Assembly: GCF_000695095.2 (NCBI RefSeq) | Contig: NZ_CP011454.1 | Location: 4,340,001-4,404,000, forward strand | From: Gemmatimonas phototrophica | GTDB taxonomy: Bacteria > Gemmatimonadota > Gemmatimonadetes > Gemmatimonadales > Gemmatimonadaceae | Reading direction: 5' to 3' | Length of the DNA stretch: 64,000 bases | Shown here: piece by piece, positions 1-64,000 of the stretch | Layout: each line of letters begins with the position of its first letter | Numbering within the stretch: position 1 is the stretch's first letter | Program-made: the position numbers and the translations under genes | Notes under the pieces: generated by a model | Database searches by the model: none | The model's input: only the letters and a program-made list of their open reading frames with translations | What the model was told of the DNA's origin: nothing

Positions 1-382
1 TTACATCGGCGCCGCTGCGGAACGCGTGTTCCTGTGGCCCCATACCTACGCCACCAAACACCGCGGCACCCGTGAGGGGCGTGTGAATGGTGACGTCTTT
101 CAGACTGTCATGAATTTGCGCGGCCAGTTCGCGCGTGGGCGTGAGCACCAGCGCACGCGTCTTGCCGCGCGGCTTGCTCATGAGATGATGCAGGATGGGG
201 AGCAGGAACGCGTAGGTCTTGCCGCTGCCGGTCATGGCGCAGGCCAGGAGGTCGCGCCCTTCGAGCGCCGGCGGAATGCTTTCGCCCTGAATGGGCGTGG
301 GCCGGGCAAAGCCGAGTTCCTTGAGACCCTGCAGAAGACTCGGGTGAAGCTGAAGCGTGGAAAACGTCGGTGTAGCAGTCAC
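1..382 (-). CDS. DEAD-box RNA helicase, N-terminal part (runs off left edge)
   Basis: The frame starts at a GTG (382-380) and is open to the window edge, giving 127 residues. The Q motif is visible (F7, then RPTPIQ at 27-32), followed by motif I AMTGSGKT (49-56) and motif Ia PTRELA (82-87). A GG motif lies further on. This order is that of DEAD-box ATP-dependent RNA helicases of the RhlE/CsdA type, which unwind short RNA duplexes in ribosome assembly or mRNA decay. The DEAD and SAT motifs lie outside the window, so the subfamily cannot be fixed. The GTG start is chosen because no in-frame ATG precedes the Q motif. Confidence 0.85.
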   Translation of the reverse strand, partial: MTATPTFSTLQLHPSLLQGLKELGFARPTPIQGESIPPALEGRDLLACAMTGSGKTYAFLLPILHHLMSKPRGKTRALVLTPTRELAAQIHDSLKDVTIHTPLTGAAVFGGVGMGPQEHAFRSGADV

Positions 383-460
383 GTATGGTTTCTGGATTAT
401 GTGTATCCTTGAAACCTCGCCACTTGCTCGCTAAAGCGGTACCTGTGTAGGCAGGCAACA

Positions 461-556
461 AACAGCCCGTCGGAGCGCACGAAGGCCGGAGCACGCGGAG
501 AACAGCATGCTGTTTCCTCCGTACGCTCCGGCCTCCGTGACCTCCGACGAGCTGTT
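461..556. repeat. Long palindromic fold-back, REP-like or terminator
   Basis: The outer arms 461-475 and 542-556 are complementary at 14 of 15 positions, the middle arms (about 476-492 and 524-541) at about 14 of 17, and the centre 501-514 is a perfect palindrome, AACAGCATGCTGTT. The arm end AACAGC occurs again at the apex. The element lies 2 nt downstream of the ABC exporter stop codon and 79 nt upstream of the helicase start on the same strand. It could form a hairpin of nearly 50 bp and act as an mRNA 3' end. There is no clear U-tract, so a mobile REP-type unit is equally possible. Confidence 0.75.
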
Positions 557-558
557 TC

Positions 559-2373
559 TCACCCCGTCGCCGCGATTTCCTCGCCCGGATTGATGAACTG
601 GTCGCTCTCCAGCTGGTATTGCCGGCTGTAGAGGTCACGGTACCGGCCGCCCAGTGCGAGCAGTTCGGCATGCGTTCCCCGCTCCACGATTTCCCCGTGC
701 TCCAACACCAGAATCTGATTGGCACTGGTGATGGTGGAGAGCCGGTGCGCAATCACGAAGGTCGTGCGCCCTGCGCGCAGGCGGCGCAACCCTTCCTGAA
801 TGAGATGTTCGCTCTCGCTGTCGAGGCTGGAGGTGGCTTCGTCGAGAATGAGCACGCGCGGATTGGCCAGAATGGCGCGCGCAATGGCCACGCGTTGCCG
901 CTGACCACCAGAGAGCTTGACCCCACGTTCGCCCACAATGGTGTTGTACTGCTCGGGGAAGCCCTGAATGAACTCGTGCGCGTTGGCAATCTTGGCCACC
1001 TCGATGATTTCTTCGTCGGTGGCGCCGGGCTTGGTGAAGGCAATGTTCTCCTTCACCGTGCCGTCAAAGAGAAAGTTGTCCTGCATGACCACGCCCAGAT
1101 GCCGGCGATAGTCGCGCAGCTTGAGGTCGCTCACCGGAATGCCATCCACCTTGATGTGCCCATGCTGCGGCTGCGCAAAGGCCATGATGAGCGAGATCAT
1201 GGTGCTCTTGCCGCTGCCGCTGGATCCGACGAGGGCGGTGGTGGTTCCGGCTGGCGCCTCGAAGCTGATGTGCTTGAGCACCGGCACGTTCTCTTCGTAC
1301 TCGAAGCTCACGTCGTCGAATTGCACACGCCCCACCACCTGCGGCACCGACTGCTTGCTGGCGTCTTCCTGGTCTTCGGTGGCCATGTCGCGCAGCTCGC
1401 GAATGCGATCGAGTCCCGCAAACGCTTCGGTGATTTGCGTGCCGATGCTGGCCACCGAAATGAGCGGCGCCGTCACCATGCCAATGAAAATCAGGAACGT
1501 GAGCAGCTCACCAATGGTGGTCGTGCCGCGCATGACATCCCCGCCACCCACGTACATCACGATCACCCCGATCACACCCACGACGGCGAGCCCCAACGTG
1601 CCGGTGAGGGACGTGCCGGTGATGGTTTTGGCGATGTTCTGGAAGAGACGCTGCACGCCTTTGCCAAACACCTCCTTCTCACGCTCTTCGGCGGTGTAAA
1701 CCTTGATGAGTCGAATGCCGCCAAGTGTTTCGGTCAGGCGACCGGTGACTTCGGCGTTGATGACGCTGCGCTCGCGGAAAATGGGACGTAGCCGCTTGAA
1801 GGCCACACTCATGCCCGCGCCGAACACGGCAATGGGCAATACCGTCGCGAGTGTCAACTTCCAGTTGAGGTGCAGCAGCACGCCCATGGCGGCCAGCGCA
1901 CTGAGAATGCCGCCCGTGAGCTGAATGAGTCCGGTGCCAATGAGATTGCGAATGCCTTCGGGGTCACTCATGACCCGCGACACCAGCACCCCGCTCTTGG
2001 TGCTGTCGAAGTAGCGCACCGGCAGACGAATGAGATGCCCCTGCACCTCTTCGCGCAGGCGGGCAATGGCCTGCTGGGCGGCGACGCTCACCACCTGCGA
2101 CAGCGCGTAACCGGTGAGGGTCTGGATGATCGTGGCGCCCAGTCCGGCCAGCGCCACCAGCCCCAGCATGCGCATGTCCTTGTTGGGAAGTACCTCGTCG
2201 AGCACGAACTTCGAGGAGTACGGCAGCACGAAGCTGGACGCACGGCTGATGAGCATGAGGACCAGCCCAATGCCCACAGACTTTTTGTGCTGCAGGATGA
2301 GCGCGCGGGCTTCGCCCCAGGCGCGCTTGCTGTCGTACTTGGGCTTCTTTGGTGCAGCTGTTGGAGGAACCAT
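559..2373 (-). CDS. ABC exporter, fused permease and ATPase (MsbA-like)
   Basis: This 604-residue half-transporter has six predicted membrane helices in the first roughly 320 residues (ABC transmembrane type 1), then one nucleotide-binding domain. The NBD shows Walker A GSSGSGKS near residue 380, signature LSGGQRQR near 490, Walker B VLILDEATSSLD and a switch His in VIAHRLST. It should homodimerise in the inner membrane and export a lipid, peptide or drug. MsbA-like lipid flipping is the commonest role for this size class, but substrate cannot be read from sequence. The ATG at 2373 follows an AGAAGG. A large palindrome follows the stop codon. Confidence 0.88.
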   Translation of the reverse strand: MVPPTAAPKKPKYDSKRAWGEARALILQHKKSVGIGLVLMLISRASSFVLPYSSKFVLDEVLPNKDMRMLGLVALAGLGATIIQTLTGYALSQVVSVAAQQAIARLREEVQGHLIRLPVRYFDSTKSGVLVSRVMSDPEGIRNLIGTGLIQLTGGILSALAAMGVLLHLNWKLTLATVLPIAVFGAGMSVAFKRLRPIFRERSVINAEVTGRLTETLGGIRLIKVYTAEEREKEVFGKGVQRLFQNIAKTITGTSLTGTLGLAVVGVIGVIVMYVGGGDVMRGTTTIGELLTFLIFIGMVTAPLISVASIGTQITEAFAGLDRIRELRDMATEDQEDASKQSVPQVVGRVQFDDVSFEYEENVPVLKHISFEAPAGTTTALVGSSGSGKSTMISLIMAFAQPQHGHIKVDGIPVSDLKLRDYRRHLGVVMQDNFLFDGTVKENIAFTKPGATDEEIIEVAKIANAHEFIQGFPEQYNTIVGERGVKLSGGQRQRVAIARAILANPRVLILDEATSSLDSESEHLIQEGLRRLRAGRTTFVIAHRLSTITSANQILVLEHGEIVERGTHAELLALGGRYRDLYSRQYQLESDQFINPGEEIAATG

Positions 2374-2444
2374 CCTTCTAACTTAGCCGCGGCGCGCGCA
2401 TGTGCTGTCCCGCGCCCCACGGGATCCCCTCCCACGGCGACCGG

Positions 2445-3746
2445 CTATGGCGTGGGGCGCACCCAGACCAGGCCACTGTGCGCCCGGAATCGCAGCGCCG
2501 TGGTGGGGTCCTGGTCGGCGAGGAAGTCGAGCACCCGTTCTTCCCCGCTCCCCACACGGTAGGACACCGTGACGGCGGTTTCCTGCCCCGCATCCATCGT
2601 TTCCACCTTGGTGATGGGGAAGCGCCCCTCCTCCATGGCATCAAGCGTCAGCACCACGGTATCCGGCAGCAGTTCCAGCGTCTGGTGGTCGTACTTCCAG
2701 AAGTTGGTGGTCCAGACGCCCATGACCCCCGGCGGGAGCGGGGCGTGTCCGCGGGAGGGACGGTTGGCAATCGCGACTATGACCACCAGGATCATGGCCA
2801 CCGCGACAATCCACCAACGCGTCTCCGCGACGGTGTTGGCGGACGCACTGCCCCCCTTGGCGGCGGGCGCACTGGCCCGCCGAGCCGCCGCAGGGGCTTT
2901 GGCCGCCGCTTTGGCCACCGGTTTCGCGTTGGGCTTGGCCGCCCGCGCCGCCACTGGCCGCGGACGCGGGAGGGGGATTTTGGCGGGCTCGAGTACCTGA
3001 TCCACCCATTCGTCCGTCGTCTTGGTGGACGGCGTGGGCTCCAGAACCAGATCCACCCATGCCTCCGGCGCCGGCGTGGGCAGTTCCTCAACGACCGGGT
3101 CCACGGGAGCGGCGGCGAACGATTCGGGCGCAGCCGGCAGCAGCTCGGCAGACGGGGGCAGCACCGTCTCCAGCACTTCCGGCACAACCGGCGGCAGGGC
3201 AGCAGCCACATCGGTCTTGCGGCGGCGTGGCTTGGCCACCGTGTCCGAGGCGTCGCTGGTCTTCTTGCGACGGTCACCACGCTTGGCCGTTTTCGCGGGG
3301 GCCTCCAGCGGGAGCGTCGCCGCCGTGCTCTCAACGGGCTCCGCGGCGGACTCCGCCACCGGCGCTTCCGAGATGGGCGCGTCGGCATCAGGAACCGCGG
3401 GGGTGCGCTTGGCACGCGAACGCCGAGGTTTCTTCGGGGCCGGGGTTGTGGCAGTTCCCTCCACCGGGGGCGTCGGCTCAGTCGCGGCCTCTGCATTCTC
3501 CACCAGAGGCGTCGGCTCAGTCGGCGCTATTGGCGCCGCCGCGCTCTCCAGCGGTTCCTCGTCGGGCATGTACAGAAAGGCCTCACCGAACGCCGACGCA
3601 AAGTCGTCGCGGACAAGCGGAGTCACCTCCGTGGCCAATGCCTCATTGGCGTCAGTCGCGGGGTGGTCCGTGATTATCTGCTGCGCACGTGGCCTGGAAG
3701 GCCGCTTTTGCCGACGCGGTGTACTGCCCATCTGTCTGCCTGACAT
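2445..3746 (-). CDS. Pro/Ala-rich single-pass membrane protein, unknown function
   Basis: I do not recognise this 433-residue protein. The first 30 residues are basic (RRQKRPSRPR). About 240 residues of low-complexity Ala/Pro/Glu/Thr sequence with repeated basic islands (PKKPRRSRAKR, KTAKRGDRRKK) follow. Then comes one membrane helix (WWIVAVAMILVVIVAIA, near residue 330) and a C-terminal domain of about 90 residues with alternating hydrophobic and polar strands that could be a small beta fold. This predicts a long disordered cytoplasmic N-terminus and an outside C-terminal domain. An alternative start is the ATG at 3731; the open frame extends to 3794 without domain support. It lies 71 nt upstream of the ABC exporter gene and could be co-transcribed with it. 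Confidence 0.6.
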   Translation of the reverse strand: MSGRQMGSTPRRQKRPSRPRAQQIITDHPATDANEALATEVTPLVRDDFASAFGEAFLYMPDEEPLESAAAPIAPTEPTPLVENAEAATEPTPPVEGTATTPAPKKPRRSRAKRTPAVPDADAPISEAPVAESAAEPVESTAATLPLEAPAKTAKRGDRRKKTSDASDTVAKPRRRKTDVAAALPPVVPEVLETVLPPSAELLPAAPESFAAAPVDPVVEELPTPAPEAWVDLVLEPTPSTKTTDEWVDQVLEPAKIPLPRPRPVAARAAKPNAKPVAKAAAKAPAAARRASAPAAKGGSASANTVAETRWWIVAVAMILVVIVAIANRPSRGHAPLPPGVMGVWTTNFWKYDHQTLELLPDTVVLTLDAMEEGRFPITKVETMDAGQETAVTVSYRVGSGEERVLDFLADQDPTTALRFRAHSGLVWVRPTP

Positions 3747-3794
3747 ACCCTTGGTGGAGGCCGGTGGGGTGGGCCCGCATGCGCACCCCCTCAT

Positions 3795-3982
3795 TCACCC
3801 AAAGGGACGATTAAGCGCGCGCCGGGGAAACGCGTCGCGCTTGAGGGGCGCCCACCGCCTAGCACCGGCCAGGAGCCGGCGCTGGTCGGCGTTTTCTGAA
3901 TTTTTCTTTTTTAGCGCCACCACAAAAGCAGAAATGAGTCATTACAAAATCACTTAGCAATTTTTGCTTGGTGGACGGCTGA
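3795..3982. other. AT-richer intergenic gap with a small palindrome
   Basis: This gap contains an AT-rich stretch (about 3893-3970) that stands out against the GC-rich surroundings. It includes the palindrome AGCAA-TTT-TTGCT at 3956-3968, directly downstream of the aldo/keto reductase stop on the minus strand. It may combine a weak terminator for that gene with the promoter of the Pro/Ala-rich protein gene. No coding sequence is seen. Confidence 0.4.
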
Positions 3983-4981
3983 TTACATCGCGCGGTTTAC
4001 CAGGGCCTCAATGCGCTTGAGATGCTCCGGCGAAGGGAGCGCGCCGCGCATCCCCTGCGTGTTGTCGTTCACGTACTTCACCTGCGCCGTGCCGGGAATG
4101 ACGCAGGTCACCGCCGGGTTGGCGACGATGTACTTGAGGAACAGCTGCGCCCAGGTGGCCGCGTCGAACTCCTTGGCCCACTCCGGCACCGGGGTCTGCA
4201 GCACGTTCTGAAAGACCCGCGTCCGCCCGAACGGGAGGTTCACCAGCACGCCAATCCCCTTCTCCCGGGCCAGCGGCAGAATGCGTTCGGCGGCGTTGCG
4301 GTTGTCGGCGGCGTAGTCGATCTGGATGAAATCGAGCGTCTCGCTCTGCATGAGCTGCTCGAGCTGCGGATACTGCTGATCGCTGCTCGTGGTGACGCCC
4401 ACATATCGGATACGCTTGGCGGCTTTCATCTCCCGCAGCACCGGCAGCAGCGTGGCGGGCCCCTGCAGATTCCACACCTGCATAAGATCAATGCGGTCGG
4501 TCTTGAGACGCCGGAACGATTCCTCCATCTGCGCCACCCCGGGCGCCGCGTCGGTGCCGCGCACCGACACCTTGGTGGCCAGGAAGAGCTGCTCGCGAAT
4601 CCCCAATTCGCTCACCAGCTCCCCTGTCACACTTTCGGCCTGTCCGTAGCCGGGCGCCGTGTCGATCACCTTCCCGCCGAGGCGCGGAAATTCCCGCAGG
4701 GTGTCACGGAGCGGGGCTTTGTCTTCGGGGGTGACAACGTCGTAGCGCCGTGCGGTGCCAATCCCGATCACCGGCAGCAGTTCCCCACTGGACGGGATGC
4801 GTCGCGTGATGAGTGCGCCCTGGCGGTCGGCCGCGGGCAGCACCGGGGTCAGCACACCGTGCTGCAGCGCCATCAGGTCGCGCGGCGCCATCAGCGCGGT
4901 CAGCGCGGCGGCGGCGCCCAGTGTGAGCGCATCGCGGCGGGACATGAACGCCGCAAAATCGGGACGATATGTGTCTGACAT
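3983..4981 (-). CDS. Tat-exported aldo/keto reductase
   Basis: The protein has 332 residues. A twin-arginine signal (SRRDALTLGAAAALTALMA, about residues 14-32) precedes an aldo/keto reductase barrel. Family landmarks are IGIGTARR, a catalytic Asp-Tyr region (DTAPGYGQAES), ATKVSV (Lys), DLMQVWNLQGP and the late IPGTAQVKYVNDN strand. Members reduce aldehydes or ketones with NAD(P)H. Export of a cofactor-loaded fold explains the Tat signal. The usual active-site His of the HxH motif is replaced here by VWN, so catalysis may be altered. It is divergent from the acyl-ACP desaturase gene across a 158-nt gap. Confidence 0.85.
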   Translation of the reverse strand: MSDTYRPDFAAFMSRRDALTLGAAAALTALMAPRDLMALQHGVLTPVLPAADRQGALITRRIPSSGELLPVIGIGTARRYDVVTPEDKAPLRDTLREFPRLGGKVIDTAPGYGQAESVTGELVSELGIREQLFLATKVSVRGTDAAPGVAQMEESFRRLKTDRIDLMQVWNLQGPATLLPVLREMKAAKRIRYVGVTTSSDQQYPQLEQLMQSETLDFIQIDYAADNRNAAERILPLAREKGIGVLVNLPFGRTRVFQNVLQTPVPEWAKEFDAATWAQLFLKYIVANPAVTCVIPGTAQVKYVNDNTQGMRGALPSPEHLKRIEALVNRAM

Positions 4982-5139
4982 GGGCGAAAAGGGCGAACGG
5001 TTGAGAAGGCTGCTGCGTTCTTCAGAGAGCAGGTCGCGGCATACAGCGGGGACACCCGTCGTCTCCCTGCCGGGCTGATTGGTCTCCGGCTGGTCCCACC
5101 GGTATCTTTCCGGTGATACCCGCCCTCCCTAAGGATTGC

Positions 5140-6108
5140 ATGTACATACCGTCAAAAGAAACGCTGGCCAAGGTCGAAGTGCTGTCCGACCTCGAGAGTG
5201 ACGTGGAGCAGTTGATGGCGTCGCACGAGTCGAAGCGCATCCTTTGGTTCCCGTCTGAACTGCTCGCCCCAGCCCCCGACACCGATCCGGACGAACATGT
5301 GAAAATGCTGCGCGAACGTGCGCGCGGCATCAGCATGCCGGCCCGCGTTGCGCTGGCGCTCAACACGCTCACCGAAGAAGGGCTGCCGCACTTCCACCGC
5401 CTGCTGGCCACCTACCTGGGTGGCGACACCTTCTGGGCCAAGTGGAACAACCTCTGGACGGCCGAAGAAGACCGGCACGGCGCCGTGCTGCACGACTACG
5501 CGCACGACAGCCGCATTCTCGACAACCCGGTGCTCGAGCGCATGCAGTTCGAGTATCTCAAGGCCGGCTTCGAGCCCGATTGGGACAAGGATCCGTACCG
5601 CGTGTTCGTCTACACGTCGCTGCAGGAGCGCGCCACGCAGGTGAGCCACGCCAACACCGGCAAGCTGGCCGGCGAGTATGAGCCGCTCATTGGCGAAGTG
5701 CTCTCCAACGTGGCCAAGGAAGAAGCGCGCCACTACGTGTTCTACCGCGAGATCTTCAAGCGCGTGCTGGAGCGTGATCCCAACACCGCCATGTTCTCCG
5801 CGTCCATGGTCATGCCCAGCATCGATATGCCGGGCGTCAGCATGCCGCATTTCCGCGAGATGGGCGACGTGATCCGCCGCGCCGGCATTTACGGCCCGCG
5901 CGATTACATCAAGATCGTCGACGATCTCATCAAGTTCTGGGCGCTCGACAAGGTCGAAGGGCTCAACGAGATGGGCAAGAAGGCACAGGAAAAGATCATG
6001 GGCATCACCGCGCGCCTCGAGCGCATCGCCGATGCCATGGAAACGCGCAGCAAGGCCAAGACCTTCCAGTTCAACGTCGCGTTTGCCCGTGAATTCGCGA
6101 TGGACTGA
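5140..6108 (+). CDS. Acyl-ACP desaturase (di-iron, FA_desaturase_2)
   Basis: This 322-residue protein is of the soluble stearoyl-ACP desaturase family, which introduces a cis double bond into acyl-ACP using O2 and ferredoxin or another reductant. The di-iron ligands are visible as EEDRH (E109/E110, H113) and EEARH (E194/E195, H198), the two helix motifs typical of plant-type and mycobacterial DesA enzymes. The start at 5140 is preceded by AAGGA at 5131-5135; the frame is open further upstream to 5113. The product would supply unsaturated fatty acids for membrane fluidity under aerobic conditions. Confidence 0.9.
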   Translation: MYIPSKETLAKVEVLSDLESDVEQLMASHESKRILWFPSELLAPAPDTDPDEHVKMLRERARGISMPARVALALNTLTEEGLPHFHRLLATYLGGDTFWAKWNNLWTAEEDRHGAVLHDYAHDSRILDNPVLERMQFEYLKAGFEPDWDKDPYRVFVYTSLQERATQVSHANTGKLAGEYEPLIGEVLSNVAKEEARHYVFYREIFKRVLERDPNTAMFSASMVMPSIDMPGVSMPHFREMGDVIRRAGIYGPRDYIKIVDDLIKFWALDKVEGLNEMGKKAQEKIMGITARLERIADAMETRSKAKTFQFNVAFAREFAMD

Positions 6109-6117
6109 GGACGTTGT

Positions 6118-6315
6118 TGACTGAGAACTGAAAACTCAGACTGACAACTGACAACTCGAACTGAGAACTGAGAACTCCCCGGCGGCTCGCGAGATATATC
6201 GCGTAGGCGGCCGGGGAGTTGTCAGTTGTCAGTCAAAGTTTTCAGTCCTCAGTTGAAGTTCTCAGTCCTCAGTTAAAGTTTTCAGTCTTCAGTTGAAGTT
6301 CTCAGTAATCAGTTT
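6118..6315. repeat. Tandem 20-bp repeats facing inverted copies across a GC-rich core
   Basis: Four tandem 20-bp units (6236-6255, 6256-6275, 6276-6295, 6296-6315) follow AAGTTYTCAGTCCTCAGTTR. Units 1 and 3 share TTTTCAG while units 2 and 4 share TTCTCAG, giving a 40-bp higher order. On the left, 6118-6177 holds about three units of the opposite orientation (ACTGAGAACTGA, ACTGACAACTGA). The closest arms, about 6157-6181 and 6210-6234, are complementary at about 21 of 24 positions around a GC-rich core containing CGCGAGATATATCGCG. The whole block can fold back on itself between two convergent genes. Confidence 0.85.
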
Positions 6316-6321
6316 TCTCCC

Positions 6322-9105
6322 TCACCCGCTATTGCGCAGCCCGGCCGCGATGCCGTTAATCGTCAGATGAATGCCGCGGCGGACATGTTCATCCACGTTG
6401 CCCCCTGCCGCCAGCAAATCGCGATGCCGCTTGAGCAGGGCAATCTGCAGGTGATTGAGCGGGTCCATATAGGGAAAGCGGTTGGCAATGGAGCGCGCCA
6501 GCAGCGGATTATCCGCCAACAACTGCTCCTCACCGGTAATGAGCCGCAACGCCTCACGCGTGCGCTGCCACTCGGCTTCAATGGCGCCGAAAATCTGCCC
6601 TCGCAACGCATCGTCGCTCACCAGCTCTGAATAGCGCGACGCCACCCGCAGGTCACTCTTGGCCAGCACCATATCCACATTCGACAACAACGTGCGGAAG
6701 AACGGCCAGCGCGTGGCCATACGCTGCAGCACCGGAAGACCATCAGGTGTTTCCTGCAGCCATTGCGCGACTGCAGTGCCAAACCCATACCAACCCGGGA
6801 GCATGCAGCGACACTGCGCCCACGCAAACACCCAGGGAATGGCGCGCAAGTCCTCAATACGGTCCGACGGTTTGCGCGACGCGGGGCGGCTGCCAATGTT
6901 GAGCGTGGCAATTTCCGCCAGCGGTGTGCTCTCGCGAAAATATTGCGTGAACCCCGGCGTTTCGTACACGAGGGCGCGATAGGCGCGAAAGGCGAGCGCC
7001 GACAATCGGTCCATGACCGGGTGAAAGGTGACCGCCTTGTCCGCCTGATTCTCGTGATCGGTGAGCGTGGCTTCCAACGTGGCCGCCACCAGCAGCTCCA
7101 GATTGCGGCGCCCGACATCGGGCGTGGCATACTTGGACGCAATCACCTCGCCTTGTTCGGTGAGACGGATCTGGCCACTCACGGCCCCCGACGGCTGCGC
7201 CAGAATGGCGTCGTAGCTGGGGCCACCACCACGCCCCACACTGCCGCCGCGCCCGTGAAAGAAGCGCAGCTTTACGCCGGCACTGGTAAACACGGTCATC
7301 AAGGCCAGTTCGGCCTGGTACAGCTCCCAGCCACTGGTGAGAAAGCCGCCGTCCTTGTTGCTGTCCGAATAGCCCAGCATCACTTCCTGCACATCACCTC
7401 GCGACTGCACCAGCGCACGATAGATGGGCAGCGCAAACGCCGCGCTCATGGTTGTGCCGGCGCGCTGCAGGTCGCTGATCGTCTCGAACAGGGGAATGAT
7501 ATCGAGCCCCAGCGAGGGCGCTGCCCCTCCGGTGGCCAGCCCCGCCTCCTTGAGCATGAGCGCCACTTCCAGCAAGTCCGACACGCCGTCGCACTTGGAA
7601 ATGATGTAGTGCGGCAAGGCCGAGTGTCCGTAACGCTCCCGCATGGCGCGTGCTGCAAACACGATGTCCAGTTCGCGCTGCACATCTTCGCTGTACACCA
7701 AATGCGGGGAATACACCGGACGGGTGCCCGCGAGCTCGGCGGCCAGCAGTGCCACCCGCGCCTCTTCGGTCAAGGCGAGATAGTTGGCGCACACGCCGGC
7801 CTGCGCCAGCAGCTCGGCGACTACCTGCTCGTGCACATCCGCGTTCTGGCGCAGGTCGAGTGGCGCGAGATGGAAGCCGAACACCTCCACGGCCGTAAGC
7901 AGCCGCTGCAGACGTCCACTGGCCAGCAGCGGCAACTGGGTACGCACCAAGGCGTCCCGCACCACCTGTAGATCGGCGCGTAGCTCGACCGCCTCAGCGT
8001 ACGGAACCCCTTCTCCCAACGCCGCCCGCGTGGGTGGCGGCAGCTCGAGTCGGCGCATGGTGGCCACCAGACGCGCGTACACGCCGCTCAACGCGCGACG
8101 ATACGGCTCATCGAGACGCTGCACCGACTTGTCCGGGGAATTCGCGGCCAGCGCGTCCAGCTCCGGCGTAATGCTGTGCAACGTACGCGAGATACTGAGC
8201 ATACCACCCAGCGCGTGCACTTCTTCCAGATAAAAGTCGAACGCGGCGGCCGCCTGCAATCGCAACGTGTCGCGCAGAATATCAGCGGTAACGAACGGAT
8301 TGCCGTCACGGTCGCCGCCAATCCAACTGCCCACACGCAGGAAGGTCCCCAGCGGAAAATCCGCCCCGGGAAAGCGCTCGTGCAACAGCGCTGCCGTGTT
8401 GGCATAGAGACGTGGCACCTCCGTGAAGAACGTGCTGCGGTAGTACCCAATCCCGTTCTTCACCTCATCAATCACTCGCAGCCGCTCGCCACGCACCAGC
8501 CGCGTGTGCCATAACGTGAGCACCTGACGCTGCAGCGCAATGTCACTTTCCGCCTGCTCTTCCGCCGTCAGGACCATACGATCCCGGCGTTCCAACAGGT
8601 CGGCCACCTGCTGCATGGCCACCTGTGTACTCTGCCGCTGCACCTCGGTAGGGTGCGCCGTGAGCACCGGTGCAATGAGCGCCTCGGCGAAGAACTGCTG
8701 CAGCCGCTCGCGTGCGACGGCGTCGTTGCCAATGGCCGCACGCACGGCATCGAGCGCAAAGGCCAGTGTCCCCTCGCGCGGCGGTGACCCCATGGCTTCG
8801 TGCGAGCGCCGCCGCCGTGCCCGATGCGTGTCTTCCGCAATGTTGGCCAGCTGCAGAAAATAGGCGAAGGCCCGCACCACACTGAGCATGGTGGCCGGTG
8901 GCAGCGTATCGAGCAGCGCGTGCAGCCGCGCGCGGTCTTCCGCCCGCCCCTCACGCGCAAAGCGCACGGCGGCCTGACGCGTCTGCTCCACCAGGTCGAA
9001 CGTGGCCTCCCCCTCCTGATCGCGCACCGCATCGCCAAGCAAACGGCCCAGCAGGCGGATGTCATCGCGGAGCGGAAGATCCTTGTCGTCGCGGTTCGTG
9101 GTCAT
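6322..9105 (-). CDS. ppc: Phosphoenolpyruvate carboxylase
   Basis: This is a full-length bacterial PEP carboxylase of 927 residues. It makes oxaloacetate from PEP and bicarbonate for anaplerosis. Motifs in order are TAHPTE with catalytic His at about residue 151, GGDRDGNPFVT, the FHGRGGSVGRGGGP loop (about 615-630), SGQIRLTEQGE, and the C-terminus GIAAGLRNSG. The last residues are usually QNTG; RNSG is a mild variant. The start at 9105 precedes a MTTNRDDKDLPLRDDIRLLGRLLG segment typical of the family N-terminus. It converges with the desaturase gene across the repeat block and follows the glycerophosphodiesterase gene by 9 nt. Confidence 0.97.
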   Translation of the reverse strand: MTTNRDDKDLPLRDDIRLLGRLLGDAVRDQEGEATFDLVEQTRQAAVRFAREGRAEDRARLHALLDTLPPATMLSVVRAFAYFLQLANIAEDTHRARRRRSHEAMGSPPREGTLAFALDAVRAAIGNDAVARERLQQFFAEALIAPVLTAHPTEVQRQSTQVAMQQVADLLERRDRMVLTAEEQAESDIALQRQVLTLWHTRLVRGERLRVIDEVKNGIGYYRSTFFTEVPRLYANTAALLHERFPGADFPLGTFLRVGSWIGGDRDGNPFVTADILRDTLRLQAAAAFDFYLEEVHALGGMLSISRTLHSITPELDALAANSPDKSVQRLDEPYRRALSGVYARLVATMRRLELPPPTRAALGEGVPYAEAVELRADLQVVRDALVRTQLPLLASGRLQRLLTAVEVFGFHLAPLDLRQNADVHEQVVAELLAQAGVCANYLALTEEARVALLAAELAGTRPVYSPHLVYSEDVQRELDIVFAARAMRERYGHSALPHYIISKCDGVSDLLEVALMLKEAGLATGGAAPSLGLDIIPLFETISDLQRAGTTMSAAFALPIYRALVQSRGDVQEVMLGYSDSNKDGGFLTSGWELYQAELALMTVFTSAGVKLRFFHGRGGSVGRGGGPSYDAILAQPSGAVSGQIRLTEQGEVIASKYATPDVGRRNLELLVAATLEATLTDHENQADKAVTFHPVMDRLSALAFRAYRALVYETPGFTQYFRESTPLAEIATLNIGSRPASRKPSDRIEDLRAIPWVFAWAQCRCMLPGWYGFGTAVAQWLQETPDGLPVLQRMATRWPFFRTLLSNVDMVLAKSDLRVASRYSELVSDDALRGQIFGAIEAEWQRTREALRLITGEEQLLADNPLLARSIANRFPYMDPLNHLQIALLKRHRDLLAAGGNVDEHVRRGIHLTINGIAAGLRNSG

Positions 9106-9114
9106 GCCACAACG

Positions 9115-10122
9115 CTACCGCTTCAACCCCCGTACCACCACGTCCGGGAAATCGCCAAAGATGCCGTCAACACCCAGACTGGCCAGCTCCCGCACTTCGG
9201 CCAGCGGATCCCCACCGTAGCGCTTGGGGAGGAATACCGCTTCCGACCGCAGCGTCCACGCGTGTACCTGCAACCCCGCCGCGTGTGCGTCGCGCACCAG
9301 CGTGGTTGGTACCGCCGCCGAGTCACCGCCCACCAGCATACGGGTGTTGGCGCCAATGCCGTTGGCAAACGTGGCAATGTCTCGCAGCTTGTCGGCGGTC
9401 ATAGGCCCACCACTGAGCAGGTAGATCAACGGCACCTTCGTTTGCGGCCGCAGGGCGCGCAGGTTCCCGTCTTCAAAGCTTTGGATGAACACCGGGGCAT
9501 TGGCCCGGTCGAGCCCCCGGGCGCGCAACGACGCCAGCAGCGCTGGCTCCAGCGGCAGCCCGATGGCGCGGTGATAGGTGGGATGCTTGGTCTCCGGATA
9601 GACGCCCACCACCCGACCGCGCGCCCGTCCCAGCGAATCGGCCAGCGCCAGCACCTCGTCAAAGGTGGGAATGGCAAACTGGCCGTCGTACGTGTGCGAG
9701 CGGAACGGCAGCCGTTCCTTGGCCCGCAGCGTGCGCAGTTCGGCCAGCGTGAAGTCTTCGGTGAACCAGCCGCGCATTGTGTCGCCATCCACCACTTTCG
9801 TGGTGCGACGGGCAGGAAATTTGTCGGCCACGTCGGTGGTGCCCCCAATCTCATTCTCATGGCGCGCCACCAGCACGCCATCCTTCGTGCTCACGAGATC
9901 GGGCTCAATGAAATCCGCGCCCATCTCCACGGCCAGCGTATAGGCAGCCAAGGTGTGTTCGGGGCGGTGTCCGCTGGCCCCGCGGTGGGCAATGACCAGG
10001 GGGCGAACCGTGGGCATGACGGCAACGTCTGTAACGCGACCGGGACCGGCGCCGGCACAGGCCGCGAGGAGCAGAGCTGCGCCCATGGCACCGGCGCGCG
10101 AAAGAAGGGAATGTCGTGGCAT
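9115..10122 (-). CDS. Glycerophosphodiester phosphodiesterase lipoprotein
   Basis: The protein has 335 residues starting MPRHSLLSRAG, with a lipobox LLAAC near residue 20, so it is predicted to be a lipid-anchored periplasmic protein. The GDPD fold is shown by AHRGASGHRPEHT (catalytic HRG and PEN-like region), GADFIEPDLVSTKDGVLVARHE (metal Glu/Asp and second catalytic His), and late YPETKH, QSFE and HAWT strands. It cleaves glycerophosphodiesters to glycerol-3-phosphate and an alcohol, recycling phospholipid head groups. The frame extends to a start at 10137, but 10122 gives the clean signal. It lies 9 nt upstream of ppc. Confidence 0.9.
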   Translation of the reverse strand: MPRHSLLSRAGAMGAALLLAACAGAGPGRVTDVAVMPTVRPLVIAHRGASGHRPEHTLAAYTLAVEMGADFIEPDLVSTKDGVLVARHENEIGGTTDVADKFPARRTTKVVDGDTMRGWFTEDFTLAELRTLRAKERLPFRSHTYDGQFAIPTFDEVLALADSLGRARGRVVGVYPETKHPTYHRAIGLPLEPALLASLRARGLDRANAPVFIQSFEDGNLRALRPQTKVPLIYLLSGGPMTADKLRDIATFANGIGANTRMLVGGDSAAVPTTLVRDAHAAGLQVHAWTLRSEAVFLPKRYGGDPLAEVRELASLGVDGIFGDFPDVVVRGLKR

Positions 10123-10234
10123 GGCAAACAGTACCACCTTCCCGTCACAACCGGATCACGGCACCGCTACAGTTTTCGCCCTGGAACCCTCGTCGCCAGT
10201 TGACGCCAACGAGTCCGAACGGCAGGATAGGGAC

Positions 10235-10915
10235 ATGACCCCCACGGCTCCCGAGGCCCTGCTCGCGGCTATCCGCGGGCGCGATCAGCTGGCCATTATG
10301 CGACAGCTGGATGAAGATCCGGCGCGCGCGTCTATGCGCGCCCCTGGCGGCGAATCCCTGGTGCTGCACGCTTGTTATCTGGGAGCGACCGATGTCGCCT
10401 CCCTCCTGCTGCGCGGCCGCAAACTCGACGCCTGCGAAGCCGCCGCCCTTGGCGACGTGACCGCCCTGCGTGCCGCCATTGAAGAGGACGACGACGCTCG
10501 TGTGCGGCGTAGCAGTGACGGATGGTCACCGCTGCACCTCGCCGCCTTCTTTGGGCAGGACGACGCCGTGGCCCTGCTCATCGATCACGGGGCGCCGCTC
10601 GATGCCCACTCCACCAATGCCACCCGCAACACGCCGTTGCACGCGGCGCTGGCCGGGGCCACCAAACCCAGCATCGTAAAGCGGCTCATTTTCGCCGGCG
10701 CCAATGTGGCGTCACGGGGCGCGCAGAACATTACCCCGCTCCATCTGGCGGCGTCCCGCGGGGATGGTACGCTCTGCGAACTGCTGGTGGCGCGCGGTGC
10801 CGACCCCCATGCGGTCATGGAAGACGGCACCACGCCTGCTCAACTGGCCACCGCGCGTGGCTTTGCCGATTTAGGCGAGAAGCTCGCCGCCCTGCCCCAC
10901 GGCGAACCCACCTGA
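10235..10915 (+). CDS. Ankyrin-repeat protein
   Basis: The protein has 226 residues and about five ankyrin repeats. Recognisable cores are GGESLVLHACYLGATDVASLLL, DGWSPLHLAAFFGQDDAVALLI, NTPLHAALAG, NITPLHLAASRGDGTLCELL and DGTTPAQLATARGFADL. No signal peptide or catalytic domain is present, so it is probably a cytoplasmic protein-binding adaptor. The ATG at 10235 is preceded by AGGATAGGG. The frame is open upstream to 9953, but that stretch is antisense to the phosphodiesterase signal region. Its last 45 nt overlap the 3' end of the convergent RND pump gene. Confidence 0.85.
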   Translation: MTPTAPEALLAAIRGRDQLAIMRQLDEDPARASMRAPGGESLVLHACYLGATDVASLLLRGRKLDACEAAALGDVTALRAAIEEDDDARVRRSSDGWSPLHLAAFFGQDDAVALLIDHGAPLDAHSTNATRNTPLHAALAGATKPSIVKRLIFAGANVASRGAQNITPLHLAASRGDGTLCELLVARGADPHAVMEDGTTPAQLATARGFADLGEKLAALPHGEPT

Positions 10916-13900
10916 GGGGGCGCGAGCCAGCTCCTCGTCACGCACCAGCGCCGGCGCGAGCAGCTTGTACATCACCGGCGTGACCAGGCGCGCGATAAGC
11001 GTACTGCTCACCAGACCGCCAATGATGACCCAGGCCAGCGGGGAGTACAGGCCGGAGCCCTGAAACGCCAGCGGCAGCATGCCACCAATGGCGGTCATGG
11101 TGGTGAGTACAATGGGCAGGAACCGTACCTCGCCTGCCCGTTGAATGGCTTCGTCGAGCCCCACCCCCTCTCGGCGGAGCTGGTCGGTGAAATCCACCAG
11201 CAGAATGCTCGTTTTGATCTCAATACCGACCAGCGCCACAAAGCCGATCATGGCGGTAAAGCTCAGCGTGTAGCCGCTGAACAGGAGCGCCACAATGCCG
11301 CCCACCACACCCAGCGGAATGACGCTGGCCACAACCAGCGTGGTGCGGAAGTCGCGGAATTCCAGCACCAGAATGGCGAGGATGGCAAACACGGCGACCA
11401 CCACGGCGCCACCAATCCCTCCGAAGCTTTCTTCGCGGCTCTCAATCTCCCCCGCTGGCACCAGCGCATAACCCACTGGCAGCGTGATGTTGCCCAACCG
11501 TTCAATCACCTGGCGGGTCACCGCGTCGGTGTTGTACCCCGAGCGCACATAGCTGGTCACCGTCACCGCGCGCGTACGATCGTTGTGATCGATGGTGGTG
11601 GGCGAGCTCACGAAGCGCAGCGTGGCAATCTGCGACAACGGCACCATGGCCCCGTTCACACTGCTCACGAAGATGCGCTCCAGCGCTTCGGGGGCCGGGC
11701 GACCATTGTGAGCAAGTCGCACCGTGAGGGGATACTCGTCGCCGTTGTCGGCGCGAATGCTGCCCGCCTGCAGCCCCGCGATGCCCAAGCGCAGCGTGCG
11801 CTCCACTTCAGCACTCGGCACCCCCAGCAGCCCCGCCTTCTGCTTGTCCACCACCAGCCGCAGATCCGAACGGCGCAGCCGCACCGGATTGTTCACATAC
11901 TGCGTTCCCTCGGTGCTCTTGAGCACGGCCTCATACTGCGCCGCAATGCGTTGCAGCGTATCGAGATTGGATCCCTCAATGCGCATGGCAATGGGGGCAT
12001 CAATGGGCGGACCATTCTCGAACTCCTTGAGTTCAATGCGGGCACCCGGATAGAGCGACAGCTTCTCGCGCAGCGAATCGAGCATCACCGGCGTGGCGTC
12101 GTTGTCATACTGGTTCAGCAGCACGAACATCTGAGCGCGATTGGGCGCCTCTGCCCGCTGAAACACGTTGTAGTACACGTCGGGGTTGTCCTTGCCCACG
12201 TTGGCAAAGATCCCGCGGGTATTGGGATGCCCGCCAATCACGGCCTCCGCATACTGTACCGCGCGGTCTGTCTCACGCAGGGACGTGCCCTCAGGCGTGG
12301 TGATGTCCACGTGATACTGTGGCGTTCCGGCTTTGGGGAACAAACTGAATCCCACCGCCGGCACCAGGGCAAACGCCCCCACCACCAGCCCGAACGACGC
12401 CACCAGCGTGGCGCGCGGATACGCCATGGCCCGCTTGAGCAGCGGCGCATACGTGCGATGAATGCCGCCATCCAGCCACCGCAGCACGGCATTCCCTTCG
12501 GCGCCCTCTTCAGACGGCATGAGCCGACTGGCCAGCCACGGAATAATCGTGAGCGAGACAAACAGTGAAGCCAGCACCGCATACACCACGGCCAGCGGCA
12601 GCGACCGGATGTACTTGCCCGCGAGTCCTGGCAGGAACAACAGCGGGAGGAAGGCGAAAATGAGGGTGCCGGTAGCGCCGAGCACCGCCACACCAATCTG
12701 CTTCGTGGCCTCGATGGCGGCCTGGGTGCGCGAGTATCCCTCCCGCAGAAAGCGGGCGATGTTCTCCACCACGACAATGGAGTCGTCCACCAGCAGCCCC
12801 AGAGCAATGACGAACCCCACAATGGAGAGCTGATTGATGGAGTAGCCAGTGGCGTACAGCAGGATGACGGCAATGGCCAGTGAGGTGGGAATGGAGATCA
12901 TCACGATGATGGACGCCCGCGTGCCCAATGGCAGCAGCGTGATGAGCACGAGGCCAATGGCAATGGCAAAATCCCAGCCAAGTCGCGACAGGCGTTCGTC
13001 CACGTTCGCCGATTGATCGAATCCGCGCGACAAAGTGATGCCGGCGGGCAACGTACGCTCGAGCGCATCAAGCGCCTCCCACACGTTGGCCTTCACGGCC
13101 GACACGTTGTTTCCCTTCTGCACGGACACGGTCACCCACATGGCGCGCTGACCATTCCACCGACCCATGTGCACGACATCGCCGTCTGCCCACTGCACGG
13201 TGGCCACATCCTGCACGCGGACGGTGGCCCCATTGGCGCCGGCCACAACTGTGCGCTCCACATCAGCGGCACTCCGGTAGCGACCGGTGGTCGCAATGTT
13301 GTAGCGACGGGTGCCCACATCGACAGAACCGCCGGGAATCTGCGTATTGTCGCTCCCCAGGGCGTTCAGCAGCTGCGCGGGCGTGAGCCCCAGTTGCGAC
13401 AGCCGCCCCAGATCCAGCGTGATCTGCATCTCCCGCGGAGGTGCGGCCCAGCGTTCGGCCTTCTTCACGCCGGGCACGCGCTCCAGGGCATCCTCAATGC
13501 GCTTGGCCACATCATCCACCTGCTGCCACGGTGCAGACGGTGCCACGAGCGCCAACTGAAACACGCTGAGATCGGAATTTTCATTCCGCTTCACCTCCAG
13601 GCGCTGCAGCGATGCCGGCAGGGTGGCGCGCAATGCATTGACCTCGCGGATCACCTGATCGTATTTGCGTTCCACGTCGACCGTGGCCTCGAACTCCACC
13701 TTGATAACCGACAGGCCATCCGAGCTGGTGCTCTCCAGCTTCTTCACATCCTCCAGCGTCTTGAGCTGCTTCTCAATTGGCTCCGTGACCAGCTGCTCCA
13801 TGTCTTCCGGACTGGCGCCGGGATACACGGCCACCGTCGTGAAAACGGGAACGGGAAAGTCGGGGTCTTCCGCTCGCGCAATGCTCATCCAGCTTACGGC

Positions 13901-13987
13901 ACCCAGTGCCGCAAACATGAGGAAGATGAGCACGGTGAACTGCCACCGCCTGACGGAGAATTCGGTGAGCGCACTGAGCAGCTTCAC
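10871..13987 (-). CDS. RND efflux pump, inner-membrane permease
   Basis: The protein has 1038 residues with two repeats of the RND architecture: TM1, a large periplasmic loop, TM2-6, then TM7, second loop, TM8-12. Landmarks include the first helix FTVLIFLMFAALGAVSW, the TM4 region GFVIALGLLVDDSIVVVENI with the proton-relay Asp pair, and VALVGIEIKTSILLVDF in the second half. It should export drugs, metals or lipids using the proton gradient, together with the adaptor and TolC-like genes just upstream. The GTG start overlaps the adaptor stop by 4 nt (GTGA). It overlaps the convergent ankyrin gene by 45 nt. Confidence 0.95.
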   Translation of the reverse strand: MKLLSALTEFSVRRWQFTVLIFLMFAALGAVSWMSIARAEDPDFPVPVFTTVAVYPGASPEDMEQLVTEPIEKQLKTLEDVKKLESTSSDGLSVIKVEFEATVDVERKYDQVIREVNALRATLPASLQRLEVKRNENSDLSVFQLALVAPSAPWQQVDDVAKRIEDALERVPGVKKAERWAAPPREMQITLDLGRLSQLGLTPAQLLNALGSDNTQIPGGSVDVGTRRYNIATTGRYRSAADVERTVVAGANGATVRVQDVATVQWADGDVVHMGRWNGQRAMWVTVSVQKGNNVSAVKANVWEALDALERTLPAGITLSRGFDQSANVDERLSRLGWDFAIAIGLVLITLLPLGTRASIIVMISIPTSLAIAVILLYATGYSINQLSIVGFVIALGLLVDDSIVVVENIARFLREGYSRTQAAIEATKQIGVAVLGATGTLIFAFLPLLFLPGLAGKYIRSLPLAVVYAVLASLFVSLTIIPWLASRLMPSEEGAEGNAVLRWLDGGIHRTYAPLLKRAMAYPRATLVASFGLVVGAFALVPAVGFSLFPKAGTPQYHVDITTPEGTSLRETDRAVQYAEAVIGGHPNTRGIFANVGKDNPDVYYNVFQRAEAPNRAQMFVLLNQYDNDATPVMLDSLREKLSLYPGARIELKEFENGPPIDAPIAMRIEGSNLDTLQRIAAQYEAVLKSTEGTQYVNNPVRLRRSDLRLVVDKQKAGLLGVPSAEVERTLRLGIAGLQAGSIRADNGDEYPLTVRLAHNGRPAPEALERIFVSSVNGAMVPLSQIATLRFVSSPTTIDHNDRTRAVTVTSYVRSGYNTDAVTRQVIERLGNITLPVGYALVPAGEIESREESFGGIGGAVVVAVFAILAILVLEFRDFRTTLVVASVIPLGVVGGIVALLFSGYTLSFTAMIGFVALVGIEIKTSILLVDFTDQLRREGVGLDEAIQRAGEVRFLPIVLTTMTAIGGMLPLAFQGSGLYSPLAWVIIGGLVSSTLIARLVTPVMYKLLAPALVRDEELARAPSGGFAVGQGGELLA

Positions 13988-15147
13988 GGAACCATTCCTC
14001 CCGTGCGGAGTGCCAGCGCGGGGCTCCGGGTGACACTGCGCGCCGGTGTCATGCTGTCGAGGGTCGCCGACGTGATCACGCGCACGGGAGCGCCCGGCGT
14101 AACGTAGGCGGCGCCACGGGTAATCACGCGGGCGTTGGCCGGCAGTCCGCTGATCGCCGCACGATCGCCCTCCAACCGCGTGACCTGCACTCGCTGCGGA
14201 TGCGCCGTGAGAGAAGCACCAGGCGCGCTATCGCTCGACACGGTGTACACCGTGGCCGAGTCGCGGTCCGCTTCGAGGAGCGCATCCACCGGCAACAGCG
14301 ACGACAACAGAACGCCGCGCACGGCGATCGTGAGCTGGCCAACCAGACCGCTGGGGAGCGCCTCCGCCTTCAACACCGCCACTTCCACCGGATAGGTACC
14401 CGTGCGAGGGTCAGCACTGCGCCCGACCAGCACCACCTTGCCGCTGAACTGGCGGTCCGGCAGTGCGTTGAAGTGCACCGTTGCGTTGTCGCCGACGCGC
14501 ACCCGCAGTGCATCACGGTCGGGGAGCCCGGCGCGCAGCACGCGACCTCGACGTGAGCCGCCCAGCATGAACACCGGAGTCCCCGGACCAACGGTGGTGC
14601 CGGGGGTGATCAGGCGCTGCAGCACCGTCCCCGTCTCGGGAGCCGTGATAATGGCGTACTCGCGATTCATGCGGGCGCTCGAAAGGTCGGCACGAGCCGC
14701 ATCAAGGGCCGACTGGGCGTCCTGCGCTTGGGCAAGCGTGGCGACGCTGTCGGCGGCCAACCGTTGGACGCGCGCCTGATCACGCTGCGCCTTGTCGGCC
14801 GCCACCTGCGCTTTGGCCACGGCGGCGTCAATCTCGCGCAGGTCGAGCATGGCGAGCACCTGGCCGCGTTGTACGGTCGCGCCTTCGTCCACCAGTACAC
14901 GTGTGACCACGCCACCCATCTTGAAGCCCAGCGGAATTTCGTCGCGCGAGCCGAATCGCCCTGTTGCCACAACGCTGGCCGTGGAATCGCTGTCGGTGAG
15001 GGTGGCCACCGTGACGGGGACGGGGGCCATCCGCAATTCGGGGGGCGTGTCGGGTTCACTGCCGCAGGCAGTCAACAGGCCGAGCGCACCGGCGCTTACA
15101 AGAATGGTGGGACGCTGCAGAAGGTGACGTGGCATGGTGAAGGTCAT
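13984..15147 (-). CDS. RND efflux periplasmic adaptor (membrane fusion lipoprotein)
   Basis: The protein has 387 residues. The signal ends in a lipobox LLTAC near residue 28, so the mature protein is tethered by lipid. A lipoyl/barrel-sandwich half (VLVDEGATVQRGQVLAMLD) is followed by an alpha-hairpin rich in Ala/Gln, the second lipoyl half (ITAPETGTVLQRLITPGTTV) and beta-barrel domains, the usual order of HlyD/AcrA adaptors. It bridges the pump and the outer membrane channel. ATG at 15147 has GAGGA upstream; 15135 is an alternative. It is the middle gene of the three-gene efflux operon. Confidence 0.93.
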   Translation of the reverse strand: MTFTMPRHLLQRPTILVSAGALGLLTACGSEPDTPPELRMAPVPVTVATLTDSDSTASVVATGRFGSRDEIPLGFKMGGVVTRVLVDEGATVQRGQVLAMLDLREIDAAVAKAQVAADKAQRDQARVQRLAADSVATLAQAQDAQSALDAARADLSSARMNREYAIITAPETGTVLQRLITPGTTVGPGTPVFMLGGSRRGRVLRAGLPDRDALRVRVGDNATVHFNALPDRQFSGKVVLVGRSADPRTGTYPVEVAVLKAEALPSGLVGQLTIAVRGVLLSSLLPVDALLEADRDSATVYTVSSDSAPGASLTAHPQRVQVTRLEGDRAAISGLPANARVITRGAAYVTPGAPVRVITSATLDSMTPARSVTRSPALALRTGGMVP

Positions 15148-15219
15148 GGCGAAGGGTCCTCGGCGCATTGGCGTGATGATGGGCATGGGGCCGTCAGGTG
15201 CTGGCATCAGTTGGGTTGC

Positions 15220-16638
15220 TCAGTTGGGAAGCGCACGAAGGGCTGCTGCGCGCTCGAGATCCACGACGCGAGTGGCCACGGTGAATTGCGTGATCACCTG
15301 ATTGAGTGCGGCATTGGTGTAGGCCGACCGCGCACTCAGAAATTCGATCTGCGTGGCGAGTCCTTCGGCGTAACGCCGCTGCACGAGTGTGAAGGCACGT
15401 TGAGCGGCGGCGAGCCGGTCGTTGGCGGTGGCGAGCGAACTCTGGGCGGCGTTCACAGCGTCGAGGGCATTCTGTACCTCCACACGGACCGCCCGTTCGG
15501 TTTCGCGTTTGCGATACTCGGCTTCGCTGCGCGAGGCCTGTGCCTGTTCGCGGCGAGCCGCATCCTGAGTGCCGTTGAAGACGTTCCATCCCAGCACCAC
15601 CGACGCGAGTGCCACATCGTTGTTGCGATTGAAGCGATAGCGATCGCCCTGCACGCCGTAGCTGGCAGCCAGCGCGACGTTGGGGAGGAAGGCGGCTCCG
15701 GCCACGCGTTCCTGTGCGCGCGCGAGGTCAATGAGTGCACCGGTCTGGGCGACGGCTTCGCGCCGCTGCATTGCATGTGCAATGAGGACGTCGCGATCCT
15801 GGAGGGCGACGGCCAGCAGAGTGCTGTCGTTGGCGAGCTGTACCGCGGCATCATCCGGAGCGTTTCGCAGCAGGTTGAAGCCGCGGCGCGCGGCGTCGCG
15901 CTGCCGCGTGGTTTCGGCAATCTGCTGCAGCAGTTCGCTGCGCTCGGCGCGGGCACGCAGCAGCACGTCGGGGGTGGCCTGTCCATTGGCGATGAGGCGT
16001 TCACTGACGCGCACATTCTCATCGAGCACCGGGAGCGTGGCCTCGAGCGTCTCGACGGCGCGTACCGTGGTGGCGTAGCCCAGCCACGCCTGCTGAATGT
16101 CGGCGGCGAGCTGTCGCATGGCCGCAGCGCGCCCGCTCCCAACGAGATCACGTTGCGCGCGCGACGCCGCGCGGGCGCCGAAGAGTGCGTCGTTGTACAG
16201 CGGGACGCTCATCTCGAGCTTGGTTTCCTGCCGGAAGGGCAACGTGGCGGCCACGTTAGTGGGAAACCGTTCCTGTCCAATGAGCTGATTGAGTGCGGAG
16301 TACGCGGGGTTGATGAAGTCGCCGATGTTCACGACGCCGCTGAACTCCGAGTAGCGGGCGTTGACCCCTACGGTTGGGAGAAAGCGGCCGTTGGCTTCGC
16401 GCACGGTGGCGTTGGCCCGTCGCATGGCGGCGTTCTGCTGAGCAATGGCGAGATTCGCGCTGAGCGCCTCGGTGACGTAGCCATCGAGCAGGGCTCGAGC
16501 CGATGTGGCTGGCGATGCCGGCGATTGGCCCTGGGCCTGCACCGTGTCCGGTACGAGGGCGAGGACGCCGAGGCTGATGAGTCCGGCGATGGCGAGGGCG
16601 ATGGTCGCCTTGGAGCGCAAGCAGAACATCGATTTCAT
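15220..16638 (-). CDS. TolC-family outer membrane efflux protein
   Basis: The protein has 472 residues. A signal peptide starts MKSMFCLRSK and ends near VQA. Two OEP repeats of long coiled-coil helices and short strands follow (about residues 45-250 and 260-465), with repeated patterns such as LRARAERSELLQQIAETTRQ and ARREQAQASRSEAEYRKRE. It forms the trimeric exit duct for the RND pump encoded downstream. Starts at 16647 and 16665 are in frame, but 16638 places AGAAAGCG at RBS distance and gives a normal signal. It is the first gene of the operon. Confidence 0.92.
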   Translation of the reverse strand: MKSMFCLRSKATIALAIAGLISLGVLALVPDTVQAQGQSPASPATSARALLDGYVTEALSANLAIAQQNAAMRRANATVREANGRFLPTVGVNARYSEFSGVVNIGDFINPAYSALNQLIGQERFPTNVAATLPFRQETKLEMSVPLYNDALFGARAASRAQRDLVGSGRAAAMRQLAADIQQAWLGYATTVRAVETLEATLPVLDENVRVSERLIANGQATPDVLLRARAERSELLQQIAETTRQRDAARRGFNLLRNAPDDAAVQLANDSTLLAVALQDRDVLIAHAMQRREAVAQTGALIDLARAQERVAGAAFLPNVALAASYGVQGDRYRFNRNNDVALASVVLGWNVFNGTQDAARREQAQASRSEAEYRKRETERAVRVEVQNALDAVNAAQSSLATANDRLAAAQRAFTLVQRRYAEGLATQIEFLSARSAYTNAALNQVITQFTVATRVVDLERAAALRALPN

Positions 16639-16655
16639 GGTGAACATCGCTTTCT

Positions 16656-16684
16656 GGAATAACACTGTTAAGTGAATGGGCCAA
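16656..16684 (-). promoter_or_regulatory. Probable tolC-operon promoter with operator in the spacer
   Basis: On the minus strand, TTGGCC (16684-16679) and TATTCC (16661-16656) are separated by exactly 17 nt. The spacer contains TTCACTTAACAG, which recurs in the tetR promoter as TTCACCTAACAG (11 of 12 identical, opposite orientation relative to transcription). A TetR-type repressor bound in the spacer would block RNA polymerase. The -10 match is weak, which would suit a tightly controlled efflux operon. Confidence 0.6.
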
Positions 16685-16705
16685 AAGAGGGGCGCCGAAG
16701 CGCCC
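16682..16705 (-). terminator. Intrinsic terminator after tetR with a TTCG tetraloop
   Basis: Read on the minus strand, GGGCGC-TTCG-GCGCCC (16705-16690) forms a perfect 6-bp stem capped by the very stable UUCG tetraloop. It is followed by CTCTTTT. It lies 28 nt after the tetR stop codon and just before the tolC promoter, so it would insulate the efflux operon from tetR transcription. Confidence 0.7.
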
Positions 16706-16714
16706 AGAATCTTT

Positions 16715-16735
16715 TGACCTAACGGTGATAGGTCA
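16715..16735. promoter_or_regulatory. Perfect 7-bp inverted repeat, possible extra TetR site
   Basis: TGACCTA at 16715-16721 and TAGGTCA at 16729-16735 flank a 7-nt spacer. The element overlaps the tetR stop codon. Its left half reads CCTAAC, as do the two spacer operators (CTTAACAG and CCTAACAG), so it may be an auxiliary binding site upstream of the tolC promoter. Confidence 0.45.
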
Positions 16736-17386
16736 GCGTGGGTTTCGCAAGCTGCCGCGGATCATGGAATCGCACATGGTGCGCACGGCCTGCCGAGGAT
16801 CGCGCAGGGTGATGTGCGGGTCGTTGCAATGGGTGAACCAGAGGGCCACGATCCCGTGAATGCCCCCCCAGAACATCTGCGCCAGCTCCACGGCGTCGGT
16901 GAGTTCCGGGCGGTAGAGCTGTTTATCAATCCCTTCCTGGACCGTGTCAAAGAGGAACTGATAGGCGTCTTCGTCGGGCATGGGCACTTCATTACCAGCC
17001 GCATCAAGGAGCTGCTGCTGGTATGATGTCATGAACATGAAACGATACTGGCTCGGATTATCGAGCGCGAAGTCGGCATAGGCCAATCCCAGCCGACGCA
17101 GCCGCTCGATCGGATCCTCGATGCGGCCGATCTTGAACATCGCCTGTCCCAGCGCCGAGAAGTCGGCGAGGCACAGCTCCACGAGCAAGGCGTCCTTGTC
17201 GCGGAAGTGGTGGTAGATGGCCGTGGGGGTATAGCCGATTTTCGCAGCGATGGCCCGCATGGTGGTGGCTTCCACGCCCTCGGCCACAAACAGCTCACGC
17301 GCCGCGTCCAGGATGGCCTGGCGCGTCTCGGCCTTTTGCCGTTCCCGGCGGGCCAGCGAAGCGGAGCGAATAGCAGAGGTGGTCAT
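16733..17386 (-). CDS. TetR-family regulator of the adjacent efflux operon
   Basis: The protein has 217 residues. The N-terminal TetR_N domain shows TRQAILDAARELFVAEGV then the helix-turn-helix TMRAIAAKIGYTPTAIYHHF (about residues 41-60), followed by a ligand-binding helical domain of the TetR_C_33/WHG type. It most likely represses both itself and the RND operon that follows on the same strand, because both promoters carry the same 12-bp motif in the -35/-10 spacer. Its own -10 lies so close to the ATG that the message is probably leaderless. Confidence 0.9.
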   Translation of the reverse strand: MTTSAIRSASLARRERQKAETRQAILDAARELFVAEGVEATTMRAIAAKIGYTPTAIYHHFRDKDALLVELCLADFSALGQAMFKIGRIEDPIERLRRLGLAYADFALDNPSQYRFMFMTSYQQQLLDAAGNEVPMPDEDAYQFLFDTVQEGIDKQLYRPELTDAVELAQMFWGGIHGIVALWFTHCNDPHITLRDPRQAVRTMCDSMIRGSLRNPR

Positions 17387-17392
17387 ACTGGG

Positions 17393-17421
17393 ACAATACG
17401 CCGTTCACCTAACAGCGTCAA
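17393..17421 (-). promoter_or_regulatory. tetR promoter with operator in the spacer; leaderless
   Basis: On the minus strand, TTGACG (17421-17416) and TATTGT (17398-17393) are separated by 17 nt. The spacer contains CTGTTAGGTGAA. The expected transcription start, 5-8 nt after the -10 box, falls at the ATG at 17386. The same motif lies in the tolC promoter spacer, so autoregulation is likely. Confidence 0.65.
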
Positions 17422-17454
17422 GTGGCTGACGAACCAGCACGTTGCCCACGCCAA

Positions 17455-18393
17455 CTACCGGCGCCGCCCCTCGATCTGCACGAACTGGCCTCCGGAGAGG
17501 CCGCCATCCGTGGTGTGCACGAAATACGCCCGCACCGGATCGCCGGGCGCGTACTGGTCGCGGATCATGTTCAACCCCCGGCAATGGAACGCATTGCAGG
17601 TGTACCCCCGCAGGTCTCGCGGAAGCGCACAGCCATCGCTCACCTGGAATACGCAGCCGTGGGTCATGGTGCGCGGGCGCCGGTACGTCCGATAGAGCGC
17701 CAGGATGGCCTCGTCGTCGTGCGTCGGGAAGCGCTGCAGGTAGCCGACCATGGTGTCGCTCCGAACGAAGGCGTGCTCGCCGCCACTTTTGCAGCACACC
17801 CCGCGACAGGCGGCGCAAGCGGCCCCCAGCAGCGCCTGCTCCGCCTCCTGCTGCGCCAGCGTCGCATCATCCAGAACCGGCACCACCGGCACCGTTGTTG
17901 GCGGCACGGGGGACGGCGCAACCTCACCGGCAGCTAGGCGCTCACGCGCGTCGGCAAGACAGGTGCGCACGTGCTCTTCGAACGCCAGCCATCGTCGATC
18001 CGGGAGCCGCGAGGAGCGATCGGTGTTTTTCGGCAGTAGCGCCACCCGCCATGACGCGCGCTCATCCTGTGGGATCCCCCGGCGGGCGGCGGCGCGGTCA
18101 CGCCGTTGCTCCACGCCCTCGGTGCGCTGGGCCCAGTCCTCGCGTTCCTGCCGCAGGGGGCGCTGCACGAGCCACTCTTCGCGGCACCGCGCATCGGCAC
18201 ACACCCCGCCGGCCAGTTGTGTTGGGTTCAGGGGGCGGGTGCACACCCGGCACTTCTGGAACGCCGGAATGGCCGCCAGACGGTGAGTGCAGCCAGGCGC
18301 ACCGCACAGCAGCGCCGGCACATGCGGCAGCGGCTGACGAGGGGCGCCACACATGACACAGGCGGCAGCGGCAGGAGCGACGGGCAGGCTCAC
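17455..18393 (-). CDS. Cys-rich protein with zinc-knuckle pairs and a YkgJ-like CxxC-CC domain
   Basis: The protein has 312 residues and sixteen clustered cysteines. The N-terminal third has C12/C15, C30/C35, C48/C51 and C65/C70, spaced like two zinc ribbons. A charged helical linker follows. The C-terminal part has CAACRGVCC (C193, C196, C200, C201) and then C247, C255, C266 and C271, the pattern of the YkgJ/UPF0153 family (putative zinc or iron-chelating). The function of that family is not settled. It is the last gene of the six-gene unit and overlaps the transporter gene by 4 nt (GTGA). Confidence 0.65.
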   Translation of the reverse strand: MSLPVAPAAAACVMCGAPRQPLPHVPALLCGAPGCTHRLAAIPAFQKCRVCTRPLNPTQLAGGVCADARCREEWLVQRPLRQEREDWAQRTEGVEQRRDRAAARRGIPQDERASWRVALLPKNTDRSSRLPDRRWLAFEEHVRTCLADARERLAAGEVAPSPVPPTTVPVVPVLDDATLAQQEAEQALLGAACAACRGVCCKSGGEHAFVRSDTMVGYLQRFPTHDDEAILALYRTYRRPRTMTHGCVFQVSDGCALPRDLRGYTCNAFHCRGLNMIRDQYAPGDPVRAYFVHTTDGGLSGGQFVQIEGRRR

Positions 18394-19688
18394 TCACCCT
18401 TCTCCAACCGCGAGTGCCGCGCGCCCAACCAGAACGCCACCACCAGCCACACCGCACTCATGGGCGCCGCGAGCAGCGCAATGCTGCTCACCGCCATGCC
18501 GGCTGCCGAAAGCCCGGCGTACGACCACGCCCCAATCTGGTCGCCGCCACGGTACACGAAGGTGTCGATGAAGTTCTTGGCCTTGTACTTGTCTTCCGGC
18601 GGCACCACGGTGAACAACACCTCGCGCGCCGGCTTGCCAAAGGCATACTCCCCCGCGCGGCGCAGCACCTGAAACACCACGAAAATGGCGAGCGTACCCC
18701 ACGTCCCCAGCGCGGTGAATCCCACCAGACTGAGCACCGGCATAATCGCCAGCGTGGCGCCCACTCCCACCCACTTGATCACGCGACCCGTCACGAAGAG
18801 CTGCGCCAGAATGGTGAGGCTCTGCACCACCGTATCCACACTGGCCAGAAACGCCGTGCGCGCCTCACGATCGGCGTAACGTGCTCCCACAATCTCCGCC
18901 TGCTGGAAATACAGGATCGTGGAGCCAATGGTGAACAGCAGCATGTAGGCGCAAATGCCCAGCAGATACGGACTGGTCAGCACATGGGTAATTCCCGCCA
19001 GTGACGACCCCCCCACACTGCGCTTGGCTTCATCGCGCTGCCGCGTCTCCACCCGGAAGCTGGGAGGAAAGCGCTTCACCGATTGCACGGCGCACTCCAG
19101 CAGCGCCACGCTCATGACCATGAGCACCGGCGTGCCCACCACCTGGGCCAGCCGCGACGTGAGAAACGCGCCTACCAGTGCGCCGAGGGTGCCACCCACA
19201 CTGATGAACCCGAAGAGCCGCTTGCTCTGCTCCGGGCGGAACGTATCCGCCATGAACCCCCAGAACACCGAGGGGATGAAGAGCGAATAGATGCTGGTGA
19301 GGATCCAGAACGCCGGCCCGAGAAACGGCTCCCACGACGCCGGTCCATACTTGATGATGGCGGCAAACGTGAGCAGCAACGCAATGAAGACGCGATACAC
19401 GATCGGGATGAACCGACGCACCGGCAATCGCGCCACAATGCCCGAGTACACCGGGTTCATGAGCAGCGTGGTCACCAGCGTACCGGTAAACAGCCACGGC
19501 AGCTTGTCGGTCCCCGCGGCCACACCGGCCGCGTCGCGCACCGCCCGCAGAATGAAGTAGCTGGCCAGCGCGAAGAAGAAATACATCGCCGCCAGCAGCG
19601 TCCCGCGTTCTTCTCCCTCTTCCACGGTGCCCAGCCGCGACATCAGTTGCCGCAATAGTGGTGGCGTACGGCGTGCCCCTTCGCTCAC
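18390..19688 (-). CDS. Polytopic transporter, MFS/NTT-like
   Basis: The protein has 432 residues and about 12 membrane helices. The N-terminus (MYFFFALASYFILRAVRD) and the charged loop (RPEQSKRLFGFISVGGTLGALVG) resemble bacterial members of the Npt1/Npt2 nucleotide-translocase superfamily that are often annotated as MFS. A cytoplasmic loop KRFPPSFRVETRQRDEAKR divides the two halves. Substrate is unknown. It is translationally coupled (GTGA overlaps of 4 nt) to the SDR gene before it and the Cys-rich gene after it. Confidence 0.65.
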   Translation of the reverse strand: MSEGARRTPPLLRQLMSRLGTVEEGEERGTLLAAMYFFFALASYFILRAVRDAAGVAAGTDKLPWLFTGTLVTTLLMNPVYSGIVARLPVRRFIPIVYRVFIALLLTFAAIIKYGPASWEPFLGPAFWILTSIYSLFIPSVFWGFMADTFRPEQSKRLFGFISVGGTLGALVGAFLTSRLAQVVGTPVLMVMSVALLECAVQSVKRFPPSFRVETRQRDEAKRSVGGSSLAGITHVLTSPYLLGICAYMLLFTIGSTILYFQQAEIVGARYADREARTAFLASVDTVVQSLTILAQLFVTGRVIKWVGVGATLAIMPVLSLVGFTALGTWGTLAIFVVFQVLRRAGEYAFGKPAREVLFTVVPPEDKYKAKNFIDTFVYRGGDQIGAWSYAGLSAAGMAVSSIALLAAPMSAVWLVVAFWLGARHSRLEKGE

Positions 19689-20731
19689 GATCCCTTGCCC
19701 TGCTGTGCATGCCAGGCGGCCAACACCTCACGCTCCCGTTCCGGCGATACTCCCGCTCGGAGTCGCGCCTGCTCTTCAGCCGGGCGCGCATGATACCAGG
19801 TGAGCGCATCGCGCACCGTGGTGGCCAGCGGCCGGAAGGTCAGTCCTGCGGCCAACGCCTTCTCAATCACGCTGGTGCAAAACGCCACCGTACTTGCGCC
19901 CGTGTAGCTCCATACCGGCATGTCGCCCCACGACCGCAACTTGTTGGCGGTCAGAAACGGCTGCGGTACCCAGGTGAAGTGCGCATCGTTGGCAAAGCAC
20001 GCCTTGATGCCGTACAACAGCTCGCCAATGCCACAGGTGGTGCGTGGCCCCACGGCGTTGAACGCCCCACCGGTACCCTGCTCACCCAGACGCACCATCC
20101 ACTCGGTCAGGTCCCGCACATCAATCCACTGCGCCGGATCATCCAGCGTACCCGGCGCCAGAATTTCGCCGCCACGCTCGATGCGCACGGGCCAGTATGT
20201 AAAGCGGTCCGTCAGATCACCGGGCCCCACAATCAACCCGGGGCGCACGATGGTCGCCTGGTCGCCAAACGCGGCTTCCAGCAGCTGCTCGCAGCGCGAC
20301 TTCTTGGCGCCGTAGCTCGCCGCCGCCGCGTCCGGCCCGTTGATCGGCGCCTGGTCCATGCGCGGATGCGTCTCATCCGGAAACGACCGCGTGTAATCCT
20401 TGTACACGCCGGTACTCGAGACATACACGTACTGCGACACGTTTCCCTTCAGCGCCGCGGCCGCATTGACGATCCACTCGGGGTTGGTGGTGGGCAAATC
20501 GTACACCACGTCCCACCGGCGTCCCTTGAGGGCATCGTGCCCGGTGGGCGTGTTGCGATCGCCAATCAGCTGCTCAGCGTTGGGAAAAAGCCCCGGCTTC
20601 GTCTTGCCGCGATTGAACAATGTCACGCGATGCCCGCGGGCCAACGCGTGCGTGACCAGATGCGGCCCGATATACCCGGTGCCGCCAAGAACGAGGATGC
20701 TCTTGGGAGCGCCGTCCCGTGGAGTGGTCAC
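19685..20731 (-). CDS. NAD-dependent epimerase/dehydratase (cytoplasmic paralogue)
   Basis: The protein has 348 residues of the extended short-chain dehydrogenase fold. The Rossmann motif GGTGYIGPHLV is at about residues 16-26 and FNRGKTKPGLFP follows the second strand. The Y-x-x-x-K pair (YGAKK) appears mid-protein, then VRPGLIVGPGD and WIDVRDLTEW. It closely resembles the gene immediately upstream (20732-21904) but lacks that gene's Tat signal. The GTG start abuts the upstream stop codon with no gap. Substrate unknown; sugar or isoflavone-reductase-like roles are possible. Confidence 0.8.
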   Translation of the reverse strand: MTTPRDGAPKSILVLGGTGYIGPHLVTHALARGHRVTLFNRGKTKPGLFPNAEQLIGDRNTPTGHDALKGRRWDVVYDLPTTNPEWIVNAAAALKGNVSQYVYVSSTGVYKDYTRSFPDETHPRMDQAPINGPDAAAASYGAKKSRCEQLLEAAFGDQATIVRPGLIVGPGDLTDRFTYWPVRIERGGEILAPGTLDDPAQWIDVRDLTEWMVRLGEQGTGGAFNAVGPRTTCGIGELLYGIKACFANDAHFTWVPQPFLTANKLRSWGDMPVWSYTGASTVAFCTSVIEKALAAGLTFRPLATTVRDALTWYHARPAEEQARLRAGVSPEREREVLAAWHAQQGKGS

Positions 20732-21904
20732 TTAACGCCCCGCCTTGGCATGCCACGCGGCCAGCACGGTCTTCTCCTTCTCCGGCGCAATGCCGGCGCG
20801 CGCCTTCTCCTGCTCGGCCGCGGGACGCGTCTTGTACCAGTCCAGCGTGCTCTTCGCCGTATCGGCGAGCGGACGGAAGGTCAGCCCTGCGGCATACGCC
20901 TTCTGACAGTTGACCTGCATGAACCCCAACGTCGGCCCCATGGCCGGTTGCCACACCGGCATCTCGCTCCACGCCCGCACCTGCTGCTCACGGAGGAAGT
21001 CCGCGGGCACCCAGGTAAAGCGGGCATCACTCGTCGTGACCGACTTGATGCCATACAGCATTTCGCCAATGGTGGTGGGCGTCTTGGGGCCCGTCGCGTT
21101 GAACGTGCCCAACGTGTGGTTCTCCCCGCAGCGCACAATCCACTCGGCAAGATCGTGCACGTCGACGTACTGCACGGCATCGGTGGGCGCACCCGGCGCG
21201 AGAATCTCGCCGCCCTTGTCGATGCGCACGGGCCAATAGCTGAACCGATCGCTCAGATCACCAGGTCCCACAATGAGACCGGGACGCACGATGGTCACCT
21301 TGTCTTCGCCAAACTGCGCCTTGGCTTCGATTTCGCTGCGCACCTTGTTGGGCCCGTAGTAGCGGGCATCGCGATCGAACGGCTTGTCGATATCGGTGGG
21401 CGCATGCAGCGGCCCGCCTTCGTCCATGCCAGGCTTGGAATAATCGCTGAACACCGAAATGGTGCTCACGAACAGGTACTGCCCCACACGCCCCTTGAGC
21501 GCTTCACCCGCGCCGCGCACCCACATCGGGTTCGTGGTGGGATTATCAATCACGACATCCCACGTGCCCTTCTTCAGCGCGTCGTGTCCGCCCACTTCGT
21601 TGCGATCACCCAGCAACCGGGGCACGTCCGGGAACAGTGTACTGTTGGTCTTGCCGCGATTGAACAGTGTGAGCTTGTGCTTGCGCGCCAACGCATACTC
21701 AACCTGCTGCGGTCCGATGAAGCCGGTGCCACCCAGAATGAGAATACGCAGCGGCTTGGGCTGCACCGCTCCGGCCTCCGGACGGTACGCCCCCGGGCGC
21801 ACCCCTTCCGACGTGAAGGCCTCGGCAACACCGGGCAGCCCCACACCCACAGCGCCGCCGAGAACGGCCGTGGTTTTGAGAAAGGTGCGACGATCGAGAG
21901 TCAT
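20732..21904 (-). CDS. Tat-exported NAD-dependent epimerase/dehydratase
   Basis: The protein has 390 residues. A twin-arginine signal, DRRTFLKTTAVLGGAVGVGL, leads into an extended SDR domain with GGTGFIGPQQV, FNRGKTNSTLFP, YYGPNKV (Tyr/Lys pair), VRPGLIVGPGD and YVDVHDLAEW. Nearly every motif matches the downstream paralogue, so the two arose by tandem duplication, one copy staying inside and one going out. Export through Tat implies folding with bound NAD(P). ATG overlaps the dipeptidase stop by 4 nt (ATGA). Confidence 0.82.
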   Translation of the reverse strand: MTLDRRTFLKTTAVLGGAVGVGLPGVAEAFTSEGVRPGAYRPEAGAVQPKPLRILILGGTGFIGPQQVEYALARKHKLTLFNRGKTNSTLFPDVPRLLGDRNEVGGHDALKKGTWDVVIDNPTTNPMWVRGAGEALKGRVGQYLFVSTISVFSDYSKPGMDEGGPLHAPTDIDKPFDRDARYYGPNKVRSEIEAKAQFGEDKVTIVRPGLIVGPGDLSDRFSYWPVRIDKGGEILAPGAPTDAVQYVDVHDLAEWIVRCGENHTLGTFNATGPKTPTTIGEMLYGIKSVTTSDARFTWVPADFLREQQVRAWSEMPVWQPAMGPTLGFMQVNCQKAYAAGLTFRPLADTAKSTLDWYKTRPAAEQEKARAGIAPEKEKTVLAAWHAKAGR

Positions 21905-23280
21905 GGCGTGATCTTCCGGTCGAGTTGGTCGATGGTCCTGGTGGAAGCCGGACGGATTTGGCGCACACGAGCCGACACCACTTCGGCGCGGGTCAATACG
22001 CGCAGTACGTTTTCACCCATCAGGCCACGGAGTTCCGTATCGGTCCAGCCGCGCTTCACGAGTTCGGCCAGCAGGTCCGGATACTTTGAGACATCCTCAA
22101 GGCCCTGCACGGTTTCCGTAATGCCATCAAAATCACCGCCAATGCCCACGTGGCTCGCCCCGGCGACGCGCTTGATGTGATCGAGGTGATCCGCAACGTC
22201 GGCAATCGTGGCGATGGGCGTAGGATGACTCTGCCGCCAGGCCGCCGCGGCCTTGAACTGCGCATCATTGTCGTTGGGATACCGCTTCGCCACGCTGTCG
22301 CGCAGGGCGGTGAGCGCGGCGGAATGATCGGCCACCTTCTGCGACACGAACCCCGGCACGAACGTCACCATCACCACCCCGCCATTCTTCGGCAACCGCG
22401 CCAGAATGGAGTCGGGCACGTTGCGCGGCACGTTCGTGACGGCGCGCGCACTGGAGTGCGAGAAGATCACCGGCGCTTCGGTGATATTGAGCGCGTCGCT
22501 CATGACCGCCGGCGAGACGTGCGAGAGATCGACCAGCATGCCGAGCCGGTTCATTTCGCGTACCACTTCTTCACCAAACTTGGTGAGGCCGTTGTGCCTT
22601 GGCAGGTCACCCGCGGCATCGGCCCAGTCGAGCGTGACGTTGTGCGTGAGCGTCATGTAGCGCGCGCCCAGATCATAGAAGGCACGCAGCGCGCCGAGCG
22701 AGTTCTCGATGGCGTGTCCACCTTCCATGCCCAGCAGCGAGCCAATCTTGCCGGCCGCGTACGCCTTGCGCACGTCACCGGCCGTGAACGCCGGCTGGAA
22801 GACGTCCGGATACTTCGCAATCACGCGCTTCGCGATGTCGATCTGCTCCAGCTGCACGCGCGCGTAGCCGCTGTCGCGAATATCGCCCGGGATATACACC
22901 GACCAGAATTGTCCGCCCACCTGTCCGCGACGCAACCGCGCAATGTCGGTCATGCCGCGTGTCGCACGGCGCAGATTGTAAGCCTCGACATCACGCGGCG
23001 TTTCCTTCTCTTCGCGCAGCGCCCACGGCAGATCGTTGTGGCCATCCACCAGCGGCGAGAGCCGCAGCAAACGCCGCACGTAGGCGAGACGCACCTCGAG
23101 GGAGGCATCGCGCAGCGATTGCGCGGGACGGGCGGTGGCCGCTTTGCGTGCCGGCTGCTGTGCGGCCGTTGGCGTTGTGAATACGAGGACGGCGATCGCG
23201 GCAGCCGACAGGACCCGTAACAGAGCCGTTGCGGGTTTTGCGTTTGAGTTGGTGGGTTGTGAGGTGAACCGTGAACTCAT
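21901..23280 (-). CDS. Membrane dipeptidase (renal dipeptidase family, M19)
   Basis: The protein has 459 residues. A signal peptide (VLSAAAIAVLVFTTPTAAQ) precedes an M19 TIM barrel. Zinc-site motifs include VDGHNDLPWAL (HxD), GMEGGHAIE (bridging Glu), LTHNVTLDWADAA and FSHSSARAV, then GIGGDFDG near the end. Members cleave dipeptides including some with D-residues, and can hydrolyse beta-lactams. The location should be periplasmic or surface. The ATG at 23280 sits inside a repeat element; the frame is open to 23403 but that part overlaps the esterase gene. Confidence 0.88.
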   Translation of the reverse strand: MSSRFTSQPTNSNAKPATALLRVLSAAAIAVLVFTTPTAAQQPARKAATARPAQSLRDASLEVRLAYVRRLLRLSPLVDGHNDLPWALREEKETPRDVEAYNLRRATRGMTDIARLRRGQVGGQFWSVYIPGDIRDSGYARVQLEQIDIAKRVIAKYPDVFQPAFTAGDVRKAYAAGKIGSLLGMEGGHAIENSLGALRAFYDLGARYMTLTHNVTLDWADAAGDLPRHNGLTKFGEEVVREMNRLGMLVDLSHVSPAVMSDALNITEAPVIFSHSSARAVTNVPRNVPDSILARLPKNGGVVMVTFVPGFVSQKVADHSAALTALRDSVAKRYPNDNDAQFKAAAAWRQSHPTPIATIADVADHLDHIKRVAGASHVGIGGDFDGITETVQGLEDVSKYPDLLAELVKRGWTDTELRGLMGENVLRVLTRAEVVSARVRQIRPASTRTIDQLDRKITP

Positions 23281-23309
23281 CAACTCAACCCCACAACCCG
23301 GAACTGATC
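23252..23309. repeat. Palindromic dispersed repeat at the dipeptidase start
   Basis: GGGTTGTG (23254-23261) and CACAACCC (23292-23299) form an inverted repeat, with GAGTTG/CAACTC further pairing potential. Read on the minus strand, 23309-23273 matches 38074-38109 at about 30 of 36 positions (GATCAGTTCCGGGTYGTGRGGTTG then GAGTTC, in part). The dipeptidase ATG lies inside it. This makes it a member of a dispersed intergenic repeat family represented twice in the window. Confidence 0.7.
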
Positions 23310-23324
23310 GGTTCAAGGCGTCCA

Positions 23325-24095
23325 TCAGCACCCCAACTTTTCCAGGTAATACGGCAGCATCTTGCGCCACCACGGCCAATCGTGGTTCACGTCGTGCCCC
23401 CACAGATCGAAGATGTGACCGATGCCCTTCCGGTCGAGCAGATCATGAAATTCCCGGGTGTACTCCGGGCGTTCGTACGCGCCCTGCCCACTCACGATGG
23501 CAATGCGCGAATGATGTCGCAGCTGATCGAGTGTCCACCCTTCAACGTTCCCCACGTACCACATGGGGTTGTTGAAGTAGCAGTTGTCGTCGGAGTAGCC
23601 CTTGAAGTAGCTGTGCGACAAGTCAAAGAACCCGCTCATGCCAATCACACCGCCAAACAGATCGGGGCGGCGGAAAAACGCGTTCGCGGCATGAAAGCAG
23701 CCGAAGCTCGCCCCCGTGGTGAGGGCGCGCGCGCCGCCGTCGCCGCAGATGTGCCGGATGAAGGGCACCACCTCGTCTTCCACGTAGCGTGAGTACAGCG
23801 CCTGCCGCCGCGCACTTTCCTGCACCGGCAGGCCGCGGTCCATCCACGCCAGCCGGTTGATGCTGTCAATGGAGAAGACGCGAATGCGTCCCTGCTGCAG
23901 CAGCGGCTCGACGGCCTTGATGAGCCAGAACCGTTCGTTCTCCAGGAAGTCGGCCGCAGCCGTAGGGAAGAGCAGGACGGGCTGGCCACGCCAGCCATAG
24001 CTCACGATAGGCATCTCGAGGCCGAGTGCCGGGCTGCGCCAGCGATCAATACGCTTGGGCAGGGACGGATCAACAAACTGTGGGGACATCCCCAT
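23325..24095 (-). CDS. Esterase, alpha/beta hydrolase of the enterochelin-esterase/Ag85 type
   Basis: The protein has 256 residues from the ATG at 24095 (24089 is also possible). Features are GWRGQPVLLFPTAAADFLENE, YVEDEVVPFIRHICGDGG, the nucleophile elbow GASFGCFHA and a C-terminal WGHDVNHDWPWWRKMLPYYL with the candidate catalytic His. This is the PF00756-like esterase pattern. Closely related bacterial proteins act on acyl esters, but the substrate is not known. No signal peptide is convincing. It is the first gene of the six-gene unit and ends 45 nt before the dipeptidase ATG. Confidence 0.78.
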   Translation of the reverse strand: MGMSPQFVDPSLPKRIDRWRSPALGLEMPIVSYGWRGQPVLLFPTAAADFLENERFWLIKAVEPLLQQGRIRVFSIDSINRLAWMDRGLPVQESARRQALYSRYVEDEVVPFIRHICGDGGARALTTGASFGCFHAANAFFRRPDLFGGVIGMSGFFDLSHSYFKGYSDDNCYFNNPMWYVGNVEGWTLDQLRHHSRIAIVSGQGAYERPEYTREFHDLLDRKGIGHIFDLWGHDVNHDWPWWRKMLPYYLEKLGC

Positions 24096-24269
24096 AAGCT
24101 GGCCCGTCGCGGGGACGGTGGCCAGTGCAGGGAGCCAGTCCCGCATACAGAACCGTTGCCCAGCAGTGACGGGACCGTCGCCGGATGCCCGCCAACCCAT
24201 GACGGGAGCGGGTGAGCCTTCCCTCCAGATGTGGCAGTAACCGGTTCCTCATTTCTTTCTGGAGGCTGC

Positions 24270-25142
24270 ATGCTCGCCCGCACATTCGACGAGTTCTCCA
24301 ATCCGTACGTCAATCCGCCGGAGGGAACGGCGCCGGTGGTGCTGGACGCGGACGTGTTCCCGCACCATGCCGATGGGATTCCGCCGGGGACGATGGCGAG
24401 TGGGGGCTACGAGATGCGCTTTGCCTGGACCCGCCAGGACCTGCACGCCGTGCAAGCACTGCGGTATCAGGTGTTTCATGAAGAGCTCGGGGAGGGGCAG
24501 TCCACACCGGGAGCGCCAGCGCGCGATGTGGACGAGCGGGATCCCTGGTTCCACCATCTCATGATCGTGGAGCAGCGCACGGGCGACGTCGTGGGCACGT
24601 ATCGCCTGCAGTCGGCGGTCATGGCCGCCACCCGGTTCGGGTTCTACAGTGCGTCCCTTTTTGAACTCGGCGCCATTCCCGCCTCCATCCTCGGCGAGGC
24701 GGTGGAAGCCGGCCGCGCCTGCGTCGCCTCGGCGCATCGCAGCGGCAAAGTGCTCCGCCTCCTCTGGAAGGGTATTGCCCGCTATCTCCAGTGGAACTCC
24801 AAGCGCTTTCTCTTTGGCTGCTGTTCGTTGGCCGGGCTTGAACGTGAGCGCGCGACCGACATGTGGCAGGCCATGCATGCCCGGCAGGTGATGCACGATC
24901 GCATCCTGGTGAGGCCGCGCCCCGCCGGCCGGGCCCTCGCCGACGACGGGCGTACCCGCCCACTCATTACCGCTGACGCGCTCACCTATCGACTGCCGCC
25001 ACTGTTCGAAGGCTATCTGGCGCTCGGCGCCCGGGTGTGTGGTGCGCCGGCCTTTGATTATGAATTCGGGACCACGGACTTTCTGGTCATGCTCGACACG
25101 ATGACCATGGATCCGCGCACGCATCGATCGCTGTTCGGATGA
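24270..25142 (+). CDS. OlsB-like N-acyltransferase (GNAT fold)
   Basis: The protein has 290 residues. The core MRFAWTRQDLHAVQALRYQVF, GDVVGTYRLQ and VEAGRACVASAHR is the pattern of the hemolysin-like/OlsB acyltransferases (Acetyltransf_5), which attach a 3-hydroxyacyl chain from ACP to the alpha-amino group of ornithine or another amine. GGAGG at 24261-24265 supports the ATG at 24270. It overlaps the plsC-like gene by 4 nt (ATGA), the usual OlsB-OlsA arrangement, so the two should make a phosphorus-free aminolipid such as ornithine lipid. Confidence 0.78.
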   Translation: MLARTFDEFSNPYVNPPEGTAPVVLDADVFPHHADGIPPGTMASGGYEMRFAWTRQDLHAVQALRYQVFHEELGEGQSTPGAPARDVDERDPWFHHLMIVEQRTGDVVGTYRLQSAVMAATRFGFYSASLFELGAIPASILGEAVEAGRACVASAHRSGKVLRLLWKGIARYLQWNSKRFLFGCCSLAGLERERATDMWQAMHARQVMHDRILVRPRPAGRALADDGRTRPLITADALTYRLPPLFEGYLALGARVCGAPAFDYEFGTTDFLVMLDTMTMDPRTHRSLFG

Positions 25143-25885
25143 CGAATCCGGTGCCGAACCAGTCCTCGGTGGTACGGTGGCGCCCAGCCCTACGTCAGGG
25201 CGTGCGCCGCGGCGTGCGCCTGCTGTGCCGCGCGACGCTTCGCGTGATGGGCGTTCGGGTGAGGCTCAAGGGCGCCGTGCCGCGCGAGCCCGCGCTGTAC
25301 CTCGCCAATCACCTGTCGTGGCTGGACATCGTGGCCATTCTCGCACGCTGCGACTGCACGTTTGTCGCCAAGCGGGAGGTGCGCCAGTGGCCACTCGTGG
25401 GATGGTTGGCGACCATCATGGGCGTGGTGTGGATTGACCGCACGCGCAAGCGTGATCTGTTGCGGGCCATTCCCCACCTCGAGGCCACCTTGCGAGCAGG
25501 CACCTCGGTGTTGCTCTTTCCAGAGGGCACCACCAGCACGGGCCGTCAATTGCTGCCGTTCAAGTCGGCACTGGTGGAAGGCGCGGTGCGCGCCGGCGTC
25601 GCGGTGGTCCCACTGGCCGTCACGGCAGCAGCACTCCCGCCCAGTGATGCGCTGTATTGGACCGGCGAGGAGACGTTGCTGCACAGCATCCCGCGGGTTG
25701 TCCAGCTGGTCGAACCTCGCGTAACGTTGCATGCGGCCCCGCCCGTCGCGTGGCAGGCGTCGCGCAAATGGCTGACCCAGCTGGCCCGTGAGGCGATCGC
25801 CCGCCGCACCGTGGGCGGCGCCATCACCGAGCGCCAAAGGATCGCGACGGGGAATCGTACCGCCGTTACCGCAGTCGCTTCGTAA
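25139..25885 (+). CDS. 1-acyl-glycerol-3-phosphate-type acyltransferase (PlsC/OlsA-like)
   Basis: The protein has 248 residues. The PlsC landmarks are present: LANHLSWLDIV (NHxxxxD, about residues 57-67), VAKREVRQWPLVGWL, FPEGTTSTGRQLLPFKS (FPEGT, about 126-130) and VPLAVTAA. One hydrophobic segment near the N-terminus would anchor it to the inner membrane. Because it is coupled to an OlsB-like gene, it more likely O-acylates lyso-ornithine lipid than lysophosphatidic acid. It ends 20 nt inside the convergent GNAT gene. Confidence 0.85.
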   Translation: MTNPVPNQSSVVRWRPALRQGVRRGVRLLCRATLRVMGVRVRLKGAVPREPALYLANHLSWLDIVAILARCDCTFVAKREVRQWPLVGWLATIMGVVWIDRTRKRDLLRAIPHLEATLRAGTSVLLFPEGTTSTGRQLLPFKSALVEGAVRAGVAVVPLAVTAAALPPSDALYWTGEETLLHSIPRVVQLVEPRVTLHAAPPVAWQASRKWLTQLAREAIARRTVGGAITERQRIATGNRTAVTAVAS

Positions 25886-26426
25886 AGCAGAATTTCCGGC
25901 CAATTGAAAGCTCCGACCGCGAGATGGTGCGGTAGCGGGCAATCTTCTCCGGATAGATCTCAATACTGGTGAGCGTGTAGCCCATGCGCAGAAAGAGCGC
26001 CTCGGCCAGCGAAATGGCGAACAGCTCGGTGTGGCCCCGTTCACGAGCCAGATGCTCGGCGGCGGTTATGAGACTCTGGCCCAGCCCCTGGCCCTGCTGG
26101 TCGGGGGCCACCGCCAGCGACACGATTTCCACCAGCGACGGGGTGTACTCGTCGAGCGCCACCTGCCCGCGAATGCGTCCGTCAGCCCCGCGAATGACCT
26201 GGTAATCCTGCAGGTGCGCGGTGACGAATGCCTCACTGCGCATGAGCGTCAGCCCATCGGGCGCGTAGATGTTGTTGAGCGTCACAATGGCCGGGATATC
26301 ACTCTCCTCGGCGTGATGCACCACCAAATCACCCACCACAAACGCTGGCGGGGTACGGGTTGGTACCGGCTCTTCACGGTCCAACACGGGCGCGCCCACC
26401 GGGCCAGTCATAAGGGCGGCGCTCAC
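25866..26426 (-). CDS. GNAT acetyltransferase, N-acetylglutamate-synthase-like
   Basis: The protein has 186 residues. After a 28-residue leader the GNAT fold begins with VHHAEESDIPAIVTLNNIYA. The acetyl-CoA loop is VAPDQQGQGLGQSLITAAEHLARERG (QxxGxG/A), followed by LFAISLAEALFLRMGY. The GHTELFA-LFLRMGY ending resembles ArgA-type N-acetylglutamate synthases, which acetylate glutamate as the first step of arginine synthesis. Nothing in the neighbourhood confirms that. The GTG start overlaps the DUF411 stop codon by 4 nt. Confidence 0.7.
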   Translation of the reverse strand: MSAALMTGPVGAPVLDREEPVPTRTPPAFVVGDLVVHHAEESDIPAIVTLNNIYAPDGLTLMRSEAFVTAHLQDYQVIRGADGRIRGQVALDEYTPSLVEIVSLAVAPDQQGQGLGQSLITAAEHLARERGHTELFAISLAEALFLRMGYTLTSIEIYPEKIARYRTISRSELSIGRKFCFTKRLR

Positions 26427-26920
26427 CGAGAGGCGTAAACCCGTGACGTCCCGGCCTTATCAAAGAGCAGCACGTCGTAGGCGTCTTTCTGCCCGCCCTG
26501 CTCCATGCCGGGGGAACCCATGGGCATCCCCGGTACCGCCAGTCCACGCGCCACCGGCTTGTCCTTCAGCAGCTTCACAATGAGGTCCGCCGGGACATGC
26601 CCCTCGATGGTGTAGGTCCCCACCCGCGCGGTGTGACATGAACCCAGGCGGGCCGGAACCCCAAAGGAGGCCTTCACGCTCTCCATGTCGGCGGTATCCC
26701 GTACCGTGACCGTGAAGCCTGCTTTCCGCACATGACTGACCCACTGCTCGCAGCAGCCGCAGTTGGGGTCTTTATAGACCGTCATGGCGCGGACCGGCGC
26801 CTGAGCGTGAACGGTAGGCGCCAGCACGAGGCCGCTTACGGCCAGAGTGGCGGCATGGAGAAAGGCGCGACGGGACGGCAGCGTCGGGCCCGGCTCGGCG
26901 TCGAACGGATAGGTCGGCAT
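26423..26920 (-). CDS. DUF411 metal-binding protein, Tat-exported
   Basis: The protein has 165 residues. A twin-arginine-like signal ([19 protein letters not shown], about 15-33) is followed by the DUF411 domain with [10 protein letters not shown] (CxCC metal site), [21 protein letters not shown] and [14 protein letters not shown], the last Met-rich as in copper-handling proteins. It is probably a periplasmic copper chaperone or detoxification factor. That would suit an organism that must load copper into the cbb3 oxidase encoded nearby, though linkage is only positional. The frame is open to 27037; 26920 gives the best signal. Confidence 0.8.
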
Positions 26921-27184
26921 GGCCGAAGTATAGCCATTTCGCGCGCGCTTCGTTCCGGTGGTGCGGCGTTTCACCGGGGCGTTGGCCAAAGATTTCTCAC
27001 GGGGCGGTGCTGCTTCCGCTGCCCGAATACCGCTCAAGTCGTCCGCCCAGTTTCCGATACTCGGGACATGAGGGTTTGGACCACAGCCGTCCCGCCAAGC
27101 GCGGGAGCCACTGTGGCATGCTGGCGATGCCGCTTGCAGAAACCGCGTGTACAGGAGCGTTGGCTCCTTCTGCCGTCAGCCATC

Positions 27185-28942
27185 ATGGCCATTTCATCGA
27201 CCGTGTTAGGTCGTAGCCGTCGCGATGCCGATCGTCTCCTTGGCATTGTGCTTCTTCTGCATTTCCCGGTCGCCCTTGTCCTCGGCTGGGTATACGCCGC
27301 GTGGACCCCGGCATTGCTCGTTGGCGCCCCGTTGGCGCTGGCCAGCTTCTGGCTGTCCCGAACGCGAGCTGGCGTTGGGGCCACCCGCTTTCTGATCGGC
27401 CTCGCCTTCATGGCGTTTTCGGCGCTGTTCATTCATCAGGCCAAGGGCCTGATCGAAATGCACTTCCATATTTTTGCCTCGCTGGCTCTGCTCATGGCGT
27501 ACCGCGACTGGCGGGTGCCCACGGCGGCGGCGGGGTTCATTGCGGTCCACCACGTGGCCTTCCACATCCTGCAAGGCATGGGGGTGGGGGTGTACGTGCT
27601 GAATCACAATGTGGGGGGGCACCTCATTGTGCTGGTGCACGCGCTTTTCGTGGTCTTTGAAACGGCAGTGCTGGTGGTGTTGTCAATGCGCTTGGAACAG
27701 GAAGCCAAGACCACGCAGGCGGTCTTCGAATCGCTGGAAGCGGTAGGTGAGGGGCGGTTGAATGTCGTTCCGGAGGGCGACGGTATTGCCGCCGCGCTCC
27801 GTCGGGTGATCGGCGCCGTCGAAGCGCTCGATGCGAATGCCTCCGAACTGGGTCGTGCCGTAGCCGAAAAGCGGGCCATGCGCGTGAGCGGTACCGAACT
27901 CGTGGGGGCATTTGCATCCGTTTCGGACCGCATGATGTTGGCGGCGCAGACCGTCGAGGAGCTTCGCTTGCGGAACGATGCGGCGCAGAAAGCCACCGCG
28001 GACTTCCTGGGCTCCCTCACGCCGGTCGTTCAGGCGATGCGCGATGGCGATCTGACGCAGTCGGTGGGCACTGGCTTTGGTGCGGAATATGACCGCACCG
28101 CTGAAGACATGAACAGCGCACTATCGCAACTGCGAGACGCCATTAGTGAGCTTAGCGCCTCTTCACAGCAGATTGATGGTGCTTCGACGGAGATTGCCAA
28201 CGGGTCGGATTCGCTGGCCCAGAGCACCTCGGAACAGGCCGCGACGCTGGAAGAGATTACCGCGAGTGTGACGGAGCTGGCCAACTTGGGAACGGCAACG
28301 ACCACCAATCTGGCGGAAGCGCGGAGCACCACCTCGGTGGCGTCCCAGTCGGCGCAGGTCGGGGTGAAGAACGTGGAGCGCCTGATCGTGGCCATGGATG
28401 AGACGCGCGACGCGGCTCGCGAGACGGCCAAGATTGTCCGGACCATTGATGAGATCGCTTTCCAGACCAACCTCCTGGCGCTCAACGCGTCGGTGGAAGC
28501 GGCCCGGGCGGGGGACGCCGGCCGTGGCTTCGCCGTCGTGGCTGACGAAGTGCGGGCGCTGGCGATGCGCTGCGCCGAGGCGGCCCGCACGACGGCCCAG
28601 CTCATTGAGAAGGCCGTGCAGCGGGTGGAAGGGGGCGTGTCGATCTCGCAGGAGGTTGGCGTGCAGCTGACGGATGTTTCCCAGCGTATCGGGTCGGTGC
28701 ATGCCGTGATGGAGCAGATTGGCCAGGCGGCGGCCAGCCAGCAGGAAGGGGTCTCGCAGATCCGTGAGGCCATTGCGCAGCTGAACGGCACGGTGCAACA
28801 GGCTGCGGCCAACGCCGAGGAGTCGGCCAGCGCAGCGCAGGAGCTCACCGCGCAGGCGCGAGCGCAGCGGGCGCAGGCTGAGCGGTTCCGAACAGAAGAG
28901 GAAGTGGCGCCGAACGCCCGGCCGGTAATGCGGGCGGCATAG
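27185..28942 (+). CDS. Methyl-accepting chemotaxis protein with a His-rich membrane sensor
   Basis: The protein has 585 residues from the ATG at 27185. The first 180 residues form about six membrane helices with histidines at helix edges ([42 protein letters not shown]). There is no periplasmic ligand domain. A linker with a HAMP-like region follows, then a long helical signalling domain with the hairpin tip [18 protein letters not shown] and [10 protein letters not shown]. The sensor probably detects a membrane-associated cue or a bound metal or haem. The start is uncertain because no strong RBS is seen. It lies upstream of the cbb3 operon in the same direction. Confidence 0.85.
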
Positions 28943-29004
28943 CGCGGCAGGGCAGTACAACCAGTGGGAAGCAGAAAGCAGGCCGTCAGGGGGAAGGGAG
29001 CAGA

Positions 29005-29034
29005 GGGCCGTGGCAAATGCCGCGGCCCTTTCTT
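29005..29034 (+). terminator. Rho-independent terminator after the chemoreceptor gene
   Basis: GGGCCGTGGC (29005-29014) pairs with GCCGCGGCCC (29019-29028) through ten pairs with one G-U, around an AAAT loop. TTTCTT follows. An outer pair GGGAGCAG/CTGCTCCC extends the structure. It separates the chemoreceptor from the oxidase operon. Confidence 0.8.
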
Positions 29035-29133
29035 CGTCCTGCCCGCCTCCCCCCTGCTCCCTGCTTCCTTGTCGGTGCACCCCCGTTTTCGCCGGTAGAA
29101 TCACCCGAGCCCAACCGCTTCCCCCCCAACGAC

Positions 29134-29151
29134 TTGGACCATCCGGTCCAA
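29134..29151. promoter_or_regulatory. Perfect palindrome upstream of the cbb3 operon
   Basis: TTGGACC (29134-29140) and GGTCCAA (29145-29151) flank a 4-nt spacer, 123 nt before the ccoNO ATG. The layout recalls a dimeric regulator site, but the half-site is not the FNR consensus TTGAT. The gap 28943-29274 contains no gene; besides this palindrome and the terminator it shows CGGG-TTTTC-CCCG at about 29167-29179. Confidence 0.5.
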
Positions 29152-29274
29152 AGCACACCGATTTATCGGGTTTTCCCCGACGTATTCCCGTCACCCTCCT
29201 GACGGAGTGAAGCCGTGCAAAGGCCTACACTCAGCCTTGCACAGCTCTATCCCACACTCCCAAGAGGGAATTCG

Positions 29275-31518
29275 ATGACCCCCGCTTCCAGCGTGGCTTC
29301 TGCCGGAGCGCCTCCACGCGTCGCCGGTGCCGCGCTCGATCGCTTCTCATATGATGACGCGATCGTTCGCAAATTCCTGTTCGCCACGCTCATCTGGGGC
29401 GTGGTCGGCATGGTCGCCGGTCTGCTGATCGCCTTGCAGCTGGCCAACCCGATCTTCAATCTCGGCCTGGAATGGACGTCCTTTGGACGTCTGCGGCCGT
29501 TGCACACCAACGCCGTCATCTTTGCCTTCGCCGGCAATGCGTTCTTCTGCGGCGCCTATTACTCCACCCAGCGGCTGCTCAAGGCCCGGATGTTCTCCGA
29601 TGGCCTGAGCAATTTTCATTTCTGGGGATGGCAGGCCATCATCGTCTCGGCAGCGCTCACGCTCCCCTTTGGCTTTACGCAGGCCAAGGAGTACGCGGAG
29701 CTCGAGTGGCCCATCGACATCGCCATTGCCGTGGTCTGGGTGGCCTTCGCGGTGAACTTCTTCGGCACGCTGATCAAGCGCCGTGAGCGACACATCTACG
29801 TGGCGCTGTGGTTCTACATCGCGTCCATCGTGACCGTGGCCATTCTGCACATCTTCAACAACCTCTCCGTGCCGGCGGGGCTGTTCAAGAGCTACAGCAT
29901 CTACGCGGGGGTACAGGACGCGTTCATGCAGTGGTGGTACGGGCACAACGCCGTCGCGTTCTTCCTCACGACGCCGTTCCTCGGGCTGATGTACTACTTC
30001 ATGCCCAAGGCCGCCGAAGGGCCGGTGTTCAGCTACAAGCTGTCCATTCTGCACTTCTGGTCACTGGTGTTCATGTACATCTGGGCCGGCCCGCACCATT
30101 TGCACTACACGGCGCTCCCCGAGTGGGCGAGCACGGTGGGCATGCTCTTCTCGGTCATGCTCTGGGCCCCCAGCTGGGGTGGCATGATCAACGGCCTGCT
30201 CACGTTGCGCGGGGCGTGGCACAAGGTGGCGCAGGACCCGATCCTCAAATTCTTCGTGGTCGCCGTGACCGCCTACGGCATGTCCACCTTTGAAGGCCCG
30301 ATGCTCTCCATCAAGAGCGTCAACGCCCTCGCGCACTACACCGACTGGATCATTGCGCACGTGCACACCGGCGCGCTCGGGTGGAACGGTTTCATGACCT
30401 TCGGCATGATCTACTGGCTGCTGCCGCGTCTCTTCCAGGCGCCGGTGTACAGCAAGCGGGCCATGGAAGTGCACTTCTGGATTTCGTCGGTGGGTATCGT
30501 GTTGTACGTCGTGGCCATCTACAGCGCCGGCGTGACGCAGGGGCTCATGTGGCGCGCGTTCGACGAAACGGGGCGCCTGGCGTATCCCGACTTCGTCGAG
30601 ACCGTGCTCAAGCTGATGCCGATGTACTGGATGCGTGTGGCCGGCGGGACGATGTACATCATCGGCATGTTCATCTTCGGCTGGAACATCTTCAAGACGT
30701 GGGCCAATCGCCCGGCGCAGTACGAAGTGCCGGTCATCGAAGCGGCCCCGCTGGCAAAGAAGTACGTCGAAACGCATCCGGTCATCCCGGCGGCAGGCCT
30801 CTGGGCGCGCTTCAATCAGGTGCAGTGGCACCGCGCGTGGGAACGCGCGCCGATGCTCTTCACCGCGCTCACCGTGCTCGCCGTGGTCGTGGCCTCGCTC
30901 TTCGAGATTCTCCCCACGTTCCTCATCAAGTCGAACGTCCCCACCATTGCCAGCGTCAAGCCGTATACGCCGCTGGAGCTGGCCGGACGCGACCTGTACA
31001 TCGCCGAAGGGTGCTTCAACTGCCACTCGCAGATGGTGCGGCCGTTCCGCTACGAAACGGAGCGCTTTGGCGAGTACAGCAAGCCGGGCGAGTCGGTGTA
31101 CGAGCATCCGTTCCTCTGGGGCTCGCGCCGCATTGGTCCCGACCTGGCCCGCGAGGGAGGCAAGTACCCCGACCTGTGGCATGTGCGCCATTTCGAGAAT
31201 CCACGCGCCGTGACGGCCAAGTCCATCATGCCGGCGTACGCGCACTTCCTCAGCAAGACGCTCGACTTTGATGGCATCCAGTCCCGGGTGGACGCGATGG
31301 CCATGGTGGGCGTGCCGTACGGCGACGCCGTGAACAAGGCGCCGGCCATGGCTCGCGAGCAGGCGCGGCAGATTGCCGCCGCCATCAAGGAGCAGGGTGG
31401 ACCCGGCGATCTCGAAGACAAGCAGATCGTGGCCATGGTGGCCTACATGCAGCGGCTTGGCCGCGACATCAAGGTCACCGCGACGGCGTCCGCCGCCACC
31501 ACGGGAGGCTCGCGCTGA
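29275..31518 (+). CDS. ccoNO: cbb3-type cytochrome c oxidase, fused subunits I and II (CcoN-CcoO)
   Basis: The protein has 747 residues. Residues about 25-500 are CcoN, with twelve helices and haem/copper His motifs (RPLHTNAVIFAF, YGHNAVAFFLT, GPHHLHYTALP, HVHTGALGWNG). After a linker, residues about 540-730 are CcoO with one membrane helix and a single haem c site CFNCH (580-584), and methionines such as IMPAYAH near the end. Normally ccoN and ccoO are separate genes. AGAGGG upstream supports ATG 29275. This is the catalytic core of a high-affinity terminal oxidase that reduces O2 to water and pumps protons. Confidence 0.95.
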   Translation: MTPASSVASAGAPPRVAGAALDRFSYDDAIVRKFLFATLIWGVVGMVAGLLIALQLANPIFNLGLEWTSFGRLRPLHTNAVIFAFAGNAFFCGAYYSTQRLLKARMFSDGLSNFHFWGWQAIIVSAALTLPFGFTQAKEYAELEWPIDIAIAVVWVAFAVNFFGTLIKRRERHIYVALWFYIASIVTVAILHIFNNLSVPAGLFKSYSIYAGVQDAFMQWWYGHNAVAFFLTTPFLGLMYYFMPKAAEGPVFSYKLSILHFWSLVFMYIWAGPHHLHYTALPEWASTVGMLFSVMLWAPSWGGMINGLLTLRGAWHKVAQDPILKFFVVAVTAYGMSTFEGPMLSIKSVNALAHYTDWIIAHVHTGALGWNGFMTFGMIYWLLPRLFQAPVYSKRAMEVHFWISSVGIVLYVVAIYSAGVTQGLMWRAFDETGRLAYPDFVETVLKLMPMYWMRVAGGTMYIIGMFIFGWNIFKTWANRPAQYEVPVIEAAPLAKKYVETHPVIPAAGLWARFNQVQWHRAWERAPMLFTALTVLAVVVASLFEILPTFLIKSNVPTIASVKPYTPLELAGRDLYIAEGCFNCHSQMVRPFRYETERFGEYSKPGESVYEHPFLWGSRRIGPDLAREGGKYPDLWHVRHFENPRAVTAKSIMPAYAHFLSKTLDFDGIQSRVDAMAMVGVPYGDAVNKAPAMAREQARQIAAAIKEQGGPGDLEDKQIVAMVAYMQRLGRDIKVTATASAATTGGSR

Positions 31519-31712
31519 TGAAACTCTCCGACGTCATGTCCTACGCCCAGCTGTCCTTCTACACGGAAGTCGCACTTGTGCTGTTCCTTGGCGTGTTCAT
31601 CGCCATTTCCATTCGCACATTCATGCCCTCGCGGCGCGGGGAGCTGGAAGCAGCGTCCCGCATTCCCCTCGAAGACGATGTGGTGATCACCCCCCGCACC
31701 GCGGAGCGCTGA
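31518..31712 (+). CDS. ccoQ: cbb3 oxidase small subunit CcoQ
   Basis: The protein has 64 residues with one membrane helix (YTEVALVLFLGVFIAISI) and a short hydrophilic C-terminus. Size, topology and position between ccoNO and ccoP identify it as CcoQ, which stabilises the oxidase. The ATG overlaps the ccoNO TGA by one base (TGATG), so it is translationally coupled. Confidence 0.85.
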   Translation: MKLSDVMSYAQLSFYTEVALVLFLGVFIAISIRTFMPSRRGELEAASRIPLEDDVVITPRTAER

Positions 31713-31715
31713 CCC

Positions 31716-32294
31716 ATGGCTGCGCCAGAGAAGAAAGACGGCCTGCAGGACAAACTGCTCGACCACACCTACGACGGCATTCAGGAGTACGACAACCCGA
31801 TGCCGCGCTGGTGGCTGCTCACCTTCGCGGCCACGATCATCTTTTCGGTGATCTACGTGTTCAACATCGGGCCGGTTGGCAATGGCAACGGACGCATTGC
31901 CGACTACGAAGCGGACATGGCGGCGTATGCCAAGGCGCATCCGGCGCCCACCGGTGGCGACATGAGTGGCGATCAGCTGCTCGCGCTCGCCAAGAATGAA
32001 GAAGCGGTGGAGGAAGGGAAGGAGACCTACACCGCCTACTGTGCCTCCTGTCACGCACCGGATGGCGGCGGCCTCATTGGCCCCAACCTGGCCGACGCGT
32101 ACTGGATTCACGGGGGCACCATTACCGACATCTACAAAACCGTCACCAACGGTGTGCTCGAGAAAGGCATGCCGCCCTGGGGCAAAACCCTCAAGCCGGA
32201 TCAGCTTGCTGAAGTGGTGGCGTACGTAAGCACGCTCAAGGGTACCACCCCGGCCTCACCCAAAGCGCCACAAGGAAATCTGGTCACACCGTGA
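31716..32294 (+). CDS. ccoP: cbb3 oxidase subunit III (CcoP), single-haem form
   Basis: The protein has 192 residues. An N-terminal helix (WWLLTFAATIIFSVIYVFN) anchors one cytochrome c domain with CASCH (C109, C112, H113) and a distal methionine in KGMPPWG. Proteobacterial CcoP is about 300 residues with two CxxCH sites; this one has only one, so the electron entry path is shorter. The sequence N-terminal to the helix (YDGIQEYDNPMPRWW) is the standard CcoP signature. Its stop overlaps the ccoG GTG start. Confidence 0.92.
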   Translation: MAAPEKKDGLQDKLLDHTYDGIQEYDNPMPRWWLLTFAATIIFSVIYVFNIGPVGNGNGRIADYEADMAAYAKAHPAPTGGDMSGDQLLALAKNEEAVEEGKETYTAYCASCHAPDGGGLIGPNLADAYWIHGGTITDIYKTVTNGVLEKGMPPWGKTLKPDQLAEVVAYVSTLKGTTPASPKAPQGNLVTP

Positions 32295-33727
32295 GCACCA
32301 CCACTGCACCGCCAGGCGTGGGGAGACGCGTTCTCCCCACCCTGAACGAAGATGGCACCCGCCGCTGGATCCGCCCCAAGCCGTCGCACGGCAAGTGGTG
32401 GCAGCGGCGGCAGGTCGTGGCCTATGTGCTGATGGCCATCTTCTTTGCCGCCCCGCACATCCGCCTCTTTGGCAAGCCCGTGTTCCTCATGGACCTGCCT
32501 CGGCGTGAGTTCACGCTCATGGGCTACACGTTCCTGCCCACCGACACACTGCTGTTCATGTTCACGCTGGCCAGCGGGGTGATAGGGATCTTTCTCATCA
32601 CGGCGCTGTGGGGACGCGCCTGGTGCGGCTGGGCCTGTCCGCAGACGGTCTATCTCGAGTTCCTCTTCCGTCCCATTGGCCGCTGGTTCGACGGCGGCTA
32701 CACGCAATCGCGGACGCTCGACAAGCAGGGCGCCTGGTTCACCCCGCGCCGCCTCGGGAAGTACATCACGTTCTTCCTCTTGGCGCTGTTCGTGTCGCAC
32801 ACGCTGCTCGCGTTTTTCGTGGGTACCGACCAGCTGTACAGCTGGATGGTGAACTCCCCGGCGGCGCATCCGTCGGCGTTCTTCTTCGTTGTGGTCTTCA
32901 CGGGCATCGTGTGGTTCAACTTCACGTATTTCCGCGAACAGACCTGCCTCATTGTCTGCCCCTACGGGCGCTGGCAGTCGGCGCTCATCGATCGCCAGTC
33001 GGTGATTGTGGCGTATGACTACAACCGCGGCGAGCCGCGCGAGCACGCTACCAAAACGCGGGACCCAAACGCCGGCGACTGCATCGATTGCGGGGCCTGC
33101 GTGCAGACGTGCCCCACCGGCATTGATATCCGCAACGGGCTGCAGATGGAATGCGTGCACTGCACGCAATGCATCGATGCCTGTGACGACATCATGGTGA
33201 AGGTGGGCAAGCCCACTGGGCTCATTCGCTATTCGTCGCAAGATGAAATCGCCGGCAAGCCCAAGCATCTCCTGCGACTCCGCACCATCCTGTATCCGGC
33301 AGTCCTGACCATTCTGCTGGGCGGTCTCGGGACGGCCATGTATCTCAAGGAGCCGGCCGATCTCACGGTGCTGCGCGGTCTCGACGCCCCCTTTGCGACT
33401 GAGGCAGACGGACGGATCTCCAACCAGATTCGCGTGAAGGTCACCAATCGCCGCGGCACCGACATGGCGTACAGCATTGTGCTGGATGGCCTTGCCACCG
33501 ACGGCGTAACGTCGCAGGAAATCACGGTCGTGGCCCCGGAGAATCCGCTGCGCGTGAAGTCGGGCGACACCCGTACCACCAGTGTTTTTGTGCTGTTGCC
33601 AGCGCGCGCCTTTACCAAAGGCGAGCGCTTCATCTCGATTACGGTGTCCGACGAACGCGGCTACAAGGAGTCGGTCAAATACCGGCTGCTGGGGCCCACC
33701 GGCGACACCCCGCGGAGTGTACCATGA
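32291..33727 (+). CDS. ccoG: Cytochrome c oxidase accessory protein CcoG (RdxA/FixG)
   Basis: The protein has 478 residues with about five membrane helices. The conserved CGWACPQTVYLEFLFRPI segment precedes two 4Fe-4S clusters: C264, C267, C270 with C274 and C288, C291, C294 with C298. A C-terminal Ig-like periplasmic domain follows. CcoG-type proteins reduce copper during assembly of the CuB centre. GTG start at 32291, overlapping ccoP by 4 nt. Confidence 0.94.
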   Translation: MSTTTAPPGVGRRVLPTLNEDGTRRWIRPKPSHGKWWQRRQVVAYVLMAIFFAAPHIRLFGKPVFLMDLPRREFTLMGYTFLPTDTLLFMFTLASGVIGIFLITALWGRAWCGWACPQTVYLEFLFRPIGRWFDGGYTQSRTLDKQGAWFTPRRLGKYITFFLLALFVSHTLLAFFVGTDQLYSWMVNSPAAHPSAFFFVVVFTGIVWFNFTYFREQTCLIVCPYGRWQSALIDRQSVIVAYDYNRGEPREHATKTRDPNAGDCIDCGACVQTCPTGIDIRNGLQMECVHCTQCIDACDDIMVKVGKPTGLIRYSSQDEIAGKPKHLLRLRTILYPAVLTILLGGLGTAMYLKEPADLTVLRGLDAPFATEADGRISNQIRVKVTNRRGTDMAYSIVLDGLATDGVTSQEITVVAPENPLRVKSGDTRTTSVFVLLPARAFTKGERFISITVSDERGYKESVKYRLLGPTGDTPRSVP

Positions 33728-34227
33728 AGAAGGGGATGGGATGGCCCATCGGTGTCGCCATGATTCTCGCGAGTACCGTCGTGGCCAATGTGGTGGTGAT
33801 GAAGATCGCCAATAACGATCCATCGTTCTCGGTGGAGCCGGACTACTACCGCAAGGCGGTGCACTTCGACTCCACCATGGCCCAGCAGCAGCGCAACCTG
33901 AGCCTCGGGTGGGGCATCGATACGCAGATCGATTCCATTGGCGACGGCACGCACACGCGTCTCTCCATCCGGTTGCGTGATGCCTCGTCGTATCCGCTGC
34001 CGGGGGCGCGCGTGGCGGTCATGGCGCGCTTCAACGCCCGTGCGAACGACACACTCACCGCCGTGCTCACCGAAGAGGCGCCCGGTACGTACGTCACCAC
34101 GCTGCCCATTGCCCGTCCCGGTGAGTGGGAAGTGCGCGTGGATGCCACGCACGGCAGTCAGCGCTTTTCCGCCAGCTCGCGGGTCACCGCGGTGCGTTCC
34201 GACGTCGCACGACACACCCCGCGATGA
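33724..34227 (+). CDS. ccoH: FixH/CcoH family assembly protein
   Basis: The protein has 167 residues. One N-terminal membrane helix (WPIGVAMILASTVVANVVVM) is followed by DPSFSVEPDYYRKAVHFDS, a strongly conserved FixH motif, and a periplasmic beta-sandwich domain. CcoH works with the CcoI copper ATPase in late oxidase assembly. It overlaps ccoG by 4 nt and the SafE-like gene by 4 nt. Confidence 0.9.
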   Translation: MKKGMGWPIGVAMILASTVVANVVVMKIANNDPSFSVEPDYYRKAVHFDSTMAQQQRNLSLGWGIDTQIDSIGDGTHTRLSIRLRDASSYPLPGARVAVMARFNARANDTLTAVLTEEAPGTYVTTLPIARPGEWEVRVDATHGSQRFSASSRVTAVRSDVARHTPR

Positions 34228-34961
34228 TCACCGCCGCGGCCAGCATTCTCGTGGCTAGTCTGGTGGGGAGCGTGCATTGCGCCGGCATGTGCGGTGGCTT
34301 TGTCTGCTTCTACGCCGGATCGGCCAAGGGCAATGAACCGGCCGCGCTGCGGGCCCATGTGATGTACAACGCCGGTCGCCTGGGCTCGTACCTGCTGCTG
34401 GGGGCCCTGGCCGGACTGGCGGGGGCACAGGTTACGCAGGCTGGCACCCTGGTCGGGATCAGTCACGCCGCCGCCATAGTGGCCGGAGTGCTCATGGTGG
34501 GGTGGGCCCTCAGCACCATCGCGGCGCAACGTGGCGTCACCATTGGCACGCTGCACGCGCCGCAAGCGTGGCAGCGCGCTCTCGGGCGTGTGCTGCACTC
34601 GGTGCGGGAACAGCCCATTGGCGTGCGCGCCCTGCTCACGGGCCTTTTTACCACCCTGCTCCCCTGCGGCTGGTTGTATGTCTTCGTCGCCACGGCCGGC
34701 GGGACCGGCAGTGTGCAGGAGGCCATGCTGCTGATGGCCATCTTCTGGGCCGGTACGGTCCCGGCACTGATTGCTGTTGGTCTTGGGGCCCAAACGCTGC
34801 TGGCACCGTTCCGACGCCGCTTGCCGGCCTTCAGCGCCGCGGTGGTCCTTGTGATGGGGCTGCTCTCCATGTCCGGTCGGCTCACGCCGTCGTTGCACAC
34901 CACCATGTCACACGACCGGCCCACGCCGATGTCATCCGCCGAAGCGTCGCATGTCCACTGA
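34224..34961 (+). CDS. SafE/TauE-like membrane protein of the oxidase operon
   Basis: The protein has 245 residues and about six helices. The conserved start SLVGSVHCAGMCGGFV contains the VHCxGMCG metal-like motif found in the sulfite exporter TauE/SafE (DUF2) proteins that sit in many cbb3 clusters. The C-terminal half has LLPCGWLYVF. In those clusters the protein is thought to help copper delivery or oxidase maturation; export of sulfite is not implied. ATG at 34224 overlaps ccoH, and the 3' end overlaps ccoI by 11 nt. Confidence 0.85.
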   Translation: MITAAASILVASLVGSVHCAGMCGGFVCFYAGSAKGNEPAALRAHVMYNAGRLGSYLLLGALAGLAGAQVTQAGTLVGISHAAAIVAGVLMVGWALSTIAAQRGVTIGTLHAPQAWQRALGRVLHSVREQPIGVRALLTGLFTTLLPCGWLYVFVATAGGTGSVQEAMLLMAIFWAGTVPALIAVGLGAQTLLAPFRRRLPAFSAAVVLVMGLLSMSGRLTPSLHTTMSHDRPTPMSSAEASHVH

Positions 34962-37431
34962 GGCGCTGCGCTTTGCGGCGGCGGCACCGACGGCCACGGA
35001 CACTGCCTGTACGCACTGCGGCCTCGCCGTACCGGAAGGACTGGTCGATGCGCAGAGCGACCGACAGTTCTGCTGTACCGGTTGCCACACGGCGTTCACC
35101 ATTCTGCACGAGCACGGGCTCGATTCGTATTACGGATTCGCCGAGCGTCGCGAGGCGCCCGTCCGCGCATCCGGACGCAGTTACGAGGAATTCGATCATC
35201 CGGCCTTCGCACAGTTGTATGTGACGACCACCGCCGAAGGGCTCGCGCGCACGGAACTGTATCTCGAAGGCGTGCACTGCGCCTCGTGCGTGTGGCTGGT
35301 GGAGCGCATTCCGTTACTGCAGTCGGGGGTGGTTCGCGCCGAGCTCGATGTGCGACGGTCACTGGCCGTGGTGGAATGGGACGCCAGCGTGGTGCCGTTG
35401 TCCACGGTGGCCCGTTCCCTCGACCTGCTGGGCTATCCGCCGCATCCATTTCGCGGCGTAGCCCGCGACGACATGCGGCGGCGCGAAGATCGCGCCATGC
35501 TGGTGCGTATCGGTATGGCCGGCGCCATTGCAATCAATGTGATGCTGGCCGCACTCGCGCTCTACGCCGGCGAAGTGAACGGCATGGAGTCGCGCTTCAC
35601 CACCTTCTTCCGGTGGGTGAGCTTCGCCATCACGGTACCGGCGTTCATCTGGCCCGGGCGTGTGTTTTTCACCGGGGCGTGGGCTTCGCTCCGCACGAAG
35701 TCGCTGCACATGGACCTGCCCATCGCCATCGCGCTGGCGGCAGGGCTGGTGCGCGGGTCCATCAACACCTTCACGGGCGAAGGCCCCATCTATTTCGATG
35801 GCCTCGCGATCCTGATTTTTGCGTTGCTGGTGGGACGGTTCCTGCAACAGCGGGGGCAGCGCATGGCGGCGGACGCCGCGGAACTGTTGCACGCCATTGC
35901 GCCATCGACCGCGCGCATCGTTGAGCAGGACATCATTCGGGAAGTTCCGGCCGAAGCGTTGCTGCCCGGCATGGTGCTGGATGTGCGCGCCGGCGAAACG
36001 TTCGCCGCCGACGGCCTGGTGCAGGCTGGCGCCTCCAGCGTGAACGCCGCCCTGCTCACCGGGGAGTCGCGCCCCACCTCCGTCGTGGTGGGCATGCCCG
36101 TGTTCGCCGGCACGCTCAACATCGAAGCGCCGCTGCGCATTCTGGTGGAGCAGGCAGGAGAAACGAGCCGCATTGCCAAACTGCTGCGGCAGGTGGAAGA
36201 CAGCGCCAAGCGGCGCGCGCCCATTGTGCAGATGGCCAACCGGCTCGCCGGCATCTTTACGGCGGTGGTGCTGGTGGCGGCGCTGGCCACCTTTGTCATC
36301 AAGACGCAACTCAACGCACCGGCTGCGTTGGATGACGCCATTGCGCTGCTCATTGTGACCTGCCCCTGCGCACTCGCGCTGGCGACCCCGCTGGCCATTA
36401 CCGTGGCGGTGGGACGCGCGGCCGGCAATGGGATGCTGATCAAGGGAGGCGACGCGTTGGAGTTGCTGGCCACCCCGGGGACGCTGGTGCTCGACAAGAC
36501 CGGCACCATTACGGAGGGGCGCACGGCGCTCACGTCGTGGGTGGGGCCGGAGTGGGTAAAACCGCTGGTGCTCGCTCTCGAAGAGGGCTCGTCGCATCCC
36601 CTCGCGGATGGCTTCCGCCGCGCCTGGCCCGGGCTGGACACCCCTCCGGTGGAGCGCTCACAGCATGTGGTGGGGGGCGGACTGGAAGGCGTGATCAACG
36701 GGCAGATCATTCGTGTGGGCTCGCCGCGCTTTGTGGCGCAGACCCTCACGGAAACGCCCGACCACCTGCTCGCCGCGATCACGGCGCTCGACCCCACACA
36801 CACCCCAGTGCACATCGCAATCGATGGCGTGCTCGTTGCACTGGCTGGTCTTGGCGATCAGATCCGCGAGGATGCACTCGCCTCACTGCAGCAGTTACGG
36901 GCACGCGGGTGGCGGACCGTAATGCTGAGTGGAGATGCAACGGATGTCGTGGCGTCGGTGGGTCGGGTGCTTCAGTTTGATGCGCAAGATGCCATCGGCG
37001 TCGCGTCGCCGGAGGACAAGCTGGCGTTCATTGAGCGGTGCAAAAAGGCCGGAACGGTCGTCATGGTCGGCGACGGTGTGAACGACGCCGCCGCGATTGC
37101 CGCCGCCAGTGTGGGCATTGGCGTCCACGGCGGCGCTGAGGCGTGTCTCGCCACGGCCGATATCTACCTCACTCGGCCGGGGCTGTCCGCACTGGTGGAG
37201 CTCACCGAAGGCGCGCGCCGCACCATGCGGGTCATCCGTCGCAACATCGCGTTTTCGATCGGCTATAATCTCATTGGCGCCGGCATGGCGATGGTGGGGC
37301 TGTTGACCCCGCTCATTGCCGCCGTGCTCATGCCCACCAGCTCCATTACGGTCGTGTTGGGAAGCTGGTACGGTCACACTTTTGCCCGTCGCCCCCGGGG
37401 CGCTGCGGCTATTTCGGAGAACGTGGCATGA
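34951..37431 (+). CDS. ccoI: Copper-translocating P-type ATPase for oxidase assembly (CcoI/FixI)
   Basis: The protein has 826 residues. The N-terminus carries a Cys-rich metal-binding domain (C20/C23 and CCTGC at 41-45) and an HMA-like domain with CASC (110-113). Eight membrane helices include the transport motif CPC (471-473). The phosphorylation site is D515 in DKTGTITEG, followed by SSHPLA (HP motif) and [10 protein letters not shown]. This is a CopA2/FixI-type Cu exporter that delivers copper to the periplasm for the CuB centre. It overlaps its neighbours by 11 and 4 nt. Confidence 0.95.
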
Positions 37432-37571
37432 GCGTGCTGTTCCTGGTCCTCCCGCTGGCCCTCATCGTGGTCGGCGCCGCCGTGGCCGCCTTTGTCTGGA
37501 GCGCCCGCAGCGGGCAGTACGACGACCTCGATACCCCGGCCGTCCGCATGCTGCGGGACGAAGGGCGGTAA
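37428..37571 (+). CDS. ccoS: cbb3 oxidase maturation protein CcoS
   Basis: This 47-residue protein has one membrane helix ([19 protein letters not shown]) and a C-terminal acidic tail [19 protein letters not shown] that matches the short CcoS signature GQFDDLEGPA. CcoS is needed for cofactor insertion. ATG overlaps the ccoI TGA by 4 nt and the gene ends the operon. It is too short for usual ORF cut-offs and easily missed. Confidence 0.93.
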
Positions 37572-37573
37572 TA

Positions 37574-37854
37574 GTCAGAGTTGTTGAACGGCGACGAGCC
37601 TCGAAATAACTGCATAACGAGGACTGCTCCGATTGGGCGGACGTGTCGTTCAAACGAGGACTGTCTCCGGCATGGGCGGGCCGCGTACCGCTGCGTCGGA
37701 GCTGTTCATTTCTTTGATTTTTCGATCCTGCGGTGGTGGTGAGTGTGTGTCGTATTCACCGTCGCAGTCCTCGTCCAGACGCCCTATCGTACTCCACGGG
37801 CCAGTCCTCGTAATGCTGTTCCCGCCAAGCTCGCTGCCGTTCAACAACGCTGGC
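37574..37854. repeat. Large nested imperfect inverted repeat (MITE-like)
   Basis: The outer arms 37580-37626 and 37802-37848 (47 nt each) are complementary at about 35 positions. The ends are perfect: GTTGTTGAACGGC against GCCGTTCAACAAC, and CGAGGACTG against CAGTCCTCG inside. Pairing continues outwards to about 37574 and 37854. A second pair CGAGGACTG/CAGTCCTCG at 37655-37663 and 37765-37773 nests inside, in a 175-nt centre with no gene. It could be a decayed non-autonomous element or an integron-type recombination site. No target-site duplication is evident. Confidence 0.65.
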
Positions 37855-38073
37855 CCCTTGAACACCGCAGCAGCGCACGCTTCGGTATGGCCTCCATCAA
37901 CTGCGCGAACACCGTTCGTGCAACGTGCACAGGCCCCCCGCCGGTATGGGATAGCCTTGGGCTTAGCGCCCCGATTTCAAATGGATGTACGCCAGAAACA
38001 CCGTTAAGAGCGTATCGGCAACAACTTCCCGACCTTCTGCCGGTGGGTAACCGGACACGCCTGCCCCGAAACT

Positions 38074-38109
38074 GATCAGTTCCGGGTCGTGAGGTTGGGT
38101 AACGAGTTC
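38074..38109 (+). repeat. Second copy of the dispersed intergenic repeat
   Basis: GATCAGTTCCGGGTCGTGAG begins a 36-nt match to the minus strand of 23273-23309, with about 30 identical positions and one gap. Both copies lie in intergenic DNA. Confidence 0.65.
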
Positions 38110-38128
38110 GGGTTTTCGTGATTTCCAC

Positions 38129-38153
38129 GGGGCGGGATCAAATCCGCCCCTTT
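38129..38153 (+). terminator. Hairpin with short T-tract
   Basis: GGGGCGG (38129-38135) pairs with CCGCCCC (38144-38150), extended by AT/AT with a one-base bulge, and is followed by TTTCGC. It lies 34 nt before the next ATG. It may end stray transcription from the cbb3 side. Confidence 0.5.
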
Positions 38154-38186
38154 CGCTGTGAGCCGATCTGGCTGACATTTTCCCCC

Positions 38187-38408
38187 ATGACCGGATCAGC
38201 CCGCATACCCAGTGGCGTGGAGCGTCGCGCCAACCCACGCCTGCGCGAGCTTGTGGACGAAATGCTTGCGTCCATTCGCATTGCGGCGAATGCCGAACTC
38301 TGGACCCCGGATGAACGGGCCCGCTACGAAGCGGAGATGGCGCGCATCATGGATAGCGTGCGGCAGCAGGCCATTGGCGGCCCGGCCGCCCGCGCGCGCC
38401 TCGAATAG
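38187..38408 (+). CDS. Small hypothetical protein, in frame with the J-domain gene
   Basis: The protein has 73 residues and no recognised domain. It is mostly helical and charged (RRANPRLRELVDEMLASIRI, ERARYEAEMARIMDSVRQQ). It ends at a TAG (38406-38408). The same reading frame then continues without interruption through the J-domain/PilZ gene. It is either a separate small upstream protein or the N-terminus of a protein cut by an amber codon. Confidence 0.5.
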   Translation: MTGSARIPSGVERRANPRLRELVDEMLASIRIAANAELWTPDERARYEAEMARIMDSVRQQAIGGPAARARLE

Positions 38409-38444
38409 CCGTCGGCGCCCCTGTCCCGGCGCAATCTGTATCGC

Positions 38445-39077
38445 TTGCTCCATGTACAACCGGATGCCCCACTCGAGGTCATCCGGGCGGCGTATCGTGC
38501 CCTGATTGTGCTGCATCACCCCGATGCCGGGGGGAGCCATGAGCGTGCCGTACTCATCAATTCGGCATGGAGCGTCCTGAGCGACCCGGACGCCCGGGCC
38601 CGCTACGACGCCACCTTGCCCCCCAGGCGAGGGGTACCCGTCTGGCCATCGAGCATGGCCGCCCCACCGGATGCGGGGCCGCTCAACCGCTGCCTGTTCT
38701 GCCACGACACGGTTCCAACGGACACTGTGCGTTGCCCGCGCTGCCAGGCACCACTGGCGCGAGTGGCCCCCGTGCCACGCCCGGCGCACACCCCTGCCAA
38801 CCCGGACGAACGGCGTCGGTTACGACGCATCGACCGGGCCGACTGGGGACGCCTGTACCTCTCGCCCGCCGATGAGGGCATCGATATCCGCTTGCGCGAT
38901 CTCTCCCTCGATGGCGTCAGCCTGTACATCGGTCAGCCGCTGACGGTTGGCCAGCGGCTCCGGGTAACGGCCGCACGATTCGACGCCGTGCTCGACATCG
39001 TCGGCTGCTGGGCACGTGCGAACATCTGGGTCGCCAGCGGGCGCTTTGTCACGGTGGATCTGAGCGGCGCCCACTAG
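38445..39077 (+). CDS. J-domain, zinc-ribbon and PilZ multidomain protein
   Basis: From the TTG at 38445 this gives 210 residues. The J-domain follows the order EVIRAAYRALIVLHHPDAGG (with HPD) and NSAWSVLSDPDARARYD. A zinc-ribbon CLFC...CPRC lies near residues 82-99, and a PilZ-like beta domain with RRxxR (RRRLRR) and LRDLSLDGVSLYIG follows. J-domain helix I (NLYRLLHVQP) begins before the TTG, so the true start should be upstream. Only CTG (38421) is available before the TAG at 38406. PilZ domains bind cyclic di-GMP, so it may link signalling to DnaK. It ends 9 nt before the convergent stress protein gene. Confidence 0.65.
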   Translation: MLHVQPDAPLEVIRAAYRALIVLHHPDAGGSHERAVLINSAWSVLSDPDARARYDATLPPRRGVPVWPSSMAAPPDAGPLNRCLFCHDTVPTDTVRCPRCQAPLARVAPVPRPAHTPANPDERRRLRRIDRADWGRLYLSPADEGIDIRLRDLSLDGVSLYIGQPLTVGQRLRVTAARFDAVLDIVGCWARANIWVASGRFVTVDLSGAH

Positions 39078-39086
39078 CCCACTCGG

Positions 39087-40379
39087 CTACTCCAGCAGCA
39101 CCCAGGTCTGCCCTCCCTCATGGGCAATACGCAGCAGCTGGTCGTGTCCCTGGCCATCCTGAACCAACTCCACCAGCTGGCACCCCTGCACCTGGTGCGA
39201 CAGGTGCCGACCCGCCTCTGACGACGGGCCGAACATGAGCGTGATGACGTGCCCCTCGCGTTCGTACGTCAGCCCCGCCAGCGCAAGGTGATGGCCGATG
39301 ACATGCGCACCGACATCGCGCTGATTCACCTCTACGGAACAGGCCCGTCCACGGTGCCGGGCGCTGAACGCCCCCAGTTCCGCATCGAGTGTGGCCATCG
39401 GCAGCTGCCGCGTGCTGTCGTGAAGCGCGGCAGCCTGCGCCCGCGCCGCCGCCAGCGTGCGCGCCGACCCGGGCACGCAGAGCACCGAACACGGGGCCGA
39501 CCGCACCAGCTCCGCCGTCACACTCCCCAGCATCATGCGACGCAGGAAACCGTAGCCGTGTGTGGCCGAGACCACCAGATCCGCCGGATGTGTTCGCAGA
39601 TGATCCACCAGACGCGTGGACGCGTTCCCTTCCAGCAGGGTCGTCTCGAAGACCAGCCCGGGACGCTGCAACCGATCCACCAGCGCCGCGAAGCTGACCT
39701 TCACCTGCTGACGGTACTCCGCCGCGAAGTCGCGCATCACCGGCCCCACCTCGCTCAGACTGGGCGCCACGTGCACGAGTTCAATGGTGGCCTGCGGCGC
39801 CACCAGCCCCAGCGCGACCTGCGCCGCGTACACGCTGAACACGCTGAAGTCCGTGGCTACCACCACGCGCTTCGGCAGCGACTCCAGCGTGGACTCCACC
39901 GCCAGCACCGGCGTGTCTCCGAGCTGCAGCATGCGCAGCACCGACTCGCCGCCCAACACGCGCTCCAGCATGCCGTGACGACCGCGGCCCACAACTACCA
40001 GCCGCGCATCCAGCGCCTTGGCCCGCTCCACGATCTCGCGCACCGGATCACCGGTGCGCACCACCACCGGCCACGGGGCCACGGCGGGGACCAGGCGCTG
40101 CATCTGCTGCGACACCAAGGACGCCCGACCGTCCAGCATGTCGGGGGTGGGGGCCACCGGGTACGGCACGGCGTCAAACGCGTAGGTCGGCATCGCGTTG
40201 GGCCGCAGCGCGCTGATGACCTGCACCGCCGCACTCGTCTGCCCCGCCAGGACACGCGCCATGGGGAAGGCCGCGTCGGAGGCCGGACTCGTATCACTGG
40301 CGACCAGAATGGGACCACTGGGCACCTGCACGGGCGCGAAACCGCTCAGCAACTCACTCATGGTGTGGCTGGCAGACAT
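39087..40379 (-). CDS. Tandem universal stress protein with a C-terminal extension
   Basis: The protein has 430 residues. Two UspA domains lie in tandem (about 22-165 and 170-310). The second carries the ATP-loop signature GSVTAELVRSAPCSVLCVPG, and the first ends with GRGRHGMLERVLGGESVLRML. The last roughly 110 residues (from STRQLPMATLDAELGAF on) do not resemble Usp and form a separate small beta-rich domain. Usp proteins bind nucleotides and protect during stress. The start at 40379 is chosen because the upstream part overlaps the neighbouring ABC-F gene. Confidence 0.85.
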   Translation of the reverse strand: MSASHTMSELLSGFAPVQVPSGPILVASDTSPASDAAFPMARVLAGQTSAAVQVISALRPNAMPTYAFDAVPYPVAPTPDMLDGRASLVSQQMQRLVPAVAPWPVVVRTGDPVREIVERAKALDARLVVVGRGRHGMLERVLGGESVLRMLQLGDTPVLAVESTLESLPKRVVVATDFSVFSVYAAQVALGLVAPQATIELVHVAPSLSEVGPVMRDFAAEYRQQVKVSFAALVDRLQRPGLVFETTLLEGNASTRLVDHLRTHPADLVVSATHGYGFLRRMMLGSVTAELVRSAPCSVLCVPGSARTLAAARAQAAALHDSTRQLPMATLDAELGAFSARHRGRACSVEVNQRDVGAHVIGHHLALAGLTYEREGHVITLMFGPSSEAGRHLSHQVQGCQLVELVQDGQGHDQLLRIAHEGGQTWVLLE

Positions 40380-40473
40380 GGCAAGATCCTGTGAAGAGGA
40401 TGCCTGTAGTGTGGGGTGAATGGTGGAGGTCAGCAAGACGGAAACTCCCGACATGGTGTGGGGAGTCGTCCGG

Positions 40474-42141
40474 CTAGCGGTCTCTGCGTTCAGGGCGCCA
40501 GTCGGCAACCTCGTAGGTCGTGGAGACCCCCAGCGCGGCGAGAAAACGGGCATCGTGCGACACCACCAGCAGCGCGCCGCGCCATGATGTCAGCGCCTGT
40601 TCCAGCGCCGCCAGGCTCTCGAGATCCAGGTGGTTGGTTGGCTCATCCAGCACCAGACAGCGAGGCGCGTCATCACCGCTCAAGGTCCCCAGCGCGCACG
40701 CGAGTGCCGCGCGAACGCGTTCGCCGCCGCTCAGGGTATCGATGCGCCGCCCCACCAGATCGCCGCGAAAACCGAAATGAGCCAGCAACGCCCGCGCCTG
40801 GCCCTTGGCATGCTCTCCGGTCCACTGCTGCGCCGCCGCGTGCGCCTCCAGCACGGTGTGCTCCGGGTTGAGCAGCCACGTGTGTTGATCCAGCCAGGCC
40901 CAGTCAGCACGCGGGACGCCACGGTACACCGTACCCGCCACCACGGGATGCTCACCGACGAGCATGCGCAGCAGCGTGCTTTTCCCCACGCCGTTCGGAC
41001 CGCGGAAGGCCACCCGTGCGGCGCCACGTACCGCGAACGTCACCTGACGCAGCAGCGGGACCCCAGGGGCTGCATCAATGGCGACGTCGGTGCACTGCAC
41101 CACACAGCTCCCCTCGGCGATACGCCCTGCCGGCATGACGATCTGTATGGGATCGCGCTCATCCAGCGCAGCACGGGCCTGCCGCCACCCCTCACGGGCC
41201 TCCTGCTGCAAACGAGCCGTGGTATCGCGTAGTCGTGCACTGGTGCCTTCGCTGCGCTCGCGCTGCGCATTCAGCAACAGTTTGGATTGACTGCCCGTGT
41301 CACGTTCCCGGACGCCGTGCGCATCACGCCGAGCCTGTCGCTCGCGGACCACCTGCGCGTGTCGGGTAACGCGTGCCAATTCCGCCTTGGCCTGATTGGC
41401 GTGGGACCGTCGGCGCTGGGCGTCCGCTTCCTCAGCCTCTGCCCACGCGGCATACCCGCCACCAAACGCGCGCAGCTGCGTCCGCTCTATGATGAGCAAC
41501 CGATCCATACGGTGCAGCAAATCGCGATCATGCGACGCCACCAGTACGCCACCACGCCATTGGGCGAGCAGATCGTACAGTGCACCGCGCCCCTGACTAT
41601 CCAGGTCGTTCGTGGGCTCATCCAGCAGCAGCACATCAGGGGCCGTGAGCAGCTGCGCCGCCAGCCGCAGGCGGGAGCGCTCTCCACCGCTGAGTGAAGT
41701 CTGTTCGCGTTGCAGAACCGCCGGAGCGAACGCCAGTGATGCCAGCAGCTCGTCGAGCTGCTGGCGCAGCTGCCACCGATCGCCAATGCACGTGAGATCC
41801 TGCGCGGTACACTCGCCCCGGTCGCACCGTTCGAGCGCCTGAAGCACGTCCGCGACCCCCAGCAGCTCGGCGACAGTTCCACCCGGGGCAGAAGGCCGGT
41901 GCTGTTCGAGAAGCGCCACTCGACCACGGGACACGACCTCGCCGCGGGCGGGACGTTCGCGATGAGCGAGGACCCGCAGCAAGGTACTTTTGCCGGCCCC
42001 GTTGGGACCAATCAGGCCAACGCGCTCCGCGCCAAGGCTCAGCGAAATGCGTTGAAGGAGCGGTGTGCCGTCAGGGGTGGTGACGGTGAGATCGTGCGCC
42101 GCCAGCAGGGGCGGAATTGCCGATGGCAGAGGCATAAGCAC
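40474..42141 (-). CDS. ABC-F family ATPase (translation or resistance factor)
   Basis: The protein has 555 residues and two ABC domains without membrane helices. Walker A motifs are GPNGAGKST (about 45-53) and GPNGVGKST (about 380-388), signatures LSGGERSRLRL and LSGGERVRAAL, and Walker B motifs LLLDEPTNDLD and LVLDEPTNHLD. A charged helical linker (P-site tRNA-interaction motif region) joins them. ABC-F proteins act on the ribosome, either as translation factors or as antibiotic-protection proteins. Which class applies is unclear. The leader contains an inverted repeat. Confidence 0.88.
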   Translation of the reverse strand: MLMPLPSAIPPLLAAHDLTVTTPDGTPLLQRISLSLGAERVGLIGPNGAGKSTLLRVLAHRERPARGEVVSRGRVALLEQHRPSAPGGTVAELLGVADVLQALERCDRGECTAQDLTCIGDRWQLRQQLDELLASLAFAPAVLQREQTSLSGGERSRLRLAAQLLTAPDVLLLDEPTNDLDSQGRGALYDLLAQWRGGVLVASHDRDLLHRMDRLLIIERTQLRAFGGGYAAWAEAEEADAQRRRSHANQAKAELARVTRHAQVVRERQARRDAHGVRERDTGSQSKLLLNAQRERSEGTSARLRDTTARLQQEAREGWRQARAALDERDPIQIVMPAGRIAEGSCVVQCTDVAIDAAPGVPLLRQVTFAVRGAARVAFRGPNGVGKSTLLRMLVGEHPVVAGTVYRGVPRADWAWLDQHTWLLNPEHTVLEAHAAAQQWTGEHAKGQARALLAHFGFRGDLVGRRIDTLSGGERVRAALACALGTLSGDDAPRCLVLDEPTNHLDLESLAALEQALTSWRGALLVVSHDARFLAALGVSTTYEVADWRPERRDR

Positions 42142-42235
42142 TCCGGACAGAGACCGGCGCGTACCCGAGTGGCCGCGCGCATGCAGAAGTCCGGTCGTGC
42201 TCCATGTCGTCCTCTCTTCCAGTGTCAGCGGGGTC

Positions 42236-42295
42236 GCCGGCGGTGTGTACTGACCACGCGGGCGACAGGATAGTACTGCGTACGATACCGCCGGC
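42236..42295. repeat. Inverted repeat between the M20 and ABC-F genes
   Basis: GCCGGCGGT (42236-42244) and ACCGCCGGC (42287-42295) are perfect 9-bp arms around a 42-nt loop. A TACTAT hexamer in the loop on the minus strand could be a -10 box for the ABC-F gene. No U-tract is present. Confidence 0.4.
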
Positions 42296-42301
42296 GCGCG
42301 C

Positions 42302-43615
42302 TTAGTTCGCCGACTTCTTACCGGCGTTCATGCTGAGATATTCCACGGCCACACTCGCCATGGTGCGCACACCAGTCACAAGCGCCCCTTCGTCGGCAAA
42401 GAACAGCGGCGAATGATTCACCGCCACCTTGGACAGGTCAGTGCCCTTGGGAGTCACCCCGAGAAAGAAGAACACGCCGGGAATCTTCTGCGCGAAGACC
42501 GGGAAGTCTTCCGAGCCCATGACCGGATTGATGAACGCCACGTTGCCGTTGGCAGCCCGGCGCAGCGTGGGCAGCATGCGATCGGTGAGCGACGAATCAT
42601 TCGACGTGACCAGCCCACCCTTGTCGATTTCCACAATGGCCGTGGCGCCGCCTGAGCGGGCAATGTCTTCCGCCGTACGCTTGATGCGCATGGCAATGTC
42701 TGCCCGCATGTTGTCGTCGAACGTGCGCAACGTGCCCACCATCACCACACTGTCGGGAATGATGTTGCTGCGATTGCCACCGGCGATCTGCCCCACCGTG
42801 AGCACGCTGGGCAGATACGCCACGTTCACCTGACGGCTGGCAATCGTCTGCAGTCCCAGCACGATCTGCGAGGACACCACAATGGGATCGACGCCCGACC
42901 ACGGCTGTGAGCCGTGCGTCTGCCGGCCCTTCACAATGATCTTGAAGTTTCCGGCCGCCGCCATGATGGGGCCCTGACGGATGGCAATCTGCCCCACTTC
43001 GTTGGGCCAAACGTGCAAGCCGAACACCGCGCTCGGCGCCGGGTTCGCGAGTGCGCCATCGGCCACCATGGCTGCCGCTCCACCCAGCCCTTCTTCGGCG
43101 GGCTGAAAGAGAAACTTGATCGTGCCGGGAATCTGTGCCTTCATGCCGGCCAGCACTTCAGCGGCGCCCATGAGAATGGCCACATGATTGTCATGCCCGC
43201 AGGCGTGCATGACACCGACCTCCTGCCCCTGCCACTGCGTACGCACCTTGCTCTTGAAGGGCAAGTCAACAAGTTCCGTCACGGGAAGACCATCCATATC
43301 GGCGCGCAACGCCACGACCGGACCCGGCTTCCCTCCACGCAGAATGCCCACGACGCCTGTTTTGCCAATCGGCGCCTGCACTTCAATCCCGAGAGCACGC
43401 AAATGTTCAGCGACCAGCGCGGCCGTGCGCTTTTCTTCAAAGCTCAGCTCCGGATGCTCATGGATATCCCGACGCCACGCCACGACCTTGGGCATCACGG
43501 CGGTCAGCTTGGTTTCAATGAGCTTGGACAGTTCCGTCGCGGGTGTCGTCTGGGCCGAGGCCGACTGGCTGAGCAGCAAGGACGCTGCCGTGACGGCAAA
43601 GAGAGAAAGGCGCAT
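42302..43615 (-). CDS. Exported M20D amidohydrolase/aminoacylase
   Basis: The protein has 437 residues. A signal peptide (LSLFAVTAASLLLSQSASAQ) precedes an M20 zinc peptidase fold: RRDIHEHPELSFEEKRTA, ALRADMDGLPV, MHACGHDNHVAILMGAAEVL, QPAEEGLGGAAAMVADGA and GSEDFPVF. M20D members hydrolyse N-acyl amino acids, hippurate or indole-amino acid conjugates. The location should be periplasmic. It is divergent from the selenium-binding-like gene with only about 18 nt between start codons, so the two promoters must overlap the coding starts. Confidence 0.9.
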   Translation of the reverse strand: MRLSLFAVTAASLLLSQSASAQTTPATELSKLIETKLTAVMPKVVAWRRDIHEHPELSFEEKRTAALVAEHLRALGIEVQAPIGKTGVVGILRGGKPGPVVALRADMDGLPVTELVDLPFKSKVRTQWQGQEVGVMHACGHDNHVAILMGAAEVLAGMKAQIPGTIKFLFQPAEEGLGGAAAMVADGALANPAPSAVFGLHVWPNEVGQIAIRQGPIMAAAGNFKIIVKGRQTHGSQPWSGVDPIVVSSQIVLGLQTIASRQVNVAYLPSVLTVGQIAGGNRSNIIPDSVVMVGTLRTFDDNMRADIAMRIKRTAEDIARSGGATAIVEIDKGGLVTSNDSSLTDRMLPTLRRAANGNVAFINPVMGSEDFPVFAQKIPGVFFFLGVTPKGTDLSKVAVNHSPLFFADEGALVTGVRTMASVAVEYLSMNAGKKSAN

Positions 43616-43633
43616 GGGATCCTGAGAGATGGA

Positions 43634-44959
43634 GTGGTGGGCGCACGTGACCGGCGCGCATTCCGCAAAAGTACGGCGAAACTCCGTGATGTGCTGCTTT
43701 TCACTGTCTGCAGCGTGCTGCTCCTTGCCTGCGACCGTTCATCAGGCACCAGCACAGCCGCCGCCGCGCCCGCGGCCCCCGCCAAGTACCTGTACGTCTT
43801 TGCCGGCTTTGGCGACCACTCCCACGGCCTTGCCGGGCACGCCGCCGATTCCACCGTGCCCGGTGACTTTCTGGCCGTGATCGACGTGGACAGCAGCAGC
43901 CCGAGGTACGCACAGATCGTGGCACACATGACCACCGGCGCCTCGGCAGGCATGCCGCACCACACCGAAATGATCATGCCCGATGGCGGATATCCCTTTG
44001 TGGCCAACGCCTACATGGCCAATAGGTCGTACCTGATTGACGTGTCGTCTCCGACCGCACCGACCGTCGCCGGGCGTGTGGACAGCGTGTCAGGGTACGA
44101 GTTGGCGCACAGTTTCGCGCGCCTGCCGAATGGGGACGTGATCGGCACACTGCAATACAGTACCACTGGCGAGGCCGGCCGCCCCGGCGCGATTGCACGC
44201 TTTGCGCGCGACGGGAAGCTCCTCAAGGTGGGCAGTGCTGCCGACCCGGCATTCCCGGGCGGCAACATGCGCACCTATTCCCTCGATGTCAGTCCGGTCG
44301 CCGATCGCGTGCTCACCACCAGCGTGGCCATGGACCCGGCCGAAACCAACTCGGCTGACGTGATTCAGTTGTGGCGGCTTTCCGATCTCTCCCTGCTGCG
44401 CACACTGCCGCTGCCGCCAACCACCACCGATTCCACGTCGCGCTATCCGTTCGAAGTGCGCTTTCTGCCGGATGGACGGTCGGCGTTGTTGAATACCAAC
44501 TACTGCGGCTTTTATCTGGCGTCAGGGCTGGACACCGACACACCTGCGCTGGAGTCCGTGCTCGCGCTCTCGCACCCGCGCCATGTCGGATGCGGTGTGC
44601 CGCTCCTTATTGGGCGGTGGTGGATCATGCCCATCGCCTCGACGTTCGAGTTCGTGGTGTACGACGTATCGAACCCGCGCACCCCCCGTCGCGTCGGCGC
44701 GTTGCACGCCGACAGTTCTTTTGTGCCACACTGGATCTCGCGTGATCCCGGCAGCGACCGACTAGTGTTCACCGCCGAGGGCCCTGAGCCGGCGGTGCGG
44801 CTGGCCCGCTTTGATACCACCAGTGGTGCACTGCGCTGGGATGAGCGCTTCCGCGAGCGCGCCGGCGGACCGTTGGGGGTGTCGTTCAATCGTGAGGACT
44901 GGCCCGGTGGCGTTCAAGGGCGAACCGCGCCGCATGGCGCCATCTTCTCGCGGCAGTAA
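43634..44959 (+). CDS. Selenium-binding-protein/methanethiol-oxidase-like beta-propeller lipoprotein
   Basis: The protein has 441 residues from the GTG at 43634. The basic n-region and hydrophobic core end in a lipobox LLLAC, so it is a lipoprotein. Propeller-like repeats follow. GMPHHTEMIMPDGGYPFVAN and YMANRSYLIDVSSPTAPT recall the copper-binding His-His-Glu segment of the SBP56 family, whose bacterial members oxidise methanethiol. Later motifs are HPRHVGCGV, FEFVVYDVSNPRTPRR and APHGAIF. Similarity is partial, so a YncE-like propeller of unknown role is the alternative. GTG at 43637 also fits. Confidence 0.55.
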   Translation: MVGARDRRAFRKSTAKLRDVLLFTVCSVLLLACDRSSGTSTAAAAPAAPAKYLYVFAGFGDHSHGLAGHAADSTVPGDFLAVIDVDSSSPRYAQIVAHMTTGASAGMPHHTEMIMPDGGYPFVANAYMANRSYLIDVSSPTAPTVAGRVDSVSGYELAHSFARLPNGDVIGTLQYSTTGEAGRPGAIARFARDGKLLKVGSAADPAFPGGNMRTYSLDVSPVADRVLTTSVAMDPAETNSADVIQLWRLSDLSLLRTLPLPPTTTDSTSRYPFEVRFLPDGRSALLNTNYCGFYLASGLDTDTPALESVLALSHPRHVGCGVPLLIGRWWIMPIASTFEFVVYDVSNPRTPRRVGALHADSSFVPHWISRDPGSDRLVFTAEGPEPAVRLARFDTTSGALRWDERFRERAGGPLGVSFNREDWPGGVQGRTAPHGAIFSRQ

Positions 44960-44989
44960 CGCTGCGGAACAGCACCAGCGGAACAACAC

Positions 44990-45059
44990 CAGCACCGCGG
45001 ATAGTAACAGAGGGATCCGTGTTCCATCTGTGCCCCCTCAGTTCCTATCCGTGGTGCTG
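44990..45059. terminator. Bidirectional hairpin between convergent genes
   Basis: CAGCACCGCGGATAG (44990-45004) and CTATCCGTGGTGCTG (45045-45059) are complementary at 14 of 15 positions around a 40-nt loop. The element lies between the ends of the propeller lipoprotein gene and the peroxidase gene, where both transcripts must stop. Confidence 0.6.
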
Positions 45060-45087
45060 TTATCTCACGTCGGCGACCGCAAAACGA

Positions 45088-46947
45088 CTACCGCCGCTGT
45101 GTCCCGGCCGTATCGGTTAGGGCCCGCATAAAGACCACCAGCGCACGCTGTTCCGTTGCTGACAGATTGAGCGGGTCAGGCGGCAACGTCTGGTTATCCA
45201 GCGTTATGCCAATGCCGGCGCCACCACCACGATTGTAGAAGTCCACAACCTGCTCCAGCGTCTGATACACACCGTTGTGCATGTACGGCGCCGTGAGCGC
45301 TACGTTGCGTATGGACGGCGTGCGGAAGGCGTATTTATGCGGTGCCGCGCGCGACAGGCGATACCGACCCACATCCGGATCTACCGTGGCGCGTCGTGTC
45401 ACCGCCTGCACCGGGGTTCCGAGCACCTCCACGTCTGACTTCTGATAGAACGGCGGGACGGTACCGTTGGTTAACGGCAGGAAGTGGCAGGTGGCACATT
45501 TGCCCTTTCCGACAAACACGTTGAAGCCAATGCGGGCGCTGTCATTCAAGACGGCCACGTTGCCTCGCAAGGCCTGGTCGACCGGTGAATCAAGTCGAGT
45601 CAGACTACGCTGGTACGCGGCCAACGCTGTCCGAATCCGCGCCGCGGAAACCATTGTGTCGCCACGCGCGGGCTCGTCGAAGAACGCCATTCGGAACTGC
45701 GCCGCCAGCGACGAATCGCGCCCGAGCGAGAGTGCAATCGCATCCAGACTCCCGTGCATCTCGTCGACATTCTCGACGACATCGGTCACCTGATCTTCGA
45801 GATAGGTGGTGCGCAGATCGGAAAAGACGCCAAGCTGCAGCCCGCTGTTGATGACGGTAGGCGTGTTGCGCGCCAACGGCGCGCCGCCGCGGGACCGATT
45901 GACCTTCAGGCCATCGGTAAACGCCTTCTCGGGCAAGTGGCAGGTGCTGCAAGCACGTCGATCATCACCCGAAAGGCGCGTGTCATGAAATAGCCGACGA
46001 CCAAGCTCCACCTGTGCGGCGGTCGCCATCTTGGCGTCCAGCGGAGCGAAGGCCAGAAGGTCAAACGCCGCTGAATCGAAGAGCGTTACGGCGTCCATGC
46101 GGAAAGCCCGCCGCTCGATGGGCGTACCAATCCCAAGCGAGGTCCGAACGGCGCGCACCGCGCGAGCGAGCGGGTTGGCGTGGTCGACAATGAAGGTGAA
46201 GTGATCGAACGACTCCCGATCCGTTGTCGTCCGCAGCATGACCCTCGCGTCAGTCAGCGCGGAATCAAGCGTGCCCCATGCTGATGCCGACGTACGATAC
46301 GGCGTGAGTGATCGTGCCACCCCTTCAAGCGCGTCGTCCGCTTCGGCCAGTGAGAGCCCCGCCACCGGCGAATCGAAGCCGGTGATACCGAGCGATACGA
46401 TACGGGCAATCTCGAGCTTGATGGCATCCCAGACACGGTCGTCGGTCACGACTTGTGTCCGCATGAGTGTCTGGACGCGCGCAAGGATCTGGCGCAATGT
46501 GCGCGTTTCCTGCACCAGCGCGTCACGCTCAGCAAGTGGCTCGTCACCAAAGAGCCCTTCTTCGATGACCTGGAAGCCGGTAGGCGCAAACACTGCCTCA
46601 GGCCCGTCGTTCTCCTCGACTTCAGGGAGCGCCGGGCCGTTCATCTCACGTGTCGACGTGGCGGCGTAGTATTCAAGGCCGAGCTCGGCGTGCTTGAACG
46701 CCCGTCGGGCATCCACGAATACCGCGCGGGCCTGCGCAATCGATGCCGGTGACGACATGGCAGCGAGCGCGGAGTCGAGCTGCTCGACGCGTGAGGCCAA
46801 GGAGTCGAGATCGGCGCGCCAGATGGCGGCGACTTGCATGGCTCGCGGATCGCCGGACGTTGTCGTCGCCTGGTCGGAAGTGGAGTCGGCGCAGGCGGTC
46901 AACAGCAGCCCGGCGAACAAGAGTGAGGTTACGCGATTCGTGTACAT
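45088..46947 (-). CDS. Imelysin-like/di-haem cytochrome c peroxidase (MauG-type) fusion lipoprotein
   Basis: The protein has 619 residues. A lipobox (LLLTAC) ends the signal. Residues about 30-270 form a helical domain with repeated Leu/Ala-rich helices and GFQVIEEGLFGDEP, resembling imelysin (M75) or EfeO-like proteins. The remainder is a bacterial cytochrome c peroxidase/MauG domain with two haem c sites CSTCH (about 331) and CATCH (about 482) and the KVNRSRGGAPLARNTPTVIN segment. It should act in the periplasm, reducing peroxide or oxidising a partner protein. The helical part may bind iron or a redox partner. Confidence 0.8.
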   Translation of the reverse strand: MYTNRVTSLLFAGLLLTACADSTSDQATTTSGDPRAMQVAAIWRADLDSLASRVEQLDSALAAMSSPASIAQARAVFVDARRAFKHAELGLEYYAATSTREMNGPALPEVEENDGPEAVFAPTGFQVIEEGLFGDEPLAERDALVQETRTLRQILARVQTLMRTQVVTDDRVWDAIKLEIARIVSLGITGFDSPVAGLSLAEADDALEGVARSLTPYRTSASAWGTLDSALTDARVMLRTTTDRESFDHFTFIVDHANPLARAVRAVRTSLGIGTPIERRAFRMDAVTLFDSAAFDLLAFAPLDAKMATAAQVELGRRLFHDTRLSGDDRRACSTCHLPEKAFTDGLKVNRSRGGAPLARNTPTVINSGLQLGVFSDLRTTYLEDQVTDVVENVDEMHGSLDAIALSLGRDSSLAAQFRMAFFDEPARGDTMVSAARIRTALAAYQRSLTRLDSPVDQALRGNVAVLNDSARIGFNVFVGKGKCATCHFLPLTNGTVPPFYQKSDVEVLGTPVQAVTRRATVDPDVGRYRLSRAAPHKYAFRTPSIRNVALTAPYMHNGVYQTLEQVVDFYNRGGGAGIGITLDNQTLPPDPLNLSATEQRALVVFMRALTDTAGTQRR

Positions 46948-46960
46948 GGGTATTGGAACG

Positions 46961-46993
46961 ACGCCGGCCCGGAACGCTGTCCCGGGCCGGCGT
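46961..46993 (-). terminator. Perfect 12-bp hairpin between two lipoprotein genes
   Basis: ACGCCGGCCCGG (46961-46972) and CCGGGCCGGCGT (46982-46993) are perfectly complementary around a 9-nt loop. No strong U-tract follows on the minus strand. It probably ends or attenuates the PhoX-like transcript before the peroxidase gene. Confidence 0.65.
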
Positions 46994-47013
46994 GCTGTTT
47001 CAGAGGGTGGCGC

Positions 47014-48477
47014 TTAGCGGGGCAATCCCTTCACGATGACCATCATGCTGGCCTGGTTTTCGTTCGGACGGAGAGTGCCGCCGTCAATGCCGCGGTACTT
47101 GTCGGCGCGCCACGAGTGCGGCTGCAACGCAATCACGAACGTATTGTTCTGCCCAAGCTCCGTTGACACATCAAGCATCGCACCGAACTCCCAGCCGGCC
47201 TTGCCCGCGGGACGAGCGCCCACCGCGTTGTACAGCGCGGCATCGGCCTCCGTGCGGCGGTGGTCCATTTCCAGTACCGGCTTCAGCTCACGCGTCGCGA
47301 TGTTGTACTGGTAGATGTACGCGTCGTGCGTCTCGTCGCCGTAGCCGTTGTCGTCTTCCTGGAAGTACGCGAAATTGGTGCCAACATACACGTTATCGAG
47401 GTTCTGGAAGATACGCGCAGCGTTCGTGGGCGACTTGTCATCGCCATCAGCAATCACTTCCAGCGTTCCCACCAGCGGATTGTTGGCGTCGAGGCGCAAG
47501 CGGTACGCGCGGCCGTACTTGCTGCGGCTATAGTCGGCGTTCACGCCAGTGTTGTTCTGGCCCGTGGCCACGAAGTAGATCTCGCGATTGTTGGCCGCTG
47601 ACCCCTTGCGGTAGTCGAGGTCTTCAACACGAGCAAAGCGGATGGCATTGAGCGTGACGCTGGCCTGCTGAATCTGACGGCCGCTGAGCGACTTCTGGTT
47701 CTCCACCTGCCGAAACTGCACCTGATACGTCTGGCCAACCACCATATCACGCTCGCGGATGTTGTTGTCCGTGCGCGCCAGCACATACAGGTTGCCGTTG
47801 TCCAGATCGCCAACGGTGTTCGACAGGTACATCGCGACCTGTCCGCCTTCCGTGCCCGAGTCGTCATCACCAATCACCACCACGGTGCGATTCGGGAAGG
47901 CTGCTTTGGAAAGTGGTACAGCGTTCTCCGCACTCCAACGGCCCATACCCGTAAGGTACCGCGGCGTATTGGCCGGGCCCGTCGGATCCACGGCGAGAAT
48001 CTGTGACTCTTCACCACTTTCACCAGCGGTGAGGAAGGCACTGAAGCCATGCTCTTCCACGGTCGCCAGCGAGGCTGAGCAGAGGCGGTACCGGCCAGCA
48101 GTGGAGTTCACGACATAGTCGCCGGAGATCGGCTTCAAGTCCTTGTCAAAGCGGATGCGAGATACCGCAAAGTTGTCTTCGTGATTCGTCAGCATGGTAA
48201 ACGTGCCGTCTACATTGCGGATGAATCCCGCGCCATCGGCCGAGCCACCGAAACGGAACGAAGGAGAGCCCGTGAGCTGGTCGTCAGAGCTGACGAGGCT
48301 ATAGATCTCCACACCCGACACCAGCGACTTGAGCAGCGCCGGCGTGACGGACTGATTCTTGAGCGCCACCGGAGCAATCACGGGCGCTTCAGTAGACGAG
48401 GAGTCATCGCCGCAGGCGGCGAGCAACGCACAGCTGGCGGCGGCCAGCAATGCAGACGAAAAGCGGACAGTACGCAT
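47014..48477 (-). CDS. PhoX-like (DUF839) lipoprotein
   Basis: The protein has 487 residues. The lipobox is LLAAC (about residue 22). The mature protein is a propeller-like chain with MLTNHEDNFAVSRIRFDKDL, SAFLTAGESGEESQILAVDP, DDDSGTEGGQVAMYLSN, LDYRKGSAANNREIYFVATG and FGAMLDVSTELGQNNTFVIA. The acidic NHED and calcium-like loops recall the DUF839/PhoX group, some of which are Ca/Fe-dependent alkaline phosphatases. Conserved catalytic residues cannot be confirmed by eye. ATG at 48477 gives the signal peptide. It precedes the peroxidase gene on the same strand and is divergent from the Rieske gene. Confidence 0.6.
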   Translation of the reverse strand: MRTVRFSSALLAAASCALLAACGDDSSSTEAPVIAPVALKNQSVTPALLKSLVSGVEIYSLVSSDDQLTGSPSFRFGGSADGAGFIRNVDGTFTMLTNHEDNFAVSRIRFDKDLKPISGDYVVNSTAGRYRLCSASLATVEEHGFSAFLTAGESGEESQILAVDPTGPANTPRYLTGMGRWSAENAVPLSKAAFPNRTVVVIGDDDSGTEGGQVAMYLSNTVGDLDNGNLYVLARTDNNIRERDMVVGQTYQVQFRQVENQKSLSGRQIQQASVTLNAIRFARVEDLDYRKGSAANNREIYFVATGQNNTGVNADYSRSKYGRAYRLRLDANNPLVGTLEVIADGDDKSPTNAARIFQNLDNVYVGTNFAYFQEDDNGYGDETHDAYIYQYNIATRELKPVLEMDHRRTEADAALYNAVGARPAGKAGWEFGAMLDVSTELGQNNTFVIALQPHSWRADKYRGIDGGTLRPNENQASMMVIVKGLPR

Positions 48478-48723
48478 GGAATGGTCTTGCGTCGATGTGA
48501 ATGGAGCACGGCGGCGTGCCGTGGACGCAGGACATACGCGGGACATCATGACGGAACGCGCACCGCACGGTCACCGCCATGTCACGTCGACGCAACAGAA
48601 CGGCTCGTCGTCTACGGTCTGGACCGTGTTGGTCGATACTCACGTGATTCACTTCGCTATCCGTGACCGTCCAGTGACAGTCGGCGTCTTGGTACGCGCT
48701 TTGCGGCGACACACGTTGCCATC

Positions 48724-49185
48724 ATGACATCCGTTCATCGTCGCGAGGCGCTTACCCTTGTCGCCGCGTGCTGCATCTGCCCCGGGCTACTGGCCTGTGC
48801 GGCCTCGCAGGATGCCCCAACCCAACCGGCGCCGACCGACGACAATGACGACGCCCTGACCATTACCCCCACTACGGTACAGGTGCGGGTAGATCTCGTG
48901 CCACGGCTTACCCAACCTGAAGGCGTCGCCATCTTTCTCGTGGCCGGAGTGATTGTGGTGCGCGAACGCATTGACAGCTTTCAGGCGTTCTCATCTGTAT
49001 GTCCGCATGCCGGCTGTGGCGTCTCTGTACTCAATGGGCGGCGTCTGGAATGCCCCTGCCACGGTTCCGCGTTCGATCTGGCGGGCGCCCGACTCGAGGG
49101 GCCCGCCCCGTCGGGTCTTGCGCGGCTCGCCAGCTCGTTCGACCCAGCACGGCAGGTGCTTTCGATAGACCGTCGTATCCTGTAG
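48724..49185 (+). CDS. Rieske 2Fe-2S lipoprotein, Tat-type signal
   Basis: The protein has 153 residues. A twin-Arg start (HRREALTLV) and a Cys at position 25 (LLAC) suggest a Tat-exported lipoprotein. The Rieske domain carries CPHAGC (C93, H95, with C98) and CPCHGSAF (C110, H113, with C112), giving cluster ligands C93, H95, C110, H113 and the supporting disulfide C98-C112. It should carry electrons on the periplasmic side. No cytochrome b is adjacent, so it is not a bc1 subunit by context; it may serve the exported redox proteins encoded next to it. Confidence 0.87.
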   Translation: MTSVHRREALTLVAACCICPGLLACAASQDAPTQPAPTDDNDDALTITPTTVQVRVDLVPRLTQPEGVAIFLVAGVIVVRERIDSFQAFSSVCPHAGCGVSVLNGRRLECPCHGSAFDLAGARLEGPAPSGLARLASSFDPARQVLSIDRRIL

Positions 49186-49344
49186 CCGCCCAGTGCTGGG
49201 TCCGGTCAGTCGAATTCACCGTCCCCTGTCAGGTTTTCTCCGTTTGCGGGGCGGGAGTCCGGGGCGCACCGTCAGGCAGTCGCAAAAGACACCCACCACC
49301 CAGGCTGGTCCGCTCGCTTCCCGTCCGGGAAGAGGAGGAAGTAC

Positions 49345-50610
49345 ATGTCGGTCGTAATGCCCACCCCGGAGCCCGGAGTCGTAACCCGGCTTGCCAGCGG
49401 CGATGAAGACGCGCTCGTAACGCTGTATCGACAGGAATACGATACCCTGCTCGCCGCCGCGGGCGAGACGCTGGGGCACGAGCTCGCCCACTTCCGCGGC
49501 CGCGTGACGCATAAGGCGATGCTTGATGCCTGGCAGGCACGGGCGCGCTTCCTCAATCCAACGGCGTTCACCGCCTTTCTTGAAGAAGCCATTCGTCAGG
49601 AGTCGGATATCCAGCGGCGAAAGCATGCCGCCCTGCATCGACGGGAGGGGCAAGGACAGGCCCATGTGACGATAGCGACCGTGGATGAGGCCGTGCGGGC
49701 ACTGCTGGACGAACTGCATGCGCCGGCCGCTGATCATGCGAAGGCCGCCGAGGAAGCACGGGCCGTCAAGCGGGCCCACACCATGGAGCACGTGGAACGC
49801 GTGGCACAAAAACCCAAATGGCTGCTATACGGTGCCATTGGCGTGGTGGCCGTCATTGCCATCGTGGGCGCGCAGCGTATGCTCGACAAAGCCGGCACCG
49901 AAGTCGCCGTGGATCGCGCCTTCAAGGGTGACGACGTACAGAACCTGTCATCCAACAAGGGGCAGCGCGGTACCCTCACGCTGCGTGATGGCACCAAGGC
50001 CACCATGGGCAGTGAGACACGGATGCGCGTGCCGGCCGAGTTCAGTACCACGCAGCGGACCATTGAGTTGGAAGGCACCGCCACCTTTGTGGTGGCACCG
50101 TCCACCAATCCGCAGGGGCCGGCGTTTGCGGTTCGTGCCGGGAATACCACCGTCACTGCCACCGGCACCGTCTTTACCGTACGCAACTACCCCGAAGATT
50201 CGGCGGTCGTTGTGCAGGTCACCGAGGGCGTCGTCGAGTTCAAAGATCGCACCACCGATGCCGTGCAGTCGGTCAAGGCCGGAGAGGCGGTGCGGTATGC
50301 CAACGGAGCCATGAGCCCGCTGGAAGGGGTGGCGCGCGACGTGGCGCTGGCCTGGACCCGTGACAGCATCGTCTTTGACAACGCGCCGCTCAAACGGGTG
50401 ATCCCCGAGCTCGTCCGGTGGTTTGGTCTCAACGCCGCCCTCGTTGACGAGTCGGCCGGCGACCGCCCGGTGTCCATGCGCATAGCGCTCAATTCGTCGG
50501 GGGAGGCCACGCAGGCGCTGACCAAGGCAGCCAACCTGTCGCTGTCGTTCGGCAAGGATGATCGACTGGAGTTCAGCGCGGCACCGGAGACGGCGACGAC
50601 GAAGAAATAG
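49345..50610 (+). CDS. FecR-type regulator with an ECF sigma region-2-like N-terminus
   Basis: The protein has 421 residues. GGAGGAAG precedes the ATG. Residues about 14-100 (LASGDEDALVTLYRQEYDTL, RFLNPTAFTAFLEEAIRQE) match the layout of sigma-70 region 2. A helical linker and one membrane helix (WLLYGAIGVVAVIAIVGA, about 154-171) follow. Then come a FecR periplasmic domain (GTLTLRDGTKATMGSETRMR, GTATFVV, VTATGTVFTVR) and a C-terminal STN/DUF4974-like domain. FecR proteins normally have a short anti-sigma N-terminus; here that part is replaced by a sigma-like one. No separate sigma gene or TonB receptor is adjacent. Confidence 0.75.
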   Translation: MSVVMPTPEPGVVTRLASGDEDALVTLYRQEYDTLLAAAGETLGHELAHFRGRVTHKAMLDAWQARARFLNPTAFTAFLEEAIRQESDIQRRKHAALHRREGQGQAHVTIATVDEAVRALLDELHAPAADHAKAAEEARAVKRAHTMEHVERVAQKPKWLLYGAIGVVAVIAIVGAQRMLDKAGTEVAVDRAFKGDDVQNLSSNKGQRGTLTLRDGTKATMGSETRMRVPAEFSTTQRTIELEGTATFVVAPSTNPQGPAFAVRAGNTTVTATGTVFTVRNYPEDSAVVVQVTEGVVEFKDRTTDAVQSVKAGEAVRYANGAMSPLEGVARDVALAWTRDSIVFDNAPLKRVIPELVRWFGLNAALVDESAGDRPVSMRIALNSSGEATQALTKAANLSLSFGKDDRLEFSAAPETATTKK

Positions 50611-50616
50611 CGCCGC

Positions 50617-51384
50617 TTACCGGATCACGACCGATACGCCGACGGGGACATACGTGTACAACCACGACAAGTCTCCGTCGGCAAGTCGTATGCACCCGTG
50701 CGTGGTATTGGAGCCAATGGACAACTGATCCGTGGTGCCATGCAGCATGTATCCGTTCCCGAGATCCAGCGCGTGGCGCCCCAGTTCTCCCTGCAGTCGT
50801 CGATTGCGCGTGGCGATGGGCGGAATGAAGAGCGTCCCGTCGAAGACCAGATGTTCGTTCACCGGCAACGGCAAAAACGCCGTCCGGCCGCGCCGGATGA
50901 CGCCCACTACGGAATCCCGGACCAGTAAACGGTCTCCGTTGCGCAACGGGACCGCCGTCCGCAGCTGGGCCAATCGGAGCCCGTGCTGCTGTGCGACTTC
51001 GGCGTAATGCCAGTCGGGGGGGAGCCACACGGGGTTGGCGCGTTTTCCCAGGACCACGAGCCGCCCCCGCGGTGTCGCGAAGCGCCATGTCCGTCCGGCG
51101 TACACCAGATCCCGGCCGGACGCGACGGACACCGGCGCCGTATGCAGGGTGTCGGGACCGGCAATGACCCACAGCCGCCGCGCCGCCACCGAGATGACGA
51201 GCCGTACGTTGCGCGGGGTCAGCACGAAACGCGGCGCGCTGATGACCGGGACCGTGGCCGATGGCAGCAGCGCAGATGCCGCCGCCATGTGCGGCGGCGG
51301 CGGGGCAAGGGTATTGACACTCGGTACGCTGGCGGCGGTGGCGCACCCGGAGGTGGCCACCACCAGCAGCAGACAGTATCGCAT
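50617..51384 (-). CDS. L,D-transpeptidase (YkuD)
   Basis: The protein has 255 residues. The start MRYCLLLVVATSGC is a lipoprotein signal with a C at about residue 14. The catalytic domain ends in SIGSNTTHGCIRLADGDLSW, with catalytic Cys in HGCIRL and the companion His. Members cross-link peptidoglycan or attach proteins to it by 3-3 or Lys/mDAP bonds. AAGGTG precedes the ATG at 51384; a GTG at 51390 is in frame. It lies 8 nt after the stop codon of an outer membrane protein gene on the same strand. Confidence 0.9.
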   Translation of the reverse strand: MRYCLLLVVATSGCATAASVPSVNTLAPPPPHMAAASALLPSATVPVISAPRFVLTPRNVRLVISVAARRLWVIAGPDTLHTAPVSVASGRDLVYAGRTWRFATPRGRLVVLGKRANPVWLPPDWHYAEVAQQHGLRLAQLRTAVPLRNGDRLLVRDSVVGVIRRGRTAFLPLPVNEHLVFDGTLFIPPIATRNRRLQGELGRHALDLGNGYMLHGTTDQLSIGSNTTHGCIRLADGDLSWLYTYVPVGVSVVIR

Positions 51385-51392
51385 CAACACCT

Positions 51393-52469
51393 TCAGCGGA
51401 TTTTCACACCGAGTACAATCGGTACCCAGCGCAACGATCCACTGCGGTCACCAAAGAAATCACGGAAGGCCACGTTGTCGTCGCGATCCGCAAAGACATT
51501 CACCACGCGCGACTCCAGATAGATGGAGGAGGTGCCCACCGTCCAATCAAGACCGGCGCCACCCTGCGCGCCCAGCTTGTTGCGCGTGGATTTGTTGCTG
51601 GCTTCGTTGTTCTCCAGCACATCGTTCCCCAGGAAGGCCCCGAGCGCCGAATTGCCGCCGAACGACCGGAAGTGATACAGGCCGGCACCGGCCACTCCGT
51701 ACAGCCGCACATTCCGCAGCAGCGAGAGCGGCGTGGCCAACGTCACGTTCATCGTCGCACTCAACACCTGCGGATTCGGGTTCTGCAGCGTTACCGCCGA
51801 GCCCACCGGGGCATCATTGGTGAAGGTGCGCCCGCTGAAGCGGTTGTACGACAGATCCATCCGCAGCCCCAGCGCCGAATTGGGACGGTGCCAGCCAATG
51901 GGCACGTGCACGTTCAGACCGCTGTTGTAGCCGAGATGCTTGAAATCGTTGGTGGGCACGGAAAGACCACCGCCAATGCCGACGTACCACCCGTTGTTGC
52001 CCAGGCGATAGCGCTCCTGTTCCTTGCGCCAGGCTTCCGCAGCGGCGGTAATGGAATCGGCCCGCGTGACGCTGTCGCGACGGAATGCTTCGGCACGAGC
52101 TACGGAATCGGCCCGGAGGCGTGCAACGGCAGCCATGGAATCCATTCGTGCGCGATCTGCGGTGATCAGGGAGTCACGGGTGTATTGCTGGGCGCGGCTG
52201 ACCGAGTCCGCCCGGGCCCGCTCCGCGGCCGCGAGGGAATCGGCGCGCAGATCCAGCGTGCCGGCCGCTTCTCCCTTTTGCACCCGAATGCGTTGCTGGG
52301 ACGTGGCGCGGGCCTGTCGGGCCGCATTGGCGCGTTGCGTGGAGTCCTGCGCGCTCGTCGATGAACGCATCGGCATCCGCATGCTCGTGTCTGTCTGCGC
52401 CAGCAGGAACTGCGGAGATATGAGGGCCGCTGAGCAGGCTGCGGTAATGATTACTCGTCGTATGGTCAT
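51393..52469 (-). CDS. Outer membrane beta-barrel protein with a hendecad coiled-coil stalk
   Basis: The protein has 358 residues. A signal peptide (IITAACSAALISPQFLLAQ) is followed by a Gln/Arg/Ala-rich segment and six perfect 11-residue repeats at 75-140. An eight-stranded-type OM barrel with YVGIGGGLSVPTNDF and an aromatic end (FFGDRSGSLRWVPIVLGVKIR) follows. AGGAG precedes the ATG at 52469. Such architecture suggests a barrel tethered through a rigid periplasmic helix. It is co-oriented with an L,D-transpeptidase gene. Confidence 0.75.
   Translation of the reverse strand: MTIRRVIITAACSAALISPQFLLAQTDTSMRMPMRSSTSAQDSTQRANAARQARATSQQRIRVQKGEAAGTLDLRADSLAAAERARADSVSRAQQYTRDSLITADRARMDSMAAVARLRADSVARAEAFRRDSVTRADSITAAAEAWRKEQERYRLGNNGWYVGIGGGLSVPTNDFKHLGYNSGLNVHVPIGWHRPNSALGLRMDLSYNRFSGRTFTNDAPVGSAVTLQNPNPQVLSATMNVTLATPLSLLRNVRLYGVAGAGLYHFRSFGGNSALGAFLGNDVLENNEASNKSTRNKLGAQGGAGLDWTVGTSSIYLESRVVNVFADRDDNVAFRDFFGDRSGSLRWVPIVLGVKIR
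52050..52247 (-). repeat. Six 33-bp units encoding 11-residue repeats
   Basis: Residues 75-140 of the outer membrane protein split into six units of 11 residues with the consensus RxDSxxxAxxx: RADSLAAAERA, RADSVSRAQQY, TRDSLITADRA, RMDSMAAVARL, RADSVARAEAF, RRDSVTRADSI. A hendecad period gives a slightly right-handed coiled coil. Confidence 0.85.
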
Positions 52470-52725
52470 GGTACTCCTGGACGGTGGCGTGAGCCGTATG
52501 GCGCGCCCCAAGGGCGCTCCCTGCATGCAGTGCAAGAGCCGTGCGCCAACTGGCGTGCTCAGCCCACACCGTGTGACCTGCGGCGCGAACCGTTTTCCCT
52601 ACTTGTGCGTAGAGCTTTTCGGACGCCGTGCTCATGCGGCGTCGGCTGTGCTCGTCATTTCAGGTCGCGTCCCTCCGTATCCGGCTGCCCTCCGCGGCTG
52701 GTCCCGTATTTCATACAGCATCAAC

Positions 52726-54159
52726 ATGTCTTTTCCTTTACTCGCCGCGGCGCGCCATATGGCGTATGCCGTGGCTGTGGCCGCCCTCTCCGTCTCCTCG
52801 GTTGTGCACGCGCAGCCGGTGGGCCAACCGCCAGTGGGCGGTGGGCGTGGTCGCCCCGGGGCGCCGCCGGTGGCACCCACCGTGCTTCCCGACAGCCTGC
52901 TCCAGACCTCGCTCCGGGTGTTTCTCGACTGTCAAGGTGGCGTCCGGGGATGCGACCGCACGTTTTTTGTGCAGGAGATGGGGTACGTGAACTGGGTGCG
53001 CGATCGCTTTGACAGTGATGTGCATCTGCTGCTCACGTCGCTCAATGCCGCCAACGGCGGACGCCAGATTACTGTCAACTTCCTTGGACAGAAGGCGTAC
53101 ACCACCAAGGTTGACACGCTCACCATCACCACGCTCCCCAACGATGCGGATGATGTGGTGCGACGCGAATTGCTGCGCACCTTTCAGCTCGGGTTGGCGC
53201 CGTATGTGGCCCGCACGCCCATCGCGTCGCGGTTGCGGGTGGGGCTCATGAATGGCCTGGTGGCGCCACAGATGAACTCGCGCGCCGTCAAGGATCGCTG
53301 GAACCTCTGGCTCTATCGGATCGACGGCAATCTCAATGCATCAGGTGAACAGCTGGTCAAGACCACCAACCTGTCCACCTCACTCTCGGCGGCGCGCACC
53401 ACGGAAAAGTGGAAGATCAATCTGGGCGGCACCGGCAGCTACAACGAACGGGATTTCAAGGTGTTCGTGGCCAATCAAGCCAACCCGGCCATCCGCGACA
53501 CGGTATCGGTGGTGGTGCTGCAGCGGGCGGCCAACACCAATGCGCTGTTCGGGCGCACCATCAACGCTCATTGGACGGCGGGGCTCAAGGTCTCGGCCGG
53601 GTTCAGCGAAGTCCTCAACCAGAAGATGGCGCTGCGGGTCTCGCCGGCGCTGGAGTACAACTACTTCCCCTGGAGCGAGGCCACGCGGCGGCAGCTCACC
53701 GCCCTGTATTACGTGGGTCCCAACTACTACCGCTATTACAACACCACCGTCTTCGAACGGGATGAGGAGACGCGGGTCAACCACACGCTGCTGTTGGCGC
53801 TCACGCAGCGGCAGAAGTGGGGCAACACCAACCTCACACTCGAAGGCTCGCAGTACCTGCACGACATGCAGCGCAACCACGTCACCCTGTCGGGGTTCGT
53901 GGACCTGCGCCTGGGACGTGGGTTCTCGCTCAACTTCCGCGGCTCGGCCTCACGCGTGCGCGACCAGATCTACATTGCCGCCAACGCGCAGTCGGAGCGG
54001 GATATCCTCACGCAGCGTCAGCAGCTGCAGACGAACTTCCGCTACAACGTGAATGTGGGCATGGGTTATACCTTCGGCTCCATCTACAACACCGTCGTCA
54101 ACCAGCGCTTCGGCAATCTGGGCGAGCTCGGACGCCGCTTCGGTTTCTTCGGCGGGTAA
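52726..54159 (+). CDS. Outer membrane beta-barrel protein, unknown function
   Basis: The protein has 477 residues. A signal peptide (MAYAVAVAALSVSSVVHAQ) precedes an N-terminal globular part (TSLRVFLDCQGGVRGCDRTFF, LPNDADDVVRREL) and a long C-terminal region of alternating strands ending in FGFFGG, a terminal aromatic typical of OM barrels. It lacks a recognised porin family. The ATG at 52726 is used because the frame extends upstream to 52024 antisense to the preceding gene. Its role is unknown. Confidence 0.6.
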   Translation: MSFPLLAAARHMAYAVAVAALSVSSVVHAQPVGQPPVGGGRGRPGAPPVAPTVLPDSLLQTSLRVFLDCQGGVRGCDRTFFVQEMGYVNWVRDRFDSDVHLLLTSLNAANGGRQITVNFLGQKAYTTKVDTLTITTLPNDADDVVRRELLRTFQLGLAPYVARTPIASRLRVGLMNGLVAPQMNSRAVKDRWNLWLYRIDGNLNASGEQLVKTTNLSTSLSAARTTEKWKINLGGTGSYNERDFKVFVANQANPAIRDTVSVVVLQRAANTNALFGRTINAHWTAGLKVSAGFSEVLNQKMALRVSPALEYNYFPWSEATRRQLTALYYVGPNYYRYYNTTVFERDEETRVNHTLLLALTQRQKWGNTNLTLEGSQYLHDMQRNHVTLSGFVDLRLGRGFSLNFRGSASRVRDQIYIAANAQSERDILTQRQQLQTNFRYNVNVGMGYTFGSIYNTVVNQRFGNLGELGRRFGFFGG

Positions 54160-54195
54160 TGTCCGGCGCACGTGTGGGCTTCGGCGGCGCTGTCC

Positions 54196-55815
54196 CTACG
54201 CGGTCAGCGCCGCCGTGTCATTTGTCCGGGCCCGGTGGCGCGCAAAGGCCGCCACCAGCTGATCGCGCAGTGCACAGAGCAGATCACGTGAGGTGTCCGT
54301 GGTCTCCACCGATTCCATGGTGCTGTCAAAGTACAGACAGCCAATGAGCTTTGCCTCCAGCACCAACGGCAGCAGCGCAAAGTGACTGGGGGCCAGCTCC
54401 TTCACCAGACGATCGCGCCCATACAATCGCGCATCGGCCCCGGTGAGCTCGATGAACAGATCACTGCGCAAATGCAACGCGGCTCCCAACGGGCCGAACG
54501 CCGGCGTCGGACGCAGGAGAAAGTTGCGCGCCAGCTCCGTACTGCCGCGCCCAATGCCCATCCGGCCACGAATGAGCTTGAAGTCTTCGCTGCTGATCCC
54601 CAGCACGCCACGCTCGTAACCAGCGGCACAGGCCGCCCGCAGGGTGGAGTCGGTGACACTCCCCACGCTGAAACCGGACGTCTCCTGCTGACGGTGGTTG
54701 ACCAGTTGGCGCACCGCCTCGCGCAACTGCGCCTCGCGCGGCGTGTCATGGTCGTATACCGCAAGGCGGTCGCGAATGCCCTGCAGAACCTCCTGCTCCA
54801 CATCTTCAGGCGATTGCGCCACCAGCGGAACGGCGTGGAACACGCCGTGCTGCGTATCCGTCTGGCGCGCACGCGCCGCGGCCATGGAGTCCGCATGCCC
54901 CGCCAGCCACGCCTCGAGATCCACCTGCATGCTGGAGAGCGTGGGACGGGCCTCCGTGAGTGCCGGCGCCACGCATTCCGTCATCCCTTGCACATCGAGG
55001 CCAATGGCCTTGGCGTACTGTTCGCGGATGCTCTCCACGGTCACACCGCGGGGCGCGGGAACGGCACCGTACAGGCAGCGGGCGATATCGACACTGCACT
55101 GCGTAATGGCATGCAGCGGATCGCCTTCCAGCGATACGCCGCGAAAGGCGCGCATGGTGCGCACCACGCCGTTGGGCATTCCCCACCGACGGGCCAGCGC
55201 GCCCCCCACTTCCTCAAAGGTGAACTGGAAGTGCGCCGCTTCCGCGCCGTCGTGGGCTGAGCCCCCGGCGAGTACATGCTGCAGCCAGGTGTGATAGGGG
55301 CGCGGCCGATAGCAGGCCACCACCACTTCGCCCAGTCGGCGAAAGAGCGCACACAAATACGCCTGTTCCGGGCGATCGTAGCCGACCGCCAGCGCCAGCT
55401 GCAGACCATGGTTGGCCGCCAGCACACTCTCCACCATCAAGTCCCGCACCGACGGCGCGTCCTGTTCGAGCTTCTCGAACACACTCGATGCCATCGAGAG
55501 ATGCTGCACCCGATCGTACCCGAGCAGCATGATGGCCTGCTTGATGGACTCGATGGAGGCCCCCGGGCCAGCCGTGGCGAGCGCGACGGAATTGGCAATG
55601 CGCAGGATGCGCGCCGTCAGGGCCACGTCCTGGATAATGGCGTCTTCCAGCAGCGCCACGCGCGCATCCAGATTCTGCGCGACCGACCCAATAGCCCGCA
55701 CATTCCGCACAAAGGCCGGCAGATCGGTGGCCGCCCCCACGGAATTGACGAAGGCTTCTGCTTCCGGCGAAAGGCTTCCTGCGGGCGCCGTGGGGCTATC
55801 TCCGGAGACGGTCAC
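54196..55815 (-). CDS. HDOD domain protein with GAF-like C-terminus
   Basis: The protein has 539 residues. Residues about 30-235 are an HDOD fold (TARILRIANSVALATAGP, IESIKQAIMLLGYDRVQHLS, AYLCALFRRLGEVV, FTFEEVGGALARRWGMPN). The C-terminal 170 residues look like a GAF domain ending in LLPLVLEAKLIGCLYFDS. HDOD proteins act as non-enzymatic signalling modules in motility, stress or c-di-GMP networks. GTG at 55815 overlaps the preceding gene's stop by 4 nt. Confidence 0.82.
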   Translation of the reverse strand: MTVSGDSPTAPAGSLSPEAEAFVNSVGAATDLPAFVRNVRAIGSVAQNLDARVALLEDAIIQDVALTARILRIANSVALATAGPGASIESIKQAIMLLGYDRVQHLSMASSVFEKLEQDAPSVRDLMVESVLAANHGLQLALAVGYDRPEQAYLCALFRRLGEVVVACYRPRPYHTWLQHVLAGGSAHDGAEAAHFQFTFEEVGGALARRWGMPNGVVRTMRAFRGVSLEGDPLHAITQCSVDIARCLYGAVPAPRGVTVESIREQYAKAIGLDVQGMTECVAPALTEARPTLSSMQVDLEAWLAGHADSMAAARARQTDTQHGVFHAVPLVAQSPEDVEQEVLQGIRDRLAVYDHDTPREAQLREAVRQLVNHRQQETSGFSVGSVTDSTLRAACAAGYERGVLGISSEDFKLIRGRMGIGRGSTELARNFLLRPTPAFGPLGAALHLRSDLFIELTGADARLYGRDRLVKELAPSHFALLPLVLEAKLIGCLYFDSTMESVETTDTSRDLLCALRDQLVAAFARHRARTNDTAALTA

Positions 55816-56192
55816 GAATGCCCCGCCACCTGATCGAAAAGCAGCTGGCGCAGCGGATGCACGCCCTTGCGGCGCAGAAAGGTGGCCACGGGCGAACTGG
55901 CCTCAAACCAGCCAAGCACGGTTGCCAGCGACACATCGCTCCACACCCGCGGCTCCTGCCCGAAATAGCGGGCAAAGACCAGCCCGGCATCAACCCGGAC
56001 CTCCAGGGGGCCCCCAGCCACGCCGCTCACGCGAAGGACATCTCCGCGCTCGTCAAAAGTGGCACCCGTCGTGGGCACGGCAATATCGATGGGCATTCCC
56101 AGCATGACCAATCCGAAGACCGAAGGACCGCAGGAAGGCCGCAGCGCCATCCGTGCCTTCAGAAGCATCGGCTGATCCCAGCCAACACTCAA
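55812..56192 (-). CDS. Hypothetical protein upstream of the HDOD gene
   Basis: The protein is 126 residues from a TTG, or 118 from the ATG at 56168. I do not recognise it. A PilZ-sized beta-rich stretch (MPIDIAVPTTGATFDERG, VSGVAGGPLEVRV, AGLVFARYFG) leads into helices (LRRKGVHPLRQLLFDQVAG). It is translationally coupled to the HDOD gene, suggesting a shared signalling role. Confidence 0.55.
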   Translation of the reverse strand: MSVGWDQPMLLKARMALRPSCGPSVFGLVMLGMPIDIAVPTTGATFDERGDVLRVSGVAGGPLEVRVDAGLVFARYFGQEPRVWSDVSLATVLGWFEASSPVATFLRRKGVHPLRQLLFDQVAGHS

Positions 56193-56203
56193 ACGTCGGA
56201 GCG

Positions 56204-57013
56204 CTAGCTGAGCCCGAACTCCTCGCGGGCCTGTCGGCGGGCCATCGCTTCCGCCGCCGTCTCGGGGAGCCCGCCCTGCCCCGTGTGCACCAGCGCCAGC
56301 GCATCCTCGCGGCGCTTGAGCAATGTCCAGAACTCGCCCGCGTCCGGATCGGCACCCTCGTCGGCGGGGAGCAGCGCGTACATGGCCTTGTACATCATGC
56401 TGAACGCAAAAAACAACGCCAGCATGTCGGGGAGCACCAGTACGATGCGCGTGATGGCGTTCACATTGGCCACCTGATCATTGAACGCCGGCGTGTTGAA
56501 GGGCGCCGTGACCATGCGGTAGTTGATCAGGTAGTTCACACCACCGGCCGCCAGGTTGGTGATGCCAATGAGCAGCGCCGATTGCTTCATGGCGCGCACG
56601 ACGCTCGACTCATCGAGCAATCGCTGCATCTGCTCCGTACGCTCGGGGGTATCCGGATCAAGCCCCTGCAGCGCAATACTGCGGGTGACCGGTGTGCCCA
56701 CCAGCGCCGTCAGTCCGAAAATGATGAAGGCCAGCAGATAACTGGCGCTGTCCTTGAACGCGAAGAGGGCACCGTCCACATACCAGAACGCCAGCGCGCC
56801 GCGCATGATGGCGGAGGCGCCGCCGTAGGTGGTAATGAAGTTGAAGCGACGACTGATGACGAACAGGTCGATCAACACCCACGCCACGGGCACCAACGCC
56901 GCGGCCAGGTACGCAGGAAGCGTCCCCAGAGGCGCGGTGCCGTACTTCAGGATCAGGACCGGGGCGGCAGCCCCGATCAGGATATCCAGCGTGAGTTTGA
57001 GCGACTTCGACAT
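56204..57013 (-). CDS. VC0807-like multi-pass membrane protein
   Basis: The protein has 269 residues and about five or six helices (DILIGAAAPVLILKYGTAPL, AYLAAALVPVAWVLIDLFVI, YLLAFIIFGLTALVGTPV, LVLPDMLALFFAFSMMYKA). The N-terminal pattern resembles the VC0807 family of unknown function. The C-terminal 40 residues are soluble and charged. It precedes the two signalling genes on the same strand with a 11-nt gap. Confidence 0.6.
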   Translation of the reverse strand: MSKSLKLTLDILIGAAAPVLILKYGTAPLGTLPAYLAAALVPVAWVLIDLFVISRRFNFITTYGGASAIMRGALAFWYVDGALFAFKDSASYLLAFIIFGLTALVGTPVTRSIALQGLDPDTPERTEQMQRLLDESSVVRAMKQSALLIGITNLAAGGVNYLINYRMVTAPFNTPAFNDQVANVNAITRIVLVLPDMLALFFAFSMMYKAMYALLPADEGADPDAGEFWTLLKRREDALALVHTGQGGLPETAAEAMARRQAREEFGLS

Positions 57014-57033
57014 GGGCGGAATCTACACGAGGC

Positions 57034-57756
57034 CTACAACCGGCTCGTATGGGGCCTGAGCCCGAGCGCCAGGTTGAGCCAGCGCACAAACGGGGTCATG
57101 GCACGAAAGTGCCTGGCCAGAAGTATCGGCAGCTTGGGGCTCAGCACCTCATCATCCGTGAGCGGCGTCCCGGCAGTAAACGACTGGTAGCGCAGCCAGT
57201 CCCCAGCGGGATGATCCACCGCATAGCCGCGGGGGAGCCGTGTGAGCATCCCCTCCTCATCCAGGTCGCCAAAACGCCGGCGAAAGGCCTTGTCGCCCAC
57301 GATGGCCTCCCACCCCTCCAGATCGTCCACCAGCGCCTGCCGGATCTTGTTCAGTGCCGGCCGCGGGGGCATCCAGATGCCGCCCCCGCAAAAGCACTCG
57401 CCCGGTGAGACATGCAAATAGAAACCGGCGCCCCCGTGCACCGCATCGCTCTGCATGCGGGTGCCGATATCCCGGTGAAAGAACCAGCACGCCACATGAG
57501 TTTTGTACGGCGACTTGTCCTTGCTGAAGCGCACATCGCGGTGAATGCGAAACGCCGATTTCTTGGGCGACCCCACAATCTCCGGGGCCACCGTAGCCAG
57601 CTGCACGTCCATCTCCTCAATCAGCGCCGCCAACGGCGCCTTGAGCTCCTGTTCGTACTGCGCACGATGCGCCTCAAACCATTCCTTGCGGTTGTTCTTC
57701 TTGATGCCGCGCAGAAAGGTGAACGCCTTGGGCGTAAACTGCGTGAAGCTGTCCAT
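57034..57756 (-). CDS. DUF2461 (TIGR02453) family protein
   Basis: The protein has 240 residues. Conserved features are FLRGIKKNNRKEWFEAHRAQY, the SPKKSAFRIHRDVRFSKDKSPYKTH block and the GAGFYLHVSPGECFCGGGIW strand, all characteristic of DUF2461. The function is unknown; these proteins are cytoplasmic and widespread. ATG at 57756 is used because the upstream extension is antisense to the neighbouring esterase gene. Confidence 0.88.
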   Translation of the reverse strand: MDSFTQFTPKAFTFLRGIKKNNRKEWFEAHRAQYEQELKAPLAALIEEMDVQLATVAPEIVGSPKKSAFRIHRDVRFSKDKSPYKTHVACWFFHRDIGTRMQSDAVHGGAGFYLHVSPGECFCGGGIWMPPRPALNKIRQALVDDLEGWEAIVGDKAFRRRFGDLDEEGMLTRLPRGYAVDHPAGDWLRYQSFTAGTPLTDDEVLSPKLPILLARHFRAMTPFVRWLNLALGLRPHTSRL

Positions 57757-57791
57757 GGGTATGCAAGCCAGACGTGAAACAGCAGGACCGG

Positions 57792-58622
57792 TCAGCGCGA
57801 GGCCGGAAAAAGAAAACGCAAAAACAACCCGGTCCGTTCGCCCCACGCCCGTTCGTCGTGCAGGGCCCCCTCGGCTTCCATGTAGTGCAGGTCGGCCCCC
57901 ACCCGCCACCCCTGCCGCAGCAGCATGCGATAGAGCAGACGTGTGCCCTTGAGCATGCGCTTCTCGCCGGTACCCACATCCAGCCAGATCTTCAAATCAG
58001 GACGGCGATGCCCGTCCACGAGCAATTGCCGGACAATCCAGCGGTCGTCCCACCAGACGCTCGGACTCAGCAGCCCGATCTTGCCAAAGACCGCGGCATG
58101 AGTGAGCCCCAGATGCAGACTGAGCAACCCGCCGAGCGAACTGCCCGCCACCGCGGTGTCCGTCGCGCCCCGACGGGTGCGCCACGTGTGATCAATCCAC
58201 GGCTTGATCTCGTAGACGAGCATCTGGCCGTACCGATCGGCCATCCCGCCCGCGTCATGCATGTTGTCGCGGGTGGGCGTGTACTCGTCAATGCGATCAC
58301 GCCCGGCATTGCCAATGGCCACGATGATCAGCGGCTCGATCACCCGGGCGTACATCAGAGCGCGCGCCGTCGTGTCTACCCCCCACTGCACGCCAAAAGG
58401 CGACAGCGGCAGGTCATCAAACACATTCTGCCCGTCGTGCAGATAGAGGACGGGGTACCGCCGGGTGGGCGACTCGTGATACTCGGGCGGCAGGCACACC
58501 ATGACGTCGTGCGCATGCGGCAAAAAACGCGAGCGGATATCCGGGAAATGCAGAATCGACCCCGCTGGCGTGGCAACGGGAGGGACGGCATGCAGCGTGG
58601 GGTCGAGACCGGCGGTGAGCAC
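57792..58622 (-). CDS. Enterochelin-esterase-like alpha/beta hydrolase
   Basis: The protein has 276 residues and a GTG start. Motifs are RYPVLYLHDGQNVFDD, IIVAIGNAGRDRIDEYTP, the nucleophile elbow AGSSLGGLLSLHLGL and a C-terminal EGALHDERAW with the catalytic His. This is the PF00756 esterase pattern, with likely activity on acyl esters or siderophore-type esters. No signal peptide is seen. It is 35 nt upstream of the DUF2461 gene on the same strand. Confidence 0.83.
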   Translation of the reverse strand: MLTAGLDPTLHAVPPVATPAGSILHFPDIRSRFLPHAHDVMVCLPPEYHESPTRRYPVLYLHDGQNVFDDLPLSPFGVQWGVDTTARALMYARVIEPLIIVAIGNAGRDRIDEYTPTRDNMHDAGGMADRYGQMLVYEIKPWIDHTWRTRRGATDTAVAGSSLGGLLSLHLGLTHAAVFGKIGLLSPSVWWDDRWIVRQLLVDGHRRPDLKIWLDVGTGEKRMLKGTRLLYRMLLRQGWRVGADLHYMEAEGALHDERAWGERTGLFLRFLFPASR

Positions 58623-58691
58623 CTGTGCAGTCTAACGACCTCCGGGGAGCCTCGGCCACCGTCACCATACGGTGGCCCAAGGTCCCGGGTG

Positions 58692-59678
58692 TTACACCAC
58701 GCGGTCAGGGAGCGGCAGCCCGGCCACAAACGCATCCACGTTCTGCAGCGCGCGCATCCCCATGTTGGTGCGCGTTTCAATGGTGGCACTGCCCAGATGC
58801 GGCACCAGTACCACGTTTTCCAGTTCCTTCAACTCCGCCGACACGCTGGGCTCAAACTCGTAGACATCCAGCCCCGCCCCGGCAATGGCGCGTGCCTTGA
58901 GCGCTTCGGCCAGCGCGGCCTCATGAACCACATCACCGCGAGCGGTGTTGATGAGGTAGGCGTGCTCCGGCATGAGCGCGAGCGTCTCGGCGTTGATGAG
59001 ATGGCGCGTTTCCGGCGTCGCCGGACAGTGCAGCGAGACGACATCGGCCCGCTGGAGCAATTCCTCCAGCGTACCGGCGCGCTCCGCACTGACCGGTCCG
59101 GCCGTGGCCGGATCGTCGATTTTCGGATCGCGCGGCGCGTGCCACAGGATCTTCATGCCGAACGCGTCGTGCGCAATGCGCGCCACGGCACGACCAATGC
59201 GCCCGTAGCCAACGATGCCCAGCGTCTTGCCACGCAAGGTACGCCCCAGCATGAACGTGGGACGCAATCCGCCCCACGCACCACTGCGCAAATGCCGCTC
59301 CCCTTCGCCCAGCCGCCGCATGGCCATGAGCATCAGGGCAATGGCCACATCGGCGGTGTCGTCGGTCACCACATCGGGCGTATTGCTTACTGCAATGCCG
59401 GCCCGGCGCGCCGCTTCCAGCGCAATGTGATTCACTCCCACACCCACGTTGGCCAACAGCTTGGTCCGAATGCTGGTGGTGTCAAAAATGCCGGGGTGCC
59501 ACTTGTCGGTCACGGTGGTGATCACCACGTCCGCCTGCTGCAGCACCTGCACCAGCTGATCGGAGGTGAGTGCGACATCGGTGCGATTGAAGAGCGCGTC
59601 GTACCGCTCGGAAATCACCGCTTCCACCGGCGCCGGCATCTTGCGCGTCACCACGACGCGCACGTCGCTGGTACTCAC
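58692..59678 (-). CDS. D-2-hydroxyacid dehydrogenase (glyoxylate/hydroxypyruvate reductase)
   Basis: The protein has 328 residues. The NAD-binding motif is VGYGRIGRAVA (GxGxxG), with the LNTARGD Arg, a Glu and the catalytic PHLGSATIET His near the C-terminus. The family reduces glyoxylate or hydroxypyruvate to glycolate or D-glycerate. The GTG at 59678 overlaps the aminotransferase TGA by 4 nt (GTGA); 59693 is an alternative. Partner context makes hydroxypyruvate reductase the best guess. Confidence 0.88.
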   Translation of the reverse strand: MSTSDVRVVVTRKMPAPVEAVISERYDALFNRTDVALTSDQLVQVLQQADVVITTVTDKWHPGIFDTTSIRTKLLANVGVGVNHIALEAARRAGIAVSNTPDVVTDDTADVAIALMLMAMRRLGEGERHLRSGAWGGLRPTFMLGRTLRGKTLGIVGYGRIGRAVARIAHDAFGMKILWHAPRDPKIDDPATAGPVSAERAGTLEELLQRADVVSLHCPATPETRHLINAETLALMPEHAYLINTARGDVVHEAALAEALKARAIAGAGLDVYEFEPSVSAELKELENVVLVPHLGSATIETRTNMGMRALQNVDAFVAGLPLPDRVV

Positions 59679-60841
59679 GCCTGCACCCGCCACTCAGCCA
59701 GCGCCGCGCCCACACCACTGCCCAGCGTGATGGGCACACCCGCGTCGAGCAGCGCCATCTCCACACCGGCCAGTGCACCCGCCAACGTGAGCGCATTCAT
59801 GTCGCCCAGATGACCAATGCGGAACACCTTCCCCGCCACCTCGCTGAGTCCCGAGCCCAACGCGATATCGTAGCGCGTGAACGCGATCTCGATGACCGTA
59901 CGAGCATCGATCCCTTCCGGCACCACGATGGCCGTGAGTGAATCGCTGGCAATCTCGGGCCGCTTGGCACACTCGCGCAGCCCCCACGCCTTCACCGCAG
60001 CGCGCACACCACGCGCCAGCCGCTTGTGGCGCGCGGCCACGTTGTCCATGCCTTCGTCCAGCAACATCGTGAGCGCTTCATCGAGGCCGTACAACAGCGA
60101 CAGCGCCGGCGTGCTGGGGAAGTAGCCCTGCGCGTTGTTGGTGCGCATCGCGCGCAGATCGAAGTACGCGCGAGGGGTGGTGCAGCTGTCCACACGCGCC
60201 AACGCCTTCTCGCTGGCGAACAGCATGCCCAGCCCGGCCGGCAGCATGAACCCCTTCTGCGAGCCGGTAATGGCGCAATCCACGCCCCACGCATCGAACT
60301 GAAAATCCAGACTGGCAATGGAGCTCACCCCATCCACAAACAACAGCGCCGGATGACCAGCCCGATCCATCGCCGCCCGCACGTCGGCCACGTTGCATGT
60401 CACACCCGTCGCAGTCTCGTTGTGCACGAGCAGCACACCCTGAATTTGATGCGTGGTGTCGGCCATCAGCGCGGCCTCGATATGCGCCGCGTTGGCCGCT
60501 TCACCCCACGGTTCTTCCAGTACGTCCACCTGATACCCCAGGTTGCGCGCGGTTTGGATGAACAGGTGCGAGAACTGCCCAAAGCGCGGGGCCAAAAGAC
60601 GAGCCCCCGGATTGACCGTGTTTACCAGCGCCGCTTCCCACATGGCCGACCCGGTGGCCGGAAAAACGAACGCCTCACCTTTGGTCTGGTGCACGACCTG
60701 CGGCAAGCGCGACAGGATGGACCGGGTGAAGGCCGGGAACGCCGAGGACCGATGATCCTCCATCTGGCGGTGCATCGCCCGCTGGAGCCGATCGGGGACG
60801 GGCGTGGGCCCGGGAATTTGCAGGAAGTGACGACCAGCCAT
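59675..60841 (-). CDS. Serine/alanine-glyoxylate aminotransferase
   Basis: The protein has 388 residues of the class V aminotransferase fold. PGPTPVPDRLQRAMHRQMEDH and FPATGSAMWEAALVN match the SGAT/AGAT family, and the PLP lysine is in ITGSQKGFMLPAGLG (about residue 197). It converts serine plus glyoxylate to hydroxypyruvate plus glycine. The next gene encodes a hydroxypyruvate reductase, so the pair would turn serine into glycerate, as in C2 or one-carbon salvage. It is the first gene of a two-gene operon. Confidence 0.9.
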   Translation of the reverse strand: MAGRHFLQIPGPTPVPDRLQRAMHRQMEDHRSSAFPAFTRSILSRLPQVVHQTKGEAFVFPATGSAMWEAALVNTVNPGARLLAPRFGQFSHLFIQTARNLGYQVDVLEEPWGEAANAAHIEAALMADTTHQIQGVLLVHNETATGVTCNVADVRAAMDRAGHPALLFVDGVSSIASLDFQFDAWGVDCAITGSQKGFMLPAGLGMLFASEKALARVDSCTTPRAYFDLRAMRTNNAQGYFPSTPALSLLYGLDEALTMLLDEGMDNVAARHKRLARGVRAAVKAWGLRECAKRPEIASDSLTAIVVPEGIDARTVIEIAFTRYDIALGSGLSEVAGKVFRIGHLGDMNALTLAGALAGVEMALLDAGVPITLGSGVGAALAEWRVQA

Positions 60842-60881
60842 ACGTGTCGTGGGGGGTGGGCGGTGGGGGAGGGCGTTGGGC

Positions 60882-61502
60882 TCAGGCCAACGTGTCGGTG
60901 ACAGGCACTGACGGGTCTACGTCGTCGTCCTCGTCGTCGCTGTCGTCGTCGCTGTCGTCGTGGTCATCGTGGTCGTCATGCTCGTCATGCTCGTCGGCTT
61001 CGGCGGTGGAAGGCTCGCCGGACGCCGCTGCGGTGGCCGCCGTCTCCGGCGCCACATCATCGGGGGCCAGCACACGCAGCAGCCTCCCACACAGACGGGA
61101 GAGCCGCGACTTCTGCTCGCCGCTCAGCTCGCGCATGAGGGCGACAATGGCGTCGGTGCGGGCCGGCCCCACTTCGGCCAGCAGCACGCGACCAGCTTCA
61201 GTGAGATAGACGGAGATAAAGCGCCGATCGACGGCGTGACGCTCCCGGCGCACCAGCTCGCGCGCTTCGAGGGCGTCAATAATGGCCGTCATCTGTGCCT
61301 TGCTGCGTCCCAGCGCTTCGGCCAGCTCCTGCTGGTGGACAGGGCCACGCCGCTGCAGCGTGTCGAGCACCCCGTACTGCGATGCCGACAGGCCGAACGG
61401 CTGGACCGCGTCATCCACGAGCGCCGCCGACAGCGCCGCCGCGCGCTGGAGTGCGGCATAAGCATCGAGTGCGCGCCGTCGTTTTTTCTCGCCCTTGCTC
61501 AT
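60882..61502 (-). CDS. MarR-family regulator with an Asp/His-rich tail
   Basis: The protein has 206 residues. The winged-helix core is QYGVLDTLQRRGPVHQQELAEALGRSKAQMTAIIDALE followed by RRERHAVDRRFISVYLTEAG (wing). Residues 168-206 are a low-complexity acidic tail with EHDEHDDHDDHDDSDD that has no counterpart in ordinary MarR proteins. The tail could bind metal or simply be disordered. It regulates unknown genes; the neighbouring GMC oxidoreductase and aminotransferase are candidates by position only. Confidence 0.85.
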   Translation of the reverse strand: MSKGEKKRRRALDAYAALQRAAALSAALVDDAVQPFGLSASQYGVLDTLQRRGPVHQQELAEALGRSKAQMTAIIDALEARELVRRERHAVDRRFISVYLTEAGRVLLAEVGPARTDAIVALMRELSGEQKSRLSRLCGRLLRVLAPDDVAPETAATAAASGEPSTAEADEHDEHDDHDDHDDSDDDSDDEDDDVDPSVPVTDTLA

Positions 61503-61586
61503 CGTCGTGCCAGGATGGAGTAGTGGGTGAATGCGTCGTACTTCAACAACCGGAGATCGCTGCAGGTGACGCGGTTGCTCGCCACG

Positions 61587-63660
61587 CTAGCGCAGCAGAC
61601 CGGCGTGTCGTTCGGCCATGCGCTCCGCCAGGACGGTGGAGACCGCCATGATGGTTTCCTGCGGATTGACACCAAGTGCCGTGGGCAACGCAGCGCCATC
61701 GGTAATGTACAGGCCCCGAACCCCGTGGCGCTCACCCTCGGGTGTCGCGCCCGATGTGGCCGGATTGGTCCCCATCCGACAGGTCCCGTTGACATGCGCG
61801 GAAAACAGCGCCATACGGTTCGGCGCCACACTAACGGTGGCGAGAGCCCCCACATCACGTGGAGACCGGATGGTGACCGGTGTGGCGTGCATCGTACTCA
61901 CCTCCTGCGCCCCCATGGCAAAATGCAGCCGGGCCAGCGCCGGCAACGACGCCCGCACGCGGCGTTCGTCCTCCAGTGTCAGTCGATAGCGTATGGAGGT
62001 CTCACCGCGCCGGTTCACCTGCACGCTCCCGCTCGACACCGTCGTTTCGGCGCCATCACGGGTGAGACTGATGATGACCCCCAGCTGGTTGAACCGCGCC
62101 ATCTGCTCGGCGTGTCGCCTTCCTGCGCCCGGCAAAGCGGCCGCCGTAAACGACGGATGCATGGGTGGCGTCTCAATCCAGAAGCCGTAGTCGGTGCCCT
62201 GCCACCGCAGGAATTGATCACACATGGTGGTGAGCGGAATCCCTGTGCTGGTGGCAATGTCGTGGTCGTAGCGGGCATACACGGCGGTCGTGGGGTGCAA
62301 CCGCAACCATTGCCCCACGCCGCCCCCGCCCAGCCCCGACTGCTGCAGCAAGACAGGAGTGCCCACCGCACCGCCAGCGACGACCACAATGGGCGCGTCG
62401 ATGGTGAGCGTGTGCGACGTGCCCTGCTGCCGGTTGCGCACGGTGGCCTGTACCCGCTTGAGCGGCGGGGTACCGGAGCCGGTGTCACGCTCACGCAGCT
62501 CAATGCGTTCCGCCCGCGCGTCCGTGTACAACTGCGCGTTGGCCGCCAGCGCGCGCGGAATGTAGGTGAGCAGCGTGCTCTGTTTGGCGTTGTGCCGGCA
62601 CCCGGTCCCGCAAAAACCGCAGCGCACGCACTGCAGCGCATTGATGCGTCCACGTTCCACCCGCCACCCCAACCGCCGCGCACCATCGAGCAGCAGGCGG
62701 TTGTTGGCCGAGTGCGCGTCTTCCGGCACTTCGGCGGCGTGCACTTCCCGTTCGATACGCTCGAACACCGGCGCCATTTCACGTGGCGACATGCCGGCCA
62801 CCCCACTCTCCCGTGCCCATTGCTCCAGCACATGGTCGGGGGTGCGCAGCATGATCATCCAGTTCACCGTCGTGCTGCCGCCGGCGGTATCGCCCTGCAC
62901 CAGCGCAATGGAGCCGTCGTCGGTGGTGCGCAGGCAGCCGTCGGCGTACAGCCGCTCAGTGAGTGCGGCTTCGTCGTCGGTGAAATCACTGCGGGTATGC
63001 CACCCGCCCGATTCCAGCATCACCACCTGATAGCCCGCCTCGGCCAGCCGGGCGGCGGTCACCGCGCCGCCGGCGCGCGGTACCAATGACCACCACATCG
63101 GCGGTGCGCTGTACGTTGCCGGTGACCTGGTGGCCCGGCACCACGCCCACCGGCACGGGGTCCGGGTCGATGATGTTGGGGAGGATGACCCGTCCGCGGG
63201 CGACCGGCTCACCGGGCACCGGGGAAGTGCCTTCGGGGAGCGCGCCTTCCCACGGGTGCAGCGACTGCCGCAGCCGAAACGGGCCCCCGTAGCCAATGGC
63301 CGCTGCCACTTCGGGGCGGGCATAGTGCACCGACAGCACCAGCCGCCGTACGGATTGCCACGCCGACCGGATGGGCGGCAGCGAAGAGTCGGCCCAGGCG
63401 GCGACGCAGCGCGCCTGATCAACGGGCGCGAGCTGGGCAAAGGGGCGGACCCGCTGAATGGCGAGGGCGACTGTGGCACCAGAGCCCAGTACGGAGAGCG
63501 CCGTACCGACCAGCTGGCGCCGATGCGGCGGCAGCGACCCCAAACGGGCTTCGCAGCGCGCCGCCAGCTCCGGGATGGACTCGGCGGCCGGAGGCGCCCC
63601 ATCAATAATGGCCGTGGCCAGGGCGGCCAGTGCGTCGCGTTGGGCGGGAGAGAAGGACAC
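61587..63660 (-). pseudogene. GMC-family FAD oxidoreductase with a frameshift in the FAD motif
   Basis: Two frames complement each other. The first (GTG 63660 to about 63080) has an N-terminal helical region of about 130 residues and GYGGPF, IDPDPVPVGVVPG and ADVVVIG. The second continues with AGGAVTAARLAEAGYQVVML, then GGSTTVNWMIMLR, CVRCGFCGTGCRHN, VVVAGGAVGTPVLLQQSG and the C-terminal VNGTCRMG and GVNPQETIMAVS. One extra base in the GC run at about 63073-63080 separates them, exactly where GxGxxG should be. Removing it restores 690 residues of a GMC alcohol oxidase. Either a sequencing error or a broken gene. Confidence 0.8.
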
Positions 63661-63688
63661 CCCCCAACACTACGCCCCAAACACCAGC

Positions 63689-63756
63689 GCGGGCAACGCT
63701 GCATCATGCAACGTTGCCCGCGCGTGGTCCTGACAGGGTCGCCCGCGTGGCGACCC
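63689..63756 (-). terminator. Double hairpin downstream of the window-end gene
   Basis: GCGGGCAACG (63689-63698) pairs perfectly with CGTTGCCCGC (63712-63721) and the loop holds TGCA-TCA-TGCA. A second stem GGGTCGCC/GGCGACCC lies at 63736-63743 and 63749-63756. They follow the stop codon of the minus-strand membrane protein gene. Confidence 0.65.
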
Positions 63757-63764
63757 GAGCCGCG

Positions 63765-64000
63765 TCAGGAGTTGGCGTTGAACAGGTCCTTGGTTTCCTG
63801 GTGGGTAAGCACCCAAATGGAATAGCCACCAAAAAGCGTGCCCCACGGCCACCGGAAGAGACGCAGCGCCGAGACGACCAGCACGACATAGCGGGCCCAA
63901 TTCTGGTGGTTCAGCAGCGCGACACCGGCAATGAGGCCGAAGATACTCATGGCGCCAATCACAATGCCCATAACCACCCCGGCCACACTCCCCACCACCA
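63765..64000 (-). CDS. Small membrane protein, C-terminal part (runs off right edge)
   Basis: At least 77 residues are in the window. Two membrane helices (AGVVMGIVIGAMSIFGLIAG and NWARYVVLVVSALRLF) are followed by WPWGTLFGGYSIWVLTHQET, a pattern seen in small uncharacterised integral membrane proteins. The frame is open to the window end, so the start and any N-terminal domain lie outside. No family is assigned. Confidence 0.55.
   Translation of the reverse strand, partial: VVGSVAGVVMGIVIGAMSIFGLIAGVALLNHQNWARYVVLVVSALRLFRWPWGTLFGGYSIWVLTHQETKDLFNANS

Follow-up and report, generated by a model that had tools for sequence, protein, structure and literature searches.

Class I anti-sigma factors bind region 4 of the sigma factor (sigma4) through helices 1-3 and region 2 (sigma2) through helix 4, which lies over the beta-prime-binding face (PMC7406223). 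The contact of the sigma factor itself to beta-prime is the acidic (DAED) motif of region 2.2 (PMC8999054). Several described systems depart from a simple sigma/anti-sigma pair. IutY of Pseudomonas putida (ECF243) is a single polypeptide in which one membrane helix connects a cytosolic sigma part to a FecR-type part in the periplasm, and its working sigma domain is released by Prc/RseP (PMC5411451). PhyR of the alphaproteobacterial general stress response titrates an anti-sigma by means of a degenerate sigma-like domain and is a precedent for mimicry (PMC8103513). Split sigma factors exist as well (PMC8103513), and in the SigO-RsoA system of Bacillus subtilis, RsoA is sigma2-only.

We analysed a stretch of 64,000 nucleotides (the window) from the complete 4.7 Mb genome of Gemmatimonas phototrophica, which contains an open reading frame (ORF) of 421 residues combining a sigma2-like and a FecR part. 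IutY is the nearest known protein to this fusion and has the same order of parts, but IutY has a complete working sigma and adjoins the receptor gene iutA, whereas the fusion is without sigma4, has an inverted core contact and is an orphan. A sigma/anti-sigma fusion alone is thus not unprecedented, and the statement in a preliminary description of this DNA that the two are normally separate has to be qualified by the known hybrids (PMC5411451, PMC8999054). Like FecI/FecR pairs, the fusion has a FecI-related sigma2, a single membrane helix followed by a periplasmic FecR domain, and a probable helix 4; unlike them, it is one protein rather than two, lacks helices 1-3 and sigma4, and has no FecI gene next door. 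As in PhyR, the residues of its sigma-like domain that would bind core and promoter are degenerate. However, PhyR is cytosolic and has a receiver domain with sigma2- and sigma4-like parts, while the fusion has sigma2 only and a membrane FecR sensor, and Pfam finds no C-terminal receiver domain in it. RsoA shares the sigma2-only architecture, but the fusion is membrane-bound, has lost the core contact and has no sigma4-only partner that we could find. Compared with ECF sigma factors in general, region 2 is present, and region 4 and the acidic region 2.2 contact to the beta-prime clamp are absent. The features of the locus are as follows.

49227-49247, forward strand: upstream element TGTCAGG-N5-7-CGTTTGC, 21 bases, about 100 nt 5' of the start codon
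49333-49338, forward strand: Shine-Dalgarno sequence AGGAGG, 6 nt 5' of the ATG, from sequence and similar in relatives
49345-50610, forward strand: ORF of 421 aa with sigma2-like, helix-4-like, membrane, FecR and FecR_C-like parts, common to about 80 Gemmatimonadaceae genomes
49372-49644, forward strand: degenerate ECF (FecI-type) sigma region 2, residues 10-100
49495-49512, forward strand: residues 51-56 (RGRVTH), the charge-inverted site of the region 2.2 core-binding motif A-E-[DE]-x-x-Q
49675-49725, forward strand: probable remnant of anti-sigma helix 4, residues 111-127 (ATVDEAVRALLDELHAP), suggestive and not proven
49735-49806, forward strand: fusion-specific juxtamembrane helix, residues 131-154, with a near-invariant H149
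49816-49878, forward strand: single membrane helix, residues about 158 to 178-181, with a basic N-flank and a predicted N-in orientation
49945-50238, forward strand: FecR domain (PF04773), residues 201-298, E=2.7e-12 in Pfam, predicted periplasmic
50368-50493, forward strand: FecR_C-like segment (PF16344), residues 342-383, sub-threshold at E=0.0048 in Pfam

The start codon is common to the orthologues. A full-length AF2 model of low confidence (pLDDT 53), built from five sequences, served for the membrane helix and the strand order only. The single membrane helix and the PF04773 match agree with the preliminary description, which had a membrane helix joining sigma2 to FecR. The C-terminal part, described there as STN-like, is not STN; its only match is the sub-threshold one to FecR_C.

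Sigma region 2 at the N-terminus

On its own, the window protein gives weak NCBIfam sigma matches (SigY, E=0.0045; Sig70_bacteroi1, E=0.0096, N-terminal piece) and no match to Pfam Sigma70_r2, so the assignment to sigma2 is marginal on that basis and is settled by family comparison. We aligned 46 orthologues of identical layout from across Gemmatimonadaceae. TIGR02985 is matched by 41 of their 46 N-termini (best 2.7e-8), SigE-fam_strep by 31/46 and Pfam Sigma70_r2 by 14/46. The family profile retrieves RpoE from the PDB at E=1.8e-5, and in profile-profile comparison it matches the Gemmatimonadota FecI profile with a probability of 99.4% and E=2e-21. An AF2 model of the N-terminus was built from five sequences (pLDDT 62). 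Its best Foldseek match is sigma-E region 2 (4lup), with a TM of 0.69 by target and an E of only 0.08, and the top 34 rows of VIA-align 2 are all sigma factors, with Z from 10.1 down to 5.4. Both programs assign sigma region 2 to residues 6-105.

These results confirm that residues 1-100 have the fold of sigma region 2 and not an anti-sigma fold, which HMM, profile-profile and fold comparison rule out for residues 1-110. The preliminary description had read the first ~100 residues as an ECF sigma region 2 and had proposed structure prediction as a check; the same three comparisons bear this reading out, and the predicted structure aligns to sigma region 2 with Z of about 10.

Contact residues and the linker

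For the residue comparison, the 46 fusions were set against E. coli RpoE (NC_000913) and 22 FecI proteins. RpoE position 48 is acidic in 22/22 FecI proteins, but it is acidic in 0/46 fusions and basic in 44/46. Position 47 is likewise acidic in 22/22 FecI proteins versus 0/46 fusions; we note that E. coli RpoE carries P47, and position 48 is therefore the telling one. At position 51, Q is found in all 22 FecI proteins and in 2/46 fusions. The ECF proteins of the same genome are acidic at both the RpoE 47 and 48 sites (14/14). The region 2.4 residues N80 and N84, which contact the promoter, are also lost in the fusions. In contrast to these contacts, region 2.1 stays close to the FecI consensus. 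At sites known to face helix 4 (taken from PMC7406223), the fusions carry L or F at RpoE position 22 (46/46), F or Y at 26 (42/46), R at 27 (36/46) and W at 58 (43/46). Some of the helix-4-facing sites in region 2.2 are altered too (RpoE 47 and 51), which counts against reading the domain as a sigma2 mimic. Residues conserved specifically in the fusions are R/K93 (46/46), H98 (35/46), R99 and H149 (near-invariant). As judged from these alignments, the contact to RNA polymerase is lost and the protein-facing side is retained.

Pfam shows sigma region 4 neither in the window protein nor in the list of matches for the family, and the fusion also lacks the anti-sigma helices 1-3 of FecR. The segment at residues 111-127 has the family pattern TVDEAW..V...LH and resembles DVDAAW.RV..RL, which follows helices 1-3 in paired FecR proteins. 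In hhalign comparisons the linker matches FecR with P=4e-5 to 2e-3, against P=0.26 for FecI sigma4, and linkers above the 99th percentile of shuffles number 7/46 for FecR helix 4 versus 1/46 for sigma4. A sigma4 remnant was set aside on these values, but the comparison is not decisive because two FecI linkers match the linker HMM too (E about 2e-4 to 6e-4). The match to helix 4 is short, and the window copy has V in place of the motif W. The segment is therefore described here as probably a remnant of anti-sigma helix 4, on suggestive grounds. Since helices 1-3 pair with sigma4 and helix 4 pairs with sigma2, the fusion family seems to keep, in one polypeptide, one matched half of the two sigma/class I anti-sigma surfaces, with the other half lost.

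Distribution, constraint and neighbourhood

The family profile was searched against 395 genomes of the phylum, and the window protein was used for one contig scan, the single search to reach beyond the phylum; the relatives named are Gemmatimonas and Gemmatimonadaceae MAGs, and distant hybrids may exist elsewhere. With scores of more than 100 bits, 81 copies occur in 80 of the 395 genomes, and all of these belong to a single bacterial family found in soil and fresh water. Below them the scores drop to 73 bits or less, and those matches have the ordinary size of FecI-type ECF proteins. In the same genome as the window, the best matches of the family profile after the fusion itself are two ECF genes beside FecR genes (3.6e-16 and 7.4e-14); the paired FecR proteins are encoded at genome positions 3423217 and 4210518. 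On this sequence evidence, the sigma2 part derives from a FecI-type sigma. The fusions are monophyletic with a support of 100/100 in both the sigma2 tree and the FecR tree, and this one clade in both trees makes a single origin likely. Among the papers searched, none treats FecR together with a sigma factor in Gemmatimonas.

The gene is usually single-copy and is kept in more than 20 genera. The dN/dS of the sigma2 part is 0.04-0.29 and lies below that of the FecR domain in 11/11 pairs computed, so that sigma2 is the most constrained part of the protein. The residues for docking to RNA polymerase are lost, yet selection is firm across a whole bacterial family. The gene is absent from some genomes. 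At two loci (L011 and L013) it is interrupted, by an in-frame stop in G058 and by a frameshift in G060; these may be assembly errors or losses, and the gene may be dispensable in some species.

Neighbouring genes at 46 loci were compared as mechanically called ORFs, some of which are antisense artefacts (e.g. L058_6). Any one neighbour family recurs in at most 6 of the loci compared, and the fusion gene is an orphan; an operon partner was set aside, as no neighbour is conserved among these loci. A FecI-like sigma gene is within reach in only 2/46 loci, 3-4.5 kb away. The 46 loci, of which the distant ones carry no gene-by-gene annotation, show no conserved receptor neighbour, and the named neighbours in the window are Rieske, L,D-transpeptidase, PhoX and MauG proteins, besides two without a Pfam match. 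Because the gene is an orphan, the neighbourhood gives no pointer to sigma circuitry.

A gene for a small Rieske [2Fe-2S] protein (48724-49185) lies 159 bases upstream on the same strand and is found in one other compared locus only (L004). The genes at 45088-48549 adjoin the fusion gene in close relatives; they encode a PhoX-type phosphatase and a MauG di-haem cytochrome c peroxidase that has a long extension at its N-terminus. The L,D-transpeptidase (YkuD) gene (50617-51390) is convergent with the fusion gene, with 6 bases between them. The gene at 52600-54159 encodes a protein that is predicted to be outer-membrane-like and has no Pfam match; the counterpart of this gene in one relative (L054) lies directly 3' of the fusion gene.

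The upstream element TGTCAGG-N5-7-CGTTTGC is conserved in most of the genus members compared although the flanking DNA varies, and it has a single exact copy in the whole genome. It is possibly a private promoter or operator. A regulon promoter was dropped as an interpretation, since one exact copy allows no regulon to be read from it.

The genome was also searched for partners. Its 37 PF08281 matches were examined for sigma4, and those without a nearby region 2 match were read individually. No sigma4-only protein was found among them: apart from one complete ECF sigma, the candidates are HTH proteins of the LuxR or response-regulator type. The partner sigma4 protein that the preliminary description had suggested looking for is therefore not found in this genome. 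The STN signalling domain has no match in the genome above the Pfam cut-off, and a classical FecA-type receptor is thus not detected. A homologue of site-2 protease (RseP) is present, at genome position 2280960.

Possible role of the fusion

Tentatively, we favour the reading that the fusion may follow a logic like that of PhyR and act in FecR-type signalling as a sigma2 mimic or decoy tethered to the membrane. One ancestral gene event would have fused a FecR membrane sensor with region 2 of an ECF sigma of the FecI type. The fusion would have shed sigma4 and helices 1-3 and kept sigma2 and probably helix 4; the core contact would have been lost and turned basic, and the anti-sigma-facing side of region 2.1 would have remained under strong selection. 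We suppose that, as long as no signal arrives, helix 4 shields the face of sigma2 in cis. When the FecR part senses a signal in the periplasm, the sigma2/helix 4 pair would open, with or without membrane cleavage, and the exposed sigma2 mimic could capture helix 4 of other FecR-type anti-sigmas and free their FecI-type sigmas, as PhyR acts on NepR. As a counter-point, the two parts of a pair fused in cis might stay locked together, with no action in trans, and the AF2 models (pLDDT 62 and 53, low to middling confidence) give no check of the packing of the cis helix 4 on sigma2. That the fusion founds a new class of envelope signalling, in which a membrane sigma2 mimic latched by its own helix 4 takes FecR-type anti-sigma helices upon a periplasmic signal and so turns FecI-type sigmas on, is a rather doubtful proposition.

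A close rival, and a possible one, is that the protein is a receptor whose sigma2/helix 4 module has been repurposed outside sigma circuitry, as a structural or adaptor domain binding protein, DNA or lipid through a new basic surface (R/K at 93, H98 and R99). The fusion-specific basic and histidine residues, R/K93, H98 and H149, would suit such a role, as would an orphan gene without a sigma, anti-sigma or receptor gene conserved beside it, in a genome with no FecA-type STN receptor above the cut-off. Against it, region 2.1 is kept near the FecI consensus, helix-4-facing sites included, and this suggests a protein contact of the sigma type. We consider it unlikely that the fusion is a rebuilt anti-sigma that uses its membrane-bound sigma2/helix 4 part to retain or inhibit a sigma of the FecI type, for example with helix 4 on the sigma2 of the latter. 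Its partial FecR descent and the blocking of the beta-prime site of sigma2 by helix 4 (PMC7406223) would be in line with this role, but the helices 1-3 that grip sigma4 are missing and there is no adjacent FecI gene.

The preliminary description had also considered proteolytic release of the tethered sigma-like domain. The overall layout is that of IutY, with a cytosolic sigma part, one membrane helix and a FecR part (PMC5411451), and the site-2 protease homologue could serve the membrane proteolysis by which a signal would free a cytoplasmic piece to work as a sigma factor. Release of an active sigma is nevertheless disfavoured by the lack of sigma4 and by the loss of the core-binding acidic pair (46/46, basic in 44/46); the region 2.4 residues are lost as well, and no receptor gene is conserved nearby, unlike in iutA-iutY. 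With R/K rather than S/T at the site, a rescue by EcfP-like phosphorylation (PMC8999054) is unlikely. A releasable active sigma factor is accordingly quite improbable. It is very improbable that the fusion is half of a two-subunit sigma like RsoA/SigO. Its sigma2 stands alone and split sigma factors are known (PMC8103513), but the genome yields no sigma4-only protein to complement it and the core contact is inverted. Least probable of all is an eroding relic of a failed fusion. The in-frame stop in G058, the frameshift in G060 and the absence from some genomes would fit erosion, but the low dN/dS contradicts it, with strong purifying selection on sigma2 in 11/11 pairs, and the gene is kept in more than 20 genera.

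The interpretation in the preliminary description is thus partly supported: of the two roles it considered, that of a sigma decoy appears to fit the residues best. If the mimic reading is true, the fusion would be, as far as we know, the first case of PhyR-like sigma mimicry on a membrane tether, and structural studies would gain a naturally occurring sigma2/helix 4 pair with a single interface. We also note that members of this family are likely to be labelled as anti-sigma (FecR) proteins in annotation, although they do not contain a complete anti-sigma domain.
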